DNA of 64,000 nucleotides from Roseivirga misakiensis (GTDB lineage: Bacteria; Bacteroidota; Bacteroidia; Cytophagales; Cyclobacteriaceae). The translations under genes were made by a program, and so were the position numbers. Location: assembly GCF_001747105.1 (NCBI RefSeq), contig NZ_MDGQ01000003.1, positions 124,001 through 188,000 of the forward strand, read 5' to 3'. The notes beneath the pieces were generated by a model. The model searched no databases and was not told the DNA's origin. It saw nothing but the letters and a program-made list of their open reading frames with translations. Position 1 is the first letter of the stretch, and each line of letters starts with the position of its first letter. Of the stretch, positions 1-64,000 are shown piece after piece.

Positions 1-1433
1 GGTGAATCATTCAATTCATTGTAAAAGATTTTACCTAAGGTTAAGTTTTGTCTTTTTCCTGTGGCCACATTGTAAGTAAACCATGTGCTATCGGCCGAGC
101 TATAGCCAAATGCATACTTAGCCGACGGACTGAAAATAACGCCTCCTCTAATCTCTTTCATGGCCATTTTAGTCTCACCAGTCGACACGTTTACCAAGGC
201 ATAATCTCTATATGTACCGCCCTGCCACTGGCTCTGTAATTGGTAGGGCAAAGACGTATTTACTAAGACCAAATTGGCATTTCCTTCATTACCAAAACTG
301 GCACTTGGGTATTCCTTGGTAGCTAATTGGACCAGTTTATTCTTTTTGTCTAAATGAATAGCTGTCAAATAAGACTTCCGCTTGTCGTTAGCTACTTGTA
401 GCTCTTGTACGGTATAAAGTCTAGGCTCGTCATAAGTCCAAACTTCTACATTAACGATTTCCTCATCGATAAGGGAGGTATCTTGAAGAACAGGCGGTGT
501 AGCTAGACCAAAAAACAGCTTTGACTCATCCTTAGAATAGCTAATATTTCCATCCGATGAAACACGATATCCTTGCGGAGCAGAAACTTGATCAACCACC
601 TTTTCGGCCCGATCCATACCTTCTTTCCAACTGTAGAGTGCATTAGGCCTCACTAAGGCTTTTGTGGTATCCAAATCAGCCACAAATGCCAGTCTTTCGC
701 CTGAATTGCTGATGGTCATCTGAGCATACTTACCCTTATCAGCCGTAAAGATTGCTTTTGGTTCGGCAGTATTTAATTCTTGGATATAAACTCCTGGTGA
801 TTGAACCGTCGCTAGTCCAGTGGTAACAAATGCTAGCTTTTCGCCCTCATTAGCGAACTTATAATCAGTCACATACTTTAATGTATCTTGTTTGCCCGTC
901 TTTAAGTTTCTAAGCACCACATGATAGCCATTTTTTGCGCTAGCCTTTTTCTCTTTACCATTTACCTTTACGGCATCATCAGTTAGTTGATAAGCCAAAT
1001 AACCTCCCCATTTCGCTGGTGTTTTATACCCTCTAACGTGGGGTATTTTCACAAGACGCTTGTCTTTTACGCTATATATAGCCAGCGTATCGGTCGGCAT
1101 ATCGCTTTTCTTGGTTTTTTGACGTTTTAATTCTCGCACATCGGATTGCCATGGTTTGATAGTGAAAAACACGTAATCAGAATTAAAATCGAAGCGACCA
1201 TTTTCACTTCTTTCGTGAGAAAAAACTAACGCTCCTTTACTATCCTTTAACTTAAAGTGATTATCCGCCTCTCCTTTCTCTAAGGAATAAAGTATAAGCT
1301 CTCCGTTTCTAGAAATTCGCTGACCTTGGATGGTATTCCATATTTCGAAATCAGGATGGTCAAGTATTTTTTTCTGCCCAAATGCGGTAAAACAAGCAAA
1401 TAGACAAATGATGGATAGTAATTTGGCTTTCAT
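1..1433 (-). CDS. S9 family peptidase, N-terminal part (truncated by window edge)
   Basis: The reading frame is open from an ATG at 1433 down to base 1, so only the first ~477 residues are present. The product starts with a signal peptide (hydrophobic residues 4-18, ending near FTAFGQ), so it is exported. The rest looks like the beta-propeller that precedes the alpha/beta-hydrolase domain of prolyl-oligopeptidase (S9) proteins, with repeated blade-like stretches such as ISRNGELILYSL and FSPSAKYAFGYSS. The catalytic Ser/Asp/His domain would lie outside the window, so the peptidase call rests on the propeller only; a WD40/TolB-like protein is the alternative. The ATG overlaps the stop of the short upstream remnant. 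Confidence 0.6.
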   Translation of the reverse strand, partial: MKAKLLSIICLFACFTAFGQKKILDHPDFEIWNTIQGQRISRNGELILYSLEKGEADNHFKLKDSKGALVFSHERSENGRFDFNSDYVFFTIKPWQSDVRELKRQKTKKSDMPTDTLAIYSVKDKRLVKIPHVRGYKTPAKWGGYLAYQLTDDAVKVNGKEKKASAKNGYHVVLRNLKTGKQDTLKYVTDYKFANEGEKLAFVTTGLATVQSPGVYIQELNTAEPKAIFTADKGKYAQMTISNSGERLAFVADLDTTKALVRPNALYSWKEGMDRAEKVVDQVSAPQGYRVSSDGNISYSKDESKLFFGLATPPVLQDTSLIDEEIVNVEVWTYDEPRLYTVQELQVANDKRKSYLTAIHLDKKNKLVQLATKEYPSASFGNEGNANLVLVNTSLPYQLQSQWQGGTYRDYALVNVSTGETKMAMKEIRGGVIFSPSAKYAFGYSSADSTWFTYNVATGKRQNLTLGKIFYNELNDS

Positions 1434-1525
1434 AAGTTTATTTTTCGAATGCCTAAGTTAAGGTTCAAGCCATAACCTCCATCTCTTTTTTTATAATTGG
1501 TGGTCCCGAATAGATTAGCATTGAG
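1430..1525 (-). pseudogene. C-terminal remnant of a probable outer-membrane beta-barrel protein
   Basis: Directly upstream of the S9 gene, 31 sense codons run from an in-frame TAG to a TGA that overlaps the S9 ATG. The peptide contains NYKKRDGGYGLNLNLGIRK, which alternates polar and hydrophobic residues like the last strands of a barrel protein. There is no start codon or complete domain. The ATGA overlap is typical of translationally coupled neighbours, so I infer that a gene once preceded the peptidase and was cut off when the AraC/SDR pair arrived. Chance is possible because the stretch is short. Confidence 0.35.
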
Positions 1526-1635
1526 CTAACCATGAAAACAGATTCTTCTTTTAAAGTCAAATAACGGTCTATAAGGTCTTAATATAGTGTGTATCCTGAT
1601 GGTACACAGAATGCATTTTACAAGGCGCAGTAACT

Positions 1636-2553
1636 CTAGTTCATATTTCTATAATCTCTTGGGCTAAAACCAGTCTTTGATTTAAATAAATTGCTGAAAT
1701 GTTGTGGATATTCAAAGCCAAGAGAGTACGCTATCTCACTAACTGGATGGGAAGAATTTAATAGGATGTTTTTAGCCTTATTCACCACAAACAAATGAAT
1801 ATGCTCGTGGGTAGTTTTACCCGTTTCCTTTTTGAGTAAGTCACTTAAATAGCTGGCTGATAAGCTTAACTCGTTTGCACAAAAAGTAACATTCGGGAGC
1901 CCCGAATTAATTGCTCTATCATTTCGATAATATTCTTTTAGCAATCGTTCAAATTTGGAAACAATATCACTATTAAGATTGGTACGCGTATAAAATTGTC
2001 TGTCATAGAATCGACGACAATAATCCAACAATAGTTCAATATTAGAAACAATCAGATGTTGGCTATGTCGATCCAAATTTTGACTGTATTCTTTAATTAT
2101 TTTATCTAAAAGCTCTTCAATAGTCCTTCTCTCTTCGTCTGAAAGGTGCAAGGCTTCAGTTACGTCATAAGAAAAAAAAGTGTATTGATTTATTTTATCC
2201 GACAAACTTGATTTTCGGATTAAATCAGGGTGAAATAATAATGTCCAACCTTCCATATCTTGATTGCCTACCTCAACTTCGCCTTTGAATTCTGTAACTT
2301 GACCAGGAGCTGTGAATACTAAAGTCCCTTCTTCATAATCATAGGAATTTTTACCATACCGAAGTTCACCACACTGATTAGATGATTTCAAACCTATTTG
2401 ATAAAGGTTATTGATCACCCTCACATCTCGAAAATCAGAAACCGTTTTTATATCTCTGACATAAACAACGGATACAAGCGGGTGTTTGGGCTTAACCAAG
2501 CCCACTGCCTGATGAGCTTGACCAATTGAGTTTATGATAATGGTATTAGACAT
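1636..2553 (-). CDS. AraC family transcriptional regulator
   Basis: A 305-residue cytoplasmic DNA-binding protein. Residues ~1-190 form a ligand-sensing region of the cupin-like type; residues ~200-305 are the double helix-turn-helix of AraC/XylS regulators. The first helix pair lies around LSLSASYLSDLLKKETGKT and the second around VSEIAYSLGFEYPQHFS, followed by the classic LFKSKTGFSPRDYR ending. The gene starts 35 bp after the SDR gene on the same strand, so the two are probably co-transcribed. Such pairs are common in Bacteroidota, where the regulator often controls its own neighbour. The effector is unknown. Confidence 0.9.
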   Translation of the reverse strand: MSNTIIINSIGQAHQAVGLVKPKHPLVSVVYVRDIKTVSDFRDVRVINNLYQIGLKSSNQCGELRYGKNSYDYEEGTLVFTAPGQVTEFKGEVEVGNQDMEGWTLLFHPDLIRKSSLSDKINQYTFFSYDVTEALHLSDEERRTIEELLDKIIKEYSQNLDRHSQHLIVSNIELLLDYCRRFYDRQFYTRTNLNSDIVSKFERLLKEYYRNDRAINSGLPNVTFCANELSLSASYLSDLLKKETGKTTHEHIHLFVVNKAKNILLNSSHPVSEIAYSLGFEYPQHFSNLFKSKTGFSPRDYRNMN

Positions 2554-2588
2554 ATTATCAATTTAGAAAGTAACAAATACACTGTTCA

Positions 2589-3407
2589 TTATTGAAGCTG
2601 TCTCATCAAAATTTTATCAAATCTTCTATCGCCTAAATATTTTCTCATAAACATTAATGGCTTGGCAAAAGAACCAGCTACATATCTTGTTTTTGGCCTT
2701 TTACTATGAACAGCTTTGTCAATCAGATTTGTGATTACACTAGGCGATGAAAGTTGTCCTTTTTCTGCCATTTCACCTGTAGACTTAATGATTTTCTGTA
2801 ATGAATCTGCATATGGTCCATTATTAGCATCTCCTTGAAGGTTTTCCAAAAAAACATTTGTGAATTCAGTTTCAATCCCACCAGGTTCGATAATTACAAC
2901 ATCAATTCCAAAAGACTCTAATTCCAATCTAAGACAATCACTCCAACCTTCTAACGCATGCTTTGTAGCGTGATACCATGCCCCAAATGGCGTGTACATT
3001 TTGCCACCCATAGAAGATATATTAATAACTCTACCAGATTTATATTTTCTCATAATTGGAATGACTTTCTGAGTAATACTAGCCAAACCAAACATGTTAA
3101 CTTCAAATTGTCTTCTGGCAGAATCGATTGTAGATTCCTCTACAGGTCCATATAAAGCATAACCCGCATTATTGATAAGTACATCTACTTTTCCTTGTTC
3201 ATGTAAAATTTGGTTAACAGCATTCTCAACCTGTGTTTCTTGAGTAATATCCATAGCAATAGCTTTTCCACCAGCTTTTACTATATCATCCATCTTTTCA
3301 ACTCTTCTTGCTAATCCATAAACGATATGTCCTTTCTTTAATAAATCAAGGGCAAAGTTCTTTCCCATGCCAGATGATGCACCCGTGATTACAATTACTT
3401 TTTTCAT
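2589..3407 (-). CDS. SDR family NAD(P)-dependent oxidoreductase
   Basis: A 272-residue classical short-chain dehydrogenase/reductase. It has the cofactor motif TGASSGMG near residues 8-15, the structural NNAGYA motif near residue 80 and the catalytic Tyr/Lys of YHATK near residue 145, preceded by the active-site serine in ISSMGG. The PGGIETEF segment is typical of the family's substrate loop. The substrate cannot be read from sequence; the closest described type is an oxidoreductase acting on small carbonyl compounds. It is the first gene of a probable two-gene unit with the AraC regulator. Confidence 0.9.
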   Translation of the reverse strand: MKKVIVITGASSGMGKNFALDLLKKGHIVYGLARRVEKMDDIVKAGGKAIAMDITQETQVENAVNQILHEQGKVDVLINNAGYALYGPVEESTIDSARRQFEVNMFGLASITQKVIPIMRKYKSGRVINISSMGGKMYTPFGAWYHATKHALEGWSDCLRLELESFGIDVVIIEPGGIETEFTNVFLENLQGDANNGPYADSLQKIIKSTGEMAEKGQLSSPSVITNLIDKAVHSKRPKTRYVAGSFAKPLMFMRKYLGDRRFDKILMRQLQ

Positions 3408-3514
3408 TTTAAAGAGTTTTAATAACTAATAATCTATTTATACTATAAAGCTATTTGCGTCTATTAAGCCATACTTAAAGATTCTACAGAAAGACTAAAT
3501 GAAATTACCGAACA

Positions 3515-3544
3515 TTTGAATTTTATTAGACTTTATTTCCTTTG
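3515..3544 (+). promoter_or_regulatory. candidate Bacteroidota promoter for the DUF6090 array
   Basis: TTTG at 3515-3518 is followed after 18 nt by TTCCTTTG (3537-3544), one mismatch from TAnnTTTG. It lies 16 nt before the ATG at 3561, giving a very short leader. Confidence 0.45.
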
Positions 3545-3560
3545 TGCCTAACTTCAACCT

Positions 3561-3839
3561 ATGCGCGAACCAACAAGTCAAGAATTAAAGCGCCTTATGA
3601 ATTGGCCTGAAATAGCCAAGAAAAAGTGGAGGTTCTATTTTATTCATGGTAGTATCTACCGAGGCATTCCTCTAAGTATCATCTCCTATCTCTTCAAAAT
3701 GGATTCCGAATTTCAGGCTTTCAGTTGGCCAGAATTTATGTTGCGTATGTTAGTGTTTATGATATTTGGGCTTACGTTTGGGGCTATTGAGTATCGCGCT
3801 AAACAAAAGCGATATAATCAGATTAAACACCTATTGTAA
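3561..3839 (+). CDS. small two-helix membrane protein, unknown function
   Basis: A 92-residue protein that I do not recognise as a named family. It has a charged N-terminus and two predicted membrane helices, around residues 30-45 (IYRGIPLSIISYLF) and 60-78 (MLRMLVFMIFGLTFGAIEY), ending in a basic tail. It opens the plus-strand stretch that contains the DUF6090 array and is preceded by a plausible promoter. Function is not inferable. Confidence 0.6.
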   Translation: MREPTSQELKRLMNWPEIAKKKWRFYFIHGSIYRGIPLSIISYLFKMDSEFQAFSWPEFMLRMLVFMIFGLTFGAIEYRAKQKRYNQIKHLL

Positions 3840-3905
3840 GGACTTGGCTATTCACATTGACAGCCTGTATTTAAAAAATTGTATTTTGGGTCTTTCGACC
3901 AAAAC

Positions 3906-4628
3906 ATGACCCGCAAGCCTAACTTTAGATTTAATTGGAAGTATGCCCTTGGAGAAACGCTTCTGATCTTCATTGGTATTTCTTTAGCCTTTGCCCTTCA
4001 ACAATGGGCCAATAAGGAAAATGAACGCAAAAAAGGTTTAGAATATCTAAAAGTCTTTCAATTGGAATTGACTAAAAACATTAGGGTCATTGATAACCAT
4101 GTAATCAGAACGAAAAACGATCTTGAGAATCTCATTCATTACATAGAGCTATTTAATTCAGATACTGCACAAAAAATCCGTCAGCCAGATATCACCAAGA
4201 TGATTGAATCCTTAGGTCCACCATACTTTGAGGATTTAGCTATATCGTCTTATCAAGATATTGTCAGCTCAGGCGGTACTGAGTTTATAAAAGATGGAGA
4301 AATAAGAAGAAAAATTATCCAATACGGTGTATTCCTCTCTGAATATAATTCCAGAGCAGAAAGCTCAATGGAAGGTTGGAGTGAAACTATATCTCCATAT
4401 TTTCAAGCACATGCAAACTTGGGACAAATGAATTTTAAAAGAGGTATCAAGTTGAATATCTCCTCGGATCTCTTTCAAAATGATAAGAAAGCATTTGTTC
4501 AAAATAGAAAATTCACGAATATCCTTCGTGCTCAGATTATCCAGCAAGACAATCTCATTCAATACGCCAGTTTTGTATCAGACAGTTTGACCAAATTCAA
4601 CACACTCATTCAGAACTACATAAAATGA
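3906..4628 (+). CDS. DUF6090 family membrane protein (copy 1)
   Basis: About 240 residues. I chose the ATG at 3906 rather than an in-frame TTG at 3879 because the downstream paralogue begins with the same residues (MTRKPNF-FNWKYALGE). The N-terminus has a positively charged amphipathic start, one membrane helix (LLIFIGISLAFALQQW, ~residues 18-34) and then a long soluble, largely helical domain. This is the DUF6090 pattern, a Bacteroidota family of unknown function often found in tandem copies. Its stop overlaps the next ATG (ATGA), which points to translational coupling. Confidence 0.75.
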   Translation: MTRKPNFRFNWKYALGETLLIFIGISLAFALQQWANKENERKKGLEYLKVFQLELTKNIRVIDNHVIRTKNDLENLIHYIELFNSDTAQKIRQPDITKMIESLGPPYFEDLAISSYQDIVSSGGTEFIKDGEIRRKIIQYGVFLSEYNSRAESSMEGWSETISPYFQAHANLGQMNFKRGIKLNISSDLFQNDKKAFVQNRKFTNILRAQIIQQDNLIQYASFVSDSLTKFNTLIQNYIK

Positions 4629-5338
4629 CCCGCAAGCCTAACTTTAAATTTAATTGGAAGTATGCCCTTGGAGAGATAGTCCTCATCTTTATTGGTATCA
4701 GTTTAGCTATCGGGTTTCAAAACTGGAACGAAAGCAGAAAAGATGGCATTAAGATAAATGGCTACTTAGCCACTATAGCAGATAACTTATCGTCTGATTC
4801 TCTTGAGATTGTCAGATTTATTGAAACTAGCAAAAGAAAAGAAAAAGATGGAAAGAAATACTTGTCTGCGGTCAAACAAAAACAACCCGACTTCCAAGCC
4901 TTTATGGGCGGAATGGTTCAGCTAGAGGAAGAATACCTCAACATCAACAATAACGGTTTTGAGGGCCTCAAAGCATCTGGTTACTTGAGTAATATCCAAA
5001 GTAGCCCAATTGAAGACGCATTATTTAACTATTACAGCTATTTCGACGAAATACATGAATTAGAACTGAGTTACAATCAGTTTGTAGAGGCTCAGGAATT
5101 GGAGTTTGTCAAAAATGTTGCATCAGCAGAATTCATGATTATGGTCACAGACATTTATTTGAACAAAAGAACGCCTAATCTCAACGCGCAAGAGCAAAAA
5201 AAACTTGAACAGATTTTTAATCACCCGAGTATAGTGAGCATTAGTCTTAGGGCAGGTTTTTTAGAAAGACACTATGATGAATTACTTCAAAAAGGCAACA
5301 AGCTCAAAAGGCTAATCAAGGAAAGGGCAAAGCAATGA
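4625..5338 (+). CDS. DUF6090 family membrane protein (copy 2)
   Basis: A 237-residue paralogue of the preceding gene, with its ATG inside the preceding stop. The first ~50 nt are nearly identical to copy 1 with one difference, while the rest has diverged strongly. It has an N-terminal membrane helix (IVLIFIGISLAIGFQNW) followed by a soluble helical domain with a predicted coiled-coil character. Function is unknown; the conserved N-terminus and variable body suggest a shared membrane anchor carrying different sensing or interaction domains, which is inference. Confidence 0.75.
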   Translation: MTRKPNFKFNWKYALGEIVLIFIGISLAIGFQNWNESRKDGIKINGYLATIADNLSSDSLEIVRFIETSKRKEKDGKKYLSAVKQKQPDFQAFMGGMVQLEEEYLNINNNGFEGLKASGYLSNIQSSPIEDALFNYYSYFDEIHELELSYNQFVEAQELEFVKNVASAEFMIMVTDIYLNKRTPNLNAQEQKKLEQIFNHPSIVSISLRAGFLERHYDELLQKGNKLKRLIKERAKQ

Positions 5339-5416
5339 TTTGTAAGGTCAACCTTAAAATGTTTTAAATTTTAATCATCAACTCAAAACTTAGAGTCCCA
5401 TAGTCCAGCCTTTTAA

Positions 5417-6187
5417 ATGAACACACGATATTTTTTTGGAGCGATCTTAACAGTGCCCTTGCTACCCATTATGTATTATCAAGGGAGGCGAATTAAGAGA
5501 ACTATACCACGTTTACCCGAAGCAGAAGGTAAACTTGGTGTTGTTAGTCATCCCTCAGATCGAACAATTCGACTCCTGTGCATGGGTGAAAGTACGATGG
5601 CCGGTGTGGGGGTTAAAACACAGGCAGAAGGCATTCCTGGGGCTATAGCCAATGAACTTTCTAGGCTTATGCAAGCAAGTGTTCACTGGCGTGTTTTAGC
5701 CAAAAGTGGTTACACCGCTAAAACGCTTAACCAAAAGCTCGTCCCAAAAATTGACGAAACACCAGATATTATAGCCATTAGTTTGGGCGGCAATGATGCG
5801 TTTACGCTGAATAGCCCTAAAAAATGGCAAAATGATATTCAATTTCTGATCAATAATCTCAGAGCACGATTTCCTGATACACCAATTGCTTTTATGAATA
5901 TGCCGATCATAAAAGAGTTTCCAGCTTTTACACCAACAATCAGGTTTGTAGTAGGGGGCTTAGTGGAACTTTTAGGGGATGCGTTGGCCAAGGTTGTCGC
6001 TCAAAACAAAGGAGTTTACTTTTCATCGGAGATCATGGATTTAGTAATATGGTCCAAGCGATACAATGTAAAAGAAGATAAATCAGCCTTTTTTAGTGAT
6101 GGCGTGCATCCGGCCAAACTTACCTACCAAGTCTGGGGAAAAGATTTTGCCCGATTTATACATCGTGAAATTGAGATAGCACGGTGA
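5417..6187 (+). CDS. SGNH/GDSL hydrolase family protein
   Basis: A 256-residue esterase/lipase-type protein. It begins with a hydrophobic segment (residues ~5-20) that could be a signal anchor. The SGNH blocks are visible: the nucleophile block as MGESTMAG (GES in place of GDS) near residue 58, the Asn block as LGGNDAF near residue 124 and the C-terminal DGVHP block with catalytic Asp and His near residue 230. Substrate is unknown. It lies between DUF6090 copies 2 and 3 with gaps of 78 and 77 bp, so it may be a cargo gene of the array. Confidence 0.8.
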   Translation: MNTRYFFGAILTVPLLPIMYYQGRRIKRTIPRLPEAEGKLGVVSHPSDRTIRLLCMGESTMAGVGVKTQAEGIPGAIANELSRLMQASVHWRVLAKSGYTAKTLNQKLVPKIDETPDIIAISLGGNDAFTLNSPKKWQNDIQFLINNLRARFPDTPIAFMNMPIIKEFPAFTPTIRFVVGGLVELLGDALAKVVAQNKGVYFSSEIMDLVIWSKRYNVKEDKSAFFSDGVHPAKLTYQVWGKDFARFIHREIEIAR

Positions 6188-6264
6188 TCGCAGGAGCAGT
6201 TAACCCGTTGGTTGGCTGACTTATCAGAAAATCATTAGCTTAGAAAGATTTTCAGCCAAAACGA

Positions 6265-6993
6265 ATGCTAAATTTCTTACGCAAGTTTAGAAGAAACTAT
6301 TCTTCAAAATACTTCAGTTACGCCATCGGTGAAATCTTCCTCGTTGTCTTCGGGATTCTAATTGCACTAGCAATAAGTGATTGGAATGATGATCGAAAAA
6401 AAGCCAAAATCTATAATAAGTATTATACTAACATGGCAAAAGAGTTTGGTTCAACCTTGGATGAAATTGAATCTGACCTTTTAATCAACAATGAATTTCT
6501 CCTAGAGAAATTAAAGCAGTCACTGCTCTTAATTAACGAAAAGCCCTCTGGCTATCTAGATACACTGAACAATACTATAGGTGCCTTAGGCACAGCTTGG
6601 CAAGCAAGAGTAACTCTTCCAGTATTTAGAGAATTCAAAGACAGTGGGCTATTTAACGATATTTCTGATGACACTTTAAAAATCCGACTTGTAGAACTTG
6701 AACAGGCGACAAACTATTTAAAAACTTTTGACGGGGTAATTATCGATCAATACCTCAATACTATTGAGCCTTACATCATTAAACACTTAAATTATTCCCG
6801 TACATCACTTCCTATTTATAGTGAACGTTTTATTGTCGGCGGTCCAGTCGATAATTTAGAAGAGGTTGCAAATAGTCTAGAATTATGGAACATTCTTACG
6901 CTAAAGCTTGAAGCCGAAAGTGGTAAAAGAATTCTTCTGACAAGCGTTGCCAATATATTAGAGAAATGCATTGAAAAGATTAACGAAAAATAA
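6265..6993 (+). CDS. DUF6090 family membrane protein (copy 3)
   Basis: A 242-residue member of the same family, of the second N-terminal type: MLNFLRKFRR, then YAIGEIFLVVFGILIALAI as the single membrane helix, then a soluble helical domain. This start is shared with copy 4 and the degenerate copy downstream, which supports the chosen ATG. The gene is separated from copy 4 by only 3 bp. Function is unknown. Confidence 0.75.
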   Translation: MLNFLRKFRRNYSSKYFSYAIGEIFLVVFGILIALAISDWNDDRKKAKIYNKYYTNMAKEFGSTLDEIESDLLINNEFLLEKLKQSLLLINEKPSGYLDTLNNTIGALGTAWQARVTLPVFREFKDSGLFNDISDDTLKIRLVELEQATNYLKTFDGVIIDQYLNTIEPYIIKHLNYSRTSLPIYSERFIVGGPVDNLEEVANSLELWNILTLKLEAESGKRILLTSVANILEKCIEKINEK

Positions 6994-6996
6994 ATA

Positions 6997-7722
6997 ATGC
7001 TCAACTTCCTTAGAAAACTCAGACAGAAAAACGTGAAGGGGAAATACGTAAAGTATGCTTTGGGGGAGATTTTCTTGGTTGTAATAGGCATTCTCATAGC
7101 ACTTTCAATTAACGGACTTAATCAACGTCTAAAAAATAAAAACACTTACGAGAGAATGGTTACTAATTTAGTTTCCGAATTCAGTGCAAACCTAGAACAA
7201 ATAGAGACTGTTAAGCGCAATCAAAAAGCCTCGTTGCAGGCATCTAATCAATTGATTCACTTAATGTCACAACCTGCTGTTTATGAGATAGATTCCCTTA
7301 CCAAATGGATAGGATATTTAGGAAACCTATGGTCTTATGACGCCCAAAATGGCGTACTGAAAAATGTAATGTCTTCGGGGGATATTCATTTACTAAAGAG
7401 CGACTCACTAAAAAACCTGATGTTTGGTTGGGAAGGATTGACAAATGATCTTAAAGAGGAACAAACAAGGCTAAATGATGATTTTGTGCGAGTAAACACG
7501 CTCTTAGAAAAATACATACAAATCGGTGACGCCATTTATTATTACAGAGATCGTTTTCCCAAAAGTAGTTTCAAGTCTGATTTCAGTGGTCTATTGAGAG
7601 ACCCAACTTTTGAAGACATGCTATTCAACAAGGGCATTTATCTTTTAGATCAGTTAGAGGAACTGGAAACCCTGCGCAAAAGAAATATTCTGATCGTTAA
7701 ATTCTTGAAAAAAGAAAACTAG
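6997..7722 (+). CDS. DUF6090 family membrane protein (copy 4)
   Basis: A 241-residue paralogue with the start MLNFLRKLRQK and membrane helix GEIFLVVIGILIALSI (~residues 25-41), followed by a soluble domain rich in Leu/Glu/Lys. It follows copy 3 with a 3-bp gap and is followed after one base by a broken fifth copy. No catalytic motif is visible. Confidence 0.75.
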   Translation: MLNFLRKLRQKNVKGKYVKYALGEIFLVVIGILIALSINGLNQRLKNKNTYERMVTNLVSEFSANLEQIETVKRNQKASLQASNQLIHLMSQPAVYEIDSLTKWIGYLGNLWSYDAQNGVLKNVMSSGDIHLLKSDSLKNLMFGWEGLTNDLKEEQTRLNDDFVRVNTLLEKYIQIGDAIYYYRDRFPKSSFKSDFSGLLRDPTFEDMLFNKGIYLLDQLEELETLRKRNILIVKFLKKEN

Positions 7723-7723
7723 C

Positions 7724-7786
7724 GTGCTCAACTTCCTTAGAAAACTTAAAGGGAAAAAAGTGCAAGGAACTGAACGCTCGAAATAA
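7724..7786 (+). pseudogene. degenerate fifth DUF6090 copy (N-terminal stub)
   Basis: One base after copy 4, a GTG opens a 20-codon frame, MLNFLRKLKGKKVQGTERSK, ending at TAA 7784-7786. Apart from its first base, the first ~23 nt match the start of copy 4. The membrane helix and soluble domain are missing, so this is a truncated duplicate rather than a working protein. Confidence 0.6.
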
Positions 7787-7994
7787 GCTAATAGTGAAAC
7801 CCTAATCACTGAGGTAACAAGAAGTAACTGAGTTAATTATACCGTTCCTCATATTTTCAGTATTAATCAAAACAATTCGAATCAACACGCTGATTTACCT
7901 CCATTAAGCTCACTCTTCCATATCAGTAGTTTGTTGGTTTAGAGTAATATAAGATTGATGATAATTTAGTTGAAACCGCTGGTATGAGCTTAAT

Positions 7995-8029
7995 AACGGC
8001 CCTTTAGATTAAGTTCTAAGGGCCGTTTT
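7995..8029. terminator. bidirectional terminator between convergent genes
   Basis: An inverted repeat with arms AACGGCCCTT(T)AGA and TCTAAGGGCCGTT is followed by T residues on the plus strand. It ends the DUF6090 array and can also serve the minus-strand gene that ends at 8035. The ~200 bp between 7787 and 7994 show nothing else I can support. Confidence 0.75.
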
Positions 8030-8034
8030 ACTTA

Positions 8035-8568
8035 TTACCTTCCAATCAAAACGGCCCATTTGGTCGGCACCTTTGATTGCTCTTGTTTCTTAAACTGTTC
8101 ATCAACTTCTTTATCGGTTAAGCCCATACGTTTAAAAGCGTCGACCATTTCTTGAGTTCTTTTGAATTTTTGATGCATGACTCCTGTAGTAGCTATCACC
8201 GACACCCAGCCGTCGGGTTCATCGCTTATCCGTACGAAAGGAATTTCAATAGAAGGTGCAGAAGTCCCTTGGGCATAGATAGAGCTAATCTGAGCAAAGA
8301 CGTGCCCTTTTACAATTGTAATAAAACCAGCATCGGTCCAATGTTCTATAACATTCTGGCCCGGGCCTTTTTTTCCTAATTCCCACCCTACTCTGACTAA
8401 ATTGCCATTTCGGACATACTCCAGCAATTCACCTAAGCTTCCACTAATTCTGTTACCCTCCTTATCAGCCTCATAAACGACCTGATAAGTGCCTTTGTGT
8501 TGAGCCCATAAAGAGTTGCAAAATCCAAAAAGTACAATACTGGTGATCAATAAAACTTTGAATCTCAT
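8035..8568 (-). CDS. exported protein of unknown function
   Basis: A 177-residue protein with a clear signal peptide (MRFKVLLITSIVLFGFCNSLWAQ, cleavage near AQ-H), so it is periplasmic or secreted. The mature part has a mixed alpha/beta pattern with a hydrophobic strand VSVIATTGVMHQKF and a charged helical C-terminus (LTDKEVDEQFKKQE). I do not recognise the family. It stands alone, convergent with the DUF6090 array and divergent from the LytTR gene. Confidence 0.65.
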   Translation of the reverse strand: MRFKVLLITSIVLFGFCNSLWAQHKGTYQVVYEADKEGNRISGSLGELLEYVRNGNLVRVGWELGKKGPGQNVIEHWTDAGFITIVKGHVFAQISSIYAQGTSAPSIEIPFVRISDEPDGWVSVIATTGVMHQKFKRTQEMVDAFKRMGLTDKEVDEQFKKQEQSKVPTKWAVLIGR

Positions 8569-8700
8569 CTTCTTTTTTATCGAAATCTGATGACTTGGTA
8601 ATGAGAAAAGAAATTATTTCAACGAACAACCAATTAAGTTATACCAACAACACATGCCTTATCTACCTCAAAATCGTATTTTAGGTAACACAAAAATTCA

Positions 8701-9495
8701 ATGACTCATAAGCAGAAGACACTTTATCAACAACTAGTCTTTTGGACTGTTTTTTGGTTCATACAATCCTTACTTTTCAGTGGAGGAAAAGATCTAGAAT
8801 TTTACCTCGCTAAAAACATAGTCATCGTTGGGCTACAAGCCATCATCAGTTACTTGAATTGGCACCTTTTATTAAGACTTATCGCTGCGAAAAGGTACCT
8901 GATTTATGCGCTCCTTTCAGTTAGTCTGGTTTATCTTATTTTTTCCTTCGCCTTTACATTAATTGATAAAACACTCTCATTGATATACCCAACCATAGGA
9001 CAATCCCTGTCTTATAAATTTCAATGGGTCACATCATTTTGGTCCATTCTATCTGGCTCAGCACCATATTCCATAGCCTTACTCGGCAGTACCGTATTCT
9101 GGTTAATTAAAGAGAATAATAGTTTAAAAGAAGTAGATTCAGGCGCGCTCCCAACCGATCATAAGAACGAGGAAGACAATGAAAACACACTAATGCTAAA
9201 AGAGGGAAAAGTCATTCATAGACTACCTCTCGAAGAAATCCTCTTTGTGCAAGGAATGAAAGAGTATGTGCGTTGGCATACCAAAGACAAGAAGCTCATC
9301 ACGCTCCACACCTTGGCTAACCTAGAAGATCAGCTAGGAAATAAAGGTTTTTTAAGAACACATAAATCCTTCATTGTTAATACAAAGTGTGTCAATGCTA
9401 TTCGGTATGACTCATTAGAAATTCCAGGCACAAGGATTCCGATAGGCCGAAGTTATCGGAGTAGAGTCCAAGATTGTTTTCAATCCGAAATCTAG
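8701..9495 (+). CDS. LytTR family membrane-bound transcriptional regulator
   Basis: A 264-residue protein with four predicted membrane helices in residues ~12-135 and a cytoplasmic LytTR DNA-binding domain in residues ~165-262. The LytTR signature is seen in GKVIHRLPLEEILFVQGMKEYV and FLRTHKSFIVNTKCVNAIR. There is no receiver or kinase domain, so it is a membrane-anchored regulator that may sense a membrane signal directly. Targets are unknown; the exported protein at 8035-8568 is divergent from it and could be one. Confidence 0.85.
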   Translation: MTHKQKTLYQQLVFWTVFWFIQSLLFSGGKDLEFYLAKNIVIVGLQAIISYLNWHLLLRLIAAKRYLIYALLSVSLVYLIFSFAFTLIDKTLSLIYPTIGQSLSYKFQWVTSFWSILSGSAPYSIALLGSTVFWLIKENNSLKEVDSGALPTDHKNEEDNENTLMLKEGKVIHRLPLEEILFVQGMKEYVRWHTKDKKLITLHTLANLEDQLGNKGFLRTHKSFIVNTKCVNAIRYDSLEIPGTRIPIGRSYRSRVQDCFQSEI

Positions 9496-9727
9496 GTTGT
9501 AAAAAGAGAATTATAGAGAATGCAAACATATTAGACTTTGAATTACCTAAAAGCTACTTGAATGTGATTGCCTATCTTAATACGTAACAAGACTGCGGCC
9601 AGACCCAGATTATTTTTTGTTATTCCCACCCAAACATCTGCTTTGTAAATCGTAATTACCTGACAACCAATAGATTTCATAGCTTTATATAAGATCAAAT
9701 TGATCCTTTCACCTATTAATTTAAACT

Positions 9728-10354
9728 ATGAAACTTGACAATCAATTCCGGCTTTTAGGCCTATGTATTGCCGTTTTAGTAAGCGTGCTATTCCAAGGTT
9801 GCGACAATTCTGAAGAAACGGCCCCAGAAGATTCTACCCAAGACAACGTTGGTACTTTAATCATGCAATCACAAGCATTCAGTGAGTTTGCAAGTCTAAT
9901 TAACATCGCAGATAGTGAAATCCCAGTGGGCGAATTGGGTGTACTCGAGATGCTCAACCAATCTAGCAACAATGAACAAATTACAGTTTTTGCCCCATCA
10001 GATGCCGTATTTGAAGCATTGGCCATTGAATGGAGTTCACCCAACTTTCAAGCGAGCATTGCCGATGTAATTAATGAATTTACACATAGCGGACAGCCAG
10101 CTAAAACCCGTGACTTTCTACTAGGACATATCTTTAGAGCTACAGAAAGCTATTCCTCATCTCGTTTTCAACCAGACTTATCTTTTGAAAGCGAAAAAGG
10201 CATTCGTTGGCGCATGATCGCTTCTGAGGTCTCTAATTCCGGTTTCGGATTTGTATTAGAGAATAGCTCAGCCAATGCCAATCCCTATTTCATTTACGAA
10301 ACTGATGTCCTTACAGGAAACAATGGTGTAGTACATGCAGCTTTAGTCAACTAA
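9728..10354 (+). CDS. fasciclin (FAS1) domain lipoprotein
   Basis: A 208-residue protein with a lipoprotein signal (VLVSVLFQGC, Cys near residue 25). Residues ~55-205 form one FAS1 domain, with the conserved ITVFAPSDAVFEAL block and the C-terminal NNGVVHAALVN, where the family normally has an NGxxHxID ending. FAS1 domains mediate adhesion or protein contacts at the cell surface. It is a single-gene unit with its own terminator. Confidence 0.85.
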   Translation: MKLDNQFRLLGLCIAVLVSVLFQGCDNSEETAPEDSTQDNVGTLIMQSQAFSEFASLINIADSEIPVGELGVLEMLNQSSNNEQITVFAPSDAVFEALAIEWSSPNFQASIADVINEFTHSGQPAKTRDFLLGHIFRATESYSSSRFQPDLSFESEKGIRWRMIASEVSNSGFGFVLENSSANANPYFIYETDVLTGNNGVVHAALVN

Positions 10355-10383
10355 AGTTGCACATTGGATTGAGTAAAAGAACC

Positions 10384-10412
10384 GAAAAGCCAGCAAATTG
10401 CTGGCTTTTCTA
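10384..10412 (+). terminator. intrinsic terminator after the fasciclin gene
   Basis: The perfect hairpin GAAAAGCCAGC-aaatt-GCTGGCTTTTC is followed by a T-rich run. Confidence 0.8.
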
Positions 10413-10507
10413 TTTTATAGCACGATCGACGCTTCCTGTCAAGTGGTTGACGAATAATTATCAATCCACACAACTCTTTTGCATAATTATCGGTTAGATA
10501 GCTGAAT

Positions 10508-11194
10508 ATGATTTTTGGACCTGACCAAATTACTGATGGTGGCCCCTGGTATGCTGAAACTCACATCACGGACAACCTAATCGTTGAACCGTGGAATGCG
10601 TTTTCTTCCTTGGCCATCGCAGCACCAGCCATTTACTTTCTGTGGAAAATTCGAAAGAATCCAAAAGAGTATGCCTTCCTGTTGGCTTGTATCCCATTCT
10701 TATTTCTAAACGGAATCGGTAGCACACTATTCCATGGGCTTAGAACTTCCCGGGTTTTCCTTTTGATGGATTTTCTACCCGCTTTAATTCTAACATTAAT
10801 GATCACGATCTATTTCTGGTCACGAGTATTGCCAAAATGGTGGATGAGTGTAGGTGTTATTGTTCCAATATTTTTGCTTCGGTTTGGTGTTATAGATCTA
10901 ATTCCAGGACAAGGGGGCATTAATACTTCCTATATGATCAGTGGAGCAGCTTTTTTGGTGCCAGTTTTTCTCATCCTTCGAAAATATCAGTTCAAGAAAT
11001 CTTGGGATATAATCTTAGGTGCCCTATGTTTCGTATTAGCCATTTATTTTAGACAAGTAGACAAAGATTTTACGGAGACGATTGCCATCGGCACACACTT
11101 TTTGTGGCATATTTTCTCTGGAATCGGCGCTTTTCTCTTAGCAGATTATCTTTATTTTATTCGAAAAAATGAGCTTGCGGCACAAACCAGCTGA
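10508..11194 (+). CDS. CREST superfamily (alkaline ceramidase-like) membrane protein
   Basis: A 228-residue protein with about seven membrane helices. It carries the spaced residues of the CREST metal-hydrolase superfamily (ceramidases, PAQR receptors): an early Glu in LIVEPWNAFSS, Ser and His in GIGSTLFHGL, Asp in LLMDFLPAL and the paired His of GTHFLWHIFSG. These are the expected zinc ligands and catalytic Ser/Asp. By family, it would cleave an amide in a lipid such as ceramide; Bacteroidota make sphingolipids, which fits, but the substrate is inference. It lies 91 bp before the Rieske cluster and may be independent of it. Confidence 0.7.
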   Translation: MIFGPDQITDGGPWYAETHITDNLIVEPWNAFSSLAIAAPAIYFLWKIRKNPKEYAFLLACIPFLFLNGIGSTLFHGLRTSRVFLLMDFLPALILTLMITIYFWSRVLPKWWMSVGVIVPIFLLRFGVIDLIPGQGGINTSYMISGAAFLVPVFLILRKYQFKKSWDIILGALCFVLAIYFRQVDKDFTETIAIGTHFLWHIFSGIGAFLLADYLYFIRKNELAAQTS

Positions 11195-11212
11195 GCCATT
11201 AAGATTACGATA

Positions 11213-11242
11213 TTGTCATTTAAACTACAGCATTTCATTTTG
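11213..11242 (+). promoter_or_regulatory. candidate promoter of the Rieske cluster
   Basis: TTG at 11213-11215, a 19-nt spacer and TCATTTTG at 11235-11242 (one mismatch from TAnnTTTG) lie 43 nt before the first gene of the cluster. Confidence 0.35.
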
Positions 11243-11285
11243 AGAATGAATTACTTAGCTTTAGTTAAAATAGACTATTTTTTAT

Positions 11286-12899
11286 ATGCAGAAGCCTGTC
11301 GTAGTTGCCAATTTTTTAGCCTTAAAACAAAGAGAACCTAGCCATGCCCTAGTTTCAAAAACCGACCTTGTAGTGATAAGATACGGAGATGAAGTATCCG
11401 TTCTCTATGGAAGGTGCCTTCACCGTGGCGCTTTACTTTCTGATGGCCATGTGGATGGGGATAATTTAATTTGCGGACTGCACAACTGGGACTATAGAAT
11501 TGATACCGGAGTAAGTGAATACAACAATAGCGAGGTGCTCAATAAATTTGATGCTGTTGTAAAAGATGATGAAGTGCTTATCGATGAAAATGAAGTGCTT
11601 GAATTTGAGGTTGCCAACCCTCCTGCATTTAATCGTGATGAATATTTAGGCGAATATGCCGATACTCATCCTGAAGCTACTGAACCCTATACACGGTATA
11701 TCAAGGAACTTGCTCAAAACGGCTTAAAAAATTGGGGGCATCATGGCCCGACAGAAGCCATGGGCGTCGATAGGACAACCCTTCCTAAATGGGAAGATAT
11801 TCAGTTTTTACCTGCCCAGTTATCAAGAAGGCCGTTATTGGATAACGAATCAGTTGGTTCCAAAACGATAATTGGTCTTAATGCCAAGAAACCGCTTGAA
11901 CTGGACATTCCAATCTTTGTTTCGGATATGTCATTCGGAGCCTTGTCAAAAGAGGCGAAAGTGGCTTTATCTGTAGGCGCTGAAATGGCTGGAACAGGTA
12001 TCTGTTCAGGTGAAGGTGGCATGTTACCAGATGAACAAGAAAGCAATTCGCGGTATTTCTATGAATTAGCATCTGCGCAATTTGGATTCTCTTGGGATAA
12101 GCTAGAAAAAGTTCAGGCATTTCATTTTAAAGGAGGTCAGGGAGCCAAAACTGGTACTGGAGGTCATTTACCAGGGCATAAGGTGACTAAAGAAATCGCT
12201 GAAGTCAGGGGTTTAAACGAAGGTGAATCCGCTATCTCTCCAGCTACTTTCCCAGATTTTCACGGTGTCCAAGATTTCAAAGACTTTACGGAAAAAGTAA
12301 GAGAGGTAACTGGTGGCATTCCAGTTGGCTTTAAAATTTCTGCGGCGCGAATTGAAGATGACATCGATTTTGCGTTGGAGGTAGGAGTAGATTACATCAT
12401 CCTTGATGGACGCGGTGGTGGAACTGGCGCAGCACCAACAATCCTTAGAGACAATATCAATGTGCCAACAATACCAGCCCTTGCTCGTGCGCGAAAGCAT
12501 TTAGACGATAAGAAGGCACACGGAGTGAGCCTAATTATCACAGGTGGTTTAAGAGTAGCAGAAGACTTTGCCAAGGCCATGATGATGGGAGCAGATGCCA
12601 TAGCAGTATCCAATTCTGCCTTACAAGCCATCGGATGTTTGGGCATGCGCGCTTGTAATACGAATAATTGCCCTGTAGGAATTGCCACACAAAAAGAGAA
12701 TTTGAGGCAGCGATTAATCATTCAATCCTCGGCCAAACAATTGAATAATTATTTCGAGGCTACCAACGATTTAATGAAAGTGGTAGCGCGGTCTTGCGGA
12801 CACGATGATTTTACGAAATTTAATGCGTCTGACCTGAGCACTTTCAACTGGGATATCCATAAATTGACAGGCATACCCTATGCAGGGGTAAATCCTTAA
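11286..12899 (+). CDS. Rieske domain fused to FMN-binding glutamate-synthase-like domain
   Basis: A 537-residue fusion. Residues ~1-105 are a Rieske [2Fe-2S] domain with ligands C44/H46 (RCLHRG) and C63/H66 (CGLH). Residues ~160-500 are the alpha/beta-barrel synthase domain of the large glutamate synthase subunit, with the FMN-site stretch GGGTGAAP (377-384) and a Cys trio C451-x5-C457-x4-C462 (CLGMRACNTNNC) matching the [3Fe-4S] ligands of glutamate synthase. The glutaminase domain is absent, so ammonia cannot come from glutamine in this protein. An electron path Rieske-[3Fe-4S]-FMN is plausible. The first gene of the cluster; malic enzyme follows 12 bp later. Confidence 0.9.
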   Translation: MQKPVVVANFLALKQREPSHALVSKTDLVVIRYGDEVSVLYGRCLHRGALLSDGHVDGDNLICGLHNWDYRIDTGVSEYNNSEVLNKFDAVVKDDEVLIDENEVLEFEVANPPAFNRDEYLGEYADTHPEATEPYTRYIKELAQNGLKNWGHHGPTEAMGVDRTTLPKWEDIQFLPAQLSRRPLLDNESVGSKTIIGLNAKKPLELDIPIFVSDMSFGALSKEAKVALSVGAEMAGTGICSGEGGMLPDEQESNSRYFYELASAQFGFSWDKLEKVQAFHFKGGQGAKTGTGGHLPGHKVTKEIAEVRGLNEGESAISPATFPDFHGVQDFKDFTEKVREVTGGIPVGFKISAARIEDDIDFALEVGVDYIILDGRGGGTGAAPTILRDNINVPTIPALARARKHLDDKKAHGVSLIITGGLRVAEDFAKAMMMGADAIAVSNSALQAIGCLGMRACNTNNCPVGIATQKENLRQRLIIQSSAKQLNNYFEATNDLMKVVARSCGHDDFTKFNASDLSTFNWDIHKLTGIPYAGVNP

Positions 12900-12911
12900 G
12901 AGAAAAATTCA

Positions 12912-14138
12912 ATGGAAGATATATATAAGAGATCAGTAGCCCTACACGAAGAAATGCAGGGCAAAATTGAGGTCACTAATAAAATTGCTGTGGACAACAC
13001 AGACACTTTGTCTCTGGTCTACTCGCCAGGCGTGGCCCAGCCATGTTTAGAGATTGAGAAAGACCCCGACAAAGCGTATGACTTAACCATGAAAGGCAAC
13101 ACGATTGCCGTGGTAACTAACGGAACAGCCGTTTTGGGTCTTGGAGATATCGGCCCATTAGCTTCGCTCCCAGTAATGGAAGGAAAGGCAATGCTCTTTA
13201 AAAAGTTTGCTGGTATTAACGCCGTCCCTATTTGTATCGAAAGCAACAATACACGTCATATCATCGAGACCATCACCCGAATAGCTCCATCGTTCGGCGG
13301 CGTAAACCTAGAAGACATTAAAGCTCCTGAAAGCTTTGAAATTGAAGAGAAACTTCAAGGCCTGGGCATACCAGTATTCCACGACGATCAGCATGGTACA
13401 GCCATTGTTACACTAGCAGCCCTTGTGAACGCTGCTAAAGTAAAAAACATGAAGCTCAGCGATATGAAGGTCGTCATTAATGGCGCTGGTGCGGCAGGTA
13501 TAGCCATCGCTAAGCTGCTGAGATGTTTTGACATCGATTCTGAGCTTTGTGTGTCCGTTAAACAATTAATCGTTTGTGATAGTAAAGGTGCCATTCACAG
13601 GTTCCGACATGATCTAAACAAAGCAAAAACTGAGCTACTGAAATACTCGAACTTCGATGATGTGAAAGGTGATATCCATGATGTAATTAAAGGAGCGGAT
13701 GTCTTTATCGGAGTGAGTAAAGGAAACCTTTTAACTCAAGTAGATATTAAAAACATGGCTCCTGACCCGGTCATCTTTGCTATGGCCAACCCGACGCCAG
13801 AAATTATTCCCGAAGAATGCTTCTTGGCTGGTGCTTCAATTGTTGGAACAGGTCGAAGCGATTACCCAAATCAAATTAATAACGTTTTGGCCTTCCCTGG
13901 CATCTTCAAAGGCGCTTTGGCGGCAAGAGCTGCTACCATTAGCACTGAAATGAAGTTAGCAGCGGCTTACGCAATCGCTCGATATATTGAAAACCCAACC
14001 AAGGAAATGGTTATCCCTTCGGCATTAGACACGTCTTTAGCTCACGTAGTTGCAGATGCAGTGGAACAAGCTGTATACCACGAAAGGGAAATGGAAAAGA
14101 AAATTTCAGCTGCAGAAGCTGGCGATAGTAATGACTGA
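12912..14138 (+). CDS. NAD(P)-dependent malic enzyme, short form
   Basis: A 408-residue cytoplasmic enzyme that would oxidatively decarboxylate malate to pyruvate with reduction of NAD(P). Seen: the catalytic Tyr of VYSPGVAQP (Y37), Lys of [10 protein letters not shown] (K92), metal-binding LEDIKAPE (E134/D135) and FHDDQHGTA (D158/D159), and the dinucleotide motif NGAGAAG (190-196). The phosphotransacetylase-like C-terminal half found in many bacterial malic enzymes is missing. The C-terminus overlaps the next ATG by 8 bp, so the gene is embedded in the Rieske operon, which suggests it supplies pyruvate or NAD(P)H to it. Confidence 0.92.
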
Positions 14139-14346
14139 GACAGTAGCTACCATATTTTTAATCGCGCTAGCCATCTATGTATTGTTGGGGTTATTCTTTT
14201 ACGCCTTCTTTATCAAATCAGGTGTTCATAAAATTGATAGTGGTGTCAAAGAAGCACCAATTTTTATGAAGGTTCTAATTCTGCCCGGTACAGTGGCACT
14301 TTGGCCCATATTGCTCAAGAAAATAAGGAAAGGGGAAGCATCATGA
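14131..14346 (+). CDS. small membrane protein of the Rieske cluster
   Basis: A 71-residue protein. I chose the ATG at 14131, inside the end of the malic enzyme gene, because the product then begins with [20 protein letters not shown], a membrane helix; an earlier in-frame ATG would only add malic-enzyme overlap. A second hydrophobic stretch (FMKVLILPGTVALWPILL) follows. The stop overlaps the next start as ATGA. Not a family I recognise; its position suggests a small subunit of the membrane complex. Confidence 0.65.
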   Translation: MTETVATIFLIALAIYVLLGLFFYAFFIKSGVHKIDSGVKEAPIFMKVLILPGTVALWPILLKKIRKGEAS

Positions 14347-14780
14347 ATGTAAAACTCAGACAGCGCCATCGGTATATCTGGATGGTGATGGGCATAGCTT
14401 TACCCCTACTTTGCCTAGAAGCAATCGAAGGAATTCCTCAAAATGTGATCGCGGACATCCCGAGACATTCTTGCACGCTTGATATCGGTATTTGTGGCAT
14501 TAACTATGAAGGCGACTCACAAGCAATACAAATCGAGCAAGTAAAAAGTAAAAACTCATTTGGTGTCGTTGTTAACGCACCACTCAAATCTGCCTTCACG
14601 CTTCTTTATCTTTCTAACAAGCAGGAATATGATGAAAGCGCAGTGTTATTAGGAGCGATTAATAGCATGGGTGAGTATAATTTCGATCTGCCTGAAAACG
14701 CAGAGAACTACAAGTACTTACTCCTTGCCGATAAATTAAATGACAAAACACTCTATCACGAGGAATTCAAGAACCAATAA
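14343..14780 (+). CDS. membrane-anchored periplasmic protein of the Rieske cluster
   Basis: About 145 residues, starting at the ATG that overlaps the preceding stop. A basic N-terminus (MNVKLRQRHRY) leads into one membrane helix (WMVMGIALPLLCL), then a probably periplasmic domain with two close Cys residues in HSCTLDIGICGI and a beta-rich remainder. The Cys pair could form a disulfide or bind a cofactor. The family is unknown to me. Three bases separate it from the cytochrome-like gene. Confidence 0.6.
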   Translation: MNVKLRQRHRYIWMVMGIALPLLCLEAIEGIPQNVIADIPRHSCTLDIGICGINYEGDSQAIQIEQVKSKNSFGVVVNAPLKSAFTLLYLSNKQEYDESAVLLGAINSMGEYNFDLPENAENYKYLLLADKLNDKTLYHEEFKNQ

Positions 14781-14783
14781 GTT

Positions 14784-15809
14784 ATGAGTGTAAACTATGC
14801 TGGTATATTATGGAATAAGCAAAAGAAGATTTACGATACAATCCTCTTTGTTTTCGTTTTAGGCTACCTAGGGCTATACATTGTTTTCACTGGGCTCTAC
14901 AACCCGGAGTTAACAGCCGAAACCATGATTATCAGGGCAACTGCGACTTTAGCCCTATTACTACTGCACATTATTTTAGCTATTGGTCCGCTAGCCCGAT
15001 TGAATTCCAAGTTTTTACCCCTCCTATACAACAGACGTCACTTAGGGGTGACCATGTTTTTGGTGGCTTTGGTACATGGGGTTTTTAGCATTATGCAATT
15101 CCACTCACTGGGTAGTAAAAACCCACTGATTTCTCTTTTCACCTCCAATGGTAGCTATAACAGCCTGGTAGAATTTCCATTCCAAGTATTAGGCTTTTTT
15201 GCCTTAATGATTCTATTTCTAATGGCCGCCACTAGCCATGATTTTTGGTTGAAAAACCTAAGCCCAAAAGTCTGGAAGGGTTTGCATATGATGGTCTATT
15301 TGGCCTATGCACTGATCATTATGCACGTAATGCTCGGTGTGGTTCAATTAGAATCATCCCCTTTTATTTACGGTGGCCTCATGCTGGGACTTATGATCAT
15401 CATTGCCTTACACTTTGGATCGTCCATAAAGTCTGGAAGAGGTTTAGCATTGACTTCCAAAGGCTATTACTACGCCTGTAATTTAGAAGACATCAAAGAT
15501 GATTGCGCAAAAGTCGTCACGTTGAATGGAGAAAATATCGCGATTTTTAAATACGATGGTAAACTCTCAGCGATCAGTAACGTCTGCAAACATCAAAATG
15601 GTCCACTTGGAGAAGGAAAGGTTATTGATGGTTGTGTGACTTGCCCGTGGCATGGCTACCAATATGAGCCTCACAATGGAACTTCTCCACCGCCTTTTAC
15701 TGAAAAAGTAGCGACTTATTTATTGAAGCTTGATGGTGAAAAAGTGTTTGTCGATCCAAAACCACAACCAGAGGGCACTGCTCTAGAACCGATAACCTTT
15801 GAATCATAG
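14784..15809 (+). CDS. ferric-reductase-like membrane b-cytochrome fused to a Rieske domain
   Basis: A 341-residue protein. Residues ~18-212 contain six predicted membrane helices of the ferric-reductase-like type, with His residues placed as candidate haem ligands (H62, H86, H98, H168, H181). Residues ~226-325 form a Rieske [2Fe-2S] domain with C268/H270 (VCKHQNGPLGEG) and C287/H290 (CPWHG). By family, such membrane domains bind b-haem and move electrons across the membrane. The usual FAD/NAD(P) reductase domain is replaced by Rieske, so the electron donor may be another Rieske protein of this cluster, which is inference. Confidence 0.88.
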   Translation: MSVNYAGILWNKQKKIYDTILFVFVLGYLGLYIVFTGLYNPELTAETMIIRATATLALLLLHIILAIGPLARLNSKFLPLLYNRRHLGVTMFLVALVHGVFSIMQFHSLGSKNPLISLFTSNGSYNSLVEFPFQVLGFFALMILFLMAATSHDFWLKNLSPKVWKGLHMMVYLAYALIIMHVMLGVVQLESSPFIYGGLMLGLMIIIALHFGSSIKSGRGLALTSKGYYYACNLEDIKDDCAKVVTLNGENIAIFKYDGKLSAISNVCKHQNGPLGEGKVIDGCVTCPWHGYQYEPHNGTSPPPFTEKVATYLLKLDGEKVFVDPKPQPEGTALEPITFES

Positions 15810-15812
15810 ATT

Positions 15813-16598
15813 ATGAAAGACGAATTCTACGTAGGTTATCTTCCAAAAGCACCAAAAAAGATTGCTCGATTTGTGATCGCCTTTGTAGTGCTAATATTCA
15901 TTGTGATGGGTGCGGTTTCGTTTTTCATGTCTTCTTCACACAAACATATCAACAATGGAACTTATGAGTTCGGTGAACTTACCGAAATGACGGGCGTGAT
16001 TAAAATGGAACCTGTTCCGCACATTAGGATAATTGCCGATGAAGAAGGTAAGGTTGGCAAAAACATTATGCTGATTGACTTTGGGAAATTCGGCGCGAGA
16101 AGTTCTATCGAAAAAATGCAGGAAACCGTCGGCGGCAATATCAGTGATTATGAAGTCACTTTACGAGGAACACTGATTTATCAAGATGGATTCACACTGC
16201 TAGAACTAACCGAAAAAGAAAAGTCTTTGCAAAACCATCGCACATTAGAAAACGCCAATAAATACGAGGTTATTCGAGCTAGCGCAGGTTCAATTTCACT
16301 GACTGGCGAAATCGTGGACCCAAAATGCTATTTCGGTTCCATGAAACCAGCGCAAAATAAGCCACATAAATCATGTGCTAGTTTGTGTATTGCTGGCGGC
16401 ATTCCACCAGTCTACGTCGTCCAGACAAAAGAGAAGTTAGCCAACTATTACATCATTAAAGGGACAAATGGTGAAGATATCAATCAAGAAGTTCTAGAAT
16501 TTGTGGCAGAAGGCGCAAACCTTCAAGGCAAAGTTGAACAACTGGGAGAATGGAAAATCTTATATGTAGACCCTTCTAAAATTAAACGACTCAACTAA
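15813..16598 (+). CDS. membrane-anchored periplasmic protein with a Cys/His motif
   Basis: A 261-residue protein with one membrane helix near residues 17-38 and a large periplasmic part. Residues ~50-135 look like an OB-type beta domain. Residues ~160-255 carry a conserved-looking metal motif: C172 (VDPKCYFG), H185, C188 and C192 (HKSCASLCIAGGIPP). I have seen similar D-x-x-C...H-x-x-C-A-x-x-C patterns in uncharacterised periplasmic proteins but cannot name the family. A metal or haem role in electron transfer is inference from context. Its stop overlaps the next ATG (TAATG). Confidence 0.65.
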   Translation: MKDEFYVGYLPKAPKKIARFVIAFVVLIFIVMGAVSFFMSSSHKHINNGTYEFGELTEMTGVIKMEPVPHIRIIADEEGKVGKNIMLIDFGKFGARSSIEKMQETVGGNISDYEVTLRGTLIYQDGFTLLELTEKEKSLQNHRTLENANKYEVIRASAGSISLTGEIVDPKCYFGSMKPAQNKPHKSCASLCIAGGIPPVYVVQTKEKLANYYIIKGTNGEDINQEVLEFVAEGANLQGKVEQLGEWKILYVDPSKIKRLN

Positions 16599-16996
16599 TG
16601 GATAACTGGGTAATTCCTTTAACACTATTACCTGGTATCGGCATGATGATCATGTCTACTTCTAACTTGGCCACCGCCATCAGCACTGAAATCAATAACC
16701 TCCTCGAACGCCAAGACTGTAAACCAGAACTGATCCAGAAAAAGATATCGCAGATGTCGCTACTTAACGTAGCGATGGTTTGTCTATACATTAGTGCCGC
16801 AGTTTTCGCAGTAGCCGGACTGATTGAAGGAATATTCGAGCTACGAACAGAAATGCATGATGGCACACTACATCAATTGCTTTTAGTAGTTGGCATAGCG
16901 GCACTGGTCATTGCTTCTTTGCTACTCATCACTTTTTCAATACGAGCAGTACGCATTAAGCACAACCAATTTTTAAATAGTATACATAAAGACTGA
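16598..16996 (+). CDS. small three-helix membrane protein, DUF2721-like
   Basis: A 132-residue integral membrane protein with helices near residues 4-20, 52-75 and 90-112. The pattern of a first helix, a charged cytoplasmic stretch (NNLLERQDCKPELIQKKISQM) and two closing helices resembles DUF2721 proteins; this match is from memory and weak. It is translationally coupled to the preceding gene and precedes the Rieske-TPP enzyme by 3 bp, so it is part of the same operon. Role unknown. Confidence 0.6.
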   Translation: MDNWVIPLTLLPGIGMMIMSTSNLATAISTEINNLLERQDCKPELIQKKISQMSLLNVAMVCLYISAAVFAVAGLIEGIFELRTEMHDGTLHQLLLVVGIAALVIASLLLITFSIRAVRIKHNQFLNSIHKD

Positions 16997-16999
16997 ACC

Positions 17000-18946
17000 A
17001 TGGCTAAAAAAATGAAATGGCACAAAGTGCTAGACGACGTAAAAGACCTTCCTGAAGGCCGTGTCATGTCTGCCAACGCAGAACATCAAGTGTTGTGTTT
17101 AACCCATTTCGAAGGTAAGATTTCGGCACTCGATAATCGATGTCCGCACCAAGGAGGTCCTTTAGGAGAAGGAAGCATTGAAAATGGTTTGCTGAGGTGC
17201 CCATGGCATGGTTGGGACTACCATCCATGTACTGGCTTGGCCCCAGGATACGACGATGGCGTTGAGACTTTTCTGACTAAAGTAGAAGACGGGGCCGTTT
17301 TCGTGGGTATTGAAGAAGAAGCGCCACATGAGGCCACTATCTCAGATTTAATGGCTGAAACCATGGTGAATTGGGGTGTTACAAAGGTATTTGGCATGGT
17401 TGGCCATTCTAATCTTGGATTTGCCGACGCCATGCGCAGACAAGAGGAACAAGGCAAGTTAAACTTCTATGGCATCAGACATGAGGGTGCCGCATCATTC
17501 GCTGCGTCAGCCTATGGAAAACTAACCGGTAAACCTGCGGCATGCTTTGCTATAGCAGGCCCTGGATCGACTAATATGTTTACAGGGCTTTGGGATGCTA
17601 AGGTAGACAGAGCACCAATACTCGCCCTTACTGGCCAAGTGGCTACACAAGTAATCGGTACGGGTAACTTTCAAGAGGTGGACTTAGTAAAGGCTTTTGG
17701 GGCAGTAGCCGAATTTAACCATGCTACTCAGAGTTCTAGTAAACATGCCGAACTGATGGGAACGGCCATCAAACATGCGATTTTAAAAAGAGATGTCTCT
17801 CATTTAACCTTCCCAGACGAAGTACAAGAACTGCCTGTCCCTGAAAATGCAAGCCCTGGCACACCTGATGGAAGAATGACACCACTACAAATTGCGCCAC
17901 CACAAGAAAGTCTGGATGAAGCCATTACCCTATTTAAAAAATCTAAGAAACCTGCGATTATCGTTGGTCATGGTGCACGGTTTAATATGCCAGCAATCAT
18001 CGAATTTGCTGAAAGTATTAATGCACCGGTGATGACTACATTTAAAGCCAAGGGACAGATTGCAGACAACCATCCGCTGGGCTGCGGTGTACTCGGAAGA
18101 AGTGGAACACCAATAGCTTCTTGGTTTATGAATGAAGCCGATATGCTTTGTGTGTTTGGAGCGTCTTTCTCAAACCATACGGGCATTACTGATCATATTC
18201 CAACAATTCAAATCGACTTTGACCCACTAGCACTCAGTAAATTTCATAAGATCGATGTTCCTGTTTGGGGTGAAATCTCGGTGACTGTTGACTTATTGAA
18301 AAAAGGGCTTTCGGGTAAAACAGATACAGTTGATCGTCGCGATGAAGTTGCTAAGCGTTGGGCTATTTGGAAATCGGAAAAAGCAAAGAGATTATTAGAA
18401 GACCAGGGTAAAGGTGTCAGCTCGATCGCGGTATTTGATGCGATGAACAAATTAACGCCAGCAAACGCCGTTATCTGTGCAGATGTAGGAAACAACGCTT
18501 ATTCCCTAGGTCGATATTTCGAGACAAAAGAGCATACCTTTCTGATGTCGGGGTACTTAGGTTCCATTGGCTTCGCTTTTCCAGCAGCCATGGGTGCTTG
18601 GGCTGCTGTAGGTGATTCTAGACCGATAATTGCCGTTGCAGGTGATGGTGGTTTCTGTCAGTACTTGGCAGAATTGACTACAGCGGTAAAATACAAGATG
18701 CCTATTAAGTTGATCTTACTGAATAATTCAGAACTAGGTAAAATTTCTAAAGAACAGCGCGCAGGAGAATTTGATGTTTGGGCTACTGAACTTCACAATC
18801 CTAATTTCTCTGATTATGCCAATAGTTGTGGCGCTTTGGGGATTCGGGTAGAAAGTAAAGACGATTTAGCCGATGCTATGAAACAAGTGATAGCGCACGA
18901 TGGACCTGCTATGTTAGAAGTTATGACAGATGTAGGACTAATCTAG
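17000..18946 (+). CDS. Rieske domain fused to pyruvate-oxidase-like TPP enzyme
   Basis: A 648-residue fusion. Residues ~5-105 are a Rieske domain (C48/H50 in RCPHQGGPLGEG, C67/H70 in RCPWHGW). Residues ~110-645 are a three-domain TPP enzyme of the pyruvate oxidase/acetolactate synthase group: catalytic Glu162 in IRHEGAASFAA, a central nucleotide-binding-like domain around 300-430, and the TPP/Mg motif GDGG (547-550) followed by NN at 574-575. By family, it would decarboxylate pyruvate or another 2-oxo acid; the Rieske centre could take the electrons. Substrate and use of FAD cannot be decided from sequence. Last large gene of the cluster. Confidence 0.9.
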   Translation: MAKKMKWHKVLDDVKDLPEGRVMSANAEHQVLCLTHFEGKISALDNRCPHQGGPLGEGSIENGLLRCPWHGWDYHPCTGLAPGYDDGVETFLTKVEDGAVFVGIEEEAPHEATISDLMAETMVNWGVTKVFGMVGHSNLGFADAMRRQEEQGKLNFYGIRHEGAASFAASAYGKLTGKPAACFAIAGPGSTNMFTGLWDAKVDRAPILALTGQVATQVIGTGNFQEVDLVKAFGAVAEFNHATQSSSKHAELMGTAIKHAILKRDVSHLTFPDEVQELPVPENASPGTPDGRMTPLQIAPPQESLDEAITLFKKSKKPAIIVGHGARFNMPAIIEFAESINAPVMTTFKAKGQIADNHPLGCGVLGRSGTPIASWFMNEADMLCVFGASFSNHTGITDHIPTIQIDFDPLALSKFHKIDVPVWGEISVTVDLLKKGLSGKTDTVDRRDEVAKRWAIWKSEKAKRLLEDQGKGVSSIAVFDAMNKLTPANAVICADVGNNAYSLGRYFETKEHTFLMSGYLGSIGFAFPAAMGAWAAVGDSRPIIAVAGDGGFCQYLAELTTAVKYKMPIKLILLNNSELGKISKEQRAGEFDVWATELHNPNFSDYANSCGALGIRVESKDDLADAMKQVIAHDGPAMLEVMTDVGLI

Positions 18947-19000
18947 TGGAACGTTCCTGCTCACCAATCAGTTTATGAACTAACAATAAATAAGAAGAAG

Positions 19001-19282
19001 ATGAAAGCAATTTGGAATGATGAGATTATCGCCGAAAGTAATGAAACGGTAGTCGTTGAAGGAAACCATTATTTCCCTCATGAGTCTATCAAAAAAGAAT
19101 ACTTTAAATCGAGTAGTACACACTCCAACTGTCCGTGGAAAGGAATAGCAAGTTACTACACGATTGAAGTAAACGGTTCTGAAAATCCAGATGCCGCTTG
19201 GTACTATCCTGAAACCTCAGAATTGGCGAAAGGCATTAAGAATTACGTCGCTTTTTGGAAAGGCGTCAAAATCGAAGATTGA
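19001..19282 (+). CDS. DUF427 domain protein
   Basis: A 93-residue protein matching the small DUF427 family: WNDEIIAESNETVVVEGNHYFP at the start, then the core HSNCPWKGIASYYTIEVNG and the closing AWYYPETSELAKGIKNYVAFW. The biochemical function of the family is not established. It follows the Rieske-TPP gene after 54 bp on the same strand and may be the last gene of the unit. Confidence 0.85.
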   Translation: MKAIWNDEIIAESNETVVVEGNHYFPHESIKKEYFKSSSTHSNCPWKGIASYYTIEVNGSENPDAAWYYPETSELAKGIKNYVAFWKGVKIED

Positions 19283-19380
19283 CAGGTTTTTTTTCCATTG
19301 AAAAAGAATCCACCCCCTCCCCTAGAAGGTATTTGACTAACCGAATGCACTCAGGAATTCAAAGAAATTAGCAGATAATT

Positions 19381-20268
19381 ATGAGCCTTGCCTCTATCAA
19401 ATCCAATTGGTCGCTATTAAGTAGTGTAGATCCAAAAACTTTAGCTCCGGCTATTGAGCAAATTCATCGAGGTGTTCAATTCATCGCCATGGCGGGAAAA
19501 CACTATATCAAAAATGAACCCGACGATAGCCATACAAATCTCAGGTGGCTGCCTAGAGAAGAAGTACTCGCAGGAAATTGGATAAGAGAACGCCAGGGTA
19601 ATTTCAGATTTGCTATGCGACCAAAGGACTTGACTTTGATCGCTTATAATGCGGATATGAAAGGAGTAGCTAATTATCCGCTTAATCGCAAAACGAATGA
19701 TGAAGCACTTGAATGGATAAAGGACCAGTTGACTACCTTCGGTAAAGATGCTGGGCTTATGAAAATGGATATCCACTATGATATTCCAACCCATGAGACT
19801 GACAACGGAGCCCCTTACCAGTTCGAAAACCCAGAACTTTTCGAAGAAATGGCTAAGTACCGATCAAATAGCAATTTAGCCCTAGAATATTTTGCTCAGT
19901 CTTATAAAACGTCATCAACTGTAAGGACATGGCCTCATCATTTTGATCACGGTGTCTATATTCCAATGGTTTTTGATGATGGAGAGGACCCGATCAAATC
20001 TTTCAGTATCGGCATGGGTATTCCAGACCCAGCCAGTGAAGAACCTTACTATTATATCACGACTTGGTCGAAAGATGGCGATAACGAATACAAAGATCTA
20101 CCTAAACTACCGCATGGGCAGTGGATCAGTGAACCATTCAAAGGGGCAGTGTTGAAGGCTTCAGAAATAGTAAAGTCAAAATCAGCAGCGCAACAATCTA
20201 AAATAGTGATGGATTTCTTGAAAGCAGGAATTGCGGCTTCTTTAAACATTCTAGGTATTGATCAGTAA
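19381..20268 (+). CDS. conserved hypothetical protein with WPHHFDHG motif
   Basis: A 295-residue soluble protein without signal peptide or membrane helix. Its most distinctive stretch is RTWPHHFDHGVYIP (around residue 185), a histidine-rich motif that recalls DUF5996-type proteins and could bind a metal. Another acidic/aromatic segment, ASEEPYYYITTW, follows. I cannot assign a reaction. It is 98 bp downstream of the DUF427 gene and ends at a strong shared terminator. Confidence 0.6.
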   Translation: MSLASIKSNWSLLSSVDPKTLAPAIEQIHRGVQFIAMAGKHYIKNEPDDSHTNLRWLPREEVLAGNWIRERQGNFRFAMRPKDLTLIAYNADMKGVANYPLNRKTNDEALEWIKDQLTTFGKDAGLMKMDIHYDIPTHETDNGAPYQFENPELFEEMAKYRSNSNLALEYFAQSYKTSSTVRTWPHHFDHGVYIPMVFDDGEDPIKSFSIGMGIPDPASEEPYYYITTWSKDGDNEYKDLPKLPHGQWISEPFKGAVLKASEIVKSKSAAQQSKIVMDFLKAGIAASLNILGIDQ

Positions 20269-20375
20269 TTAGACTCGAGTCTTGATCAAAGCACGAAAAA
20301 ACATTAATCACACACTTGACGAATTCAGGCAATTTGCCACTGTAGGCTCGAGAAGGCAGATGAAAGAGTAAGCAT

Positions 20376-20409
20376 AAAAAAAGCCCTTCGATTTTCGAAG
20401 GGCCTTTTA
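20376..20409. terminator. bidirectional terminator between convergent genes
   Basis: AAAAAAAGCCCTTCG-attt-tCGAAGGGCCTTTT forms a hairpin with an A run before it and a T run after it. It serves both the gene ending at 20268 and the symporter ending at 20410. Confidence 0.85.
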
Positions 20410-22113
20410 CTATTCCGGTGTTTTTACATCGGGGAATTCTTTCTTAAATCCTTTCCAGTAATCGGCTATTGTCGACTTCATTTCTTTTCTCAGCCAGAAC
20501 AGACCTAATAAGTTTGGTAAGGTCATTAGGGCAATTGTGATCCCAGACAAGGTCCAGATAATGGTGGTATCCTGAAACGAAGCCAAGAAGAATGCCACTA
20601 CATACACTATTCTAAAGTACTTTACAGAGCCAGAACCCCATAAGAAAGTCATTGCTCTATCACCATAGTAAGACCACGAAATTGCTGTACTAAAGGCAAA
20701 GAGAAGCAAACCGATTGAAACAATATATTTTCCATACTCGCCGAAAAACCCCTTGGTAAAGGCTAGTGCTGTCAAAGGAGCACTATGTACTAATGATAAG
20801 CCTTCAAATGTTTCATCTGAATCCACCGGTCGGCCGTTTTCGACCATGATTATTCCGGTGAATGGTTCGTCGATGTCATTTTTCACGACAACATCTTCGG
20901 CCAAAGATCTTGCGTGTATTACGGTTGCAGCAGTTGTGATTTTACCTGCCTGAACATCTAACGGGCCATTGAAAAGTTCCAATTCATTTACTCCACCGAT
21001 GTGCTCTGCAAGTGCCTTAACACCCTCGTCTGTTTCATCAGTGAAATTGGTTCCTGCTAAAATTTCCATGTCCGCAGCTTGAAAAACATTTTGATGCTTT
21101 TCATTCCACACACCTGAGGAAAGTAAGGTCAAACCAGTAATTGTACAGATAATAATAGTGTCAATGAATGGCTCAAGTATCGCTACCATTCCTTCTGATA
21201 CTGGTTCATGTGCCTTTGCAGATGCATGCGCAATCGGGGCACTACCCTGACCAGCCTCGTTTGAGAATAAGCCTCTGTTTACACCACGATCAAAAGCATA
21301 CCAAATGGTTCCACCTAGGAAACCTCCAGCCGCTGCCGATCCTGTGAATATATCTCCTACAATTGCTACTAAAGCAGGTAAAAGGTTTTCGAGGTTAGCT
21401 AGTATTACCGCGAAACAGCCGATGAAATAAATCAAAGCCATTGCAGGTACAAGTTTCTCAGTAATTGCCGCAATACGTTTGATTCCGCCAATAATCACTA
21501 TTCCTAAAAGCACAGCTAGAATTGCTCCAGTGATCCATAGCTCAATACCAAAAGTAGCCTGAATGGAAGTAGAAATACTGTTAATTTGAGGTAAACTACC
21601 TGTTCCAAAAGCTGATAAAACGGTGGCGATAGCAAAAATTATAGCCAGCCATTTCATGTTAACTTTTTTCCCACTTAACATGAAATCGGCGTTCTTCATA
21701 TAGTACATAGGGCCACCAGCCATTGTACCATCCTGTGCTTTTTCTCTATACTTATGTGATAGAGTTACCTCCACAAACTTGGTACACATACCAATTCCAG
21801 CTGTTACTAACATCCAAAACAAGGCGGCAGGACCACCCAAATGAAGCGCCAAAGCGACACCAGCAATATTTCCTGTTCCGACAGTACCAGAAAGTGCTGT
21901 GGTTAAGGCCTGAAAATGAGAAGTATCTCCTTCGTCATCTTTACTATCAAACTTCCCTTTTACCACCTTTAGGGCAAAACCAAAAAACCGTATTTGAGGA
22001 AATTTGAGGTATATGGTAAAGAATAGTCCTACCCCTAATAGGGCAAACGGGAACCATCCCGCACTTCCAATATAACTATCAATTAAACTCAGGAAATCAT
22101 CTACTTGCTGCAT
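20410..22113 (-). CDS. alanine/glycine:cation symporter (AGCS) family protein
   Basis: A 567-residue integral membrane transporter with about ten helices. Family landmarks are [15 protein letters not shown] near residue 75 and [15 protein letters not shown] near residue 280. AGCS proteins import Ala or Gly with Na+ or H+. Between helices near residues 325 and 450 there is an insertion of roughly 110 mostly hydrophilic residues (including [19 protein letters not shown]), longer than in typical enterobacterial members. The gene is alone and has a near-perfect promoter. Confidence 0.9.
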
Positions 22114-22144
22114 ATCAACTGCTCAAATTTTAGAAACAAAGGCA

Positions 22145-22174
22145 CAAAAATAGGGATTCTGCCTTCTCAGCAAA
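22145..22174 (-). promoter_or_regulatory. Bacteroidota promoter of the AGCS gene
   Basis: On the minus strand, TTTG (22174-22171), an 18-nt spacer and TATTTTTG (22152-22145) match the TTTG/TAnnTTTG consensus with no mismatch. The leader to the ATG at 22113 would be about 25 nt. Confidence 0.7.
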
Positions 22175-22225
22175 GACATAATCCCTATTGATATACTTTG
22201 AGGCTTACCTTTATGCGAGTTAACG

Positions 22226-24862
22226 TTAATGATCAGACAAGTATTTCACTGGATTTGCGGATGCCACTTTTAAGCTTTGGCCACCAACACTTACAAGCGT
22301 AATAAAAATCGAAATGAGTCCAGCCACAAAGAAAATGGTCCAAGAAACATCAACTTGAAAGGCAAAACCTTGTAGCCATTCTTGCATGACTAAATAGCTC
22401 AGCGGTAAGGAAACTGCCATCGCAATGACGAAAATTAGTACGAACTGACTACTAAATTTGGTCAAAACACTCCCAATAGAAGCACCTAAAACCTTTCTAA
22501 TGCTTATTTCCTTGGCATACCTTTCTGCCATAAATGATACCAACCCTACAAGCCCTAAAATGGTCAGGAAAATTCCGATAATGGAAAACCCAATCACCAT
22601 TTTCACAAACTTCTGCTCGTTGCCATATAGGCTGGCAAAAGCTTCATCTACAAATTTAAAATCCAATGGTTGGTCACTATATGCTCTCCAGATTTGATCA
22701 ATACCATCTAGAGCACTTGTTACTTGATCGGTATTTAAACGAATAATCAAATTATCAGGACTTGACCTAGACCCAGGAGGGAGAAGTATATAAGCTGTAG
22801 GCGCAACTGCCGAATGAAGCGAATTGTAATTAAAGTCTTCAATTACACCAGCAACAACTCTGTTATCGGCATCCAATTGAATTTTCTTCCCAGCTAAGTC
22901 TTCCCAGCCTGTTTTCTTAAAAGCCGATTCATTAATCAAACAAACCACACTCGAGTCTGAAACCATTTCCTTTGAAATATTTCTACCTAAAAGCAGGTCA
23001 GCCTCGATAGTTTGTAGGTAATCGTAGTCGATCGCCACGAGATGGATGGAGGCCATTTCGCTATCTAGTTTCCCATCCCATGAAAAACCCACCGTATTAT
23101 TCATGTCACTTGGTAAACTTTCGCCTGAGGCAGAAATCATGTTTACTCCCTGAACTTTACGCATCCTTTCTTTTATTAGGACAAGCTCATCTTGCATTCC
23201 GCGGTCATCTACGGGGATAGTGATTAACTGCTCGGCATTAAAGCCTTTGTCAAACTGCTTGATATGATTCATCTGATTGATGACGATAAGCGTACTAGAT
23301 ATCAAAAAGGCAGCGATCGAAAACTGCAGTAACACCTGAACTTTTCGGACCCAGGATTTAGTACCTAAGGCACCTGACTTATTGCCTCTGATCACATCCA
23401 CTGGTCTAAAACGGTTCATAACGATTGCCGGGTATATGCCAGATGCTGTTAAAATGGCCACAAATGTAAACGCTAAAACCATTAAGACGGGCACTTGAAA
23501 TACATCTGCCGGTGTCATATTCTTTGAGACAATCTCATTGAATAGCGGAAGGATTAACAAGGCTAGACTAAGCGCTAATAGCAGGGCTACGGAAACCTGA
23601 AATGCACACTCAATAAAGAATTGGCGTGCCACCTGTCTCCTTGTGCCTCCAAAAACTTTTCGCATGCCCACTTCTTTACCTCTGAGCGAGGATTTGGCTG
23701 TCGTTAAATTCACATAATTAATAATGGCCGCCAGCAGGATCATGATGGCTATAAAACCAAATAGATAGATATAATCTTTATTGCCCTTTTCGAAGTTTCC
23801 GTGGATGTCAGAGGAGTTGAGTCTAACATCGGCGAGTGGTTGAAAAATGATTCCACTAAATTCTGAGGCTCCTTCTCTTCTATATTTTTCAAAAAAACCT
23901 GGCACTTTAGCTTCCACAGCCGCTAAATCTGCCTTAGACTCTAATTTCACATAGCTTTGAAGCCAATTTAGCCCCCACCAATTATCGAACTTACCATAAA
24001 TCTCTTTTGTGGTTGACATGGAGCCTAGAAAATCAAATTGCAAATGAGAATTACTGGGTACGTCCTTTATTACCCCAGTGATTTTCATTAGAAAGTCTTT
24101 ATTGCCATCATAAACTTTGATGGGAAGTTGCTCACCCACTACATCTAAGCGATCGAAGTACCTCAAGGCTTTGGTGGCTGTTATGACCACACTATTTGGT
24201 TCTTCAAGCATTGTATTTCTATCTCCCTGAAGGACTTCAAAGCTGAAAAAACTCATGAAATTTTCATCTGCCCAATAAAACCCGCTCTCAAAATAATTTT
24301 GACCTGCTTGCTTTACTAAAACTCCATCTTGACCCATTCGTGTATGTGCCTTTATTTCAGGGAAGCCTGTCCCCATATTTATCTTCCAAGGCGATGGTGT
24401 TGATGCTGCTTTATCACCTGTCTTCGGATTGTGATTTAGCAATCGATATATGTTCTCATGTCCCTCATGAAACCGATCGAAACTCAATTCATCTAGAATA
24501 TAGAGTGAGATGAGTAAAGAACTTAGAATACCGATAGTAAGTCCGGCAGCATTTAAAGAGGAGTACCAAAAATTCTTTTTGAACTGCCTAGCGGCCACTT
24601 TCAAATAGTTGAGCATTAACATGTTGTTGTTTTTTTCCATTTCGTTGATTCGTTTTAACCTAAAAAGCCTGAAATAGGCTATGACATCATATATGTAGAA
24701 AAGTCTTGCTTGCCTTAAACCCTGGCGCTCTACCCTCCTATCAAACCATTCATGCAAATCGCCCTGTACCTCTTCCAGATATTTGGAAGAGCAGTACCAC
24801 TCTAAAAAGCGATCGACCAAGCGTGGTGGTTTGTTTTTATCTATTTCCATCTTATTTGTCAA
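22226..24862 (-). CDS. FtsX/MacB-type ABC transporter permease with cytoplasmic prefix domain
   Basis: An 878-residue permease. Residues ~10-75 form a soluble prefix domain (RLVDRFLEWYCSSKYLEEVQ), seen in permeases paired with PadR regulators. Then follow two repeats of a MacB-like periplasmic domain and FtsX helices, with the coupling motifs GMRKVFGGTRRQV and IRKVLGASIGSVL. No ATPase gene is nearby, so the partner is encoded elsewhere. A TTG at 24862 and an ATG at 24850 are both possible starts. The gene follows padR by 14 bp and shares a repeat with its upstream region. Confidence 0.85.
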   Translation of the reverse strand: MTNKMEIDKNKPPRLVDRFLEWYCSSKYLEEVQGDLHEWFDRRVERQGLRQARLFYIYDVIAYFRLFRLKRINEMEKNNNMLMLNYLKVAARQFKKNFWYSSLNAAGLTIGILSSLLISLYILDELSFDRFHEGHENIYRLLNHNPKTGDKAASTPSPWKINMGTGFPEIKAHTRMGQDGVLVKQAGQNYFESGFYWADENFMSFFSFEVLQGDRNTMLEEPNSVVITATKALRYFDRLDVVGEQLPIKVYDGNKDFLMKITGVIKDVPSNSHLQFDFLGSMSTTKEIYGKFDNWWGLNWLQSYVKLESKADLAAVEAKVPGFFEKYRREGASEFSGIIFQPLADVRLNSSDIHGNFEKGNKDYIYLFGFIAIMILLAAIINYVNLTTAKSSLRGKEVGMRKVFGGTRRQVARQFFIECAFQVSVALLLALSLALLILPLFNEIVSKNMTPADVFQVPVLMVLAFTFVAILTASGIYPAIVMNRFRPVDVIRGNKSGALGTKSWVRKVQVLLQFSIAAFLISSTLIVINQMNHIKQFDKGFNAEQLITIPVDDRGMQDELVLIKERMRKVQGVNMISASGESLPSDMNNTVGFSWDGKLDSEMASIHLVAIDYDYLQTIEADLLLGRNISKEMVSDSSVVCLINESAFKKTGWEDLAGKKIQLDADNRVVAGVIEDFNYNSLHSAVAPTAYILLPPGSRSSPDNLIIRLNTDQVTSALDGIDQIWRAYSDQPLDFKFVDEAFASLYGNEQKFVKMVIGFSIIGIFLTILGLVGLVSFMAERYAKEISIRKVLGASIGSVLTKFSSQFVLIFVIAMAVSLPLSYLVMQEWLQGFAFQVDVSWTIFFVAGLISIFITLVSVGGQSLKVASANPVKYLSDH

Positions 24863-24869
24863 ACTAATA
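24842..24869 (-). repeat. 28-bp repeat, copy 1 (at permease start)
   Basis: This stretch matches 25234-25261 at 26 of 28 positions, with 19 bases identical in a row (CTTATTTGTCAAACTAATA on the plus strand). It overlaps the start of the permease gene. The core TTAGTTTG-a-CAAATAA is an imperfect dyad, as expected for a PadR operator. Confidence 0.6.
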
Positions 24870-24876
24870 AGGAAAA

Positions 24877-25200
24877 TTAAAATTTATAATCGGGCATCAT
24901 ATCCCACATTCTATTTCTCATATCCTTAGCTTGATTAAGTACTTCAAACCCTGAAGCAGTAATCCTATAAAGACGCTTGCGCCTCCCCCCTCTTTCTCCC
25001 GTGGTACCTCCCATATAGGATTCCAAATATCCCTTCTTTTCTAATCTATAGAGCGCCGTATGCACTGTCGACAGGGTGATAGTTCTTCCTGTTTGTTCTT
25101 CTATTTCAGCACCTATAGTGACGCTATAAGCGCTGTTAATGAGCAAAGCGCATGTTAGCAAGACTAACTCTTCAAACTCACCTAAATGTGTCCCTTTCAT
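24877..25200 (-). CDS. PadR family transcriptional regulator
   Basis: About 107 residues from the ATG at 25200 (MKGTHLGEFEELVLL). An in-frame extension to 25269 exists, but it would include the repeat and does not look like PadR sequence. The winged helix is clear: LVLLTCALLI, IEEQTGRTITLSTVHTALYRLEKKGYLES and the wing TGERGGRRKRLYRITASG. By family, it represses its own operon and neighbouring transporter genes, with release by a small molecule. The permease follows directly. Confidence 0.9.
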   Translation of the reverse strand: MKGTHLGEFEELVLLTCALLINSAYSVTIGAEIEEQTGRTITLSTVHTALYRLEKKGYLESYMGGTTGERGGRRKRLYRITASGFEVLNQAKDMRNRMWDMMPDYKF

Positions 25201-25233
25201 AAATCGAATGTTACAATTGTCAATTAAGAAGCT

Positions 25234-25261
25234 TATTTCACTCTTATTTGTCAAACTAATA
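25234..25261 (-). repeat. 28-bp repeat, copy 2 (upstream of padR)
   Basis: The second copy of the repeat found at the permease start lies 34 bp upstream of the padR ATG. Further upstream, at 25287-25301, is a separate perfect dyad TTAGT-taCAG-ACTAA that may belong to the same control region. Confidence 0.55.
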
Positions 25262-25315
25262 TAGTACAATACTTCGAAAAGAAATATTAGTTACAGACTA
25301 ACATGGGAATTTTGA

Positions 25316-25741
25316 CTAATTATTGCTGATATCTGTCACCATTACGCGTTCCCAGATTTCAGAATGATCTTCGATCATTTGTATGTGGAGAGGTGCCTTT
25401 TGGTAAAACTCTTGGGCTTCAAGGTCTTTGAAATGAAAAACTACTGCATAGTCATAGGTGTTTTCTATAACTTCTCTAGTGGTAGGTGCTGGCTCTCCGG
25501 CATGAAAGAATTTTACAGTTTCAATTTCCGCCAATCGCTTGGCAGATTCCTTAAAGTCTTCTATTTGCTGTGTTGTTGCCGATTCCTTGAACCAAAAATA
25601 GGCCGTGTGAACAAATGGATTTTCTAACCTTTTTTCCTCGCTTACTGAAACTACAGTGGCTGCATTATCACTAACATTAGCTTGACATCCTGTCATTAGA
25701 AAGGCTAGAACGCAAACGGGTGCTAGAAAAAACTTATTCAT
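25316..25741 (-). CDS. Dabb (stress-responsive A/B barrel) domain lipoprotein
   Basis: A 141-residue protein with a lipobox (LAFLMTGC, Cys at ~19). The mature part is a dimeric alpha/beta-barrel domain: VHTAYFWFKESATTQQIEDF, then DYAVVFHFKDLEAQEFYQ and HIQMIEDHSEIW, a pattern typical of Dabb proteins. The biochemical role is unknown. It is the last gene of a probable unit with def, ruvX and the hemerythrin gene; 9 bp separate it from def. Confidence 0.85.
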   Translation of the reverse strand: MNKFFLAPVCVLAFLMTGCQANVSDNAATVVSVSEEKRLENPFVHTAYFWFKESATTQQIEDFKESAKRLAEIETVKFFHAGEPAPTTREVIENTYDYAVVFHFKDLEAQEFYQKAPLHIQMIEDHSEIWERVMVTDISNN

Positions 25742-25750
25742 AAGTAGACG

Positions 25751-26311
25751 TTATTTTTTGATCGGGAATTTCATTCGATACTTCACATTCACATTTCCTT
25801 TAGAAATGCCTACCAACTTTGAGCGAAGCATTTGTTTCTTGAGCCCTTTGATATAATCCGTAAATAGGACGCCATCTAGGTGGTCATATTCATGTTGGAT
25901 AACCCTTGCAGTTAAATCATCGAATTCTTCTTCATGGGGATTCCACAATTCATCATAATAATGAATAGTAAGTTTTTCAGGTCGAATTACTTCTCCGTGT
26001 ACATCTGGAATACTGAGGCAACCTTCCTCAAAACTCCATTCATTGCCGTATTCGTCAAGTATCTCTGGGTTTATAAATGCTCTTTTTACACCCTTATTAC
26101 TTTCTTCTTCTGAATTCATTTGTGTCGAATCGATCACAAAAATTCTATGCGACATGCCTATTTGTGGTGCAGCTAGTCCCACACCATTTGCATTATACAT
26201 GGTTTCAAACATGTTTTCTACAAGGGTGGTCAGGTCTTCCGAATCCTTCGGGTAGTCTTTTGCTTCTTTTCTTAATACGTTATCGCCAAAGGCAACAATA
26301 GGGTAAATCAT
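25751..26311 (-). CDS. def: peptide deformylase
   Basis: A 186-residue cytoplasmic metalloenzyme that removes the formyl group from new polypeptides. All three motifs are present: GVGLAAPQIG near residue 45, EGCLSIP near residue 100 (Cys metal ligand) and QHEYDH near residue 140 (two His ligands and catalytic Glu). Length fits the family. It follows ruvX by 2 bp. Confidence 0.97.
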   Translation of the reverse strand: MIYPIVAFGDNVLRKEAKDYPKDSEDLTTLVENMFETMYNANGVGLAAPQIGMSHRIFVIDSTQMNSEEESNKGVKRAFINPEILDEYGNEWSFEEGCLSIPDVHGEVIRPEKLTIHYYDELWNPHEEEFDDLTARVIQHEYDHLDGVLFTDYIKGLKKQMLRSKLVGISKGNVNVKYRMKFPIKK

Positions 26312-26313
26312 AT

Positions 26314-26724
26314 CTATTTGCTTTCGAGGTAGGATTGAAGGATAATGGTGGCACTTACCTTATCAATATTACCTTTTTCTCTTCTATCTTTCTTTTTGAC
26401 ACCCCCCGCGATCATGGCATCGAGCGCCATTTTGGAAGTATATCTTTCGTCATGCAAATAAACAGGTTTTTCAGGAAAGTGTTTTTTAAGAAGCCGATGA
26501 AATTGCTGAACCAAAGGCGTGGCATTTGTAGGCGTACCATCAAGCTTTTTGGGCATTCCTAATACAAACACTTCTATACCCTCTTCATGATCATATTTTT
26601 TCAGGAAGGCAATAACATCTTTTGAATGTATGGTATCTAAAGCAGAAGCGATGATTTGAAGTGGATCGGTGACTGCCAAACCCACTCTTTTGGTGCCATA
26701 GTCGATGGCTAATATTCTACCCAT
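26314..26724 (-). CDS. ruvX: Holliday junction resolvase RuvX / YqgF-type nuclease
   Basis: A 136-residue RNase-H-fold protein with the opening RILAIDYGTKRVGLAVTD (catalytic Asp), the LGMPKKLDG motif and a DERYTS motif with a further acidic residue. Family members process pre-16S rRNA 5' ends and have been called Holliday junction resolvases. The ATG overlaps the hemerythrin stop by one base (TAATG), so the two are coupled. Confidence 0.95.
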   Translation of the reverse strand: MGRILAIDYGTKRVGLAVTDPLQIIASALDTIHSKDVIAFLKKYDHEEGIEVFVLGMPKKLDGTPTNATPLVQQFHRLLKKHFPEKPVYLHDERYTSKMALDAMIAGGVKKKDRREKGNIDKVSATIILQSYLESK

Positions 26725-27476
26725 TAATTCAGTTTAGAAAAGTCGTAAAACTTAAGCTTAGCTAATCGCTCAAGCTGCAAGGCTTTCGGAAAAAGAATCT
26801 CATTCTCAATTTTTGCGTGGATCATTAAATCTTTTTCAAATCTTTCTAACTCCGTAAAAAGCACTTTGATATGTAAATCTGCCTCATCGCAGTATTGATA
26901 GTTATTTGTAAATTTTCTAAAACCTTCCATCTCACTTTCATGCACTTCATGTTCAAGCGCAAATTCCTGAACTGAAAACTTCTCCATCAGGTAGTAGATC
27001 TCCGAAGAGGGCTTTTCGTCGACCAAAAACTTACTCAGTCTTTCTACATAAGTGAACATGGTATCTTCCTCTTCATAAATGTGGTGAATAAAATCTTCCA
27101 CGAACATTGGGAAAATAGACTTTAGGTCACTTGAGAGAGATTTATATCTAAAGTTCACGTCTTTCACCCCATCGATGAGTTGTCCGATATATGGCAATCG
27201 CTTTTTGATAAATACATAATGTGCATGTTTCAGATACTCGGTCACGAGCTCTGGGGGGTAAGCTTTCAGTTGGTTTTGAGTAGTCTCTTTCTCGTCTAAA
27301 ACCAGCTCTAAACTTTTGATGACTGACAGAGCATCCAAGCCCAACTTTGAACACACCTCTTCTAACGTCTCAAGCTTGTAATCATAGAATTTGACACCGA
27401 AATAATAGAGCACAGAAGCTCGTACATGGTTTTCAGAAACAAGGTCTGTGATAGTGGTTTTTAGTAAATGATCCAT
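26724..27476 (-). CDS. hemerythrin-like domain protein
   Basis: A 250-residue all-helical protein. Residues ~80-245 carry spaced His/Glu residues of a hemerythrin di-iron site (HAHYVFIKKRLPYI, FIHHIYEEEDTMF, HEVHESE, HAKIENEILFP). The N-terminal ~60 residues resemble the ScdA/YtfE N-terminal domain in layout but lack its Cys pair (FGVKFYDYKLETLEEVC). By family, it may repair iron-sulfur clusters or sense O2/NO, which would fit a genome with many Rieske proteins; this is inference. First gene of the ruvX-def unit. Confidence 0.8.
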   Translation of the reverse strand: MDHLLKTTITDLVSENHVRASVLYYFGVKFYDYKLETLEEVCSKLGLDALSVIKSLELVLDEKETTQNQLKAYPPELVTEYLKHAHYVFIKKRLPYIGQLIDGVKDVNFRYKSLSSDLKSIFPMFVEDFIHHIYEEEDTMFTYVERLSKFLVDEKPSSEIYYLMEKFSVQEFALEHEVHESEMEGFRKFTNNYQYCDEADLHIKVLFTELERFEKDLMIHAKIENEILFPKALQLERLAKLKFYDFSKLN

Positions 27477-27643
27477 AAAAAAGGTGTATTAACGAAACTA
27501 AGAATTTTGAGTCACATTTTTTTAAAGGAGGTGAAGTAAAATTCTTGAACACAAACTAAAGTCATTCGTTACAATCATACTATGACATTTACCCATGTTT
27601 TCGTCCCAAATGTATATTTTTACAAATTAATTAAAGGTCGAAA

Positions 27644-29290
27644 GTGAACGAACATAAGAACTCATCATACCATATTAGGCTCCCAATTCTATTGACAATA
27701 GCCGTCATTATCGGGATTCTCATCGGATCAGAATTTGGAGAACCAAAAGAGGACAAAAAATATCTCAGCTCAATTCAGAAATTCAGAGAGCTCCTGGAGT
27801 ATATCGAAAATGATTATGTAGACACTGTTGACACAGAAACGCTGATAGAGGAGTCTATCGAGAATATGTTGGACAAACTAGATCCACATACAATTTATAT
27901 CCCGCCGAAAGACAGAGAACTAAGCGCATCGCAGCTTCGAGCAACATATGACGGCATAGGTGTAGAATTTAACTTATTACGCGACACGCTGTATGTCGTT
28001 AATCCTTTACCTGGCGGACCTTCTGAGAAAGCCGGTATTATTGCGGGTGATAAAATTGTTTCAGTAGATGGTGAAAACATTGCTGGTATTGGCGTCAACA
28101 ACCGAAAGGTTTATGATATGCTCAGGGGCCCTCGAGGTTCAAAAGTGAATGTAGGAGTTGTCCGACGTAATGAACCTGAATTACTAGATATAGAGTTAGA
28201 ACGGGGTGCAATTCCACAATATTCGCTTGATGCTAGCTATATGGTGGAAGACGGCATGGGCTATATCAAAGTCAATCGATTTGCCGAAACGACTTATGAT
28301 GAGTTTAAATCCGCACTTGAAGAATTAAAATCTCAAGGCATGACCAAACTCATATTGGACCTTCAGAATAATACTGGTGGTTATATGAGTGCTGCTATCC
28401 GCATGTCGGATGAGTTTTTAAGTGAAGATCAATTGATCGTAAGCCAAAAAGGCCAAAGCGAAAAATATGACAGCGAAGCCAAGTCTACTGAAAAAGGAAT
28501 CTTTAAAGACGGTGCTTTGATTGTATTGGTCAATGAGGGCAGTGCTTCAGCTTCCGAAATTGTGGCGGGTGCTCTTCAAGATAATGATCGTGCCTTAGTC
28601 ATTGGCAGACGATCGTTCGGTAAAGGCTTGGTGCAATTACCGTTTGATTTAAAGGATGGTTCTGAACTTAGAATGACCATTGCTAGATATTACACGCCTA
28701 GTGGACGCTCGATTCAAAAGCCTTACGATGATGGTGAAAAAAGTTACGATGCAGACTATTACAATCGCTACACTTCAGGCGAGTTGTTCGTAAAAGATAG
28801 CGTACAATTCGATGAAGATTTGGCCTACAAAACTTCAAAAGGACGAACTGTTTATGGTGGTGGCGGTATTATGCCAGATTATTTTGTGCCGCTAGATACT
28901 ACCGACAATAGCATTTATGTAAACCGTTTGGTAAACAGTAACACCATTCGTGAGTATACGCTGGATTATAGGGATAACCACCCAGAGCTAAAAGACATGT
29001 CTTTTGAGGACTACAATAAGAACTTTGAGGTAACTGCCGCTATGCTTCGCGAAGTTGTTGGCTTGGGTGTAAAAAAGGGAATTCGTTTTAACAAAAAGCA
29101 GTTTGAAAAATCTCGTGAGCTCTTGAAATACTTGATCAAAGCCAGAATTGCTCGTGACAATTTTGATGATGATGCATTTTACAAAATCTACAACGAGACC
29201 AATGAGATTTACCGTCAAGCTATAACGCTTTTTAACAACCCTGATTTACTGCAGAACCAGTCGAATGGTTTGTTGCTACAAATGCGTTGA
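27644..29290 (+). CDS. S41 family C-terminal processing peptidase (CtpA-type)
   Basis: A 548-residue periplasmic protease with an N-terminal membrane segment (residues ~10-28). Residues ~90-175 are a PDZ domain (YDGIGVEFNLL, PGGPSEKAGIIAGDKIVSVDG) and residues ~195-380 the S41 catalytic domain, with the nucleophile Ser in GSASASEIVAGAL and the general-base Lys in FGKGLVQLP. It would cut exported proteins near their C-termini. The start is GTG; no ATG with a plausible signal segment lies upstream. Confidence 0.92.
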   Translation: MNEHKNSSYHIRLPILLTIAVIIGILIGSEFGEPKEDKKYLSSIQKFRELLEYIENDYVDTVDTETLIEESIENMLDKLDPHTIYIPPKDRELSASQLRATYDGIGVEFNLLRDTLYVVNPLPGGPSEKAGIIAGDKIVSVDGENIAGIGVNNRKVYDMLRGPRGSKVNVGVVRRNEPELLDIELERGAIPQYSLDASYMVEDGMGYIKVNRFAETTYDEFKSALEELKSQGMTKLILDLQNNTGGYMSAAIRMSDEFLSEDQLIVSQKGQSEKYDSEAKSTEKGIFKDGALIVLVNEGSASASEIVAGALQDNDRALVIGRRSFGKGLVQLPFDLKDGSELRMTIARYYTPSGRSIQKPYDDGEKSYDADYYNRYTSGELFVKDSVQFDEDLAYKTSKGRTVYGGGGIMPDYFVPLDTTDNSIYVNRLVNSNTIREYTLDYRDNHPELKDMSFEDYNKNFEVTAAMLREVVGLGVKKGIRFNKKQFEKSRELLKYLIKARIARDNFDDDAFYKIYNETNEIYRQAITLFNNPDLLQNQSNGLLLQMR

Positions 29291-29355
29291 TAAGTTTTGT
29301 TTTGTTGCCAATAACAAAGCAGTGCACCTCTCGTTCTGAATTAAAGGTCATTAAA

Positions 29356-29853
29356 ATGAGGATAGTATATTTTTTAAGTGCGCTATTGTTGTGCCATAGT
29401 GCACTTGCTCAGAATAACGAGCAAGAGGCCATCAATAAGGACGTGTGGAACAACTTTATGCAGGCCTATCAAGATTTGGATGCCAGTCTCTTTAATCAAA
29501 TCCATACGGATGATGTAATGCGGTTAACTCTTGATAATAAACGCTTATTAGTTGGACAAGATTATAAGGATAGAAATCTAGAAAACTTTAATCGCTGGAA
29601 CTCCCAACGTCTACAACAGAGAATAGAATTTAGCTTCTACGATCGAATTCAAAAAGGCAATGCCGCTTACGAAGTTGGTATTTACAAGTTAACACGGTAT
29701 CAGGGTGGTAAGGCGCGATCTTTTTACGGCAAATTCAACGTTGTACTTCGGAAAATAAAAGGCATATGGAAGATTCAGATGGATTCAGACACCAATCCAA
29801 ATGACTCTATTGGGGAATCTGACTTCCAAAAAGGTAAGATATTGGAATACTAA
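29356..29853 (+). CDS. exported NTF2/SnoaL-like domain protein
   Basis: About 165 residues from the ATG at 29356, which gives a clean signal peptide (MRIVYFLSALLLCHSALAQ). A longer frame from 29287 would hide that signal inside the protein. The mature part (NNFMQAYQDLDASLFNQIHTDDVMRLT, then a C-terminal KGIWKIQMDSD) has the cone-shaped NTF2/SnoaL pattern seen in DUF4440-type proteins. No catalytic residue can be assigned. Confidence 0.7.
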   Translation: MRIVYFLSALLLCHSALAQNNEQEAINKDVWNNFMQAYQDLDASLFNQIHTDDVMRLTLDNKRLLVGQDYKDRNLENFNRWNSQRLQQRIEFSFYDRIQKGNAAYEVGIYKLTRYQGGKARSFYGKFNVVLRKIKGIWKIQMDSDTNPNDSIGESDFQKGKILEY

Positions 29854-29933
29854 TTTTTATCACTTCCCCTACTACAAACCACAATCGATTGGCTATTTAA
29901 GCTTACATAGCTGAACATCTTTATCTTTAGACT

Positions 29934-31148
29934 ATGAATCGGGTTTTCTACTTTCTGTGTCTATTGGCTTTTTGTGCTTGCCAAAGCAATAATGAGCTTA
30001 AAATTGAAGTTTTGTCGCTTGACTCCCCGGCCTCGACAAACAGTTTAACACCTCGGCTTTTCACTAATGATGAAGGCAAGGTCTACTTATCATGGCTGGA
30101 AAGAAAATCTGAAAGCATACAGTTCAAGTTCACCACACTGAATGGCACCAAATGGGATGCTCCTAAGCTCATTAGTGAGGGGAACAACTGGTTTGTAAAC
30201 TGGGCAGATTTCCCCTCTCTTATAGAAAATAGAGGTACGCTGTCAGCCCATTGGCTAAAAAAACGTGCTGAGGGCACTTACGACTATGATGTACACGTAA
30301 CCCAATCGCGAGATCGTGGCCAGGTTTGGTCCTCTTCATTTATCGCTCACAAAGACAGCATAGCTGCCGAACATGGTTTTGTAAGCATGCTCCCACTGGA
30401 TGAAAATCAAAATTTCATTACCTGGCTTGATGGACGAAATACCAAGAGCGACACACAGATGTCTCACAATGGACATCATAGTGGCGGTGCCATGACTATT
30501 AGAGCTGGAATTTTTGATGATGAAGGTGAAATGATCAACGAATGGGAATTAGATGGGAGAACCTGTGATTGCTGTCAAACCACGGCGGCTATCACCTCTA
30601 ACGGTCCAATTGTAGCCTATCGTGATCGATCGCATGAAGAAATCCGCGACATTTATATCACACGGCATTTAAATGGCAAATGGACAACTCCCAAAGCGAT
30701 CTATAATGACAATTGGGAAATAAAAGGTTGCCCTGTAAATGGCCCATCCATAGTGGCTAGTCAAGACTTAGTAGCAATTGCATGGTTTACTGCTACTCCA
30801 GGTTTTTCGCAAGTGAAAATGGCTATATCAAAAGATGGTGGGGAAAATTTCAATACCCCAGTTATAATTAGTCAAGGAAACACTAACGGACGTGTGGGTA
30901 CGGTGCTACTCGAAAATGGAAACATTGCCGTTAGCTGGATGGAAACCATCGACAAAGAAGCCAATATTTTGGTCGGCATTTTTGATCGAGAAGGAAATGA
31001 GATAAATAGAAAAATAATTGCTCAAACAGCGGCTAGTAGAGCCAGTGGTTTCCCTGTTATGACTCGCAATGGCAATAACTTAATTATGGCTTGGACAGAA
31101 TCTGAAGAATCTTCTATTGTCAAGTCAGCAATTATAAGTCTAGATTAA
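29934..31148 (+). CDS. sialidase-like beta-propeller lipoprotein
   Basis: A 404-residue lipoprotein (lipobox LLAFCAC, Cys near residue 16). The mature protein reads as a six-bladed propeller with Asp-box-like repeats (SRDRGQVWSS, SKDGGENFNTP), as in exo-alpha-sialidases and related BNR proteins. A Cys cluster (RTCDCCQTTAA) sits near residue 207. The sialidase arginine triad cannot be assigned with confidence, so hydrolase activity is not claimed. Stand-alone gene. Confidence 0.7.
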   Translation: MNRVFYFLCLLAFCACQSNNELKIEVLSLDSPASTNSLTPRLFTNDEGKVYLSWLERKSESIQFKFTTLNGTKWDAPKLISEGNNWFVNWADFPSLIENRGTLSAHWLKKRAEGTYDYDVHVTQSRDRGQVWSSSFIAHKDSIAAEHGFVSMLPLDENQNFITWLDGRNTKSDTQMSHNGHHSGGAMTIRAGIFDDEGEMINEWELDGRTCDCCQTTAAITSNGPIVAYRDRSHEEIRDIYITRHLNGKWTTPKAIYNDNWEIKGCPVNGPSIVASQDLVAIAWFTATPGFSQVKMAISKDGGENFNTPVIISQGNTNGRVGTVLLENGNIAVSWMETIDKEANILVGIFDREGNEINRKIIAQTAASRASGFPVMTRNGNNLIMAWTESEESSIVKSAIISLD

Positions 31149-31232
31149 GCCCGTAAAAGGAGTATTACTACTACCATTAGTAGCAGCCGAAACCGCATCA
31201 AATCTCTCAATTAAAATTTGATAGTATTACTA

Positions 31233-31434
31233 TTTGACTACGTTTTTATACATAATCATATAATTATGTGATTTAGCCTGAAATATTTGTCCGTGTCAAA
31301 TTTTTAAATTTCCTTCGAAATGTATTGGAAGACTTCGCAATCAAAGTCTTCCTTAAAGAAAATCTAGAGGTTCCATAGCCTCTGGTATTGTGTGTGTTTA
31401 TTGGCCACCCCAATGATGTTGGGGTGGTTTTTTT
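31233..31434 (+). ncRNA. candidate small structured RNA with own terminator
   Basis: A 365-bp gene-free stretch (31149-31513) holds a promoter-like TTTG (31233-31236) and TAATTATG (31261-31268), then hairpins GGAAGACTT-N8-AAGTCTTCC (31327-31352) and AGAGG-N8-CCTCT (31366-31383), then an intrinsic terminator. A transcript of about 160 nt would start near 31275. It could instead be a long leader of the next gene with an attenuator. No known RNA family is recognised. Confidence 0.35.
31405..31434 (+). terminator. strong intrinsic terminator
   Basis: CCACCCCAA-tgatg-TTGGGGTGG is followed by seven T residues. It lies 80 bp before the next gene and 260 bp after the previous stop, so it most likely ends the candidate small RNA. 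Confidence 0.85.
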
Positions 31435-31513
31435 ATGCCTTGTGTTTGGCTAATTTTGAATTTTATAGATCAATTTTTTGTTACGACCTTCATAAATGCA
31501 GAAAACCCCTACT

Positions 31514-32275
31514 ATGTCGAAATTTCTATACTTTCTATTGGCTATCACGCTAGTTTCTGCGTGTACCTCAACGCAGGAAAAACCAAAAACTGAAGAGGTT
31601 AAATCGCAGGTCCAAACTATCATTGATAAGTCCATCGAGTATCATCAAATGGGCAACCTTGATAATACTTCATTCTCACTTACTTTTAGAGATATAGATT
31701 ACACTTACAAAAACGAAAAGGGTTTGTATGAATATACCAGAACCCAAATTGACTCAACTGGGGCTACTGTAATTGATAGAATGGACAACGATACACTGCG
31801 CCGTACTGTAAACGGTGTAGAACCTGAAATTACTGATGAAAAAAGAGCAGCTTATACTAGATCCGTCAATTCGGTAATCTACTTTTTCAGACTTCCATTT
31901 GGCTTAAATGATCCGGCAGTAAATAAGATTTATGTCGGTGAAACGAATATTAAAGGCAAGGCTTACCACGAAGTGAAAGTCACTTTTGCTCAAGAAGGTG
32001 GCGGTGAAGATTATGATGATGTCTTTCTTTATTGGTTTGATAAGGAAGATTATAGCATGGATTACCTAGCTTATTTATACCATACTGATGAGGGTGGCAT
32101 GCGTTTTCGAGAGGCGATTAACCCAAGAAGGGTAAATGGTATGCTCATTCAGGATTACGTCAACTACAAACCCGAAAATGAGGACATTGACATTATGACC
32201 ATAGATGAACTTTTCAACGAAAACAAACTCGTTGAACTTTCAAAAATCATTAATGAAAATGTGGTGATCAACTGA
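31514..32275 (+). CDS. DUF6503 family lipoprotein
   Basis: About 253 residues from the ATG at 31514, which gives a standard lipoprotein signal (FLYFLLAITLVSAC); an in-frame ATG 18 bp upstream is less likely. The mature protein is beta-rich, with FSLTFRDIDYTYKNEKGLYEY and VFLYWFDKEDYSMDYLAYLYHTDEGG, as in the DUF6503 family of Bacteroidota, whose function is unknown. The fold may resemble LolA-type lipid carriers, which is inference. Confidence 0.75.
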   Translation: MSKFLYFLLAITLVSACTSTQEKPKTEEVKSQVQTIIDKSIEYHQMGNLDNTSFSLTFRDIDYTYKNEKGLYEYTRTQIDSTGATVIDRMDNDTLRRTVNGVEPEITDEKRAAYTRSVNSVIYFFRLPFGLNDPAVNKIYVGETNIKGKAYHEVKVTFAQEGGGEDYDDVFLYWFDKEDYSMDYLAYLYHTDEGGMRFREAINPRRVNGMLIQDYVNYKPENEDIDIMTIDELFNENKLVELSKIINENVVIN

Positions 32276-32313
32276 GTGATTTCAGTCACTCAACAGGTTA
32301 AATTCATTAATTA

Positions 32314-32360
32314 GTACCATTCCGACTTCCTGATGACCATCAGATGAATTGGTACTTTTC
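32314..32360 (+). terminator. stem-loop, possible terminator
   Basis: GTACCAtTC ... GAatTGGTAC encloses an inner CTGATG-acc-ATCAG stem and is followed by TTTTC. A smaller hairpin TGAGTGA-tttcag-TCACTCA overlaps the previous stop codon. Weak T run, so termination is uncertain. Confidence 0.4.
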
Positions 32361-32390
32361 TATCCTATTGAGATTGCTTATACTCGAACT

Positions 32391-33326
32391 ATGAACAGAA
32401 ATGTGACCATTGGGGTGGTGCAATCAGCACCAGAATACCTGGACGTAAAGAAGTCTTTAGGAAAGGTAGAATCTTTATTGAAAGAGGCTGCTGATCAGGG
32501 AGCTCAGTTAGTCAGTTTCGGTGAAACTTGGTTTACAGGGTATCCGGCTTGGATTGATTACTGCGATGAGTATGCGAAATGGGACTTTAGACCTACCAAA
32601 GAGGTTTTTGCCAAAACTTATGAAAATAGCCTAGACGTAAACGGATCTGAAGTAGCACAGATTGGAAAGTGGGCTAAAGAATTAGGATTGAGTATCGTAA
32701 TGGGCATAAATGAAAAAGTGCCCACTGGCCCTGGTAACGGTACAATTTATAATAGCCTGCTTACTTGGAATGAAAAAGGTATTCTTGCCAACCACCACCG
32801 TAAGCTGATGCCTACACATACCGAAAGGCTCTTATACGGACAAGGTGACGGCGCTGGGTTAAAACCTGTGGATACGGCGATAGGTCGTGTTGGCGGGCTT
32901 ATATGTTGGGAACATTGGATGCCACTTACTCGACAAACCATGCACAATGCCGGAGAAGACATACATATTGCTGTTTGGCCAAAGGTGCATGAAATGCTAC
33001 AAATCGCTACGCGTTCCTATGCTTTTGAAGGGCGTTGTTTTGCAGTTGGCGTTGGACAAATAATGCGGGTGAAGGATATTCCTGATGTTCTTAACCTTCC
33101 AGCCGAATTGGCTGACAAACCAGACCACCTTTTACTAAATGGTGGAAGTTGTATCGTTGGACCTGACGGGCATTATGTTATGGAACCTATTTGGGATAAA
33201 GAGGGAGTCTTTACCGCAGAAGTCGACCTGCACCGATGCAAGGAAGAAAAAATGGCCTTAGATGTTACTGGTCATTATCAGCGCAATGATGTTTTTCATC
33301 TCGATGTGAACAAGAGCAGAAGATGA
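32391..33326 (+). CDS. nitrilase (carbon-nitrogen hydrolase) family protein
   Basis: A 311-residue cytoplasmic enzyme; the ATG at 32391 starts the first strand (NVTIGVVQSAPEYLDV). The catalytic triad is visible as E45 (FGETWFTGYP), K138 (HHRKLMPTHTERLLYG) and C172 (GGLICWEHWMPL). The CWE-x-x-MPL context is that of true nitrilases rather than amidases, so the reaction would be nitrile to carboxylate and ammonia. Substrate is unknown. Stand-alone gene followed by a hairpin. Confidence 0.9.
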   Translation: MNRNVTIGVVQSAPEYLDVKKSLGKVESLLKEAADQGAQLVSFGETWFTGYPAWIDYCDEYAKWDFRPTKEVFAKTYENSLDVNGSEVAQIGKWAKELGLSIVMGINEKVPTGPGNGTIYNSLLTWNEKGILANHHRKLMPTHTERLLYGQGDGAGLKPVDTAIGRVGGLICWEHWMPLTRQTMHNAGEDIHIAVWPKVHEMLQIATRSYAFEGRCFAVGVGQIMRVKDIPDVLNLPAELADKPDHLLLNGGSCIVGPDGHYVMEPIWDKEGVFTAEVDLHRCKEEKMALDVTGHYQRNDVFHLDVNKSRR

Positions 33327-33330
33327 AAAA

Positions 33331-33361
33331 ATAGTCTACCCTTTCGAGCAGAGTAGACTAC
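33331..33361. terminator. hairpin between convergent genes
   Basis: TAGTCTAC-N13-GTAGACTA follows AAAAAA and precedes a T-rich stretch, so it can act in both directions between the nitrilase and the LolA-like gene. Confidence 0.65.
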
Positions 33362-33369
33362 AGTCTTAT

Positions 33370-33978
33370 TTATTTACAGCCTTTTCTTTCGTCAATGGTT
33401 TCCTCGTACTCTTTCGGGTTTATGACAAACTTAGTTCCAGCTGTATTAGTGCTGAAGTTGGATAATATGAACTTATGCGCAGTTCCAAAATCATCAGTGG
33501 CCGTGATTGCAGTTAGATTTCCATTTTCAGTTTCCACATAAACTTCAACGTAAGGCATCTCGTTATTTGGTCTCAATCTAATATTTGATCCCTCAATAAC
33601 ACCTTTGTGATCCTTTGTGAAAAATGTAGTCATTGCGCCAAAATTGATGATCGCTTCGGTATTCTGGCCCGGACAGAAATAGAGTATTTGTGAATGATCC
33701 TCTTCTTTAGTCCCTATATATTCAGTTTTACCATCATTCAACCAAGTCTCATTAGGTCCAAATGTCATGATATACTTATCACCGTCTACCACCAACACAC
33801 CGTTTTGTGTATTGCTAAATCCCATTCTGTCGTTCACTGACTCATATACCACATTCAATTTGTAAGTGGGCACTTGACCATATTTTTCAAGAATGGCCAT
33901 TAACCTTCCACCAGCATCCTGCGCTTGAATAGATGTGGCAATTAGTAATAAGACGAGTATAGAGAAACCTCTTTTCAT
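33370..33978 (-). CDS. LolA-like outer-membrane lipoprotein carrier family protein
   Basis: About 202 residues from the ATG at 33978 (MKRGFSILVLLLIATSIQAQ, a clear signal peptide); an ATG 9 bp upstream also exists. The mature part has the LolA-type pattern: LNVVYESV, then GVLVVDGDKYIMTFGPNETWLNDGKTEY, then a C-terminal VYVETENGNLTAITATDDFGT. LolA proteins carry lipoproteins or related lipids across the periplasm. It ends with a Cys/Lys pair (RKGCK). Could be a paralogue rather than the main LolA. Confidence 0.7.
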   Translation of the reverse strand: MKRGFSILVLLLIATSIQAQDAGGRLMAILEKYGQVPTYKLNVVYESVNDRMGFSNTQNGVLVVDGDKYIMTFGPNETWLNDGKTEYIGTKEEDHSQILYFCPGQNTEAIINFGAMTTFFTKDHKGVIEGSNIRLRPNNEMPYVEVYVETENGNLTAITATDDFGTAHKFILSNFSTNTAGTKFVINPKEYEETIDERKGCK

Positions 33979-34066
33979 AGAAATCATATCTTAATTGTCG
34001 TTAATATAAGAAAGCGATGTGATGGTACAACCATAGGTTGCTTGATTGAGGAACTCAAAAATAAAA

Positions 34067-34095
34067 AAATCCTGTGAATTTTCACTCACAGGATT
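34067..34095 (-). terminator. terminator of the sigma/anti-sigma operon
   Basis: ATCCTGTGA-N8-TCACAGGAT is followed on the minus strand by seven T residues. It lies just after the last DUF4097 gene. Confidence 0.8.
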
Positions 34096-34119
34096 CAATA
34101 CTCAATTCTTTATTATTGC

Positions 34120-35064
34120 TTAGTTCTTGCGGATGTAAACGTTTCCGTTTCTGGTTTTCATCGTAACACTTGGACCGCCGCCATTTAAATCGCCTTGTAC
34201 CCAGTTATCGAACTTAATGCTAAACCCTCCTCTGCTATCGCTTTTGTTAGTCTCAGGTTCTGGTTGGGATAAGGTGAATGATTCAAAATCGGTATATATG
34301 TCTCTATTTGTTTTCATTTTAGCTGACAACTTGGTGCCATCAGGGACTGAAATGTCTACATCACCATTGTATGTTTCAAAACTCATTGGCGTATCTGGTG
34401 TCACTTCATTGAAAGCGACCTTAATCGATCCATTATAAGTTGAAGCTGACACCGCTCCACCGATATTAGTCATGGTAATCGGGCCGTTGTAGCTTTCCAT
34501 ATCGAACTCACCATTCACACCATCCACATCAATGTATCCGTTGTTATAGGTGTCTAGTTTTAAGTCGAAATTTCGAGGTACTTGTACTTCAAAATCAACT
34601 CTGGTATTCCATCCATCGCTGTCCACCTTTACCCGATTGTTGTTTTCTGAGGCATCAAAGTTAAAACCACCATTACTCACAAGGCGTAGACCATTTTTGG
34701 TCTTATTCTTATCGATCTTTTTACCGTACTTGATGACTTTTACTTTCACAGTTGCACCATCATAACCCGTCACCTTCAATCTTCCATTTCTAGTAGCTAG
34801 ATCCAAGAAACCTCGTTCTCCAGGTCTTGAAAGCGGTATATCTATTTCTTGCGTAGACTGCTCCTGTAACTCAGCCTTACCTTTATTCTTAACCTTTACT
34901 TGCCCCAAACTTTCAAAGACATTTTCCACAGCTATCTCAGCCATTTCTTCAACGCTTGCCTCGATCGATTTTACATCAACCTGAACGTCGATCTGCTGTG
35001 CTGATAATGGATAAGCCATTGCACCAATCACCAAAGCACTAATTATTGTTTTCATATTTTTCAT
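34120..35064 (-). CDS. DUF4097 family exported beta-strand repeat protein (second of operon)
   Basis: A 314-residue exported protein (signal MKTIISALVIGAMAYPLSAQQ). The mature part has a linker of ~60 residues and then a right-handed beta-helix-like domain in which short motifs recur: ATRNGRLKVTGYDG, DTYNNGYIDVDGVNG, ESYNGPITMTNIGG, STYNGSIKVAFNE, ETYNGDVDISVP and KTRNGNVYIRKN, the last being the typical DUF4097 ending. The family's function is unknown; location at the cell envelope is likely. It is the last gene of the sigma-factor operon, 18 bp after the anti-sigma-like gene. Confidence 0.85.
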   Translation of the reverse strand: MKNMKTIISALVIGAMAYPLSAQQIDVQVDVKSIEASVEEMAEIAVENVFESLGQVKVKNKGKAELQEQSTQEIDIPLSRPGERGFLDLATRNGRLKVTGYDGATVKVKVIKYGKKIDKNKTKNGLRLVSNGGFNFDASENNNRVKVDSDGWNTRVDFEVQVPRNFDLKLDTYNNGYIDVDGVNGEFDMESYNGPITMTNIGGAVSASTYNGSIKVAFNEVTPDTPMSFETYNGDVDISVPDGTKLSAKMKTNRDIYTDFESFTLSQPEPETNKSDSRGGFSIKFDNWVQGDLNGGGPSVTMKTRNGNVYIRKN

Positions 35065-35082
35065 TTCTCTTTCCTTTTTTAA

Positions 35083-35877
35083 TTACATGATCTTGTTCAC
35101 ACTCTCACGCAACGTTGTCTTCACCTCTTCAGGCGTATACTCTCCTTCTATAATATTTTTAAATTCACTTACAGCTTTTGACTCTTGCAATTCAACCATT
35201 AGCTCGGCCAATGCCACTTGCATCAGCGGAGATTCTTGTTGACTGATACTATTAATCAAGCCCTCTCTTATCGCTGGATCATCGGCGTACTGTGCTAATA
35301 AATTCAATGCAGCCATCCGTACATTAGTACTCTCATCACTATTTAGTGTCATAAACATAGCATCTGTTACTTCCGCGTTTGTACTTACAAGTTCACTACT
35401 CATTTGGACACCTTTCAATCTCTTTGTTACAGACTCCTCTTCAAGCATGGTCATCATCATCATTTCTTTCATATCAACCATTTGTGCCGAAAGATCGGTT
35501 AGTTGATTCTGATAAAATGAGCCTGTTAAAGTTCTTCCAATCACAATTCCAAAAACAAGCACTGCCATTCCAAAAGCTAATCGCCCTCTATTAGTACCCA
35601 GAATCATTTGCCATAAAACCTCCCACTTCGATGCTCCACTATCCGTGCTTTGTTCCACTTTTGCGGCATTTAATTGGCTATAAAAGCCTTCGCTCATGGC
35701 ATCAGTCGGTATTGGTTCAGGAGCAGTTATCATTTTACCCTGAAGTTCGGCTAATGCTTCTACCTCGTGCATATCGATATGCCCCTCAGTGACATAGGCA
35801 TCAAACTCTTTCCTACTTTCTTCGGAAAGACTACCGTCGATATATTCTGTTATCAATGACATGTACTGCTCTTCCAT
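35083..35877 (-). CDS. putative anti-sigma factor with HEAT-like repeats
   Basis: A 264-residue protein with one membrane helix (~residues 97-117, GRLAFGMAVLVFGIVIGRTL). The cytoplasmic N-terminus (MEEQYMSLITEYIDGSLSEESRKEFDAYV) has the shape of an anti-sigma domain but lacks the zinc-binding His-x3-Cys-x2-Cys. The periplasmic part contains two or three HEAT-like helical repeats (VRMAALNLLAQYADDPAIREGLI, MQVALAELMVELQ). I infer that it holds the ECF sigma factor and senses an envelope signal through the repeats. It lies 4 bp after the first DUF4097 gene. Confidence 0.75.
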   Translation of the reverse strand: MEEQYMSLITEYIDGSLSEESRKEFDAYVTEGHIDMHEVEALAELQGKMITAPEPIPTDAMSEGFYSQLNAAKVEQSTDSGASKWEVLWQMILGTNRGRLAFGMAVLVFGIVIGRTLTGSFYQNQLTDLSAQMVDMKEMMMMTMLEEESVTKRLKGVQMSSELVSTNAEVTDAMFMTLNSDESTNVRMAALNLLAQYADDPAIREGLINSISQQESPLMQVALAELMVELQESKAVSEFKNIIEGEYTPEEVKTTLRESVNKIM

Positions 35878-35881
35878 TTGC

Positions 35882-36748
35882 TTACTTTTTTCTTATGCGG
35901 ATATCTCCATTCAGCGTTTCAAATTCCATTGATGGTCCTCCTTTTCCCATTTGGTAACCATTCGAGTTCGAAATCTTGTATTTAGTACCCTTGCCAGATG
36001 ATGTTTTCATCACTTTTGGCGCTACTTTACTGTCAAAATCTAAGTCACTATACACCTTCCCCCATTGTGTTTGGAAATTATATACTCCACTTGACTTACT
36101 TGGTACTTCCAATAGAATATCGCCATTCACGGTATTAAAGCTCCCAAATTCTGATGGCATCTTGGTATATACAGCTTCAATTACACCGTTAACCGTACTG
36201 GCTTTTGTGTTACTTTCAATATTTATCAAGGTAATGTCACCATTAACATTGCCTGCATAAATCTCACCCTCAACATTTCGGATACTCACGTCTCCTTCAT
36301 TGACGGTTGAAATTTTCACACTGATGCCATTCGGGACTTTAATTTTATAATCTAGCAGGTAGGAATATCTAGATTTCCTTCTATTCCCATTCCAATCCCA
36401 TCCACAGTCCAACGGATCATCTTTCTCTCTAATCTTTTGATCTGGAAATTCGAAGTTCACTTTAGCAAAGTCATCGCCTTCGCTGATTAGCATCTTTACT
36501 TCTTCCATCCCAGCCCTAACGTTATCAGCACTTCGAGCAGAAATTTGCTTCTTTAGCTCGATTTCAATCGTATTTCCACTATATGCCTCCACATCGACAT
36601 TGCCATTAATGTTGCAAACGGCAAACCAAAACTCCTTGGAGTTATCCTTAACCTTGAGGCTCTTAGTGATTGTTTCGCTATCTCTCTGGGCGATCAGTGC
36701 ACCAATAGATAACATCATTAAGAGCGCTATATTTATTATTCTTTTCAT
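35882..36748 (-). CDS. DUF4097 family exported beta-strand repeat protein (first of operon)
   Basis: A 288-residue exported protein (signal MKRIINIALLMMLSIGALIAQ). Repeats such as CNINGNVDVEAYSG, NVEGEIYAGNVNGDITLIN, STVNGVIEAVY, NTVNGDILLEV and the ending ETLNGDIRIRKK mark a DUF4097 domain. It shares the RIRKK/YIRKN ending with the second DUF4097 protein of the same operon, so the two are likely paralogues. It sits between the ECF sigma gene (18 bp gap) and the anti-sigma-like gene. Confidence 0.85.
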   Translation of the reverse strand: MKRIINIALLMMLSIGALIAQRDSETITKSLKVKDNSKEFWFAVCNINGNVDVEAYSGNTIEIELKKQISARSADNVRAGMEEVKMLISEGDDFAKVNFEFPDQKIREKDDPLDCGWDWNGNRRKSRYSYLLDYKIKVPNGISVKISTVNEGDVSIRNVEGEIYAGNVNGDITLINIESNTKASTVNGVIEAVYTKMPSEFGSFNTVNGDILLEVPSKSSGVYNFQTQWGKVYSDLDFDSKVAPKVMKTSSGKGTKYKISNSNGYQMGKGGPSMEFETLNGDIRIRKK

Positions 36749-36766
36749 TGTTCAGCTATTTTGAGT

Positions 36767-37330
36767 TCATTTTGAATTCACAAAATCTAGCTTTTCATAA
36801 TGCACCTTAAGGTCTTTTAAAGCCCTAAAAATTCGGACTTTAACAGCACTCTCTGTGATTTCTAGAATTTCAGCAATGTCCTGATATCGCATGCCCTGAT
36901 ATTTGCTCAATACCAATACTTCACGCTTTTCAGGGGTTAGCCTGCTTAGAGCCGTTTGGAGTATATCCAACTGCTCCTGCTTAATCCTTTGTTCTTCTGC
37001 ATTAAATTCATCTCTGAAATATTTATCAGTCACTTCTGGATCTTCCTTGTACCCCATTTTCTTTTGCTTTTTGTAATGGTCAGCAAATAGGTTTCGAGCC
37101 ATATGATACATCCAAGTCGTAAACTTTCCATCCCCCTTATAGGTATGACTATATTTCATCATTCTGATAAACACATTTTGCACAAGATCTTCACTAACGG
37201 CGCCGTCAGAGGTCAAGCGATAAAAGAACCCATAAAGGGGCCTATTGTGACGCTCGAAAAGCAATCCAAGTTGATCAATTTGGCCAGCCTTGACCTTGAG
37301 CATTAATGTGTTGTCTGAGAGTGAATCCAA
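36767..37330 (-). CDS. ECF-type RNA polymerase sigma factor
   Basis: A 187-residue sigma-70 factor with only regions 2 and 4. Region 2 is seen in LYGFFYRLTSDGAVSEDLVQNVFIRMMKY and the -10-recognising WMYHMARNLFADHY; region 4 in LSRLTPEKREVLVLSKYQGMRYQDIAEILEITESAVKVR. The frame opens with TTG at 37330; an ATG at 37303 would start with MLKVKAGQ, and both keep the full region 2. It heads an operon with two DUF4097 genes and a membrane anti-sigma-like protein, so it probably controls an envelope response. No promoter could be supported in the 248 bp upstream. Confidence 0.92.
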   Translation of the reverse strand: MDSLSDNTLMLKVKAGQIDQLGLLFERHNRPLYGFFYRLTSDGAVSEDLVQNVFIRMMKYSHTYKGDGKFTTWMYHMARNLFADHYKKQKKMGYKEDPEVTDKYFRDEFNAEEQRIKQEQLDILQTALSRLTPEKREVLVLSKYQGMRYQDIAEILEITESAVKVRIFRALKDLKVHYEKLDFVNSK

Positions 37331-37578
37331 TGTTTTGTTTTGAGAATTCAGTGTGGGAAACTCATGCTTCTAAAAATGGTTACAGGGGAATTTACATTTT
37401 TTTATAAATAACTCATTCCCTTTGATTTAAGCTAAAAATAGGTGAGTCACATAATTTTATATGTTAACCAGTATTTGTTTTTATGTGAGGATACCTTAAT
37501 TTCATAAACCTATCAAATACTTTTAACACTTCGAGGAAAGGAATTGCAAATGACGCATCTGACTAATGCAAACGAGTC

Positions 37579-37791
37579 ATGAGTAGTTATTTCTTAGAAA
37601 ACCCAAATAACCAACCCATGGAATTGACAACTGAACAACTACAAACTGAAATTGATGCTTTAACAAGCAAATTGACTGGTGACATGTTCGCCGACATGGA
37701 CATTAAGGACCAAATTCATAACCTCACAATGAAACTCAATGGCATTAAGCCAATGGATTCACATTTCGATTGTGTAGGTTGTGGAAGTTAA
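37579..37791 (+). CDS. small protein with Cys-rich tail, unknown
   Basis: A 70-residue protein without a signal peptide. A first ATG is at 37579; a second at 37618 (MELTTEQLQTEIDAL) gives a more regular, fully helical start and could be the true one. The helical core ends in HFDCVGCGS, a CxxC at the extreme C-terminus. It precedes the PqqB-like gene by 3 bp, so the two are co-transcribed. A metal site, a redox tail or a modified peptide are all possible; none is supported beyond the motif. Confidence 0.6.
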   Translation: MSSYFLENPNNQPMELTTEQLQTEIDALTSKLTGDMFADMDIKDQIHNLTMKLNGIKPMDSHFDCVGCGS

Positions 37792-37794
37792 TTT

Positions 37795-38769
37795 ATGAAA
37801 GCACCTTATTCAACCTTAAACTTAGAGCCTTTAGTGGCTCTTTTTTTATTCCTATGTATTTCATCTTGCCAACCGAAAGCTGAATACCAAGAGACCGACT
37901 TACCAATTGATGAGCCATTTTTAATTGTACTTGGAGTAGCTCAAGATGCAGGTTATCCGCAAGCAGGCCAGCAAAAAGAGTGGCAACTCATTAAGGAAGG
38001 AAAGGCTAAAAAAGCGTATGCAGTTTCACTAGGTCTAATTGACCCTAAGACTAAACAACGTTGGCTTATAGAAGCTACTCCGGACTTTAAAGAGCAGCTT
38101 CAGCTTATGGATCAAATCTCCACCACCGATTCATACCCCTATGACGGCATCTTTTTGACACACGCACATATTGGACATTACACGGGTTTAATGCATTTGG
38201 GAAGGGAAGCTATGGGGGCACAAAGCACCGCGGTATATGCGATGCCTAAAATGTCTGAATTCCTAAGAAATAATGGCCCTTGGAGTCAGCTAGTTGTATT
38301 AGATAACATTAATATAAAGCCGCTTTCAAATGGAAATGTGACAGAAATCGGGGCATTTCGTGTTACACCCTTAATCGTGCCTCATCGGGATGAATTCAGT
38401 GAAACGGTAGGCTTTAAAATCGAATCAAATGGGAAATCAATCCTATTTATTCCTGACATTGATAAGTGGGAAAAATGGGATATGGACATTAAGGCAGTTA
38501 TCAAAACAGTTGATGCAGCATTACTAGATGCCTCCTTTTTCAAAAATGGCGAAATACCGGGTAGAGATATGAGTGAAATTCCTCACCCTTTCGTTGAGGA
38601 GAGCATGGCCTTGTTTGAAAATTTAAATGCTCAAGAAAAACGAAAAATTCACTTTATACACTTTAATCATACAAACCCACTGCTTTTCCCCAATAGCCCT
38701 GAACACAAGTCAGTATTGGAAGCTGGTTTTCAAGTGGCTAGACCCGGACAACTCTTCACGTTTGATTGA
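37795..38769 (+). CDS. PqqB-like MBL-fold lipoprotein
   Basis: A 324-residue protein with a lipobox ending at C25 (LCISSC), then a PqqB-like start (LIVLGVAQDAGYPQAG) and a metallo-beta-lactamase fold. The metal motif reads HAHIGH (123-128) in place of the usual HxHxDH, so the Asp ligand is replaced by Gly; later ligands may be PHRDE, DID and HFNHTNP. No other PQQ biosynthesis gene is in the window, so a role in PQQ formation is unlikely to be local. Probably an envelope hydrolase of unknown substrate. Confidence 0.75.
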   Translation: MKAPYSTLNLEPLVALFLFLCISSCQPKAEYQETDLPIDEPFLIVLGVAQDAGYPQAGQQKEWQLIKEGKAKKAYAVSLGLIDPKTKQRWLIEATPDFKEQLQLMDQISTTDSYPYDGIFLTHAHIGHYTGLMHLGREAMGAQSTAVYAMPKMSEFLRNNGPWSQLVVLDNINIKPLSNGNVTEIGAFRVTPLIVPHRDEFSETVGFKIESNGKSILFIPDIDKWEKWDMDIKAVIKTVDAALLDASFFKNGEIPGRDMSEIPHPFVEESMALFENLNAQEKRKIHFIHFNHTNPLLFPNSPEHKSVLEAGFQVARPGQLFTFD

Positions 38770-38896
38770 TTCCCAATATTGGAGAACGAATCAAAAATGA
38801 GACTTAACTCTTTCAAAAAAGGGCTAAAAAAGCAATTTAAGACTACTATTCCCGAAGGCACAAGAGTTGCATCGCAAGTTTGAACTAAACAAACTA

Positions 38897-39724
38897 ATGA
38901 TGGAATTCGATTTCGAAAAATACTACGATCAAGCTGTAGAATTGATCATGCAACGTGGCCCAAAAATTCTCTTGGCCATTCTAGTCTTAATTATCGGCTT
39001 AAGACTTATAAAGTTCGTCGTAAAGCTACTGAACAAAACATTTGAAACACGTAACATCGATGTAACGCTTCGCCCATTTATCTCCAATTTAATTAACTGG
39101 ATTCTTAAGGTCCTTTTAATCGTTACCGTTGCAGACATGATTGGTATCGAGAACACCTCTTTCGTAGCCATAATCGGTGCAGCTGGTTTAGCAATTGGTT
39201 TTGCTTTACAAGGCACGCTGGCCAATTTTGCAGGTGGTGTACTCATTCTAATCTTCAAGCCTTTTAAAGTTGGCGATTTAATCGAAGGCCAAGGACACTT
39301 AGGCGTGGTTGAAGAAATTGAAATCTTTGTCACCAAAATCTTAACTCCGGATAACAGATTAGTAATCATACCAAACGGTGCACTCTCAAATGGTAGTTTG
39401 AAAAACTTAACCGCCAAAGATAGCGTTCGGGTCGACCTAACGATTGGTATCGCTTATGATGAAAACATCAAAGAAGCTAGAAAGCTTTTACTCAATGTTA
39501 TGAGCAAACATGATAAAGTTGTACAGGACCCTGCTCCTTTTGTTGGCGTATCTGAATTAGCGGATAGTGCAATCAACTTGGCTGTTCGCCCATGGTGTAA
39601 CCCAGCCGATTATTGGGATGTATACTTCGATGTTTTAGAGGGTTCCAAAGACGCACTAGACGAAGCTGGCATTACCATACCATTCCCACAAAGAGATGTT
39701 CATTTATATGAACACAAAGCCTAA
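38897..39724 (+). CDS. MscS-family mechanosensitive ion channel
   Basis: About 275 residues from the ATG at 38897. It has three membrane helices, the last being the glycine/alanine-rich pore helix GAAGLAIGFALQGTLANFAGG, followed by the beta domain (FKPFKVGDLIEGQGHLGVVEEIEIF) and the cytoplasmic cage ending in IPFPQRDVHLYE. These are the standard landmarks of small MscS channels, which open on membrane tension and release solutes in osmotic down-shock. Single gene with a strong terminator. Confidence 0.95.
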   Translation: MMEFDFEKYYDQAVELIMQRGPKILLAILVLIIGLRLIKFVVKLLNKTFETRNIDVTLRPFISNLINWILKVLLIVTVADMIGIENTSFVAIIGAAGLAIGFALQGTLANFAGGVLILIFKPFKVGDLIEGQGHLGVVEEIEIFVTKILTPDNRLVIIPNGALSNGSLKNLTAKDSVRVDLTIGIAYDENIKEARKLLLNVMSKHDKVVQDPAPFVGVSELADSAINLAVRPWCNPADYWDVYFDVLEGSKDALDEAGITIPFPQRDVHLYEHKA

Positions 39725-39742
39725 TTAGTCATAACAATCAAC

Positions 39743-39779
39743 AAAAGCCCCTTCTTATTTATTAAGAAGGGGCTTTTTT
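39743..39779 (+). terminator. intrinsic terminator after mscS
   Basis: AAAGCCCCTTCTTA-tttat-TAAGAAGGGGCTTT with a T run forms a long, stable hairpin. Confidence 0.9.
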
Positions 39780-39782
39780 AAT

Positions 39783-39986
39783 GAACTCTCTAGACTGAAT
39801 GTAAAACAATGCCCCAATGTACTATCTGTGGAAAAAGAGGGGTTAGACCTGGGTGATATGGACGCGACCCTACTCAAGAAAGTAGAGGAGTTAACCCTTT
39901 ATATGATTGAGATAAAGAAGGAGCTTGAGGAATTAAAGAAAGAGAATAAAAAACTAAGCGAAGAAGTCAAAACCGTAAAAAAGTGA
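39783..39986 (+). pseudogene. C-terminal coiled-coil remnant (KVEELTLYMI type)
   Basis: After the mscS terminator a frame without start or promoter is open to TGA 39984-39986. Its end reads ATLLKKVEELTLYMIEIKKE followed by Lys/Glu-rich heptads. This looks like the C-terminal coiled coil often seen at the end of Bacteroidota tail-fibre-like (S74 chaperone domain) surface proteins. The body of the gene is missing, so it is probably a leftover of a deleted gene. A short free-standing coiled-coil gene starting at GTG 39828 cannot be excluded. Confidence 0.4.
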
Positions 39987-40004
39987 TTCAGGTAAGATAA
40001 GAAA

Positions 40005-40198
40005 CGTCGTTCTGAGTGGAGGGAAACGTAATGAAGCCCGTCTGCGGCCGGCAGGAATCCCTTAAACTCATCTACGGCGGCTTCGATCATACTTGCATTT
40101 GGATAACGTGAAAGTTGAAGAGATTCTTCGTTCACTCAGCATGAAGTGCAGAACATTGGTAGATTCTTCAGTCGCCTGAAGGCTCCCTCAGAATGACG
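40005..40198. repeat. palindromic intergenic repeat element (MITE-like)
   Basis: The ends are inverted and similar: CGTCGTTCTGAGTGGAG at 40005-40021 and, reversed, CGTCATTCTGAGGGAG at 40183-40198. Inside, two minus-oriented units of the form CATTCTGAG-N-GAAGAATCT lie at 40161-40197 and 40121-40146. The block is richer in GC than its surroundings and has no coding potential. The TCATTCTGAG...GAAGAATCT pattern is a known type of dispersed intergenic repeat in several Bacteroidota; the copy number in this genome is unknown. Confidence 0.6.
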
Positions 40199-40212
40199 GC
40201 AACAGTGGGCAT

Positions 40213-40248
40213 AAAAAAAGCGGTTCCGAAATACGGAACCGCTTTTTT
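40213..40248. terminator. terminator of the rplM-rpsI-rpsB-tsf operon
   Basis: AAAAAAAGCGGTTCCG-aaata-CGGAACCGCTTTTTT is perfectly symmetrical and lies 22 bp after the tsf stop. Confidence 0.9.
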
Positions 40249-40269
40249 GAATTTATAGATTCGGATGGA

Positions 40270-41100
40270 TTATCCGATAGATACTCTCTTATATGCAGAA
40301 ACAGTTAAACCCTTATTTACTGAATCTAAGTACTGTGCCACAGACTGCTTAGGCTCTTTCACAAAAGACTGGCTCAATAAAGTATTCTCTTTAAAGAACT
40401 TCTGTAGTTTACCTTGTGCAATTTTATCAAGGATTGCTTCTGGCTTTCCTTCTTGACGTGCTTGCTCTTTTCCGATCTCAATTTCTTTTTCGATCACTGA
40501 AGCATCAACACCGTCTTTATCTAAAGCAACAGGATTCATTGCAGCTACTTGCATACCTACATCTTTACCTGCCTCAAGTACGTCACCTTCGCCAACACCT
40601 GTCATAGCCACTAATACGCCTAATTTTCCATTAGAGTGGATATAAGAAGCTACTTTTTCTGCAGAAAGACGCTCGTAAGAAGTTACAGCTAGTTTTTCAC
40701 CAATTTTACCAAGTAGTTCGGTTACTTTTTCTTGAACACTAAGTTCGCCTAGGCTCATTGCATTAAGTGCTTCAAGGTCAGCTGGAGCGTTAGCCATAGC
40801 CGCGTCAGCGATCTCGTTTCCTAATGCTTGGAAGTCTTCATTTTTGGCCACAAAGTCAGTTTCGCAAGTAAAAGCAATCATGATAGCACTTGATGCATCA
40901 TCATTTGTTCTCACAAAAACAGAACCTTCTTTAGTTTCTCTGTCAGCTCTTTTCTCAGAAAGTTTTTGTCCTTTCTTTCTAAGAAGTTCGATTGCTTTAT
41001 CGAAGTCGCCTTCAGCTTCTACCAATGCCTTTTTACAATCCATCATACCGGCACCGGTCATTTGTCTTAGTTTGTTAACTTCTTGTGCTGTAATAGCCAT
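40270..41100 (-). CDS. tsf: translation elongation factor Ts
   Basis: A 276-residue protein that exchanges GDP for GTP on EF-Tu. The N-terminal UBA-like domain has the signature VNKLRQMTGAGMMDCKKAL, followed by the core dimer-type domains with TDFVAKNEDF (the EF-Tu contact motif). Length fits the family. It is the last gene of the ribosomal operon, 95 bp after rpsB, with a stem-loop in the gap. Confidence 0.98.
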   Translation of the reverse strand: MAITAQEVNKLRQMTGAGMMDCKKALVEAEGDFDKAIELLRKKGQKLSEKRADRETKEGSVFVRTNDDASSAIMIAFTCETDFVAKNEDFQALGNEIADAAMANAPADLEALNAMSLGELSVQEKVTELLGKIGEKLAVTSYERLSAEKVASYIHSNGKLGVLVAMTGVGEGDVLEAGKDVGMQVAAMNPVALDKDGVDASVIEKEIEIGKEQARQEGKPEAILDKIAQGKLQKFFKENTLLSQSFVKEPKQSVAQYLDSVNKGLTVSAYKRVSIG

Positions 41101-41137
41101 TTTATTCGTTTTTTATTAATTACAGATTGGTCTAAAC

Positions 41138-41176
41138 AAAAATTGAACATCGAAGCGAATCCAATGTTCAATTTTG
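41138..41176 (-). terminator. stem-loop between rpsB and tsf
   Basis: AAAATTGAACAT-N13-ATGTTCAATTTT is a 12-bp stem followed on the minus strand by TTTTTGTTT. It could partly stop transcription or protect the rpsB message end, setting the ratio of S2 to EF-Ts. Confidence 0.6.
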
Positions 41177-41195
41177 TATAAGCTTTTATCAATAT

Positions 41196-41966
41196 TTATG
41201 CGTCTTGTTTATCAGTTGCCTGATCTACAGCTTTCTTCTCTTCTTCCGCTCTTTCTCTCTCCTTCTGCTCTTTATCTTCTTTACGAGAAGATAAACCCTC
41301 TTCTATAGCTTTTCCGAAAGCCTTAGTGATGATTTCAATAGATTTGAATGCATCATCATTTCCTGGAATAGCGAAGTCAACCTGCGTAGGATCAGAGTTA
41401 GTATCACATAAAGCAAAAACAGGAATATTCAATTTCTTGGCTTCTGCTACTGCAATGTGCTCTCTCTTAACGTCGATCACGAAAAGTGCAGCTGGTAGTC
41501 TTGTTAGGTCAGTAATACCGCCTAATAATCTTTCAAGCTTTGCTTTTTCACGCGTCTTCATTAAACGCTCACGCTTTGCCAATACCTTGAAGCTTTCGTC
41601 TTTCATTAGCTTGTCGATACCCGCTAATTTCTTCAACGATTTTCTCATGGTAGCAAAGTTGGTTAACATACCACCTAACCATCTTTCGGTTACAAATGGC
41701 ATATTTAATCTTTGCGCTTCTTCAGAAACGATAGCTCTAGCTTGTTTCTTAGTCGCTACAAACATCACTTTCCTTCCGGAACGAACGATGCTCCTAACAG
41801 CATTTGATGCTTCTTCGAGGCTGTTAAGGGTTTTATTAAGATCGATGATATGAATACCGTTCTTCTCCATGAAGATATACGGTGCCATACGTGGATCCCA
41901 CTTTCTCGTCAAGTGCCCAAAGTGAACACCAGCATCAAGTAAGTCTTTGTTAGTAATTTTTGACAT
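41196..41966 (-). CDS. rpsB: 30S ribosomal protein S2
   Basis: A 256-residue small-subunit protein with the family landmarks [38 protein letters not shown] and [12 protein letters not shown]. The C-terminus ends in a Lys/Glu-rich tail longer than in E. coli ([12 protein letters not shown]-type), as is usual in Bacteroidota. It follows rpsI by 24 bp. Confidence 0.98.
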
Positions 41967-41990
41967 TATATAATTTGAAATTAATTCGAA

Positions 41991-42377
41991 TTAACGTTTC
42001 GAGAATTGGAATGATCTTCTCGCTTTTCTTCTTCCTGGCTTCTTACGCTCTACCATTCTTGGGTCACGTGTCATAAAACCTTCAGATTTCAATGCAGGTC
42101 TGAACTCAGCATCAACTTCGCAAAGAGCTCTAGAAATTGCTAGTCTAATTGCTTCCGCCTGACCAGTTGGTCCACCACCATCAACATTGATTTTAATATC
42201 GAAATTTCCTGTTTGCTCTACCTTCTCTAAAGGTTGCTTCACGATAATTTCTAAAACATCTGAGTTAAAGTAGTCTTGAACTGTTTTGCCGTTCACTAAA
42301 ATATCGCCATTACCTGACTGCATATATAGTCTTGCTACAGATGTCTTTCTTCTTCCTATTGTATTGATTACGTCCAT
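41991..42377 (-). CDS. rpsI: 30S ribosomal protein S9
   Basis: A 128-residue protein with the N-terminal TIGRRKTSVARLYM, the central GGGPTGQAEAIRLAISRAL and the C-terminal basic tail ending RRSFQFSKR, which reaches the P-site tRNA. Ten bases separate it from rplM. Confidence 0.98.
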   Translation of the reverse strand: MDVINTIGRRKTSVARLYMQSGNGDILVNGKTVQDYFNSDVLEIIVKQPLEKVEQTGNFDIKINVDGGGPTGQAEAIRLAISRALCEVDAEFRPALKSEGFMTRDPRMVERKKPGRRKARRSFQFSKR

Positions 42378-42387
42378 GGTAACGGTA

Positions 42388-42831
42388 TTATATTTCTACT
42401 GCTTTTGGTTGTTGAGCTTCATGTGGATGCTCTGTTCCTTCATATACAAATAAATTAGTGAACAAGGTTCTTCCTAATCTATTCTTAGGCAACATACCTC
42501 TTACAGCTCTTTCCACTAAAAGCGTAGAAGATTTCTCTTTAAGCTGTCTTGGTGTGGTTGACTTTTGCCCCCCAGGATAACCTGTGTAAGAAAAATAAAC
42601 TCTGTCAGTCCATTTCTTACCTGTCATCCTTACTTTGTCTGCATTGATAACAATTACATTATCACCGCAATCAACGTGAGGAGTATAGCTAGGCTTATTT
42701 TTTCCTCTAATCATCTTGGCTACTTCACTTGCCAGCCTACCTAATACTTTTGAATCGGCATCTACTACAACCCACTGCTTATCTGCAGTTGCTTTGTTGG
42801 CCGATATTGTCTTATAACTTAGCGTATCCAC
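42388..42831 (-). CDS. rplM: 50S ribosomal protein L13
   Basis: A 147-residue large-subunit protein with KQWVVVDADSKVLGRLAS, the MIRGKNKPSYTPHVDCGD block and the RAVRGMLPKNRLGR block. The start is GTG at 42831; the residues MDTLSYKTISANK match the common Bacteroidota beginning of L13, which supports it. First gene of the rplM-rpsI-rpsB-tsf operon. Confidence 0.97.
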   Translation of the reverse strand: MDTLSYKTISANKATADKQWVVVDADSKVLGRLASEVAKMIRGKNKPSYTPHVDCGDNVIVINADKVRMTGKKWTDRVYFSYTGYPGGQKSTTPRQLKEKSSTLLVERAVRGMLPKNRLGRTLFTNLFVYEGTEHPHEAQQPKAVEI

Positions 42832-42888
42832 TTCAGTATATTTTATTGACTTTTAATACTTTATTCAGTCCTCCCTTAAAAAGGGACA

Positions 42889-42919
42889 CAAAGATAGAAG
42901 TTTGATTTTTGATTTCCAA
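42889..42919 (-). promoter_or_regulatory. Bacteroidota promoter of the ribosomal operon
   Basis: On the minus strand TTG (42919-42917), a 20-nt spacer and TATCTTTG (42896-42889) match the consensus exactly at the -7 element. The leader to the rplM GTG would be about 50 nt and starts with CCCTTTTTAAGGG, a small hairpin that might take part in control. Confidence 0.7.
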
Positions 42920-43008
42920 CCCCACTATTAATAATTCTCTAACACTTTTTACGCCATAGGCATGTTCTATCTAAAAGCATGCACAAAACGCTCTTAAAGC
43001 AATGTATA

Positions 43009-43719
43009 CTATCTTTTATTGAGGGATAATTGTTTGTGTAAAACCCTTAAATCCTTGGGATAATCTGCCATAACTACTACTTGTTCTTTCAGGTTGTCAA
43101 AAGCGAGTGCGCTAGCATGCAGTGCAAAGCGTTTAATCAATGGCAATTCTTCTGTATCCCTTTTCAATTTATAGTTCCTTTTAATCTGGGATAAATAGAG
43201 ATCAGCTCCACCATACATATCGTCATTTATTAGCGGGGCATCCTTTTTAGAAAGGTGAATTCTTATCTGATGCATTCGACCTGTCTTAGGAATACATGAA
43301 ACCAGCGTGTGGTTTTTAAATAACTCCATAGTATTCACCGTTGTCTTAGCTGGCTTACCTACCGCGTAATCAATCTTCGTCACTCCTTTATTTAAGGTAT
43401 AAATAGGCAAGTCAATTACTTCATTTCTGAATTCGTGAATACCGTGAACAAATGCATGATAAGTTTTTTTGATTGATCGGTGCTCAAACTGAAGTGAAGC
43501 ATGACGGTATGCCTCCTTATTTTTCGCAAAAAGCAGACAACCAGAAGTTTCTTTATCTAACCGATGACATGCCGACAGGGACTCACTAAAGGACTTAGCC
43601 AACTTTTGCAAGTTCATCGGGTCGTTTCGATCCTCCAAAGAGGCCATAAAAGGAGGTTTGTTGACGACTAAGAAGTTGTCGTCCTCAAATATGATTAACG
43701 ATTCGAATTTGATTTTCAT
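43009..43719 (-). CDS. RluA family pseudouridine synthase
   Basis: About 236 residues from the ATG at 43719; a GTG 9 bp upstream is possible. The catalytic motif is CHRLDKETSGCLLFAKN (catalytic Asp), with IKKTYHAFVHG and the C-terminal PKTGRMHQIRIHLS. There is no S4 domain. The enzyme would convert uridine to pseudouridine in rRNA or tRNA; the exact target cannot be read. It follows the histidine kinase gene after 24 bp and may be co-transcribed. Confidence 0.92.
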   Translation of the reverse strand: MKIKFESLIIFEDDNFLVVNKPPFMASLEDRNDPMNLQKLAKSFSESLSACHRLDKETSGCLLFAKNKEAYRHASLQFEHRSIKKTYHAFVHGIHEFRNEVIDLPIYTLNKGVTKIDYAVGKPAKTTVNTMELFKNHTLVSCIPKTGRMHQIRIHLSKKDAPLINDDMYGGADLYLSQIKRNYKLKRDTEELPLIKRFALHASALAFDNLKEQVVVMADYPKDLRVLHKQLSLNKR

Positions 43720-43743
43720 GAAGGGCACAAAAGTAACAAGAAC

Positions 43744-44841
43744 TTATCGATCTTGTGACATCATTTCTAACTCCAACTTTGCTTCCTCTTCCATTTCTGC
43801 CGTACTCTGACCAATTGGTAGTTTGAAGCTAAAATTAGAGCCTTCATTTACAGTACTGACTACGTTTATGTTAGCATTATGCGCCTCCACAACGTGTTTT
43901 ACAATGGCCAGGCCTAAGCCTGTACCTCCGCTTTCTTTCGATCGGGACTTATCAACTCTGAAAAAACGCTCAAATATGCGATCCAGGTCTTCAGGTGGAA
44001 TTCCAACTCCTGTATCTCTCACAAAAACTTGAACCATATCATCTTCAACCTCAAAGCCCACTTGAATACTTCCCTTATCTGTGTATTTGATCGCATTAGA
44101 AACCAGGTTTACCAATACTCTATATATCCTAATCGCATCTGCATGAACAAATATTGGATCTGGATAAGAGGTATCCATTCTAATGGTGAGCCCTTTCTTT
44201 TCTGCCTTATTCTCTAATTGATCAATTACCTCTCGGGCTGTAACTACGATATCAAAATGCTCAAAATGCATTTTAATCTCCCCCGTTTCGATTTGAGAAA
44301 GGGTTAAGAGGTCATGAATAAGGGAATCGAGGTTATCTAAACTTTTGGCAGCTCGTTTTAAAAATCGTTTTCTAACCTTTTTATCATCTACTGCACCATC
44401 CAGCAAGGTATGTACGAATCCTTGCGCTGCAAACACTGGCGTTTTCAGTTCATGACTTACATCGGCTAGGAATTCTCGTCGAAAAACTTCGAGTTTCCTT
44501 AGGTCTTCGATCTCTTTGTTACGATTAACTCCAAAGGTCAGAATCTCTCGGTTAATCCTTTTTAAAGGGTTGGTACTTGTAGAGGCATCTTCTTCGCTTT
44601 CAGTAAAAGAGAAGTCTTTATTCCTCATTTTATTGAGCACCTTATATATTTCGCCAATCTCTTTAAAAACCAGAAATTCGAAAGTGACGAAAACGAGGAG
44701 ATAAGTAGCAGCAAAGGAAAGTAACCCTGCTACGAGCAAACTTTGCACAGTAACATCGGGAACCAGAGATAGAAAAGCGGTGGTGACACCAGCTACGACT
44801 ATTGCTAAAATTAGCGCTACAACTCTGGAATTAAATAACAT
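43744..44841 (-). CDS. PhoR-like sensor histidine kinase
   Basis: A 365-residue kinase with two N-terminal membrane helices (residues ~8-28 and ~34-58) and almost no periplasmic loop. The phosphoacceptor is H130 in FLADVSHELKTPVFAAQGF. The ATP-binding domain has the N box (LVNLVSNAIKYT), G1 (VFVRDTGVGIPPED) and G2 (GGTGLGLAIVKH). The small sensor region suggests sensing within the membrane or via partner proteins, as in PhoR. The response regulator gene ends 2 bp upstream, so both form one unit. Confidence 0.93.
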   Translation of the reverse strand: MLFNSRVVALILAIVVAGVTTAFLSLVPDVTVQSLLVAGLLSFAATYLLVFVTFEFLVFKEIGEIYKVLNKMRNKDFSFTESEEDASTSTNPLKRINREILTFGVNRNKEIEDLRKLEVFRREFLADVSHELKTPVFAAQGFVHTLLDGAVDDKKVRKRFLKRAAKSLDNLDSLIHDLLTLSQIETGEIKMHFEHFDIVVTAREVIDQLENKAEKKGLTIRMDTSYPDPIFVHADAIRIYRVLVNLVSNAIKYTDKGSIQVGFEVEDDMVQVFVRDTGVGIPPEDLDRIFERFFRVDKSRSKESGGTGLGLAIVKHVVEAHNANINVVSTVNEGSNFSFKLPIGQSTAEMEEEAKLELEMMSQDR

Positions 44842-44843
44842 GA

Positions 44844-45533
44844 TTAGGCAATGTCAAACTTGTATCCTACCCCTTTTACAGTGGAGATATAACCTTCACC
44901 TATTTTTTCCCTTACTTTTCTAATGTGTACATCAACTGTTCTTGCTAACACGTAAACATCGGTTCCCCAAATGTTTTGGAGTAACTCATCTCGACTAAAC
45001 ACCTTATTGGGGTGTTGAGCCAAAAAGTAAAGCAATTCAAATTCTTTTTTAGGCAGCGTGAACTGATCGCCATCAATGTTCACCGTATAGCTAGACCGAT
45101 CAATCGTTAAGTTTCCAGCTACAATTTGTGATTTCTTCTTACTGCTCTTACTCTCCTTTCTAAACAGTGCGCTAATTCTACTCATTAATGCTCTAGGCTT
45201 AATGGGCTTAGTGATGTAATCATCAGCACCAGCTTCAAAAGCAGCCACTTCAGAGTATTCTTCTGTACGAGCGGTTAAAAAAGTAATATGTGCATCTGAC
45301 ATATCTGGAAGTTCGCGAATCTGCCTACAAGTCTCAACACCATCTTGCTGAGGCATCATAATATCGAGGAGAATTAAATCTGGACTGAATTTTTTGCAGA
45401 TACTTACTGCCTTCATTCCATCTTCTGCAGTTTCAACTTCGTAACCTTCTTTTTTTAGGTTGTATTTAAGCAGCTCTAAGATGTCTAAATCATCATCAAC
45501 AACTAGAACTTTTGGAGATTGCTTGCTTGTCAT
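44844..45533 (-). CDS. OmpR/PhoB family response regulator
   Basis: About 229 residues from the ATG at 45533; a TTG 18 bp upstream overlaps the presumed transcription start and is unlikely. The receiver domain has the acidic pair VVDDD, the phosphorylated D57 (LLDIMMPQQDG) and the Lys of YITKPIKPRAL. The winged-helix effector ends with RTVDVHIRKVREKIGEG and STVKGVGYKFD. With the kinase downstream it forms a PhoB/PhoR-like two-component system; a link to phosphate is not shown by the neighbours. Confidence 0.93.
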   Translation of the reverse strand: MTSKQSPKVLVVDDDLDILELLKYNLKKEGYEVETAEDGMKAVSICKKFSPDLILLDIMMPQQDGVETCRQIRELPDMSDAHITFLTARTEEYSEVAAFEAGADDYITKPIKPRALMSRISALFRKESKSSKKKSQIVAGNLTIDRSSYTVNIDGDQFTLPKKEFELLYFLAQHPNKVFSRDELLQNIWGTDVYVLARTVDVHIRKVREKIGEGYISTVKGVGYKFDIA

Positions 45534-45552
45534 GGATTTTGTGGTTGTCAAA

Positions 45553-45584
45553 CAAAGATATATTAATTATATCCTTGTGTACAA
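45553..45584 (-). promoter_or_regulatory. Bacteroidota promoter of the two-component operon
   Basis: On the minus strand TTG (45584-45582), a 21-nt spacer and TATCTTTG (45560-45553) match the consensus. The position so close to the gene argues for the ATG at 45533 as the true start. Confidence 0.65.
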
Positions 45585-45595
45585 CAATTTTTAAA

Positions 45596-46402
45596 TCACT
45601 GAACGACAGCCATCGGATGCTTGAGGTTTTTGGCTTTTTTCAACTCAACTCTCAGATAACCTACATAGATTTTAGCCTGAAACTTGAGGGGGATCTTATT
45701 TAAGTCATCGGATAGCCAAACTTTTAGGGTATTATCCTCCTCAAAAAGACTATCCTTTTCGATTATTGGTACCAGCACGACAGATTTGACCTTGCCAAAT
45801 TTTGTTTTAATCACTTCCCGCCCTGTGAACTTAACACGGAAAGGCTGTTCTTTCTCATCAAAAAAGGTATTGACCGTAATAATATCTCCCACGTTCAGTT
45901 TATCGAAATCGATCGACCGGAGATAATAATAGCCGGTAACCATATCTTGCACGTTATGAGGAATGGCATATTCTTCTCTCTTCTCTAGCTTCTTCGTCTC
46001 CTTATGAAGCTTAGTTACAAGGACTGAATCCTTGTCGTGATCAAAGTATAAGATTTCGTTTTTCCTGAACCTTCCCTCTCTTATATATCGATAAAATCGC
46101 TGAGGAATTAGCTTAGTCGTATCGTAGTAAGTACCCCAATTATCTCTGACAGGAGAAAATAAATCGAACATACCGGAGGTTTTGGCATTGATATCGATCT
46201 TCCAAGTGGGATGGTCATTTACACTATAAATAATGTTGCTAACGTTAAAGGAAACCTCTGCCGCTTTAATAAATCCTATTGAAGCTTTCATCTCCAAGAA
46301 TTCACCAGCCTTAAAAGGCATGTCCTCAGTTAACTGATAGCTTTGACTAAAACCTAATTGGAAAAAGACAAGTGCACAAATACTAAAAATACTTCTCCTC
46401 AT
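45596..46402 (-). CDS. exported DUF3108 family protein
   Basis: About 268 residues from the ATG at 46402 (MRRSIFSICALVFFQLGFSQ, signal peptide). The mature part is a beta-rich envelope domain with FKAGEFLEMKASIGFIKAAEVSF near the start and VWLSDDLNKIPLKFQAKIYVGYLRVEL near the end, which are typical DUF3108 features. The function of the family is unknown, but it acts in the periplasm. It is followed by the response regulator operon. Confidence 0.88.
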   Translation of the reverse strand: MRRSIFSICALVFFQLGFSQSYQLTEDMPFKAGEFLEMKASIGFIKAAEVSFNVSNIIYSVNDHPTWKIDINAKTSGMFDLFSPVRDNWGTYYDTTKLIPQRFYRYIREGRFRKNEILYFDHDKDSVLVTKLHKETKKLEKREEYAIPHNVQDMVTGYYYLRSIDFDKLNVGDIITVNTFFDEKEQPFRVKFTGREVIKTKFGKVKSVVLVPIIEKDSLFEEDNTLKVWLSDDLNKIPLKFQAKIYVGYLRVELKKAKNLKHPMAVVQ

Positions 46403-46445
46403 ATTCAACTTTCTGCCAATAATGACAAAGGTCGTACCAGAATCG

Positions 46446-47486
46446 TTATAGCGACGGATATCGCTTTTTGAGATATTCTAAATAAGCCAATAAATCTCCT
46501 CCAAATTCACCATCTAATTGTGCCTCCAGAACGTCTTGTTGAGAGTTATATCTCAGCAACGACATAAAGAAAGTATTATTTGGCGTAAAATCATCAAAGT
46601 AACTCAGATACCGTGCTGATTTAAAAGGGACGTTTTTAAAGTCGACCTTAATCTGTTCGATCATTTGATCTTTTAGGACTTGCTTTTCATCGACTTCCAA
46701 ATCCGTCATACCCTTGTATAAGGAATCTAACCTTTGCGATGCGCCGAGTAAGTACGTCCTAAACATCACTTGATCTTCATTACTGGCTATATAATCAGTC
46801 ACCTCTTGACTACCCTTACCATACTTATCTTCAAGAAACATGATGGCTCCCCTATCTCCGATAAAGGATGCCAAGTTTTCATTGAAAGTAACGGAATCCT
46901 TTACGAACAAAGTTCCATGGGTTAATTCATGAATAATTAAACTGGCCAAATCTCCTTCTGATCGGTTGAGCATATTGGAAAGTACTGGATCTTTAAACCA
47001 ACCCAGAGTAGACCAACCACCTGCTGTTCTTAAACCAACATCTAAGCCCTCTTCCTCCTTTACACGATTAAACTCTTCGACTGCTTTTTCCCTCACAAAG
47101 AATCCTTTATAAGGAAAACGACCAATGAAAGGAAACTTCCAGGTTCGAGGTCTAAAAGAATAGGGATCACATGCAGTAACAACGAACATCGAAGGTTTGC
47201 CCTCCTGGTCAAAAATCGTAGAATAATTTTCTGAATAGTTAATCCCAAGCTCATCGAAAGCGAATTGTTTCGCTTCCATTATAACCTGAACTTTTTCTTT
47301 TTGTGCTTGGGTAGTACTGGTGTCAGCTAGGAATTCTTCTAACGGAACTGACTGATTTACAACACGCAGCTGTCCCCTTAATTGCATCATACCATAGCTG
47401 ACCAATTCGAATTGCCATGCAACAAAAATGACGATTAAAACGGCCAACGCGAGCCCCACTCTTTTTAAGATTTTCTTCACCTTCAT
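46446..47486 (-). CDS. predicted aminopeptidase (PF10023-type), membrane-anchored
   Basis: A 346-residue protein with an N-terminal membrane helix (residues ~8-28). The zinc-peptidase motif is SLIIHELTHGTLF (HExxH), followed by the NENLASFIGDRGA block with a downstream Glu as third ligand. The family is annotated as predicted aminopeptidase, without confirmed substrate. Its gene is divergent from recA, with a 91-bp shared upstream region. Confidence 0.82.
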   Translation of the reverse strand: MKVKKILKRVGLALAVLIVIFVAWQFELVSYGMMQLRGQLRVVNQSVPLEEFLADTSTTQAQKEKVQVIMEAKQFAFDELGINYSENYSTIFDQEGKPSMFVVTACDPYSFRPRTWKFPFIGRFPYKGFFVREKAVEEFNRVKEEEGLDVGLRTAGGWSTLGWFKDPVLSNMLNRSEGDLASLIIHELTHGTLFVKDSVTFNENLASFIGDRGAIMFLEDKYGKGSQEVTDYIASNEDQVMFRTYLLGASQRLDSLYKGMTDLEVDEKQVLKDQMIEQIKVDFKNVPFKSARYLSYFDDFTPNNTFFMSLLRYNSQQDVLEAQLDGEFGGDLLAYLEYLKKRYPSL

Positions 47487-47515
47487 CTATTACGAAAATA
47501 AGGGATAATGGATGG

Positions 47516-47546
47516 TTGTGTATTGCAGTCTTTACCACTATCTTCA
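47516..47546 (+). promoter_or_regulatory. candidate recA promoter
   Basis: TTG (47516-47518), a 20-nt spacer and TATCTTCA (47539-47546) resemble the consensus with two mismatches in the last bases. Spacing is good; no LexA-like palindrome is visible. Confidence 0.35.
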
Positions 47547-47577
47547 CAAACTATTCAAGACAAAACACCCCATAAAG

Positions 47578-48597
47578 ATGAGTGAGAATTCCGAAAAATT
47601 AAAGGCATTACAATTAACAATAGATAAGCTAGAAAAATCTTACGGCAAAGGTGCCGTAATGAAGCTGAGTGATAATAAGGTTGAAGACTTACCATCTATC
47701 CCAACGGGTTCTCTTGGATTAGACATCGCGCTGGGTATTGGCGGTATACCTAGAGGACGGGTTATTGAGATTTATGGCCCTGAATCTTCAGGTAAAACAA
47801 CCTTAACCATGCACTGCATTGCTGAGGCTCAAAAAAGAGGCGGTTTAGCAGCCTTTATTGATGCTGAACATGCTTTCGACAAAGGATATGCTGAAAAACT
47901 GGGCATCGACACTGAAAACCTTCTCATATCTCAGCCAGATAATGGTGAGCAAGCATTGGAGATTGCAGAACACCTTATCCGATCAGGCGCATTAGATATT
48001 ATCGTTATTGATTCAGTAGCTGCGCTTGTCCCTAAAGCCGAAATCGAAGGTGAAATGGGTGATAGCAAGATGGGACTTCAAGCACGTTTGATGTCTCAAG
48101 CTTTAAGAAAACTGACAGGAACCATCAATAAAACGGGTTGTGCCTGTATTTTCATTAACCAGTTAAGAGAGAAGATTGGTGTAATGTTCGGAAATCCTGA
48201 AACAACTACCGGTGGTAATGCCCTTAAATTCTACGCTTCAGTAAGACTTGACATCAGAAGAATCGGTCAAATCAAAGAAAGTGCTGATAACATAATGGGT
48301 AATAGAACTCGTGTGAAAGTGGTAAAAAATAAAGTATCACCTCCATTCAAAGTAGTTGAGTTTGACATTATGTATGGTCAAGGAATTTCTAAATCTGGCG
48401 AAATCCTAGATATAGGAGTTGAATTCGAAATCATCAAAAAGGCCGGCTCATGGTTTTCCTACAATGGTGAAAAACTTGGCCAAGGTAGAGATGCTGTTAA
48501 GCGCTTGATTGAAGATAACCCGGAATTGGCCGAAGAATTAGAAACTAAGATCAAAGCTGTGATCAACGGTGAGGTAGAAGCGACACCAGCAGAATAA
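47578..48597 (+). CDS. recA: recombinase RecA
   Basis: A 339-residue DNA strand-exchange ATPase. The ATG at 47578 gives the usual start ([20 protein letters not shown]); an earlier in-frame start would add 22 residues without family support. Walker A is GPESSGKT (67-74), followed by [33 protein letters not shown], the L1/L2 loops ([20 protein letters not shown]) and a full-length C-terminal domain. No intein or truncation. Confidence 0.99.
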
Positions 48598-48607
48598 AAC
48601 CTAATTT

Positions 48608-49273
48608 TTGCAACGATATGCCATCATAGTAGCAGGCGGAAGTGGAAAACGCATGCAAAGTGAGCTACCCAAACAGTTTCTTGAACTAGCTGGGAAACCC
48701 ATTTTAATGCACACGCTTGAAGCCTACTACTATGAGCAGACCGAAATTATCCTCGTGCTTCCAGTTAAAGAATTGACACAATGGAAGAGCCTGTGTATTC
48801 AACATAATTTTGACATCCCGCACCGTATAGTTGAAGGCGGAACAAGCAGATTCAGATCCGTACAAAATGGCTTATCTGCTATCGAAAACACCACCGGACT
48901 TGTGGCAATTCACGATGGCGTTCGACCGCTAATCAAAAGATCAATTATTTCCGAATCCTATCGCATTGCCGATGAAAAAGGAAATGCCATCACCGCTGTA
49001 GCAGCCAAAGACTCACTGAGAGAAATAGGTGATTGGGGTAATAAAGCGGTCGATAGATCTAAATTCCAGATCATTCAAACACCGCAAACCTTTAGAATTG
49101 AACTCATTAAGAAGGCTTTTGAAACGAAAGAACAAGATACCTTTACCGACGACGCTTCTGTGCTTGAGAACTCTGGTGAACGCATTCATTTAATCGAAGG
49201 TGACTATAGCAATATAAAAATCACTACTCCCGAAGATTTAAGGATTGCCGAATCTTTGCTTAGACCAAACTAG
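48608..49273 (+). CDS. ispD: 2-C-methyl-D-erythritol 4-phosphate cytidylyltransferase
   Basis: A 221-residue enzyme of the MEP isoprenoid pathway that joins CTP to methylerythritol phosphate. Seen: the nucleotide-binding IIVAGGSGKRMQSELPKQF, IHDGVRPLI, AVAAKDSLR and TFTDDASVLE, followed by the ending ITTPEDLRIAESLL. The start must be TTG at 48608, because a stop codon lies two codons upstream in frame. It is 10 bp after recA. Confidence 0.96.
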   Translation: MQRYAIIVAGGSGKRMQSELPKQFLELAGKPILMHTLEAYYYEQTEIILVLPVKELTQWKSLCIQHNFDIPHRIVEGGTSRFRSVQNGLSAIENTTGLVAIHDGVRPLIKRSIISESYRIADEKGNAITAVAAKDSLREIGDWGNKAVDRSKFQIIQTPQTFRIELIKKAFETKEQDTFTDDASVLENSGERIHLIEGDYSNIKITTPEDLRIAESLLRPN

Positions 49274-49277
49274 GCAC

Positions 49278-49307
49278 TTGAATTGAGTAAGATTTTCCCT
49301 ATCTTAT
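49278..49307 (+). promoter_or_regulatory. candidate promoter of the sugar operon
   Basis: TTG (49278-49280), a 19-nt spacer and TATCTTAT (49300-49307, two mismatches from TAnnTTTG) precede the DUF1080 gene by 17 nt. Confidence 0.4.
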
Positions 49308-49324
49308 TGCTCTAATTTTTTACC

Positions 49325-50107
49325 ATGAAACGCGCCCTATTCAGCGCCTCGATTTTGGGGCTTGCTTTACTTTGCCTAGTATCCTGTAATTCTAAGGAAG
49401 ACGAGTGGATAGCACTTTTTAATGGTAAGGATTTAGAAGGCTGGACTCCTAAAATAACTGGTTATGACGTCGGCGAGAATTACGGCAACACTTTCAGAGT
49501 TGTTGATGGTCTTCTGACAGTATCCTATGACAAATACTACCGGTTCGAAAACCGATTCGGACACCTCTTCTACAAGGATAAATTTTCAGATTATCTCTTA
49601 CATATTGAATATCGCTTTATCGGAGAGCAGGCTGAAGGTGGAGAACAATGGGCGTTAAAAAACAGCGGAGTCATGCTTCATGCCCAGTCCCCAGAATCGA
49701 TGAAAAACCAACAAGACTTCCCAATTTCTCTAGAGGCCCAATTTCTTGGCGGGCTAAATAATGGCGAAAGACCCACAGGTAGCCTTTGTACACCAGGCAC
49801 ACATGTAGATATAGACAATGAGTTCACAGAAAGACATTGTATCACATCAAAAGCTCCCACCTTTCATGGCGAAGAATGGGTAACAATCGATATTTTGGTT
49901 AGAAATAACGAAGAAATCGCCCACATCATTGAAGGCGACACAATCATAAAATACACCAACCCCATAATCGGTGGCGGTGTTGTAAATAACTTCGATCCAT
50001 CTACCAAGGTGGATGGAAAACCACTAAAAGAAGGATTTATCGCACTGCAAAGCGAGAGCCACCCTATTCAATTCAGAAAAGTGATGCTCAAAGATCTTTC
50101 TAAATAA
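49325..50107 (+). CDS. DUF1080 family lipoprotein (3-keto-glycoside hydrolase type)
   Basis: A 260-residue lipoprotein (lipobox LLCLVSC, Cys near residue 21). The mature domain starts with the hallmark WIALFNGKDLEGWTPK and has a jelly-roll pattern with FRVVDGLLTVSYD, LLHIEYRF, NSGVMLHAQ and the ending GFIALQSESHPIQFRKVMLKDL. Members of this family include 3-keto-glycoside hydrolases and glucanase-like proteins. It is the first gene of the sugar operon. Confidence 0.9.
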   Translation: MKRALFSASILGLALLCLVSCNSKEDEWIALFNGKDLEGWTPKITGYDVGENYGNTFRVVDGLLTVSYDKYYRFENRFGHLFYKDKFSDYLLHIEYRFIGEQAEGGEQWALKNSGVMLHAQSPESMKNQQDFPISLEAQFLGGLNNGERPTGSLCTPGTHVDIDNEFTERHCITSKAPTFHGEEWVTIDILVRNNEEIAHIIEGDTIIKYTNPIIGGGVVNNFDPSTKVDGKPLKEGFIALQSESHPIQFRKVMLKDLSK

Positions 50108-50127
50108 GACTACTAAAACTAATAACT

Positions 50128-51357
50128 ATGAGTTTGAATAATTCAATTAACAAGAGTAGACTATTCACGGCTAGTTGCATGGCTCTGACAGTAACGTCAA
50201 TGACTTTTGCCATACGTGCGGGAATTTTAGGTCAACTCGGTACAGATTTTGGCCTAACAGATACACAATTAGGATTCGTCAATTCTATGGCATTTCTAGG
50301 TTTCCCGATCGCAACAATCATCGGTGGATTGATCTACAATACCTTTGGGCCGAAAAAACTAATGTTTGTTGCTTTTGTATCGCATATCATCGGATTGGTG
50401 CTTACAATTTTCGCGGGCGATTTCTGGACTTTACTTATTTCAACCTTCTTTATTGGTTTTGCCAACGGTACAGTAGAAGCGGCTTGTAACCCCATGATCG
50501 CTGATATGCATAGTGGTAATAAAACTACTATGCTCAATAGATTTCACGTATGGTTCCCAGGTGGAATAGTAATCGGCTCTTTAGCTTCAAAATTCATGAC
50601 TGATTTTGACATGGGTTGGCAACTACAAATTGCCATCATGTTAGTCCCAACTTTGATTTATGGTTACCTATTCTTCGGACAGGCATTTCCTGAAAATGAA
50701 AGCGCCGAAAGCAATACTTCTAAGAATATTAAAAGCCTCGTATCTCCATTATTCATCTTCATGGTAATCTGTATGACCCTAACAGCTACGGCAGAATTAG
50801 GAACACAGCAATGGGTGGAGAGGATTCTCGGTAATACAGGTGCAAGCCCAATGCTTATTTTAGCATTAGTTACAGGTCTCATGGCGGTAGGAAGGTTCTT
50901 TGCAGGGCCTGTCATTAAGAGATTCAACCCAGCAGGAGTACTTTGGGGATCGTCTATCATCGCAACCTTAGCTATTTATCTGATGAGTTCTGCGACAGGC
51001 GGAATGGTATATGTAGCTGCTATCCTCTTTGCCATCGGAGTTATGTACTTCTGGCCAACAATGATTGGTTTTGTAGGAGAATATATCCCAAGCACTGGTG
51101 CCTTAGGTATGTCACTTATTGGAGGTGCAGGTATGTTTGCTACAAGTATTTGGCAACCGGTAATCGGTGGTTGGCTAGATGCCGAACGTACCGTTGCGTT
51201 AGATGCTGGTATGACGGCCGAAGCCGCTGAACTTGCTGCAGGACAAGCCACTTTAGGGAACATCGTTTACTTCCCGGCCATATTGGTTGTCCTATTCGGA
51301 ATTCTTTTCTTAAACCGAAATAAAATAGAGAAACAACGCGTACCTCAATCACACTAA
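50128..51357 (+). CDS. MFS family transporter, probably for a sugar
   Basis: A 409-residue membrane protein with about 12 helices and the layout of the major facilitator superfamily. The loop between helices 2 and 3 reads IYNTFGPKKLMF, a variant of the GxxxDRxGRR motif. It lies between DUF1080 and oxidoreductase genes, 20 bp from the first and 3 bp from the second, so uptake of the sugar made by the locus is likely. Substrate is inference. Confidence 0.88.
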   Translation: MSLNNSINKSRLFTASCMALTVTSMTFAIRAGILGQLGTDFGLTDTQLGFVNSMAFLGFPIATIIGGLIYNTFGPKKLMFVAFVSHIIGLVLTIFAGDFWTLLISTFFIGFANGTVEAACNPMIADMHSGNKTTMLNRFHVWFPGGIVIGSLASKFMTDFDMGWQLQIAIMLVPTLIYGYLFFGQAFPENESAESNTSKNIKSLVSPLFIFMVICMTLTATAELGTQQWVERILGNTGASPMLILALVTGLMAVGRFFAGPVIKRFNPAGVLWGSSIIATLAIYLMSSATGGMVYVAAILFAIGVMYFWPTMIGFVGEYIPSTGALGMSLIGGAGMFATSIWQPVIGGWLDAERTVALDAGMTAEAAELAAGQATLGNIVYFPAILVVLFGILFLNRNKIEKQRVPQSH

Positions 51358-51360
51358 AAA

Positions 51361-52497
51361 ATGAGTAAAATAAGACTAGGAATGATTGGAGGAGGTCTGT
51401 CCTCTTTCATTGGAATTGTTCACAGAATTGCAGCCTATATTGGAGAGGAATACACTCTTGTTGGTGGGGCATTCGATACTGATTATGACAATGCGATTAA
51501 GTTCGCGAATAAGTTAGAGTTAGATCCAAGTAGAACCTATCCAGACATAGATACTTTTATTGAAAAAGAGTCGGCCCTTCCAAGCGATCAGCGGATAGAA
51601 GCAGTAGTGGTGGTTACCCCAAACTTCTTACACTACCCGATGGCCAAGCAGTTAATTCAAGCTGGTTTTCATGTGATATGTGAAAAACCAGTCACCAATA
51701 CTGCTGCCGAAGCAATTGAACTGGAAGAACTCGTAAACAAGCACAAAGTAGTTTTTGCCCTGACGCATACGTACACGGGATACCCTATGGTTAGGCAAAT
51801 GAAATCCATGATTGCCGAAGGCATTATTGGTGATATTCAAAAAGTCGATGCACAGTATTATCAAGGCTGGATTAATCCTGTAATTCATGACCCAGAAAAA
51901 CGCAAGAGCGTTTGGCGTTTAGACCCTGCAAAAGCAGGTCAAAGTTGTTGTATGGGTGATATTGGTGTTCATGCCTTTAACATGATAGAATACACGACGG
52001 GACTAAAAACCTTGAAAGTACTTTCGGATTTAAACACGTTATATGCAGATAATCCGCTGGACATTGATGGCACTGCGATGCTACGATTCGAAGATGAAGT
52101 TCGTGGTATAGTTCGGGCAAGCCAGATTGCAACCGCTGAAGAAAATAGTCTCAGAATTTCAGTTTATGGCACAAAGGGCGCACTAAAATGGGAACAAGAA
52201 GACCCTAATTATTTATACCACTTGGAAGATGGAGAGCCTGTGAAAGTGTTAAAACCAGGACATGTTTATGCAAGTGAATTTGCTAAACAGAGCACAAAGA
52301 TGGCTCCTGGACACCCCGAGGGCATTTTTGACTCGATGGCCAACCTTTACATTGGTGCGGCGAAAGCCATTAGAGGCGAGGAATATATAGACGGTGCCTT
52401 CCCAACTATTAGAGATGGGGTACGCGGCATGAAATTTATTGAGGCTGTTCTTGAATCAGACAAGAATGGTAATACTTGGGCAGAAATTGACGATTAA
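51361..52497 (+). CDS. Gfo/Idh/MocA family oxidoreductase
   Basis: A 378-residue cytoplasmic enzyme with an N-terminal Rossmann domain (RLGMIGGGLSSFIGIVH, GGxxS variant of the GxGxxG motif) and the family motif CEKPVTNTAAEA (Lys-Pro of the EKP signature) near residue 105. The catalytic-type stretch GDIGVHAFNMIEY has the expected His. Such enzymes oxidise or reduce hydroxyl or keto groups of sugars and inositols with NAD(P). Here it may interconvert 3-keto and hydroxy sugars. Confidence 0.93.
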   Translation: MSKIRLGMIGGGLSSFIGIVHRIAAYIGEEYTLVGGAFDTDYDNAIKFANKLELDPSRTYPDIDTFIEKESALPSDQRIEAVVVVTPNFLHYPMAKQLIQAGFHVICEKPVTNTAAEAIELEELVNKHKVVFALTHTYTGYPMVRQMKSMIAEGIIGDIQKVDAQYYQGWINPVIHDPEKRKSVWRLDPAKAGQSCCMGDIGVHAFNMIEYTTGLKTLKVLSDLNTLYADNPLDIDGTAMLRFEDEVRGIVRASQIATAEENSLRISVYGTKGALKWEQEDPNYLYHLEDGEPVKVLKPGHVYASEFAKQSTKMAPGHPEGIFDSMANLYIGAAKAIRGEEYIDGAFPTIRDGVRGMKFIEAVLESDKNGNTWAEIDD

Positions 52498-52502
52498 CGA
52501 AG

Positions 52503-53555
52503 ATGAAAACTACCAAAGGACCTGCCATTTTCTTGGCACAGTTTGCAGATGATCAGCCACCTTTCAATTCGTTGGCAGGAATGGCTGAATGGGCCAGCAG
52601 CTTGGGCTATAAGGCCGTTCAAATCCCTACTTGGGACTCAAGATTAATCGATCTAGATAAAGCGGCAGAAAGTAAGACTTACTGTGACGAATTAAAAGGG
52701 ACACTGGCCGATCACAATTTAGAAGTAAGCGAGCTATCTACCCATTTGCAAGGACAACTCGTCGCTGTGCACCCTGCTTATGAGGAACTTTTCAAGGGAT
52801 TTGCGCCTAAGGGATTGAATAAAAAGCAAAGAAACAGTTGGGCGGTTGATCAGGTAAAAAAGGCCGCAGTTGCCTCTAAGAATTTAGGGATAAACGTGCA
52901 TGCGACTTTTTCTGGAGCCTTAGTTTGGCCATACTTCTACAACTGGCCACAGCGTCCATCTGGTCTGATAGAAAAAGGATTTCAGGAATTAGCTAATCGG
53001 TGGGAACCTATTCTCAATCATTTTGACGAACAGGGTGTAGATGTTTGCTACGAAGTTCATGCAGGAGAAGACCTCCATGATGGTACATCTTTTGAAATGT
53101 TCTACGAAGCGACGAATAAGCACAATCGCGTGAAGCTCCTTTATGATCCGTCGCATTTTGTGCTTCAACAATTAGATTATTTAGCCTATATCGATCACTA
53201 CCATGAATTTATCCGCATGTTCCATGTGAAGGATGCAGAATTTAATCCCAATGGAAAATCAGGCGTTTACGGCGGCTACCAAGACTGGGGAGATAGACCA
53301 GGCCGATTCCGTTCAATTGGCGACGGTCAAGTTGACTTCCAAGGTATTTTCTCTAAACTAACTCAATATGGCTATGATGGCTGGGCAGTTTTGGAGTGGG
53401 AATGCTGTATAAAATCACCAGAACAAGGCGCCAGAGAAGGTGCTGAATACATCAAAGACTTTATTATTGAGGCTACCGAAAAGAGTTTCGATGACTTTGC
53501 TGACGCGGGTATAAGCGATGAAGAATTTAAAAACCTATTAGGAATAGAAGAATGA
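52503..53555 (+). CDS. sugar phosphate isomerase/epimerase (TIM barrel)
   Basis: A 350-residue xylose-isomerase-like TIM-barrel protein. It has the metal-binding acidic and His residues of the family: VCYEVHAGEDLHDG, LLYDPSHFVLQQLDY, MFHVKDAEF and AVLEWECCI. Related enzymes epimerise or isomerise keto-sugars, or cleave them. It is 5 bp after the oxidoreductase gene and overlaps the next gene by 4 bp (ATGA). Confidence 0.9.
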   Translation: MKTTKGPAIFLAQFADDQPPFNSLAGMAEWASSLGYKAVQIPTWDSRLIDLDKAAESKTYCDELKGTLADHNLEVSELSTHLQGQLVAVHPAYEELFKGFAPKGLNKKQRNSWAVDQVKKAAVASKNLGINVHATFSGALVWPYFYNWPQRPSGLIEKGFQELANRWEPILNHFDEQGVDVCYEVHAGEDLHDGTSFEMFYEATNKHNRVKLLYDPSHFVLQQLDYLAYIDHYHEFIRMFHVKDAEFNPNGKSGVYGGYQDWGDRPGRFRSIGDGQVDFQGIFSKLTQYGYDGWAVLEWECCIKSPEQGAREGAEYIKDFIIEATEKSFDDFADAGISDEEFKNLLGIEE

Positions 53556-54283
53556 GAAAATATACATTAACCTCCATACTAACTTTATTTTGTGTGCTTG
53601 CTATGGCACAAATAACCGATCCGAAGGCTACCGAAGTGTATGAACCTGTACCTAAAAAGGTTACTCCGGGCATGAATGGTACAGCACCTTCCGATGCCAT
53701 TGTACTTTTTGACGGCAAGTCGCTCAACGAATGGCAATCAAGAAAAAGTGGCGATGCTGCTGGTTGGAAAGTCGAGAATGGTTACATGGAAGTGGTTAGA
53801 GGAACTGGCGATATCATTACTAAACGCAAATTTGGTGATGTTCAGCTCCATATTGAATGGAGCGCACCAACAGAAATTGTCGGAGAAGGTCAAGGTCGAG
53901 GTAACTCAGGCGTTTTTCTTCAAGAGCGTTACGAAGTTCAAGTACTTGATAGCTATGTGAGCAAGACTTACTCGAATGGCCAAGCTGCAGCCCTCTACAA
54001 ACAGAGTATCCCATTAGTAAATGCTACAGTGGCTCCGGGAGAATGGAATGTTTATGATATCATTTTCCATGCGCCTCAATTCAACAAAGATGGCATTAAA
54101 GTGGCCGATGGTTACGTGACTGTACTTCACAATGGTATAGTAGTCCAAAACCATCAAAGACTACTAGGAACGACTGAATACATCGGGTTCCCAAAAAATC
54201 CTGCGCATGGCGACGGATCAATTATCCTTCAAGACCACGGTAATCCTGTAAGATTCAGAAATATTTGGATCAGGGAACTGTAA
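53552..54283 (+). CDS. DUF1080 family exported protein (second copy)
   Basis: A 243-residue exported protein (signal MRKYTLTSILTLFCVLAMAQ, no lipobox). The domain starts with DAIVLFDGKSLNEWQSRKSG and has VENGYMEVVRGTGDI, VQLHIEWSAP, RGNSGVFLQERYEVQVLDS and GSIILQDHGNPVRFRNIWIREL. This is a second DUF1080 member, distinct from the lipoprotein at the operon start. The pair may act on the same keto-glycoside at different places. Confidence 0.9.
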   Translation: MRKYTLTSILTLFCVLAMAQITDPKATEVYEPVPKKVTPGMNGTAPSDAIVLFDGKSLNEWQSRKSGDAAGWKVENGYMEVVRGTGDIITKRKFGDVQLHIEWSAPTEIVGEGQGRGNSGVFLQERYEVQVLDSYVSKTYSNGQAAALYKQSIPLVNATVAPGEWNVYDIIFHAPQFNKDGIKVADGYVTVLHNGIVVQNHQRLLGTTEYIGFPKNPAHGDGSIILQDHGNPVRFRNIWIREL

Positions 54284-54305
54284 GCCAGCATTACTCAAAA
54301 ATTAG

Positions 54306-54345
54306 CGGTCAATTCTAATTCTAGCGAATAGGAATTGACCGTTTT
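54306..54345 (+). terminator. terminator of the sugar operon
   Basis: CGGTCAATTC-N16-GGAATTGACCG is followed by TTTTCTTT, just 23 bp after the stop of the last gene. Confidence 0.7.
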
Positions 54346-54354
54346 CTTTATACG

Positions 54355-54400
54355 AAAAAACCCCTTCCTTGACATAGTGGCAATTGGAGAGGGGTTTTTA
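54355..54400. terminator. second hairpin with A and T runs
   Basis: AAAAAACCCCTTCC ... GGAGAGGGGTTTTT is a hairpin with imperfect inner stem. Its flanking A and T runs allow action in both directions. Confidence 0.6.
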
Positions 54401-54525
54401 GATAAATAATCGACTACTATTATTTATTGTAAGTACTAAGCATCCATTTCTACTGACAAAAGGACGCTTAGGATAATGGGTACTCCCTGAGAAAACCATA
54501 TGTCTTGTTCAGGGGTATTAAAAGA

Positions 54526-54545
54526 GGTGCCGACTGCTCGGCACC
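54526..54545 (-). terminator. terminator of the small LuxR gene
   Basis: GGTGCCGA-ctgc-TCGGCACC is a perfect 8-bp stem. On the minus strand it is followed by CTCTTTTAAT. Confidence 0.6.
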
Positions 54546-54573
54546 CTGATACGTATCAAACGCAGCTCGACTG

Positions 54574-54786
54574 CTAGATTAAGCCTTGTCTAATACAAGT
54601 TGCCACTAATGCTGTAGTGTTGCGTGCTTGTGACTTCCTTAAAATATTTTTCAAATGGGTACGGACAGTGAATTCTGAAACAAACAAGGTAGAGGCAATA
54701 TCTTTTGCGCGATTTCCATCAGCTAGCAGATTGATGATTTCAAATTCTCTCTTCGTAAAGTCGATAATGAGCTGTATGTGTTTCAT
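54574..54786 (-). CDS. stand-alone LuxR-type helix-turn-helix protein
   Basis: A 70-residue protein that consists only of a GerE/LuxR DNA-binding domain: FTKREFEIINLLADGNRAKDIASTLFVSEFTVRTHLKNIL. No receiver or ligand-binding domain precedes it, so it is a minimal regulator, or a competitor for binding sites or dimerisation. It has its own terminator and an inverted repeat upstream. It lies between the sugar operon and the TPR kinase module. A chance fragment is unlikely given the intact motif. Confidence 0.75.
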   Translation of the reverse strand: MKHIQLIIDFTKREFEIINLLADGNRAKDIASTLFVSEFTVRTHLKNILRKSQARNTTALVATCIRQGLI

Positions 54787-54802
54787 CTGTAGTCGGTTTT
54801 AA

Positions 54803-54831
54803 GTGTGATATAAAGTGAGTCATATTCACAC
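54803..54831. promoter_or_regulatory. inverted repeat upstream of the LuxR-type gene
   Basis: GTGTGAtAT and ATaTTCACAC face each other across ~11 nt, 17 bp upstream of the small LuxR gene. It is a candidate operator; the remaining 190 bp to 55022 show nothing else I can support. Confidence 0.3.
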
Positions 54832-55022
54832 AAAACTTTCTAGCCGATTTACCTCACAATCAGAATTAGTGGTTTTCAGCTAGACGAATTTGATTTGGCA
54901 GAAAACAGCTAATTAGCTTTCTAGACCTAAATAACTAGATGAATTCAGTTATTATCTGATATCTTAATTGCTAATGACTCAAAGTCGTTGTAGCTTAAAT
55001 ACTGATCCAAAACACTATTATC

Positions 55023-55511
55023 ATGACTGACACGAACAACATAGTTCCAATAGGAACCCCTTTGAAAAAGGTGAAGGATTTGCCCAAGAGCATCATCACA
55101 CACATGCCATTTATTATGTTTCGTCCATTTCTAAAGGCGCATAATGGCAACGAGTATATCACTATGGATTTTCTTTATTTCTACAAGAACCTCAGGGTCA
55201 CCAGCCCTTTTGTAGACGGCCAGTACTTTGACGAGCTGCCTGAAGGAAATGTATTGAAGTTCAATGCTGAGACATTTGATAAGAGCATAAAGAATATGGT
55301 AGTGAAAAACACTTACTATTTTAAAAAAGATCTTAAATCTAATACACTATTTTTTAGAATGCTCGCAAGCCAAGAAACGATAAACGCTTATAATAAAGCT
55401 AACCCTAAAAATCCGATCGGTGGTGGGGATTTCATTGATAGAGATACCGGCTTGCCTTCATTCTTTACGAACGATTGTGAGATTGGAATCCCACCTGTAC
55501 CACCAACCTAG
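55023..55511 (+). CDS. hypothetical protein, 162 residues
   Basis: A soluble protein with no signal peptide or membrane helix, and no family I recognise. It has a basic N-terminal part (PLKKVKDLPKSIITHMPF), a central aromatic segment (ITMDFLYFYKNLRV) and a proline-rich end (GIPPVPPT). It precedes the TPR kinase by 6 bp on the same strand and is probably in the same operon, so it could be a ligand, output or structural partner of that system. Confidence 0.6.
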   Translation: MTDTNNIVPIGTPLKKVKDLPKSIITHMPFIMFRPFLKAHNGNEYITMDFLYFYKNLRVTSPFVDGQYFDELPEGNVLKFNAETFDKSIKNMVVKNTYYFKKDLKSNTLFFRMLASQETINAYNKANPKNPIGGGDFIDRDTGLPSFFTNDCEIGIPPVPPT

Positions 55512-55517
55512 TAAACC

Positions 55518-57272
55518 TTGAAAACCTTAAAGACCAAATTACAATTGGCATCATTGCTACTTGTATTTGTTGTTAATTTGAGCTTAAGTCAGGCTATAAA
55601 CCTTGATAGCCTAAAAACTGTCTTCGATGAGCGTCCGAATCCTGAAACAGGCATGCTACTGCTAAAGAGAGCATTGGCTTCAGATCCAGACTTATCAAAA
55701 CAGTACTTAAGCAAAGTAAAAGCCCTATTAAAAACGCAAGATGAACTCTTGGACTATAGAGTTTTTAGAGGTGACCTCTATAATAAAAACTTAAAATATG
55801 ATAGTGCCGTCAAGGTATATACTAAACTATTAGTTGATTTAAAGGAATCCGATAAGTTATCGCTATATGCAGATCTCAACGATAAGATTGGTATTATCTA
55901 TGTTCAGCTGAGAGAACATCAGCAAGCCCTCAACTATATCAGCGAAGCCTTAGAAATAAGGGAGAAAAATAAACTTACATCTGAGCTTCCGAAGTCTTAT
56001 TACTATTATGGCGCTGCTCAATTTAGACTTAGCAATCACCAAGAGGCGGCAAATAATTTTAAAAAAGGCATTTCAAGTGTAGATGTTGAAAATGATAACC
56101 AAAAGCCGCTATTAGCCAATACCTATTATATGCTTGCGAATAGCCTTAAGGAACTAAATTCTTATGACAGTGCTGTATATTATTTTGGTTTTGCAAAAGA
56201 GCTATATGATGAACTGGAGTTAGATCAATTAAAAATTGGTCTAAATACTGAAATTGCCCAGGTCTACATATTAAAACAGCAGTTTACAGAAGCCAAAAAA
56301 ATTCTTGAAGACAATTTAAAGGACTTAAAAGCCTTTGATGATTGGGGAGCATACAATCGCATATACTCATTATTGACCGATGTCTATGCCGCAGAAGGCA
56401 ACTATCGCAAAGCACTAGAGTACCAAAAACAAAAATTTGACACTGTTGTCTCTTTCCTTGTGAGTCAAAGGACAGAATCAGTCGCTCAAATCACAGAAGA
56501 TTTTCGGACCGACAAACAACTCGATGAAGCAGAAGAGGAAGCTGTTTCAGCTACACAAAGAGCCCAAATGTTCGGGTTGATTATCGTTATACTAGCTATA
56601 GTTCTAATCATTAGCTATTTGCTTTTTACCCGAGCTATCCAAAAGAAACAACTAGAGAACCTCCAAGCCATGGTTATTGGTGAAGAAAATGAGCGGAAAA
56701 GAGTTGCCAAAGATCTACACGATGGCATTGGTGTTTTACTTACAGGAATTAAACTCCGGCTTAGTAGTTTCCAGGATAAAGTTTCTTCCCAAGACGATTT
56801 TAAAGGTTCACTAGATCAGATTGATAATGCTTGCACGGAAGTACGTCGAATTTCTCATAATATGGTACCAGCAAGTTTGACCAAACTTGGTTTACAAGAA
56901 GCGATTCTAGACTTACTAGACAATGTAAGCGCCTCCACTGATATTCTGATTGAGGAGACTTTCGATTATGAAGAGGGTGCATTAGACGAGTCAAAAGAAG
57001 TTCTTCTTTATCGCATAGTTCAAGAGTTAGTGAATAACAGTCTTAAGTATGCAAATCCAAAAAAACTTGAACTGTCCATTACCAAGGTGAAGGAAGATTA
57101 TTTATTGAAGTACGCTGATAACGGTCAGGGTTTTGATAAAGCAAAAGTCAAACACGGCCTTGGACTCAAAAGCATTGCTTCTCGAGTAAACATTCTAAAG
57201 GGCAAACTTTCTTTTGAAAGCGACCCTAAGACGGGTACAGCATTTAATATTACAATTCCACAATATGGATAA
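55518..57272 (+). CDS. TPR-containing sensor histidine kinase (HisKA_3)
   Basis: A 584-residue kinase starting at TTG 55518, since a stop lies just upstream in frame. It has a signal segment at residues ~5-25, a periplasmic region of TPR repeats (residues ~60-320, e.g. LREHQQALNYISEALEI and YRKALEYQKQKFD), a membrane helix near 352-371, the HisKA_3 phosphoacceptor H400 in KRVAKDLHDGIGVLL and an HATPase domain with LVNNSLKYA and KHGLGLKSIASRV. The TPR domain may bind a peptide or protein signal. It overlaps the response regulator gene by 8 bp. Confidence 0.92.
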   Translation: MKTLKTKLQLASLLLVFVVNLSLSQAINLDSLKTVFDERPNPETGMLLLKRALASDPDLSKQYLSKVKALLKTQDELLDYRVFRGDLYNKNLKYDSAVKVYTKLLVDLKESDKLSLYADLNDKIGIIYVQLREHQQALNYISEALEIREKNKLTSELPKSYYYYGAAQFRLSNHQEAANNFKKGISSVDVENDNQKPLLANTYYMLANSLKELNSYDSAVYYFGFAKELYDELELDQLKIGLNTEIAQVYILKQQFTEAKKILEDNLKDLKAFDDWGAYNRIYSLLTDVYAAEGNYRKALEYQKQKFDTVVSFLVSQRTESVAQITEDFRTDKQLDEAEEEAVSATQRAQMFGLIIVILAIVLIISYLLFTRAIQKKQLENLQAMVIGEENERKRVAKDLHDGIGVLLTGIKLRLSSFQDKVSSQDDFKGSLDQIDNACTEVRRISHNMVPASLTKLGLQEAILDLLDNVSASTDILIEETFDYEEGALDESKEVLLYRIVQELVNNSLKYANPKKLELSITKVKEDYLLKYADNGQGFDKAKVKHGLGLKSIASRVNILKGKLSFESDPKTGTAFNITIPQYG

Positions 57273-57915
57273 GATTAAGGTGATGGTAGCGGATGACCAT
57301 CAGGTCATTATTGATGGTATGGAAGCCATTATCAATAACACCGCTAATTTAGAATTTGTGGGTGGAGCACTTAATGGACGACAAGTAATAGAGGCCATTG
57401 AAAACCAAAAATTGGTTGATCTAATTCTTATGGATATTAATATGCCTGAAATGGACGGCTTGGAGTGTACGGCTTATCTAAACAAACACTACCCTGACAT
57501 TAGAGTGATAGCATTGAGCATGCATGATAACCCTAGACTTGCTAAACGCATGATAAAAAATGGGGCTTTCGGCTTCTTACTTAAGAATTCCAGTAAGGAG
57601 AACATTCTTACTGCTATTTCCGAAGTTTCTATTGGCAAAAACTTCTTCGATCCTCAATTAATGTCGGCATTTTTTGATGCTGGAAATAAAAAAACCTCCA
57701 GCAGCTTCGGAAAGAAAGACTTATTGACGAAAAGAGAGTTAGAGATAATCCAGCTTATTTGTCAGGAAAAAACAACTGGAGAAATTGCGGACGAATTATC
57801 GATCAGCACGCATACTGTTGAAAGTCATCGAGCGAATATATTATTGAAACTTGAACTTAAAAACTCTGTCGGCTTGGCAAAATGGGCTATCCAAAACGAG
57901 GTTTACGAACTTTAG
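57265..57915 (+). CDS. NarL/LuxR family response regulator
   Basis: About 216 residues from the ATG at 57265, which overlaps the end of the kinase gene. The receiver has MVADDHQVIIDGM, D57 (LILMDINMPEMDG) and the LLKNSSKENI segment; the C-terminal LuxR-type HTH is LTKRELEIIQLICQEKTTGEIADELSISTHTVESHRANIL. With the preceding kinase it forms a two-component pair; targets could be the flanking sugar genes, which is inference. Confidence 0.94.
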   Translation: MDKIKVMVADDHQVIIDGMEAIINNTANLEFVGGALNGRQVIEAIENQKLVDLILMDINMPEMDGLECTAYLNKHYPDIRVIALSMHDNPRLAKRMIKNGAFGFLLKNSSKENILTAISEVSIGKNFFDPQLMSAFFDAGNKKTSSSFGKKDLLTKRELEIIQLICQEKTTGEIADELSISTHTVESHRANILLKLELKNSVGLAKWAIQNEVYEL

Positions 57916-57937
57916 AAAATCGCGTCTACCTAAAATA

Positions 57938-57969
57938 AAAAAACCTCTCCGATGATTTCGAAGAGGCTT
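57938..57969 (-). terminator. terminator between convergent genes
   Basis: CCTCTCCG ... CGAAGAGG is a hairpin with one bulge, followed on the minus strand by a seven-T run; it mainly serves the minus-strand gene that ends at 57990. Confidence 0.6.
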
Positions 57970-57989
57970 ATTCTTTTATTATGACTTTA

Positions 57990-58613
57990 TCAAACGCTAG
58001 ACCAAGATTTTTGTCCAGCTTCGTAAGGAATACATCCTTCATATTTAACTGGAATAGGGTCATATCGCATAACGGTCTCTCCCACTAATTCTGAAGTGAA
58101 ATAACTCCTGAAAGTCGCATCAACTACACTCGTTACAAAGTGCGCCTCTACAAATTCATCAGATTTCTCTCCGGGATCATTATAGGTTTCTCTGTAATTC
58201 TTCAGAATATCAGGTTGATCATTGTATCGCTTATAGTAAGCATTGATTACATCGGTCACTTGCTCGGTTGTGGCCTTGTTAAAAGACACTTCCCCGTTAT
58301 CCTTAAAATTATCTACAAAAACAGCTAGTCCTCGCTTGAAATAGCTCGCTTCGTCAGCGGTGCTAAATATGCTGAAAGCTTCGTCCAAATGTGCTGGAAC
58401 ACCTGCTTCTATAGCACCTGGAGTGGTTGTTTTAGGTGCAATCCCTTCACAAATCTTCTCCATTTGTGCAGCCTCTTCTGGAGTAAAGAAAACTGGAATC
58501 CAATCTACTTTAGGTGTTGCGGTACAACTCTGCAATGACCCAAATAGTAAGCTGGAAGAAAACAGTGCGGCTGAACCGTACCCTATATTTTTAATCGCTT
58601 TTCTTCTTTCCAT
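57990..58613 (-). CDS. gluconate 2-dehydrogenase subunit 3 family protein (small subunit)
   Basis: A 207-residue protein with a Tat-like signal (MERRKAIKNIGYGSAALFSSS: twin Arg, then a hydrophobic stretch) and a Cys near residue 30 (LQSC). The mature part has FFTPEEAAQMEKICEGIAP and the long helical body typical of the subunit that escorts GMC dehydrogenases. It is the partner of the GMC oxidoreductase, which is 3 bp upstream on the same strand, and helps to export it folded with FAD. Confidence 0.9.
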   Translation of the reverse strand: MERRKAIKNIGYGSAALFSSSLLFGSLQSCTATPKVDWIPVFFTPEEAAQMEKICEGIAPKTTTPGAIEAGVPAHLDEAFSIFSTADEASYFKRGLAVFVDNFKDNGEVSFNKATTEQVTDVINAYYKRYNDQPDILKNYRETYNDPGEKSDEFVEAHFVTSVVDATFRSYFTSELVGETVMRYDPIPVKYEGCIPYEAGQKSWSSV

Positions 58614-58616
58614 GAT

Positions 58617-60368
58617 TTACAGTTTTCCTTTTTTCACTTGATCTGCTGCGTAATTAGCGGCTCTAGCACTGAAAGCCATATACCCCAAAGATGGGTTATG
58701 ACAAGCTGCTGAAGTCATAAACGCTCCATCTGTTACAAATACGTTCTTACAGGCATGCACCTGATTCCACTTATTCAAAACCGAAGTTTTTGGATCGCGA
58801 CCCATTCTGGCCGTTCCCATTTCGTGAATACCAAGTCCCATATGTGGACCATTGTCATAAGTACCAACATTCTTAAAGCCTGCCGCTTCTAGCATTTCAG
58901 CACCCGCTGCGGCCATATCTTTCCGCATTTCATACTCATTTTCATGGAAGTTACCAGCGTCAAATCTGACTTGAGGTAAGCCCCAAGCATCTAGATTATC
59001 GTAGTCTAACATCATGTAGTTTTTATGCTGAGGAAGCACCTCACCAAAACCACCGAAGCCCATTGTCCAGCTACCAGGTTCCATAAGCATATCCTTAATA
59101 TTACCACCAACTCGAGTATTGCGCATTTCAGCGATACTTCTGCCCCAGCCATCACGACCGGCACCACCCTGATAGCCATAACCTCTAATGAAATTCTTCA
59201 TATTTGAACTTCCACCAAGGTTTCTGAATCTAGGAATATAAATACCATTGGCTCGTCTGCCCTTAAAATATTTATCCTCGTATCCTTCTACAGTAGAATA
59301 AGCACCAACACCTAAATGATGGTCCATGATATTGTGACCTAATTCGCCACTGTCATTTCCTAAACCATTCGGGAAACGAGCACTTTTCGACTGCATTAAA
59401 ATACTTGCAGAGGCAATTGCAGAAGCACATAAGAAAATGACTTTTGCATAATACTCGGTAGACTCTTTTGTATTCTGGTCTATGGCTCTTACACCAGTGG
59501 CCTTACCGGTGCTATCGTCATATATCACTTCATGAACAATAGCGTCGGTTTGGATTTCTAGGTTACCACTTTGAACACCTGCTGGAAGTGTAGAGGACAA
59601 GCTAGAGAAATAACCTCCATAAGGACAGCCTCTCATACACCTGTTTCTCATCAAGCATTGGCTTCTTCCACCTGGGTTTTTGTGATCAGGTTGTGCATTT
59701 GCTAAAGGTTCTGTTAAGTGAGCAGTTCTACCGATGGTTACCCACCGATTATTCCATTTGCTTTCTACAGCCTTTTTGAAATCCTTTTCCACACAATTCA
59801 TTTCCATTGGTGGCAGGAATTTACCATCAGGTAATTGCTTAAATCCTCTGTTTTCACCACTTACGCCTATATAGCGTTCTACGTAGTCGTACCAAGGTTT
59901 AATGTCTTTGTATCTCACAGGCCAGTCTACCCCAAAACCGTCTTCACGATTTGCATTGAAGTCTATATCACTGAGCCTATAGCTTTGACGACCCCATGTA
60001 ATTGATCTCCCCCCTAAATGATAACCTCGCATCCAGTCGAAACGGGTATCTTCTTGGTAGGGGTGTTCACTATCTTTTACAAAGAAGTGCCTATGGGCCA
60101 CATTAGTGGTATAACCCGTTCTATTTTGTTTAGGGTAGTCTTTTTCTATTACTTCTTTTTTGGTTCTTCCTCGGTTTGGAAGATCCCAAGTGTCCATAGT
60201 AGCCGTATGGTAGTCTTTAATGTGCTCGATTTTTCGACCACGTTCGAGTACCAGTGTTTTTAAGCCATTTTCACTAAGTTCCTTAGCTGCCCAGCCTCCA
60301 CTGATCCCCGAACCTACCACAATTGCATCATAGATTCTCTCCTGTTTTGCTTTAAGGTTTAAATTCAT
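58617..60368 (-). CDS. GMC family oxidoreductase (large subunit, glycoside 3-dehydrogenase type)
   Basis: A 583-residue FAD enzyme. The FAD motif is VVGSGISGGWAAKELSE (GxGxxG near residues 18-23), the Cys-rich RCMRGCPYGG lies near residue 245, and the C-terminal catalytic region has HEMGTARMG and CHNPSLGYM (catalytic His/Asn). It has no own signal and would be exported with the Tat small subunit. By family, it oxidises sugars or glycosides at C-3 (or alcohols) in the periplasm and passes electrons on to a cytochrome or quinone. It fits the 3-keto-sugar genes at 49-54 kb. Confidence 0.9.
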   Translation of the reverse strand: MNLNLKAKQERIYDAIVVGSGISGGWAAKELSENGLKTLVLERGRKIEHIKDYHTATMDTWDLPNRGRTKKEVIEKDYPKQNRTGYTTNVAHRHFFVKDSEHPYQEDTRFDWMRGYHLGGRSITWGRQSYRLSDIDFNANREDGFGVDWPVRYKDIKPWYDYVERYIGVSGENRGFKQLPDGKFLPPMEMNCVEKDFKKAVESKWNNRWVTIGRTAHLTEPLANAQPDHKNPGGRSQCLMRNRCMRGCPYGGYFSSLSSTLPAGVQSGNLEIQTDAIVHEVIYDDSTGKATGVRAIDQNTKESTEYYAKVIFLCASAIASASILMQSKSARFPNGLGNDSGELGHNIMDHHLGVGAYSTVEGYEDKYFKGRRANGIYIPRFRNLGGSSNMKNFIRGYGYQGGAGRDGWGRSIAEMRNTRVGGNIKDMLMEPGSWTMGFGGFGEVLPQHKNYMMLDYDNLDAWGLPQVRFDAGNFHENEYEMRKDMAAAGAEMLEAAGFKNVGTYDNGPHMGLGIHEMGTARMGRDPKTSVLNKWNQVHACKNVFVTDGAFMTSAACHNPSLGYMAFSARAANYAADQVKKGKL

Positions 60369-60506
60369 TGAGAATAGTATTGAATAAAAAGTTGTACAAT
60401 CTTATCCAGCGCGTATTTTGGATAGATTAGAAATATAAGCAGAAAGCTTTAAAAATAACAGTGCGGTTTGACCGCTGGGCGGGATGCTTTAGGGTAGGTC
60501 AATAAA

Positions 60507-60531
60507 AAAGCCTCGGGGTTAGCGAGGCTTA
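60507..60531 (-). terminator. terminator of the DUF2795 gene
   Basis: AAGCCTCG-gggttag-CGAGGCTT is followed on the minus strand by TTTTTTATT. It lies 7 bp after the stop. Confidence 0.85.
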
Positions 60532-60537
60532 AGTTTC

Positions 60538-60759
60538 TTAATATTCATCTTCATTAAAGAAGAAGTCGTCCTTAGTCGGATAATCCGGCCAAATTTCTTC
60601 TATACTTTCATATGGCTGTCCATCATCTTCGAGTTCTTGAAGGTTTTCAACAACCTCTAAAGGAGCTCCTGATCGAATGGAGAAATCAATCAACTCATCC
60701 TTAGTAGCCGGCCATGGGGCATCTTCTAAGTATGATGCTAGTTCTAGTGTCCAGTACAT
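60538..60759 (-). CDS. DUF2795 domain protein
   Basis: A 73-residue protein. The ATG at 60759 gives MYWTLELASYLEDAPWPATK, the conserved family start; an ATG 27 bp upstream is less likely. It is highly acidic, ends in FFFNEDEY and is conserved in many Bacteroidota. No function is established. Single gene with its own terminator. Confidence 0.88.
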   Translation of the reverse strand: MYWTLELASYLEDAPWPATKDELIDFSIRSGAPLEVVENLQELEDDGQPYESIEEIWPDYPTKDDFFFNEDEY

Positions 60760-60868
60760 ATATCTTCCTGTTTCTTTGGCGTGCAAAAGAATAGAATAAA
60801 TTTCTAAAATTCAAATGCTTAAATGCAAATATTTAATCACTGTTATTTGAATTACAAAAAGCTTATCC

Positions 60869-62122
60869 TCAACTCTTTATTACCTGTTTTTTTAATTCTT
60901 GTAAGATACCTTTCTTCACTTCTACCTTCCTTTTTTGCTGACTCAACTTCTTGTCCAACAGTCCATCGAGCCCTTTAGCCATGCTAAATTTCCCGAGGTT
61001 TTCTTCGAAAGTTCGAAGTTCACTGATATCTCGATCCATCAATCCTCTCAACAACCGAATCCGAAGCTTTTTTAGTTCATCTTCTGAGCTATCTTTTTTC
61101 GACTTCTTTTTAACCAGTGAATTCAAAAACTGTTTTTCAGAAATTGAATCCGTTAAGAAGAGAAATTTTTCATAAAGTTCATTACTCACCTTTTTATCTA
61201 CAGGACCAATAGCTTTCCACGCTTTTTGAACTTGTGATAATTGAAAGTTTGGCGCTATTTCCTGATTAGCCACAGTGAGTTGCTCAATAATTTCTTGCTT
61301 CGCCTTTAGGTTATCTTTTGTACTCGCCTTCTTTTTAGTTTTTTCGATTTTTCTAGCCTTGTTCAATGCTGCTTTGATGACAACTTGAAACTCTTGCCAA
61401 TAGACATTGTGCTTGGCAGGTTTAATTCTTGGTAGTGCTTTCCACTCTTCAGTATGTGTTCGAATGGCAGCTTTTAATTCACTAATGGCATCAATTTCTT
61501 TCAGCGCTTCTGCTTTTTTGATAAAGGCCTTGTAGTCTTCTTCTTTTTCAGCCATCATCTTATCCAAATCGGCGTAAAATGCTGCCCGACTATCGTAAAA
61601 GAACTTGATTAACTCATTGTAAGCACCCTCAATGGCTTCCTTCTGCTCTTCCGCTACTGCACCGGTTTTAGTCCATTTAGACTGAATTTCTTTGACCGCG
61701 AGTGAAGCTGTTTTCCATTCACTACTTTTTGCGACTGTCTTTAACTCTTCTAAAAGCGCCGTTTTTATTTGAAGGTTTTTGTGGCGATTAGCTTCCACAT
61801 AAGCGTTGAGTTCGGTCTCAAGTGACCCCAATTGACTATAAAGCTTCTCAAAATCTCCAATGGCATCGAATTGATGTAAGGTTTCCTTTAAGTGAAGAAC
61901 CTTCATTAAGAAAGAGCCTTTATTGGTATTGGATTCAATTTTCTCGCTAACGGTGTTCACCTGTTTCTCAGCCAAATCAAATCGATTTTCATAAAAGGTT
62001 ATGCTTTCTTCTTCAGTACCCTTTACATCACCGATCGCTAAATCAGGGTATTCCAAGAAACCTTTCCTAAAAACTTTACCCTCTTTAATGTAGCCGTAGC
62101 TTGTCTTTTCCAAAGCTGTCAT
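60869..62122 (-). CDS. DUF349 domain coiled-coil protein
   Basis: A 417-residue cytoplasmic protein, largely helical, with several repeats of the DUF349 type, each with a Trp in a pattern such as SKWTKTGAVAEEQKEAIEGAYN, EEWKALPRIKPAKHNVYWQEF and KAWKAIGPVDKKVSNELYEKF. Known family members may act in nucleic-acid or ribosome contexts, but the function is not firm. It is divergent from ettA, with 90 bp between the two starts. Confidence 0.88.
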   Translation of the reverse strand: MTALEKTSYGYIKEGKVFRKGFLEYPDLAIGDVKGTEEESITFYENRFDLAEKQVNTVSEKIESNTNKGSFLMKVLHLKETLHQFDAIGDFEKLYSQLGSLETELNAYVEANRHKNLQIKTALLEELKTVAKSSEWKTASLAVKEIQSKWTKTGAVAEEQKEAIEGAYNELIKFFYDSRAAFYADLDKMMAEKEEDYKAFIKKAEALKEIDAISELKAAIRTHTEEWKALPRIKPAKHNVYWQEFQVVIKAALNKARKIEKTKKKASTKDNLKAKQEIIEQLTVANQEIAPNFQLSQVQKAWKAIGPVDKKVSNELYEKFLFLTDSISEKQFLNSLVKKKSKKDSSEDELKKLRIRLLRGLMDRDISELRTFEENLGKFSMAKGLDGLLDKKLSQQKRKVEVKKGILQELKKQVIKS

Positions 62123-62212
62123 TTTTCAATTCGCGCACGAAAATAGCTAATTCAATTTATTGCGCTGAATTCAATGATATTTTTTAGCATATTTGACTCA
62201 AAATCAGCCAAA

Positions 62213-63892
62213 ATGAGTGATAACAAGATAATTTTTTCAATGGCGGGGGTTAGTAAAATCTACCCTCCTAAGAAGCAAGTCCTAAAAAACATTTACCTAT
62301 CCTTTTTCTATGGTGCCAAAATTGGCGTACTCGGTTTAAATGGATCTGGTAAATCTTCATTATTGAGAATTATTGCTGGCGTCGATAAGGATTATCAAGG
62401 TGAAGTAGTTTTCTCTCCAGGCTATTCGGTTGGAATGCTGGAGCAAGAACCTGATTTAGATCTTAATAAAACGGTAAAGGAAGTTGTAGAAGAGGGAGCT
62501 CAGGAAACAGTGGATCTTTTGAAAGAATTTGAAGAGATCAACCTGAAATTTGCCGATCCTGCTGTTCTTGCTGATCCTGATGCCATGGAAAAACTGATCG
62601 AAGATCAAGGAAAGGTTCAAGAGAAACTAGACCAAGTAAGTGCTTGGGACCTAGACTCAAGGCTTGAACGTGCTATGGACGCGCTTCGCACGCCTCCGGC
62701 TGATGCCCCAATCAAGAATTTATCGGGTGGTGAAAAAAGAAGAGTAGCGCTTTGCCGATTACTGATCCAAGAACCAGATGTGCTTTTACTAGATGAACCT
62801 ACTAACCACTTAGACGCAGAATCGGTACACTGGTTAGAACAACATCTAAGACAATATAAAGGAACCGTAATTGCCGTAACTCACGATAGATATTTCCTTG
62901 ATAATGTGGCTGGTTGGATTCTCGAACTCGATCGTGGTGAGGGTATACCTTGGGAAGGAAATTATTCTTCATGGCTAGATCAAAAACAGAAGAGATTGGC
63001 CGATGAAGAAAAGACTGAATCCAAAAGACAAAAGACATTACAAAGGGAGTTGGAATGGGTGCGTATGTCGCCAAAAGGAAGACAAGCGAAATCTAAAGCG
63101 CGTTTAGGAGCTTACGACAAATTAGTCGGTCAGGAGGCGATGGAGCGAGAACAAAAGCTAGAGCTCTACATTCCTGCTGGGCCAAGACTTGGAAACAAAG
63201 TGATTGAGGCCAAAGGAGTTTCAAAAGCCTTCGGTGATAAGCTACTTTATGAAAACCTTGAGTTTTCGTTACCTCAAGGAGGTATTGTAGGTATCATCGG
63301 TCCGAATGGGGCAGGAAAAACCACGTTGTTCAACTTAATTACTGGAAAAGAAACTCCTGATTCAGGTGACTTTGAGGTCGGTTCTACTGTTGATATCGCC
63401 TATGTAGATCAAGGGCATACACAGCTTGACCCAAATAAAACAGTCTGGGAAGTAGTCTCTGAAGGAAACGAGTTGATTAACCTTGGTGGCAAAGAAATGA
63501 ATTCCAGAGCCTATGTTAGCCGTTTCAACTTTAATGGTAATGACCAAAATAAAAAAGTTAGTGAGCTTTCTGGTGGTATGCGAAACAGAGTACACTTAGC
63601 GCTAACGCTAAAACAAGGTGCCAACTTACTCTTGTTAGATGAACCAACGAACGACTTAGATGTTAATACCTTAAGGGCCTTAGAAGAGGGTATAGAAAAC
63701 TTTGGGGGGTGTGCTGTGATTATTTCTCACGACAGATGGTTCCTCGATAGAGTTTGTACTCATATTTTAGCTTTCGAAGGTGATTCGCAGGTTTACTGGT
63801 TCGAAGGTACTTACACGGAATACGAAGAGAATAGAAAAAAACGGCTTGGTGATGTCGATCCGACAAGGATTCGATACAAGAAGCTCGGTTGA
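62213..63892 (+). CDS. ettA: energy-dependent translational throttle protein EttA
   Basis: A 559-residue ABC-F ATPase that binds the ribosomal E site and gates translation by ATP/ADP level. The ATG at 62213 (MSDNKIIFSMAGVSKIYPPK) gives the normal start. Walker A motifs are GLNGSGKSS and GPNGAGKTT, signature motifs LSGGEKRRVAL and LSGGMRNRVHL, Walker B motifs LLLDEPTNHLD and LLLDEPTNDLD. The linker with LEWVRMSPKGRQAKSKAR and the EttA arm between the first Walker A and signature are present. No membrane domain. Confidence 0.97.
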   Translation: MSDNKIIFSMAGVSKIYPPKKQVLKNIYLSFFYGAKIGVLGLNGSGKSSLLRIIAGVDKDYQGEVVFSPGYSVGMLEQEPDLDLNKTVKEVVEEGAQETVDLLKEFEEINLKFADPAVLADPDAMEKLIEDQGKVQEKLDQVSAWDLDSRLERAMDALRTPPADAPIKNLSGGEKRRVALCRLLIQEPDVLLLDEPTNHLDAESVHWLEQHLRQYKGTVIAVTHDRYFLDNVAGWILELDRGEGIPWEGNYSSWLDQKQKRLADEEKTESKRQKTLQRELEWVRMSPKGRQAKSKARLGAYDKLVGQEAMEREQKLELYIPAGPRLGNKVIEAKGVSKAFGDKLLYENLEFSLPQGGIVGIIGPNGAGKTTLFNLITGKETPDSGDFEVGSTVDIAYVDQGHTQLDPNKTVWEVVSEGNELINLGGKEMNSRAYVSRFNFNGNDQNKKVSELSGGMRNRVHLALTLKQGANLLLLDEPTNDLDVNTLRALEEGIENFGGCAVIISHDRWFLDRVCTHILAFEGDSQVYWFEGTYTEYEENRKKRLGDVDPTRIRYKKLG

Positions 63893-63944
63893 TAAACTGT
63901 TTCTTTTTAGTTAAATTTAGTTTGAAGGGGGATAAGGATAGACT

Positions 63945-64000
63945 ATGAAAAGGATAAAAATAGTACTCGCATTATTGTTGGGCATAAGTCTTTCATCGTA
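63945..64000 (+). CDS. start of an exported protein (truncated by window edge)
   Basis: An ATG at 63945 opens a frame to the window end. The 18 complete codons read MKRIKIVLALLLGISLSS, a signal-peptide start. It follows ettA by 52 bp. Function cannot be inferred. Confidence 0.5.
   Translation, partial: MKRIKIVLALLLGISLSS

Follow-up and report, generated by a model that had tools for sequence, protein, structure and literature searches.

Pyruvate oxidases such as E. coli PoxB are built of three thiamine diphosphate (TPP)-enzyme domains, carry a catalytic glutamate within an RHE motif and a second conserved glutamate, and contact the membrane by means of a C-terminal membrane-binding peptide. 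The large subunit of glutamate synthase features the FMN/3Fe-4S domain of Pfam family PF01645; MsrQ and other ferric-reductase-like b cytochromes share the PF01794 domain, in which two helices bear paired histidines; Rieske ferredoxins of ring-hydroxylating dioxygenases are free carriers. A fusion of a CDGSH domain to a glutamate synthase domain, named type 5 CISD, is described in PMC3174974. Taken singly, every protein of the locus described here belongs, as a variant, to a known family; the system as a whole is without a described counterpart among the PMC literature matches listed, judged mostly by their description, in line with the initial annotation, which knew of no described system with this gene set.

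The window analyzed, a stretch of 64,000 nucleotides from contig NZ_MDGQ01000003.1 of Roseivirga misakiensis, contains the following features, the first nine of which are open reading frames confirmed at the positions initially annotated, all on the + strand:

11286..12899, + strand: GltR, 537 aa, N-terminal Rieske and glutamate-synthase central FMN/3Fe-4S domain (Pfam PF00355, PF01645)
12912..14138, + strand: short malic enzyme, 408 aa, clade-level accessory (Pfam PF00390, PF03949)
14131..14346, + strand: p71, small membrane protein with two predicted TM helices (hydropathy, recurrence with CytR)
14343..14780, + strand: p145, N-terminal TM anchor and small domain (ATGA overlap with p71, hydropathy)
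14784..15809, + strand: CytR, ferric-reductase-like b cytochrome with C-terminal Rieske (Pfam PF01794, PF00355)
15813..16598, + strand: p261, TM anchor and two OB-like folds (AlphaFold2, alignment)
16598..16996, + strand: DUF2721-like small membrane protein (Pfam PF11026, 30.9 bits)
17000..18946, + strand: TPPR, 648 aa, N-terminal Rieske and pyruvate-oxidase-like TPP enzyme (Pfam PF00355, PF02776, PF00205, PF02775)
19001..19282, + strand: DUF427 protein (Pfam PF04248)
19381..20268, + strand: p295, soluble, motifs DDS and WPHHFD, likely set member (recurrence with TPPR and GltR)
20378..20408, no strand: two-way terminator-like hairpin, possible end of the transcription unit (consensus scan only)

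The tight packing initially described can be read from the coordinates as gaps of 3-12 bp or overlaps: 12 bp separate GltR from the malic enzyme, which overlaps p71 by 8 bp; p71 and p145 overlap as ATGA; 3 bp lie on either side of CytR, between p145 and p261; p261 and the DUF2721-like gene overlap as TAATG, and TPPR follows the latter after 3 bp, and DUF427 follows TPPR after 54 bp. Since the strong hairpin is found only 3' of p295, whose relatives are repeatedly neighbors of GltR and TPPR at other loci, the gene set probably extends to p295, absent from the initial annotation. The core set is made of GltR, TPPR and a membrane module, p71/p145/CytR/p261, often accompanied by a cation/proton antiporter and p295.

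As initially proposed, three proteins of unrelated families, GltR, CytR and TPPR, each carry a complete Rieske domain: PF00355 is above cut-off in all of them (E-values of 1.2e-11, 4.3e-17 and 1e-13, respectively), and all four ligands of the C-x-H ... C-x2-H motif are present in each. Three of the five Rieske genes scoring above cut-off in the genome lie here, in a stretch of about 6-7.7 kb; by our own rough estimate, the chance of three out of five randomly placed genes falling this close is of the order of 1e-5 to 1e-4. The Rieske domains of GltR and CytR match the group of the dioxygenase ferredoxins, while that of TPPR does so only weakly (PF22543, below cut-off); unlike these free carriers, all three are fused to partner proteins. 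The extra cysteine of the bc1 type was found in none of the motif-fitting Rieske rows of the TPPR, CytR and GltR alignments. These alignments (97, 59 and 87 rows, respectively) include some near-identical rows from one genome; TPP enzymes below 40% identity, and the duplicates L244 and L245, were excluded from the TPPR one.

PoxB is the best PDB match of TPPR (3eya, E 3.4e-70). The TPP-binding N, middle and C domains are recognized by Pfam, and both the catalytic glutamate E162 and the Rieske ligands are found in 97 of 97 aligned rows, while E585 is aligned with the second PoxB glutamate. TPPR differs from PoxB in its added N-terminal Rieske, in the lack of the membrane-binding tail (the alignment stops at PoxB residue 526 of 572, and TPPR ends 6 residues later), and in a lysine, K581, aligned with a PoxB phenylalanine and found in 96 of 97 rows, the remaining one being gapped. 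The score against the NCBIfam pyruvate oxidase model, 398 bits, is below the cut-off of 742.

GltR shares the PF01645 domain with the glutamate synthase large subunit, but no glutamine amidotransferase domain was found by Pfam in its 537 residues, and it is operon-linked to TPPR and CytR; its score against the full-length glutamate synthase model is 135 bits, versus a cut-off of 1047. The 3Fe-4S cysteines C451, C457 and C462 are present in 87 of 87 rows, the Rieske ligands in 82. Synechocystis residues E903, K966, Q969, K972, E975, Q978 and R992, which form the 2-oxoglutarate site of glutamate synthase, were located by counting by hand on the alignment: the first four are kept in all 87 rows and R992 in 86, while threonine replaces E975 in 77 rows and histidine replaces Q978 in 84. 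In GltR relatives of Vibrio and Shewanella two CDGSH domains replace the Rieske (by Pfam for Vibrio, by visual inspection of the motif for two Shewanella proteins), and the N-terminal domain is therefore argued to be an exchangeable electron port. Type 5 CISD has the same plan, with a CDGSH [2Fe-2S] domain where GltR has a Rieske.

Six TM helices are predicted in CytR by hydropathy, two overlapping peaks being merged. H86, H98, H168 and H181, found in 59 of 59 rows, make up two invariant histidine pairs, which would fit two hemes; the Rieske ligands are equally invariant (59/59), and hydropathy and charge counts predict a cytosolic location for this C-terminal domain. CytR scores 44.6 bits against the MsrQ model (cut-off 130) and differs from MsrQ in its C-terminal Rieske and in its p261 and p71 partners; no molybdoenzyme was found among the recurrent neighbor families scanned with Pfam.

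Neighborhoods were compared at the loci of the best 80 of 305 TPPR relatives, at least two genomes contributing two loci each. Among the 34 of these loci that contain CytR, a p71 relative was found by tblastn in 33, and by clustering in the remaining one, L033; p71 relatives also occur in Pseudomonadota and Rhizobium. The p145 family comprises 34 ORFs, and its small domain may be placed in the periplasm. In the best 80 of 305, p261 is always accompanied by CytR. The p261 protein, probably periplasmic, features invariant C172, M177, H185, C188 and C192 (59/59 rows); its AlphaFold2 model, built on 33 of 34 locus members plus R. misakiensis p261, has a mean pLDDT of 86, and Foldseek returned no match at E<=0.001, the best (E 2.7e-3) being weak and mostly to OB-fold proteins. 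Relatives of p295 occur in 49 of the best 80 of 305 loci; as a same-strand neighbor, p295 adjoins GltR 15 times and TPPR 11 times in the loci mapped. Its model, from 46 of the 49 members plus R. misakiensis p295, reaches a pLDDT of 96.4, and a PDB fold search gave no match at E<=0.001 (best E 0.09). The DUF2721-like protein, one of the four small membrane proteins initially annotated, scores above the PF11026 cut-off (28.3 bits), with relatives in 23 of the best 80 of 305 loci; DUF427 relatives are found in 13 of the same 80.

The initial annotation had made its proposal depend chiefly on the three fusions recurring together elsewhere, and co-occurrence and synteny across genomes and phyla were indeed found. 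In 395 Bacteroidota genomes, TPPR is present in 11, CytR in 13 and full-length GltR in 48 (58 matches, less 10 covering only about residues 163-533). TPPR and CytR coincide in 6 genomes, 0.36 being expected (p 1e-7); GltR is found in 10 of the 11 TPPR genomes (p 3e-9) and in 12 of the 13 with CytR (p 3e-11). In the phylum of the Shewanella locus L013, TPPR occurs in 4 of 298 genomes, all of them among the 6 having CytR (p 5e-8); the centre genome, G454, was excluded from this Fisher test because it had been chosen for TPPR. The TPPR and CytR genomes of this phylum have compact operons including GltR, while two of the six CytR loci contain neither GltR nor TPPR. Loci that are more alike in one of TPPR, GltR and CytR also tend to be more alike in the others (Spearman 0.77-0.92 for between-locus identities, reached by 0 of 499 permutations). 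Neither the co-occurrence tests nor the permutation test corrects for phylogeny or for the block being transferred in one piece.

At the best 80 of 305 TPPR loci, GltR is found in 48, CytR in 34 and both in 27, in varying gene order; neither is present in 25, or in 12 of the 60 with more than 8 kb on both sides. CytR is encoded elsewhere in 9 of the 37 genomes searched among the 46 loci lacking it (nine, mostly on short contigs, were left out); two of these nine genomes have a second TPPR locus among the best 80 of 305. For 31 of the 32 loci lacking GltR, the rest of the genome yielded a full GltR in 5 cases, one without the Rieske part in 3 and none in 23. Genome searches score few candidates per genome, and such absences hold at that sensitivity and cut-off. 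Haloarchaeal plasmids carry TPPR, with GltR in three cases out of four. In GC-rich loci, spurious ORFs called in error hide CytR (L236, L237), small genes (L235, L237) or the antiporter (L220), and the maps of L220 and L235-L237 were read from tblastn positions or record annotation. TPPR is often found without CytR or GltR: the trio is thus not obligatory, and each protein can work alone.

The explanation that we favor, with about even confidence, is an electron-transfer system that is conserved and has spread horizontally, based on a shared Rieske plug and fed by 2-oxo-acid oxidation. TPPR would act in the cytosol, using thiamine diphosphate for the oxidative decarboxylation of pyruvate or a related 2-oxo acid; the electrons released would go to the low-potential Rieske that it carries, whereas PoxB passes them to quinone through its membrane-binding tail. 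GltR may draw on or feed this pool as it converts an amino acid into a 2-oxo acid or back. Electrons would enter CytR at its cytosolic Rieske and cross the membrane over two b hemes, to reach probably the periplasmic metal or thiol site of p261, or menaquinone. The membrane complex would be completed by p71, p145 or x10, all of them small membrane proteins; in the Roseivirga-like clade, pyruvate and NAD(P)H probably come from the malic enzyme. The gene set, its conservation and co-occurrence, the ligand and active-site residues and the predicted topology are direct results; conserved residues and topology are consistent with electron flow between the Rieske centers and the b cytochrome. We infer which cofactors are bound and at what redox potential, the direction of flow, the substrates and final acceptor, and how the Rieske proteins dock. 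More tentatively, and somewhat short of an even chance, we propose a "Rieske bus", in which a 2-oxo-acid oxidase and a glutamate-synthase-like enzyme, each fused to its low-potential Rieske, feed one dedicated transmembrane cytochrome b-Rieske protein without passing through NADH or ferredoxin or reducing quinone directly, as a block traded between bacterial phyla, its soluble part being also found in haloarchaea.

Recurrent neighbors include the ergothioneine methyltransferase EgtD (TIGR03438 above cut-off, in L036), a multi-domain rhodanese, pyridine-nucleotide-disulphide reductases (PF13738, presumably YpdA-type) and a sigma-70-type factor; a NAD(P)H-hydrate epimerase is a recurrent neighbor in Bacteroidota and haloarchaea, and merA-annotated and peroxiredoxin genes lie near TPPR on haloarchaeal plasmids. 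Together with a patchy, partly plasmid-borne distribution, they speak for a redox-stress module, by which reducing power would leave the cytosol for oxidants, thiols or metals of the periplasm, with the TPP and GltS-like enzymes supplying or spending electrons under stress. We regard this as unlikely: none of these neighbors is as constant as GltR, CytR and p261, several may be passengers, and none of the nine cluster genes is a named stress gene, while the antiporter and the TRAP transporters encoded close to GltR or TPPR in L234 and L235 point instead to acid or ion transport. An ergothioneine-related function (EgtD, rhodanese) was set aside, being confined to few loci, as was the organic-acid substrate suggested by the TRAP genes, none being named by the matched solute-binding models.

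Slightly less plausible still is an inward flow, in which CytR would take quinol or periplasmic electrons and pass them through Rieske to GltR for a reductive amination of the glutamate synthase type, without NADPH or ferredoxin, TPPR being a second consumer or a non-oxidative carboligase. GltR does retain most substrate-site residues and the 3Fe-4S cysteines; CytR is commoner with GltR than with TPPR in the 395 Bacteroidota (12 versus 6 of 13); and four loci, L182-L185, contain CytR, GltR, p71, p261 and p295 in genomes without a TPPR match. Yet the E975 and Q978 substitutions and the missing amidotransferase domain sit poorly with this role, TPPR keeps the PoxB-type catalytic glutamate positions, and its chemistry would release electrons.

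The pathway initially proposed, in which malic enzyme turns malate into pyruvate, TPPR oxidises it and electrons pass to CytR, appears improbable in that exact form. The short malic enzyme lies inside the R. misakiensis operon (PF00390 and PF03949 above cut-off; 352 bits, below the 1178 of the NCBIfam long-form model), but a malic enzyme of either class is found in only 8 of the best 80 of 305 TPPR loci, seven Roseivirga-like ones and L079, and malate conversion as the core step is not borne out. Among these loci, the short form is near the cluster in five Roseivirga-like ones and in L079, 3.2 kb from TPPR, and two of the seven have the other class only: L001 and L002 lack the short form, and a 538-aa malic enzyme, its class tested for L001, starts 16 and 8 bp past the TPPR stop codon. 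Both classes are present at L004 and L006. The other class also accompanies CytR in L200, which lacks TPPR, in a genome (G006) without a TPPR-grade match. No malic enzyme was found in the Pseudomonadota stretches examined, including 6 CytR loci, or in the Rhizobium, haloarchaeal and Mycobacteroides ones; moreover, TPPR differs from PoxB at K581. The malic enzyme was hence rejected as a core member on its distribution, but the recruitment of two classes in the Roseivirga-like clade, where malic activity seems to have been acquired, led us to retain it as an accessory of that clade.

Co-occurrence far above expectation and recurring operons indicate that linkage of the trio is not due to chance, and a fortuitous neighborhood of unrelated genes, although the trio is not obligatory, is hardly credible in view of operons re-ordered and recurring in two bacterial phyla.

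A Rieske transcript in PMC9478572, whose gene is listed with a cytochrome c and read by the authors as a bc1 Rieske, probably does not belong to this system, judging from that context and reading. If the favored electron-transfer system is right, a respiratory or redox chain receives its input through a single membrane cytochrome, to which unrelated enzymes are each joined by the same iron-sulfur connector. Genes whose annotation goes no further than "thiamine pyrophosphate-binding protein", "glutamate synthase-related protein" or "Rieske 2Fe-2S domain-containing protein" would gain a function, and the unknown families p261, p71 and p295 a role. Electron coupling through domain fusion would also become open to direct test, since variants bearing a Rieske, a CDGSH or neither occur in nature. 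In two genomes, another GltS-like protein, devoid of Rieske, adjoins p295-p71-CytR-p261.

The nine ORFs described in the initial annotation are all present on a single strand, separated by 3-12 bp gaps or overlapping as far as DUF427, which follows 54 bp further on, and its three Rieske-bearing proteins, GltR, CytR and TPPR, each score above the Pfam cut-off for this domain. According to Pfam, the Rieske domain is joined to a glutamate-synthase FMN domain in GltR, to a ferric-reductase transmembrane domain in CytR and to all three TPP-enzyme domains in TPPR, whose top NCBIfam model is pyruvate oxidase PRK08611, with a score under its cut-off. Five Rieske genes above cut-off are found in the whole genome, three of them inside this 6-kb stretch. 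The soluble protein p295 (19381-20268) is likely to belong to the set, because a consensus scan found no terminator-like site on the + strand between TPPR and p295, and a strong two-way hairpin only 3' of p295. A ceramidase-like membrane protein (PF05875; 10508-11194) lies immediately upstream of the cluster, and its relatives precede GltR in 6 loci (among the best 80 of 305).

From the genes, their conserved residues, predicted topology and linkage, we interpret the set as a Rieske-coupled transmembrane electron-transfer system, and infer its cofactor content, direction, substrates and acceptor as follows: TPPR would oxidise a 2-oxo acid, electron exchange on the amino-acid/2-oxo-acid side would fall to GltR, and CytR would pass electrons via two hemes to the membrane-anchored p261 or to menaquinone.

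The three fusions, initially proposed to act together, co-occur far above expectation and in recurring operons, also outside Bacteroidota. Of 395 sampled Bacteroidota genomes, 11 have TPPR, 13 CytR and 48 a full-length GltR; TPPR and CytR are found together in 6 genomes, against 0.36 expected (Fisher p 1e-7), TPPR and GltR in 10 (p 3e-9), CytR and GltR in 12 (p 3e-11) and the full trio in 6, figures inflated by shared descent, since each genome carries the same weight. Gene content was compared, by querying with the window proteins, in 80 TPPR loci of named genomes, mainly Bacteroidota.

Relatives of window proteins in TPPR loci (best 80 of 305)
GltR: 48/80
CytR: 34/80
p261: 34/80, each time with CytR
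p71, small membrane/periplasmic-type protein: 34/80
p145, small membrane/periplasmic-type protein: 19/80
p295: 49/80
DUF2721: 23/80
DUF427: 13/80
Malic enzyme: 8/80

Among these best 80 loci of 305, GltR and CytR are both present in 27 and both missing in 25. Where the TPPR locus lacks CytR (37 genomes), 9 genomes carry it elsewhere and 28 do not at the cut-off; where it lacks GltR (31 genomes), 5 have a full GltR elsewhere, 3 a Rieske-less match and 23 none. The trio is thus not obligatory, many TPPR genomes being devoid of CytR or GltR, which counts against a joint system. Gene order speaks in its favour: Roseivirga-like loci read GltR-malic-p71-p145-CytR-p261-DUF2721-TPPR, while many Flagellimonas-like ones read GltR-antiporter-TPPR-p71-p145-CytR-p261-YHS, and a set re-ordered between groups but kept together argues for joint function more strongly than simple synteny does. 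The frequent core pairs have median gaps of -4 to 7 bp; that between GltR and TPPR is 62 bp. An Acidobacteriota locus, L033, may reflect contamination, since it comes from a MAG.

The antiporter (PF00999), found in 34 of the best 80 loci of 305, has Na+/H+ and K+/H+ antiporters as top NCBIfam models, with scores under cut-off, and TRAP transporters lie close to two Pseudomonadota operons; both would be compatible with organic-anion import. Flavobacteriaceae-type loci (L024-L072) show a recurrent tail 3' of p261, made of YHS-domain, LysE, DinB-like, TANGO2-like and ATP-grasp-like proteins. The YHS-domain protein, present in 18 loci, starts with a signal-like segment as judged by eye and could act as a partner in the periplasm.

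In the phylum that includes a TPPR-bearing Shewanella, 6 of 299 genomes have CytR and 5 have TPPR; without the centre genome, 4 of 298 have TPPR, all four together with CytR (p 5e-8), and GltR, CytR, p261 and TPPR adjoin in each. The order is antiporter-GltR-p71-CytR-p261-x10-TPPR in locus L238 (x10 being a small membrane protein family), the same without antiporter in L234, and likewise the same in L235 and L237, where some small genes are missing from the maps through mis-called ORFs. The remaining two CytR loci read p71-CytR-p261, without GltR or TPPR. Identities are 56-58% to the window TPPR and, for GltR, 66-69% to the closest relative in the set.

Four haloarchaea carry a full TPPR on plasmids (about 58% identity), three of which also encode a Rieske-GltR (59% identity) 1.4, 4 and 17 kb from TPPR; in Halorarius an antiporter adjoins TPPR. 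A NAD(P)H-hydrate epimerase recurs in the vicinity of TPPR or GltR, in haloarchaea as well as in Bacteroidota (L019:961-1641, L221:11104-11835, L226:5753-6493). CytR and p261 also occur on five Rhizobium plasmids, and the two of these read in detail have a separate Rieske-less TPP enzyme close by. A Mycobacteroides plasmid encodes TPPR (52% identity), a cation:proton antiporter and an FMN-reductase-like protein, 56% identical to one near TPPR in 12 Flavobacteriaceae-type loci (L022, L023, L025, L028, L029, L037, L039, L040, L042, L047, L053, L059). GltR is absent from all 12 loci, and a search of their genomes was also negative; it is as if the FMN-reductase-like protein stood in for GltR, the Mycobacteroides plasmid having the same pair.

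In TPPR, the Rieske ligands and the catalytic Glu are conserved in 97/97 aligned rows, K581 and E585 in 96/96 ungapped ones. K581, presumably positioned beside TPP and substrate, aligns with a phenylalanine of PoxB, the E. coli pyruvate:quinone oxidoreductase, a difference hinting that the substrate may not be pyruvate itself. CytR features two histidine pairs, H86/H98 and H168/H181, spaced by 12 and 13 residues on two helices and invariant in 59/59 rows, as expected for two predicted b hemes; its Rieske ligands are equally invariant (59/59), and charge counts assign both its N terminus and its Rieske domain to the cytosol. For p261, a single N-terminal TM helix followed by two OB-like folds is predicted, and C172, M177, H185, C188 and C192, conserved across phyla (59/59), likely form a metal or redox site facing the periplasm. 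The extra bc1-type cysteine occurs in no row matching the Rieske motif; as its absence generally points to low potential, these Rieske domains would be of that kind.

In GltR, the three 3Fe-4S cysteines, K282, Q285, K288 and E243 are found in 87/87 rows, while T291 (77/87) and H294 (84/87) occupy positions that are E and Q in glutamate synthase; 5/87 rows lack the Rieske ligands. Vibrio and Shewanella relatives, with 61-62% core identity, carry two CDGSH domains (called by Pfam for Vibrio, by eye from the motif in two Shewanella sequences) instead of the Rieske domain, a CDGSH + GltS-type architecture named type 5 CISD in PMC3174974 and PMC5859297. A third version, found in two Cyclobacteriaceae MAGs (hosts of loci L007 and L009), is a Rieske-less GltS-like protein (34-35% identity), hydrophobic by eye at its N terminus and packed with p295, p71, CytR and p261. 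That one core comes with differing N-terminal parts suggests electron entry or exit at this end.

Searches of the open-access PMC literature, where most subscription papers are missing, yielded no system with this gene set, in line with the initial annotation, and no account of Rieske-TPP or Rieske-GltS fusions. The individual parts are variants of known families, and within the reach of these searches the system is undescribed.

The malic enzyme, counted initially as part of the cluster, does lie in the window operon, but is not core (8/80 loci, best 80 of 305). Loci L001 and L002 lack the short form, and a 538-aa malic enzyme starts 16 and 8 bp past the TPPR stop codon; that of L001 belongs to another class (PRK13529, 709 bits vs 326). 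L004 and L006 have malic enzymes of both lengths, and L200, without TPPR, has a long one after p261. Such recruitment makes malic activity seem of use to the version of the Roseivirga-type clade.

The predicted structure of p295 (pLDDT 96), with conserved DDS and WPHHFD motifs, has no PDB match at E<=0.001, and the model is a candidate new fold. An EgtD-type histidine methyltransferase (TIGR03438 above cut-off in L036) and/or a multi-domain rhodanese occurs at L036:1403-3669 and in L065, L069, L076, L078, L080, L169 and L170, frequently beside DUF427 and p295. These loci resemble the EanA/EanB ergothioneine route and may contain an ergothioneine operon linked to p295.
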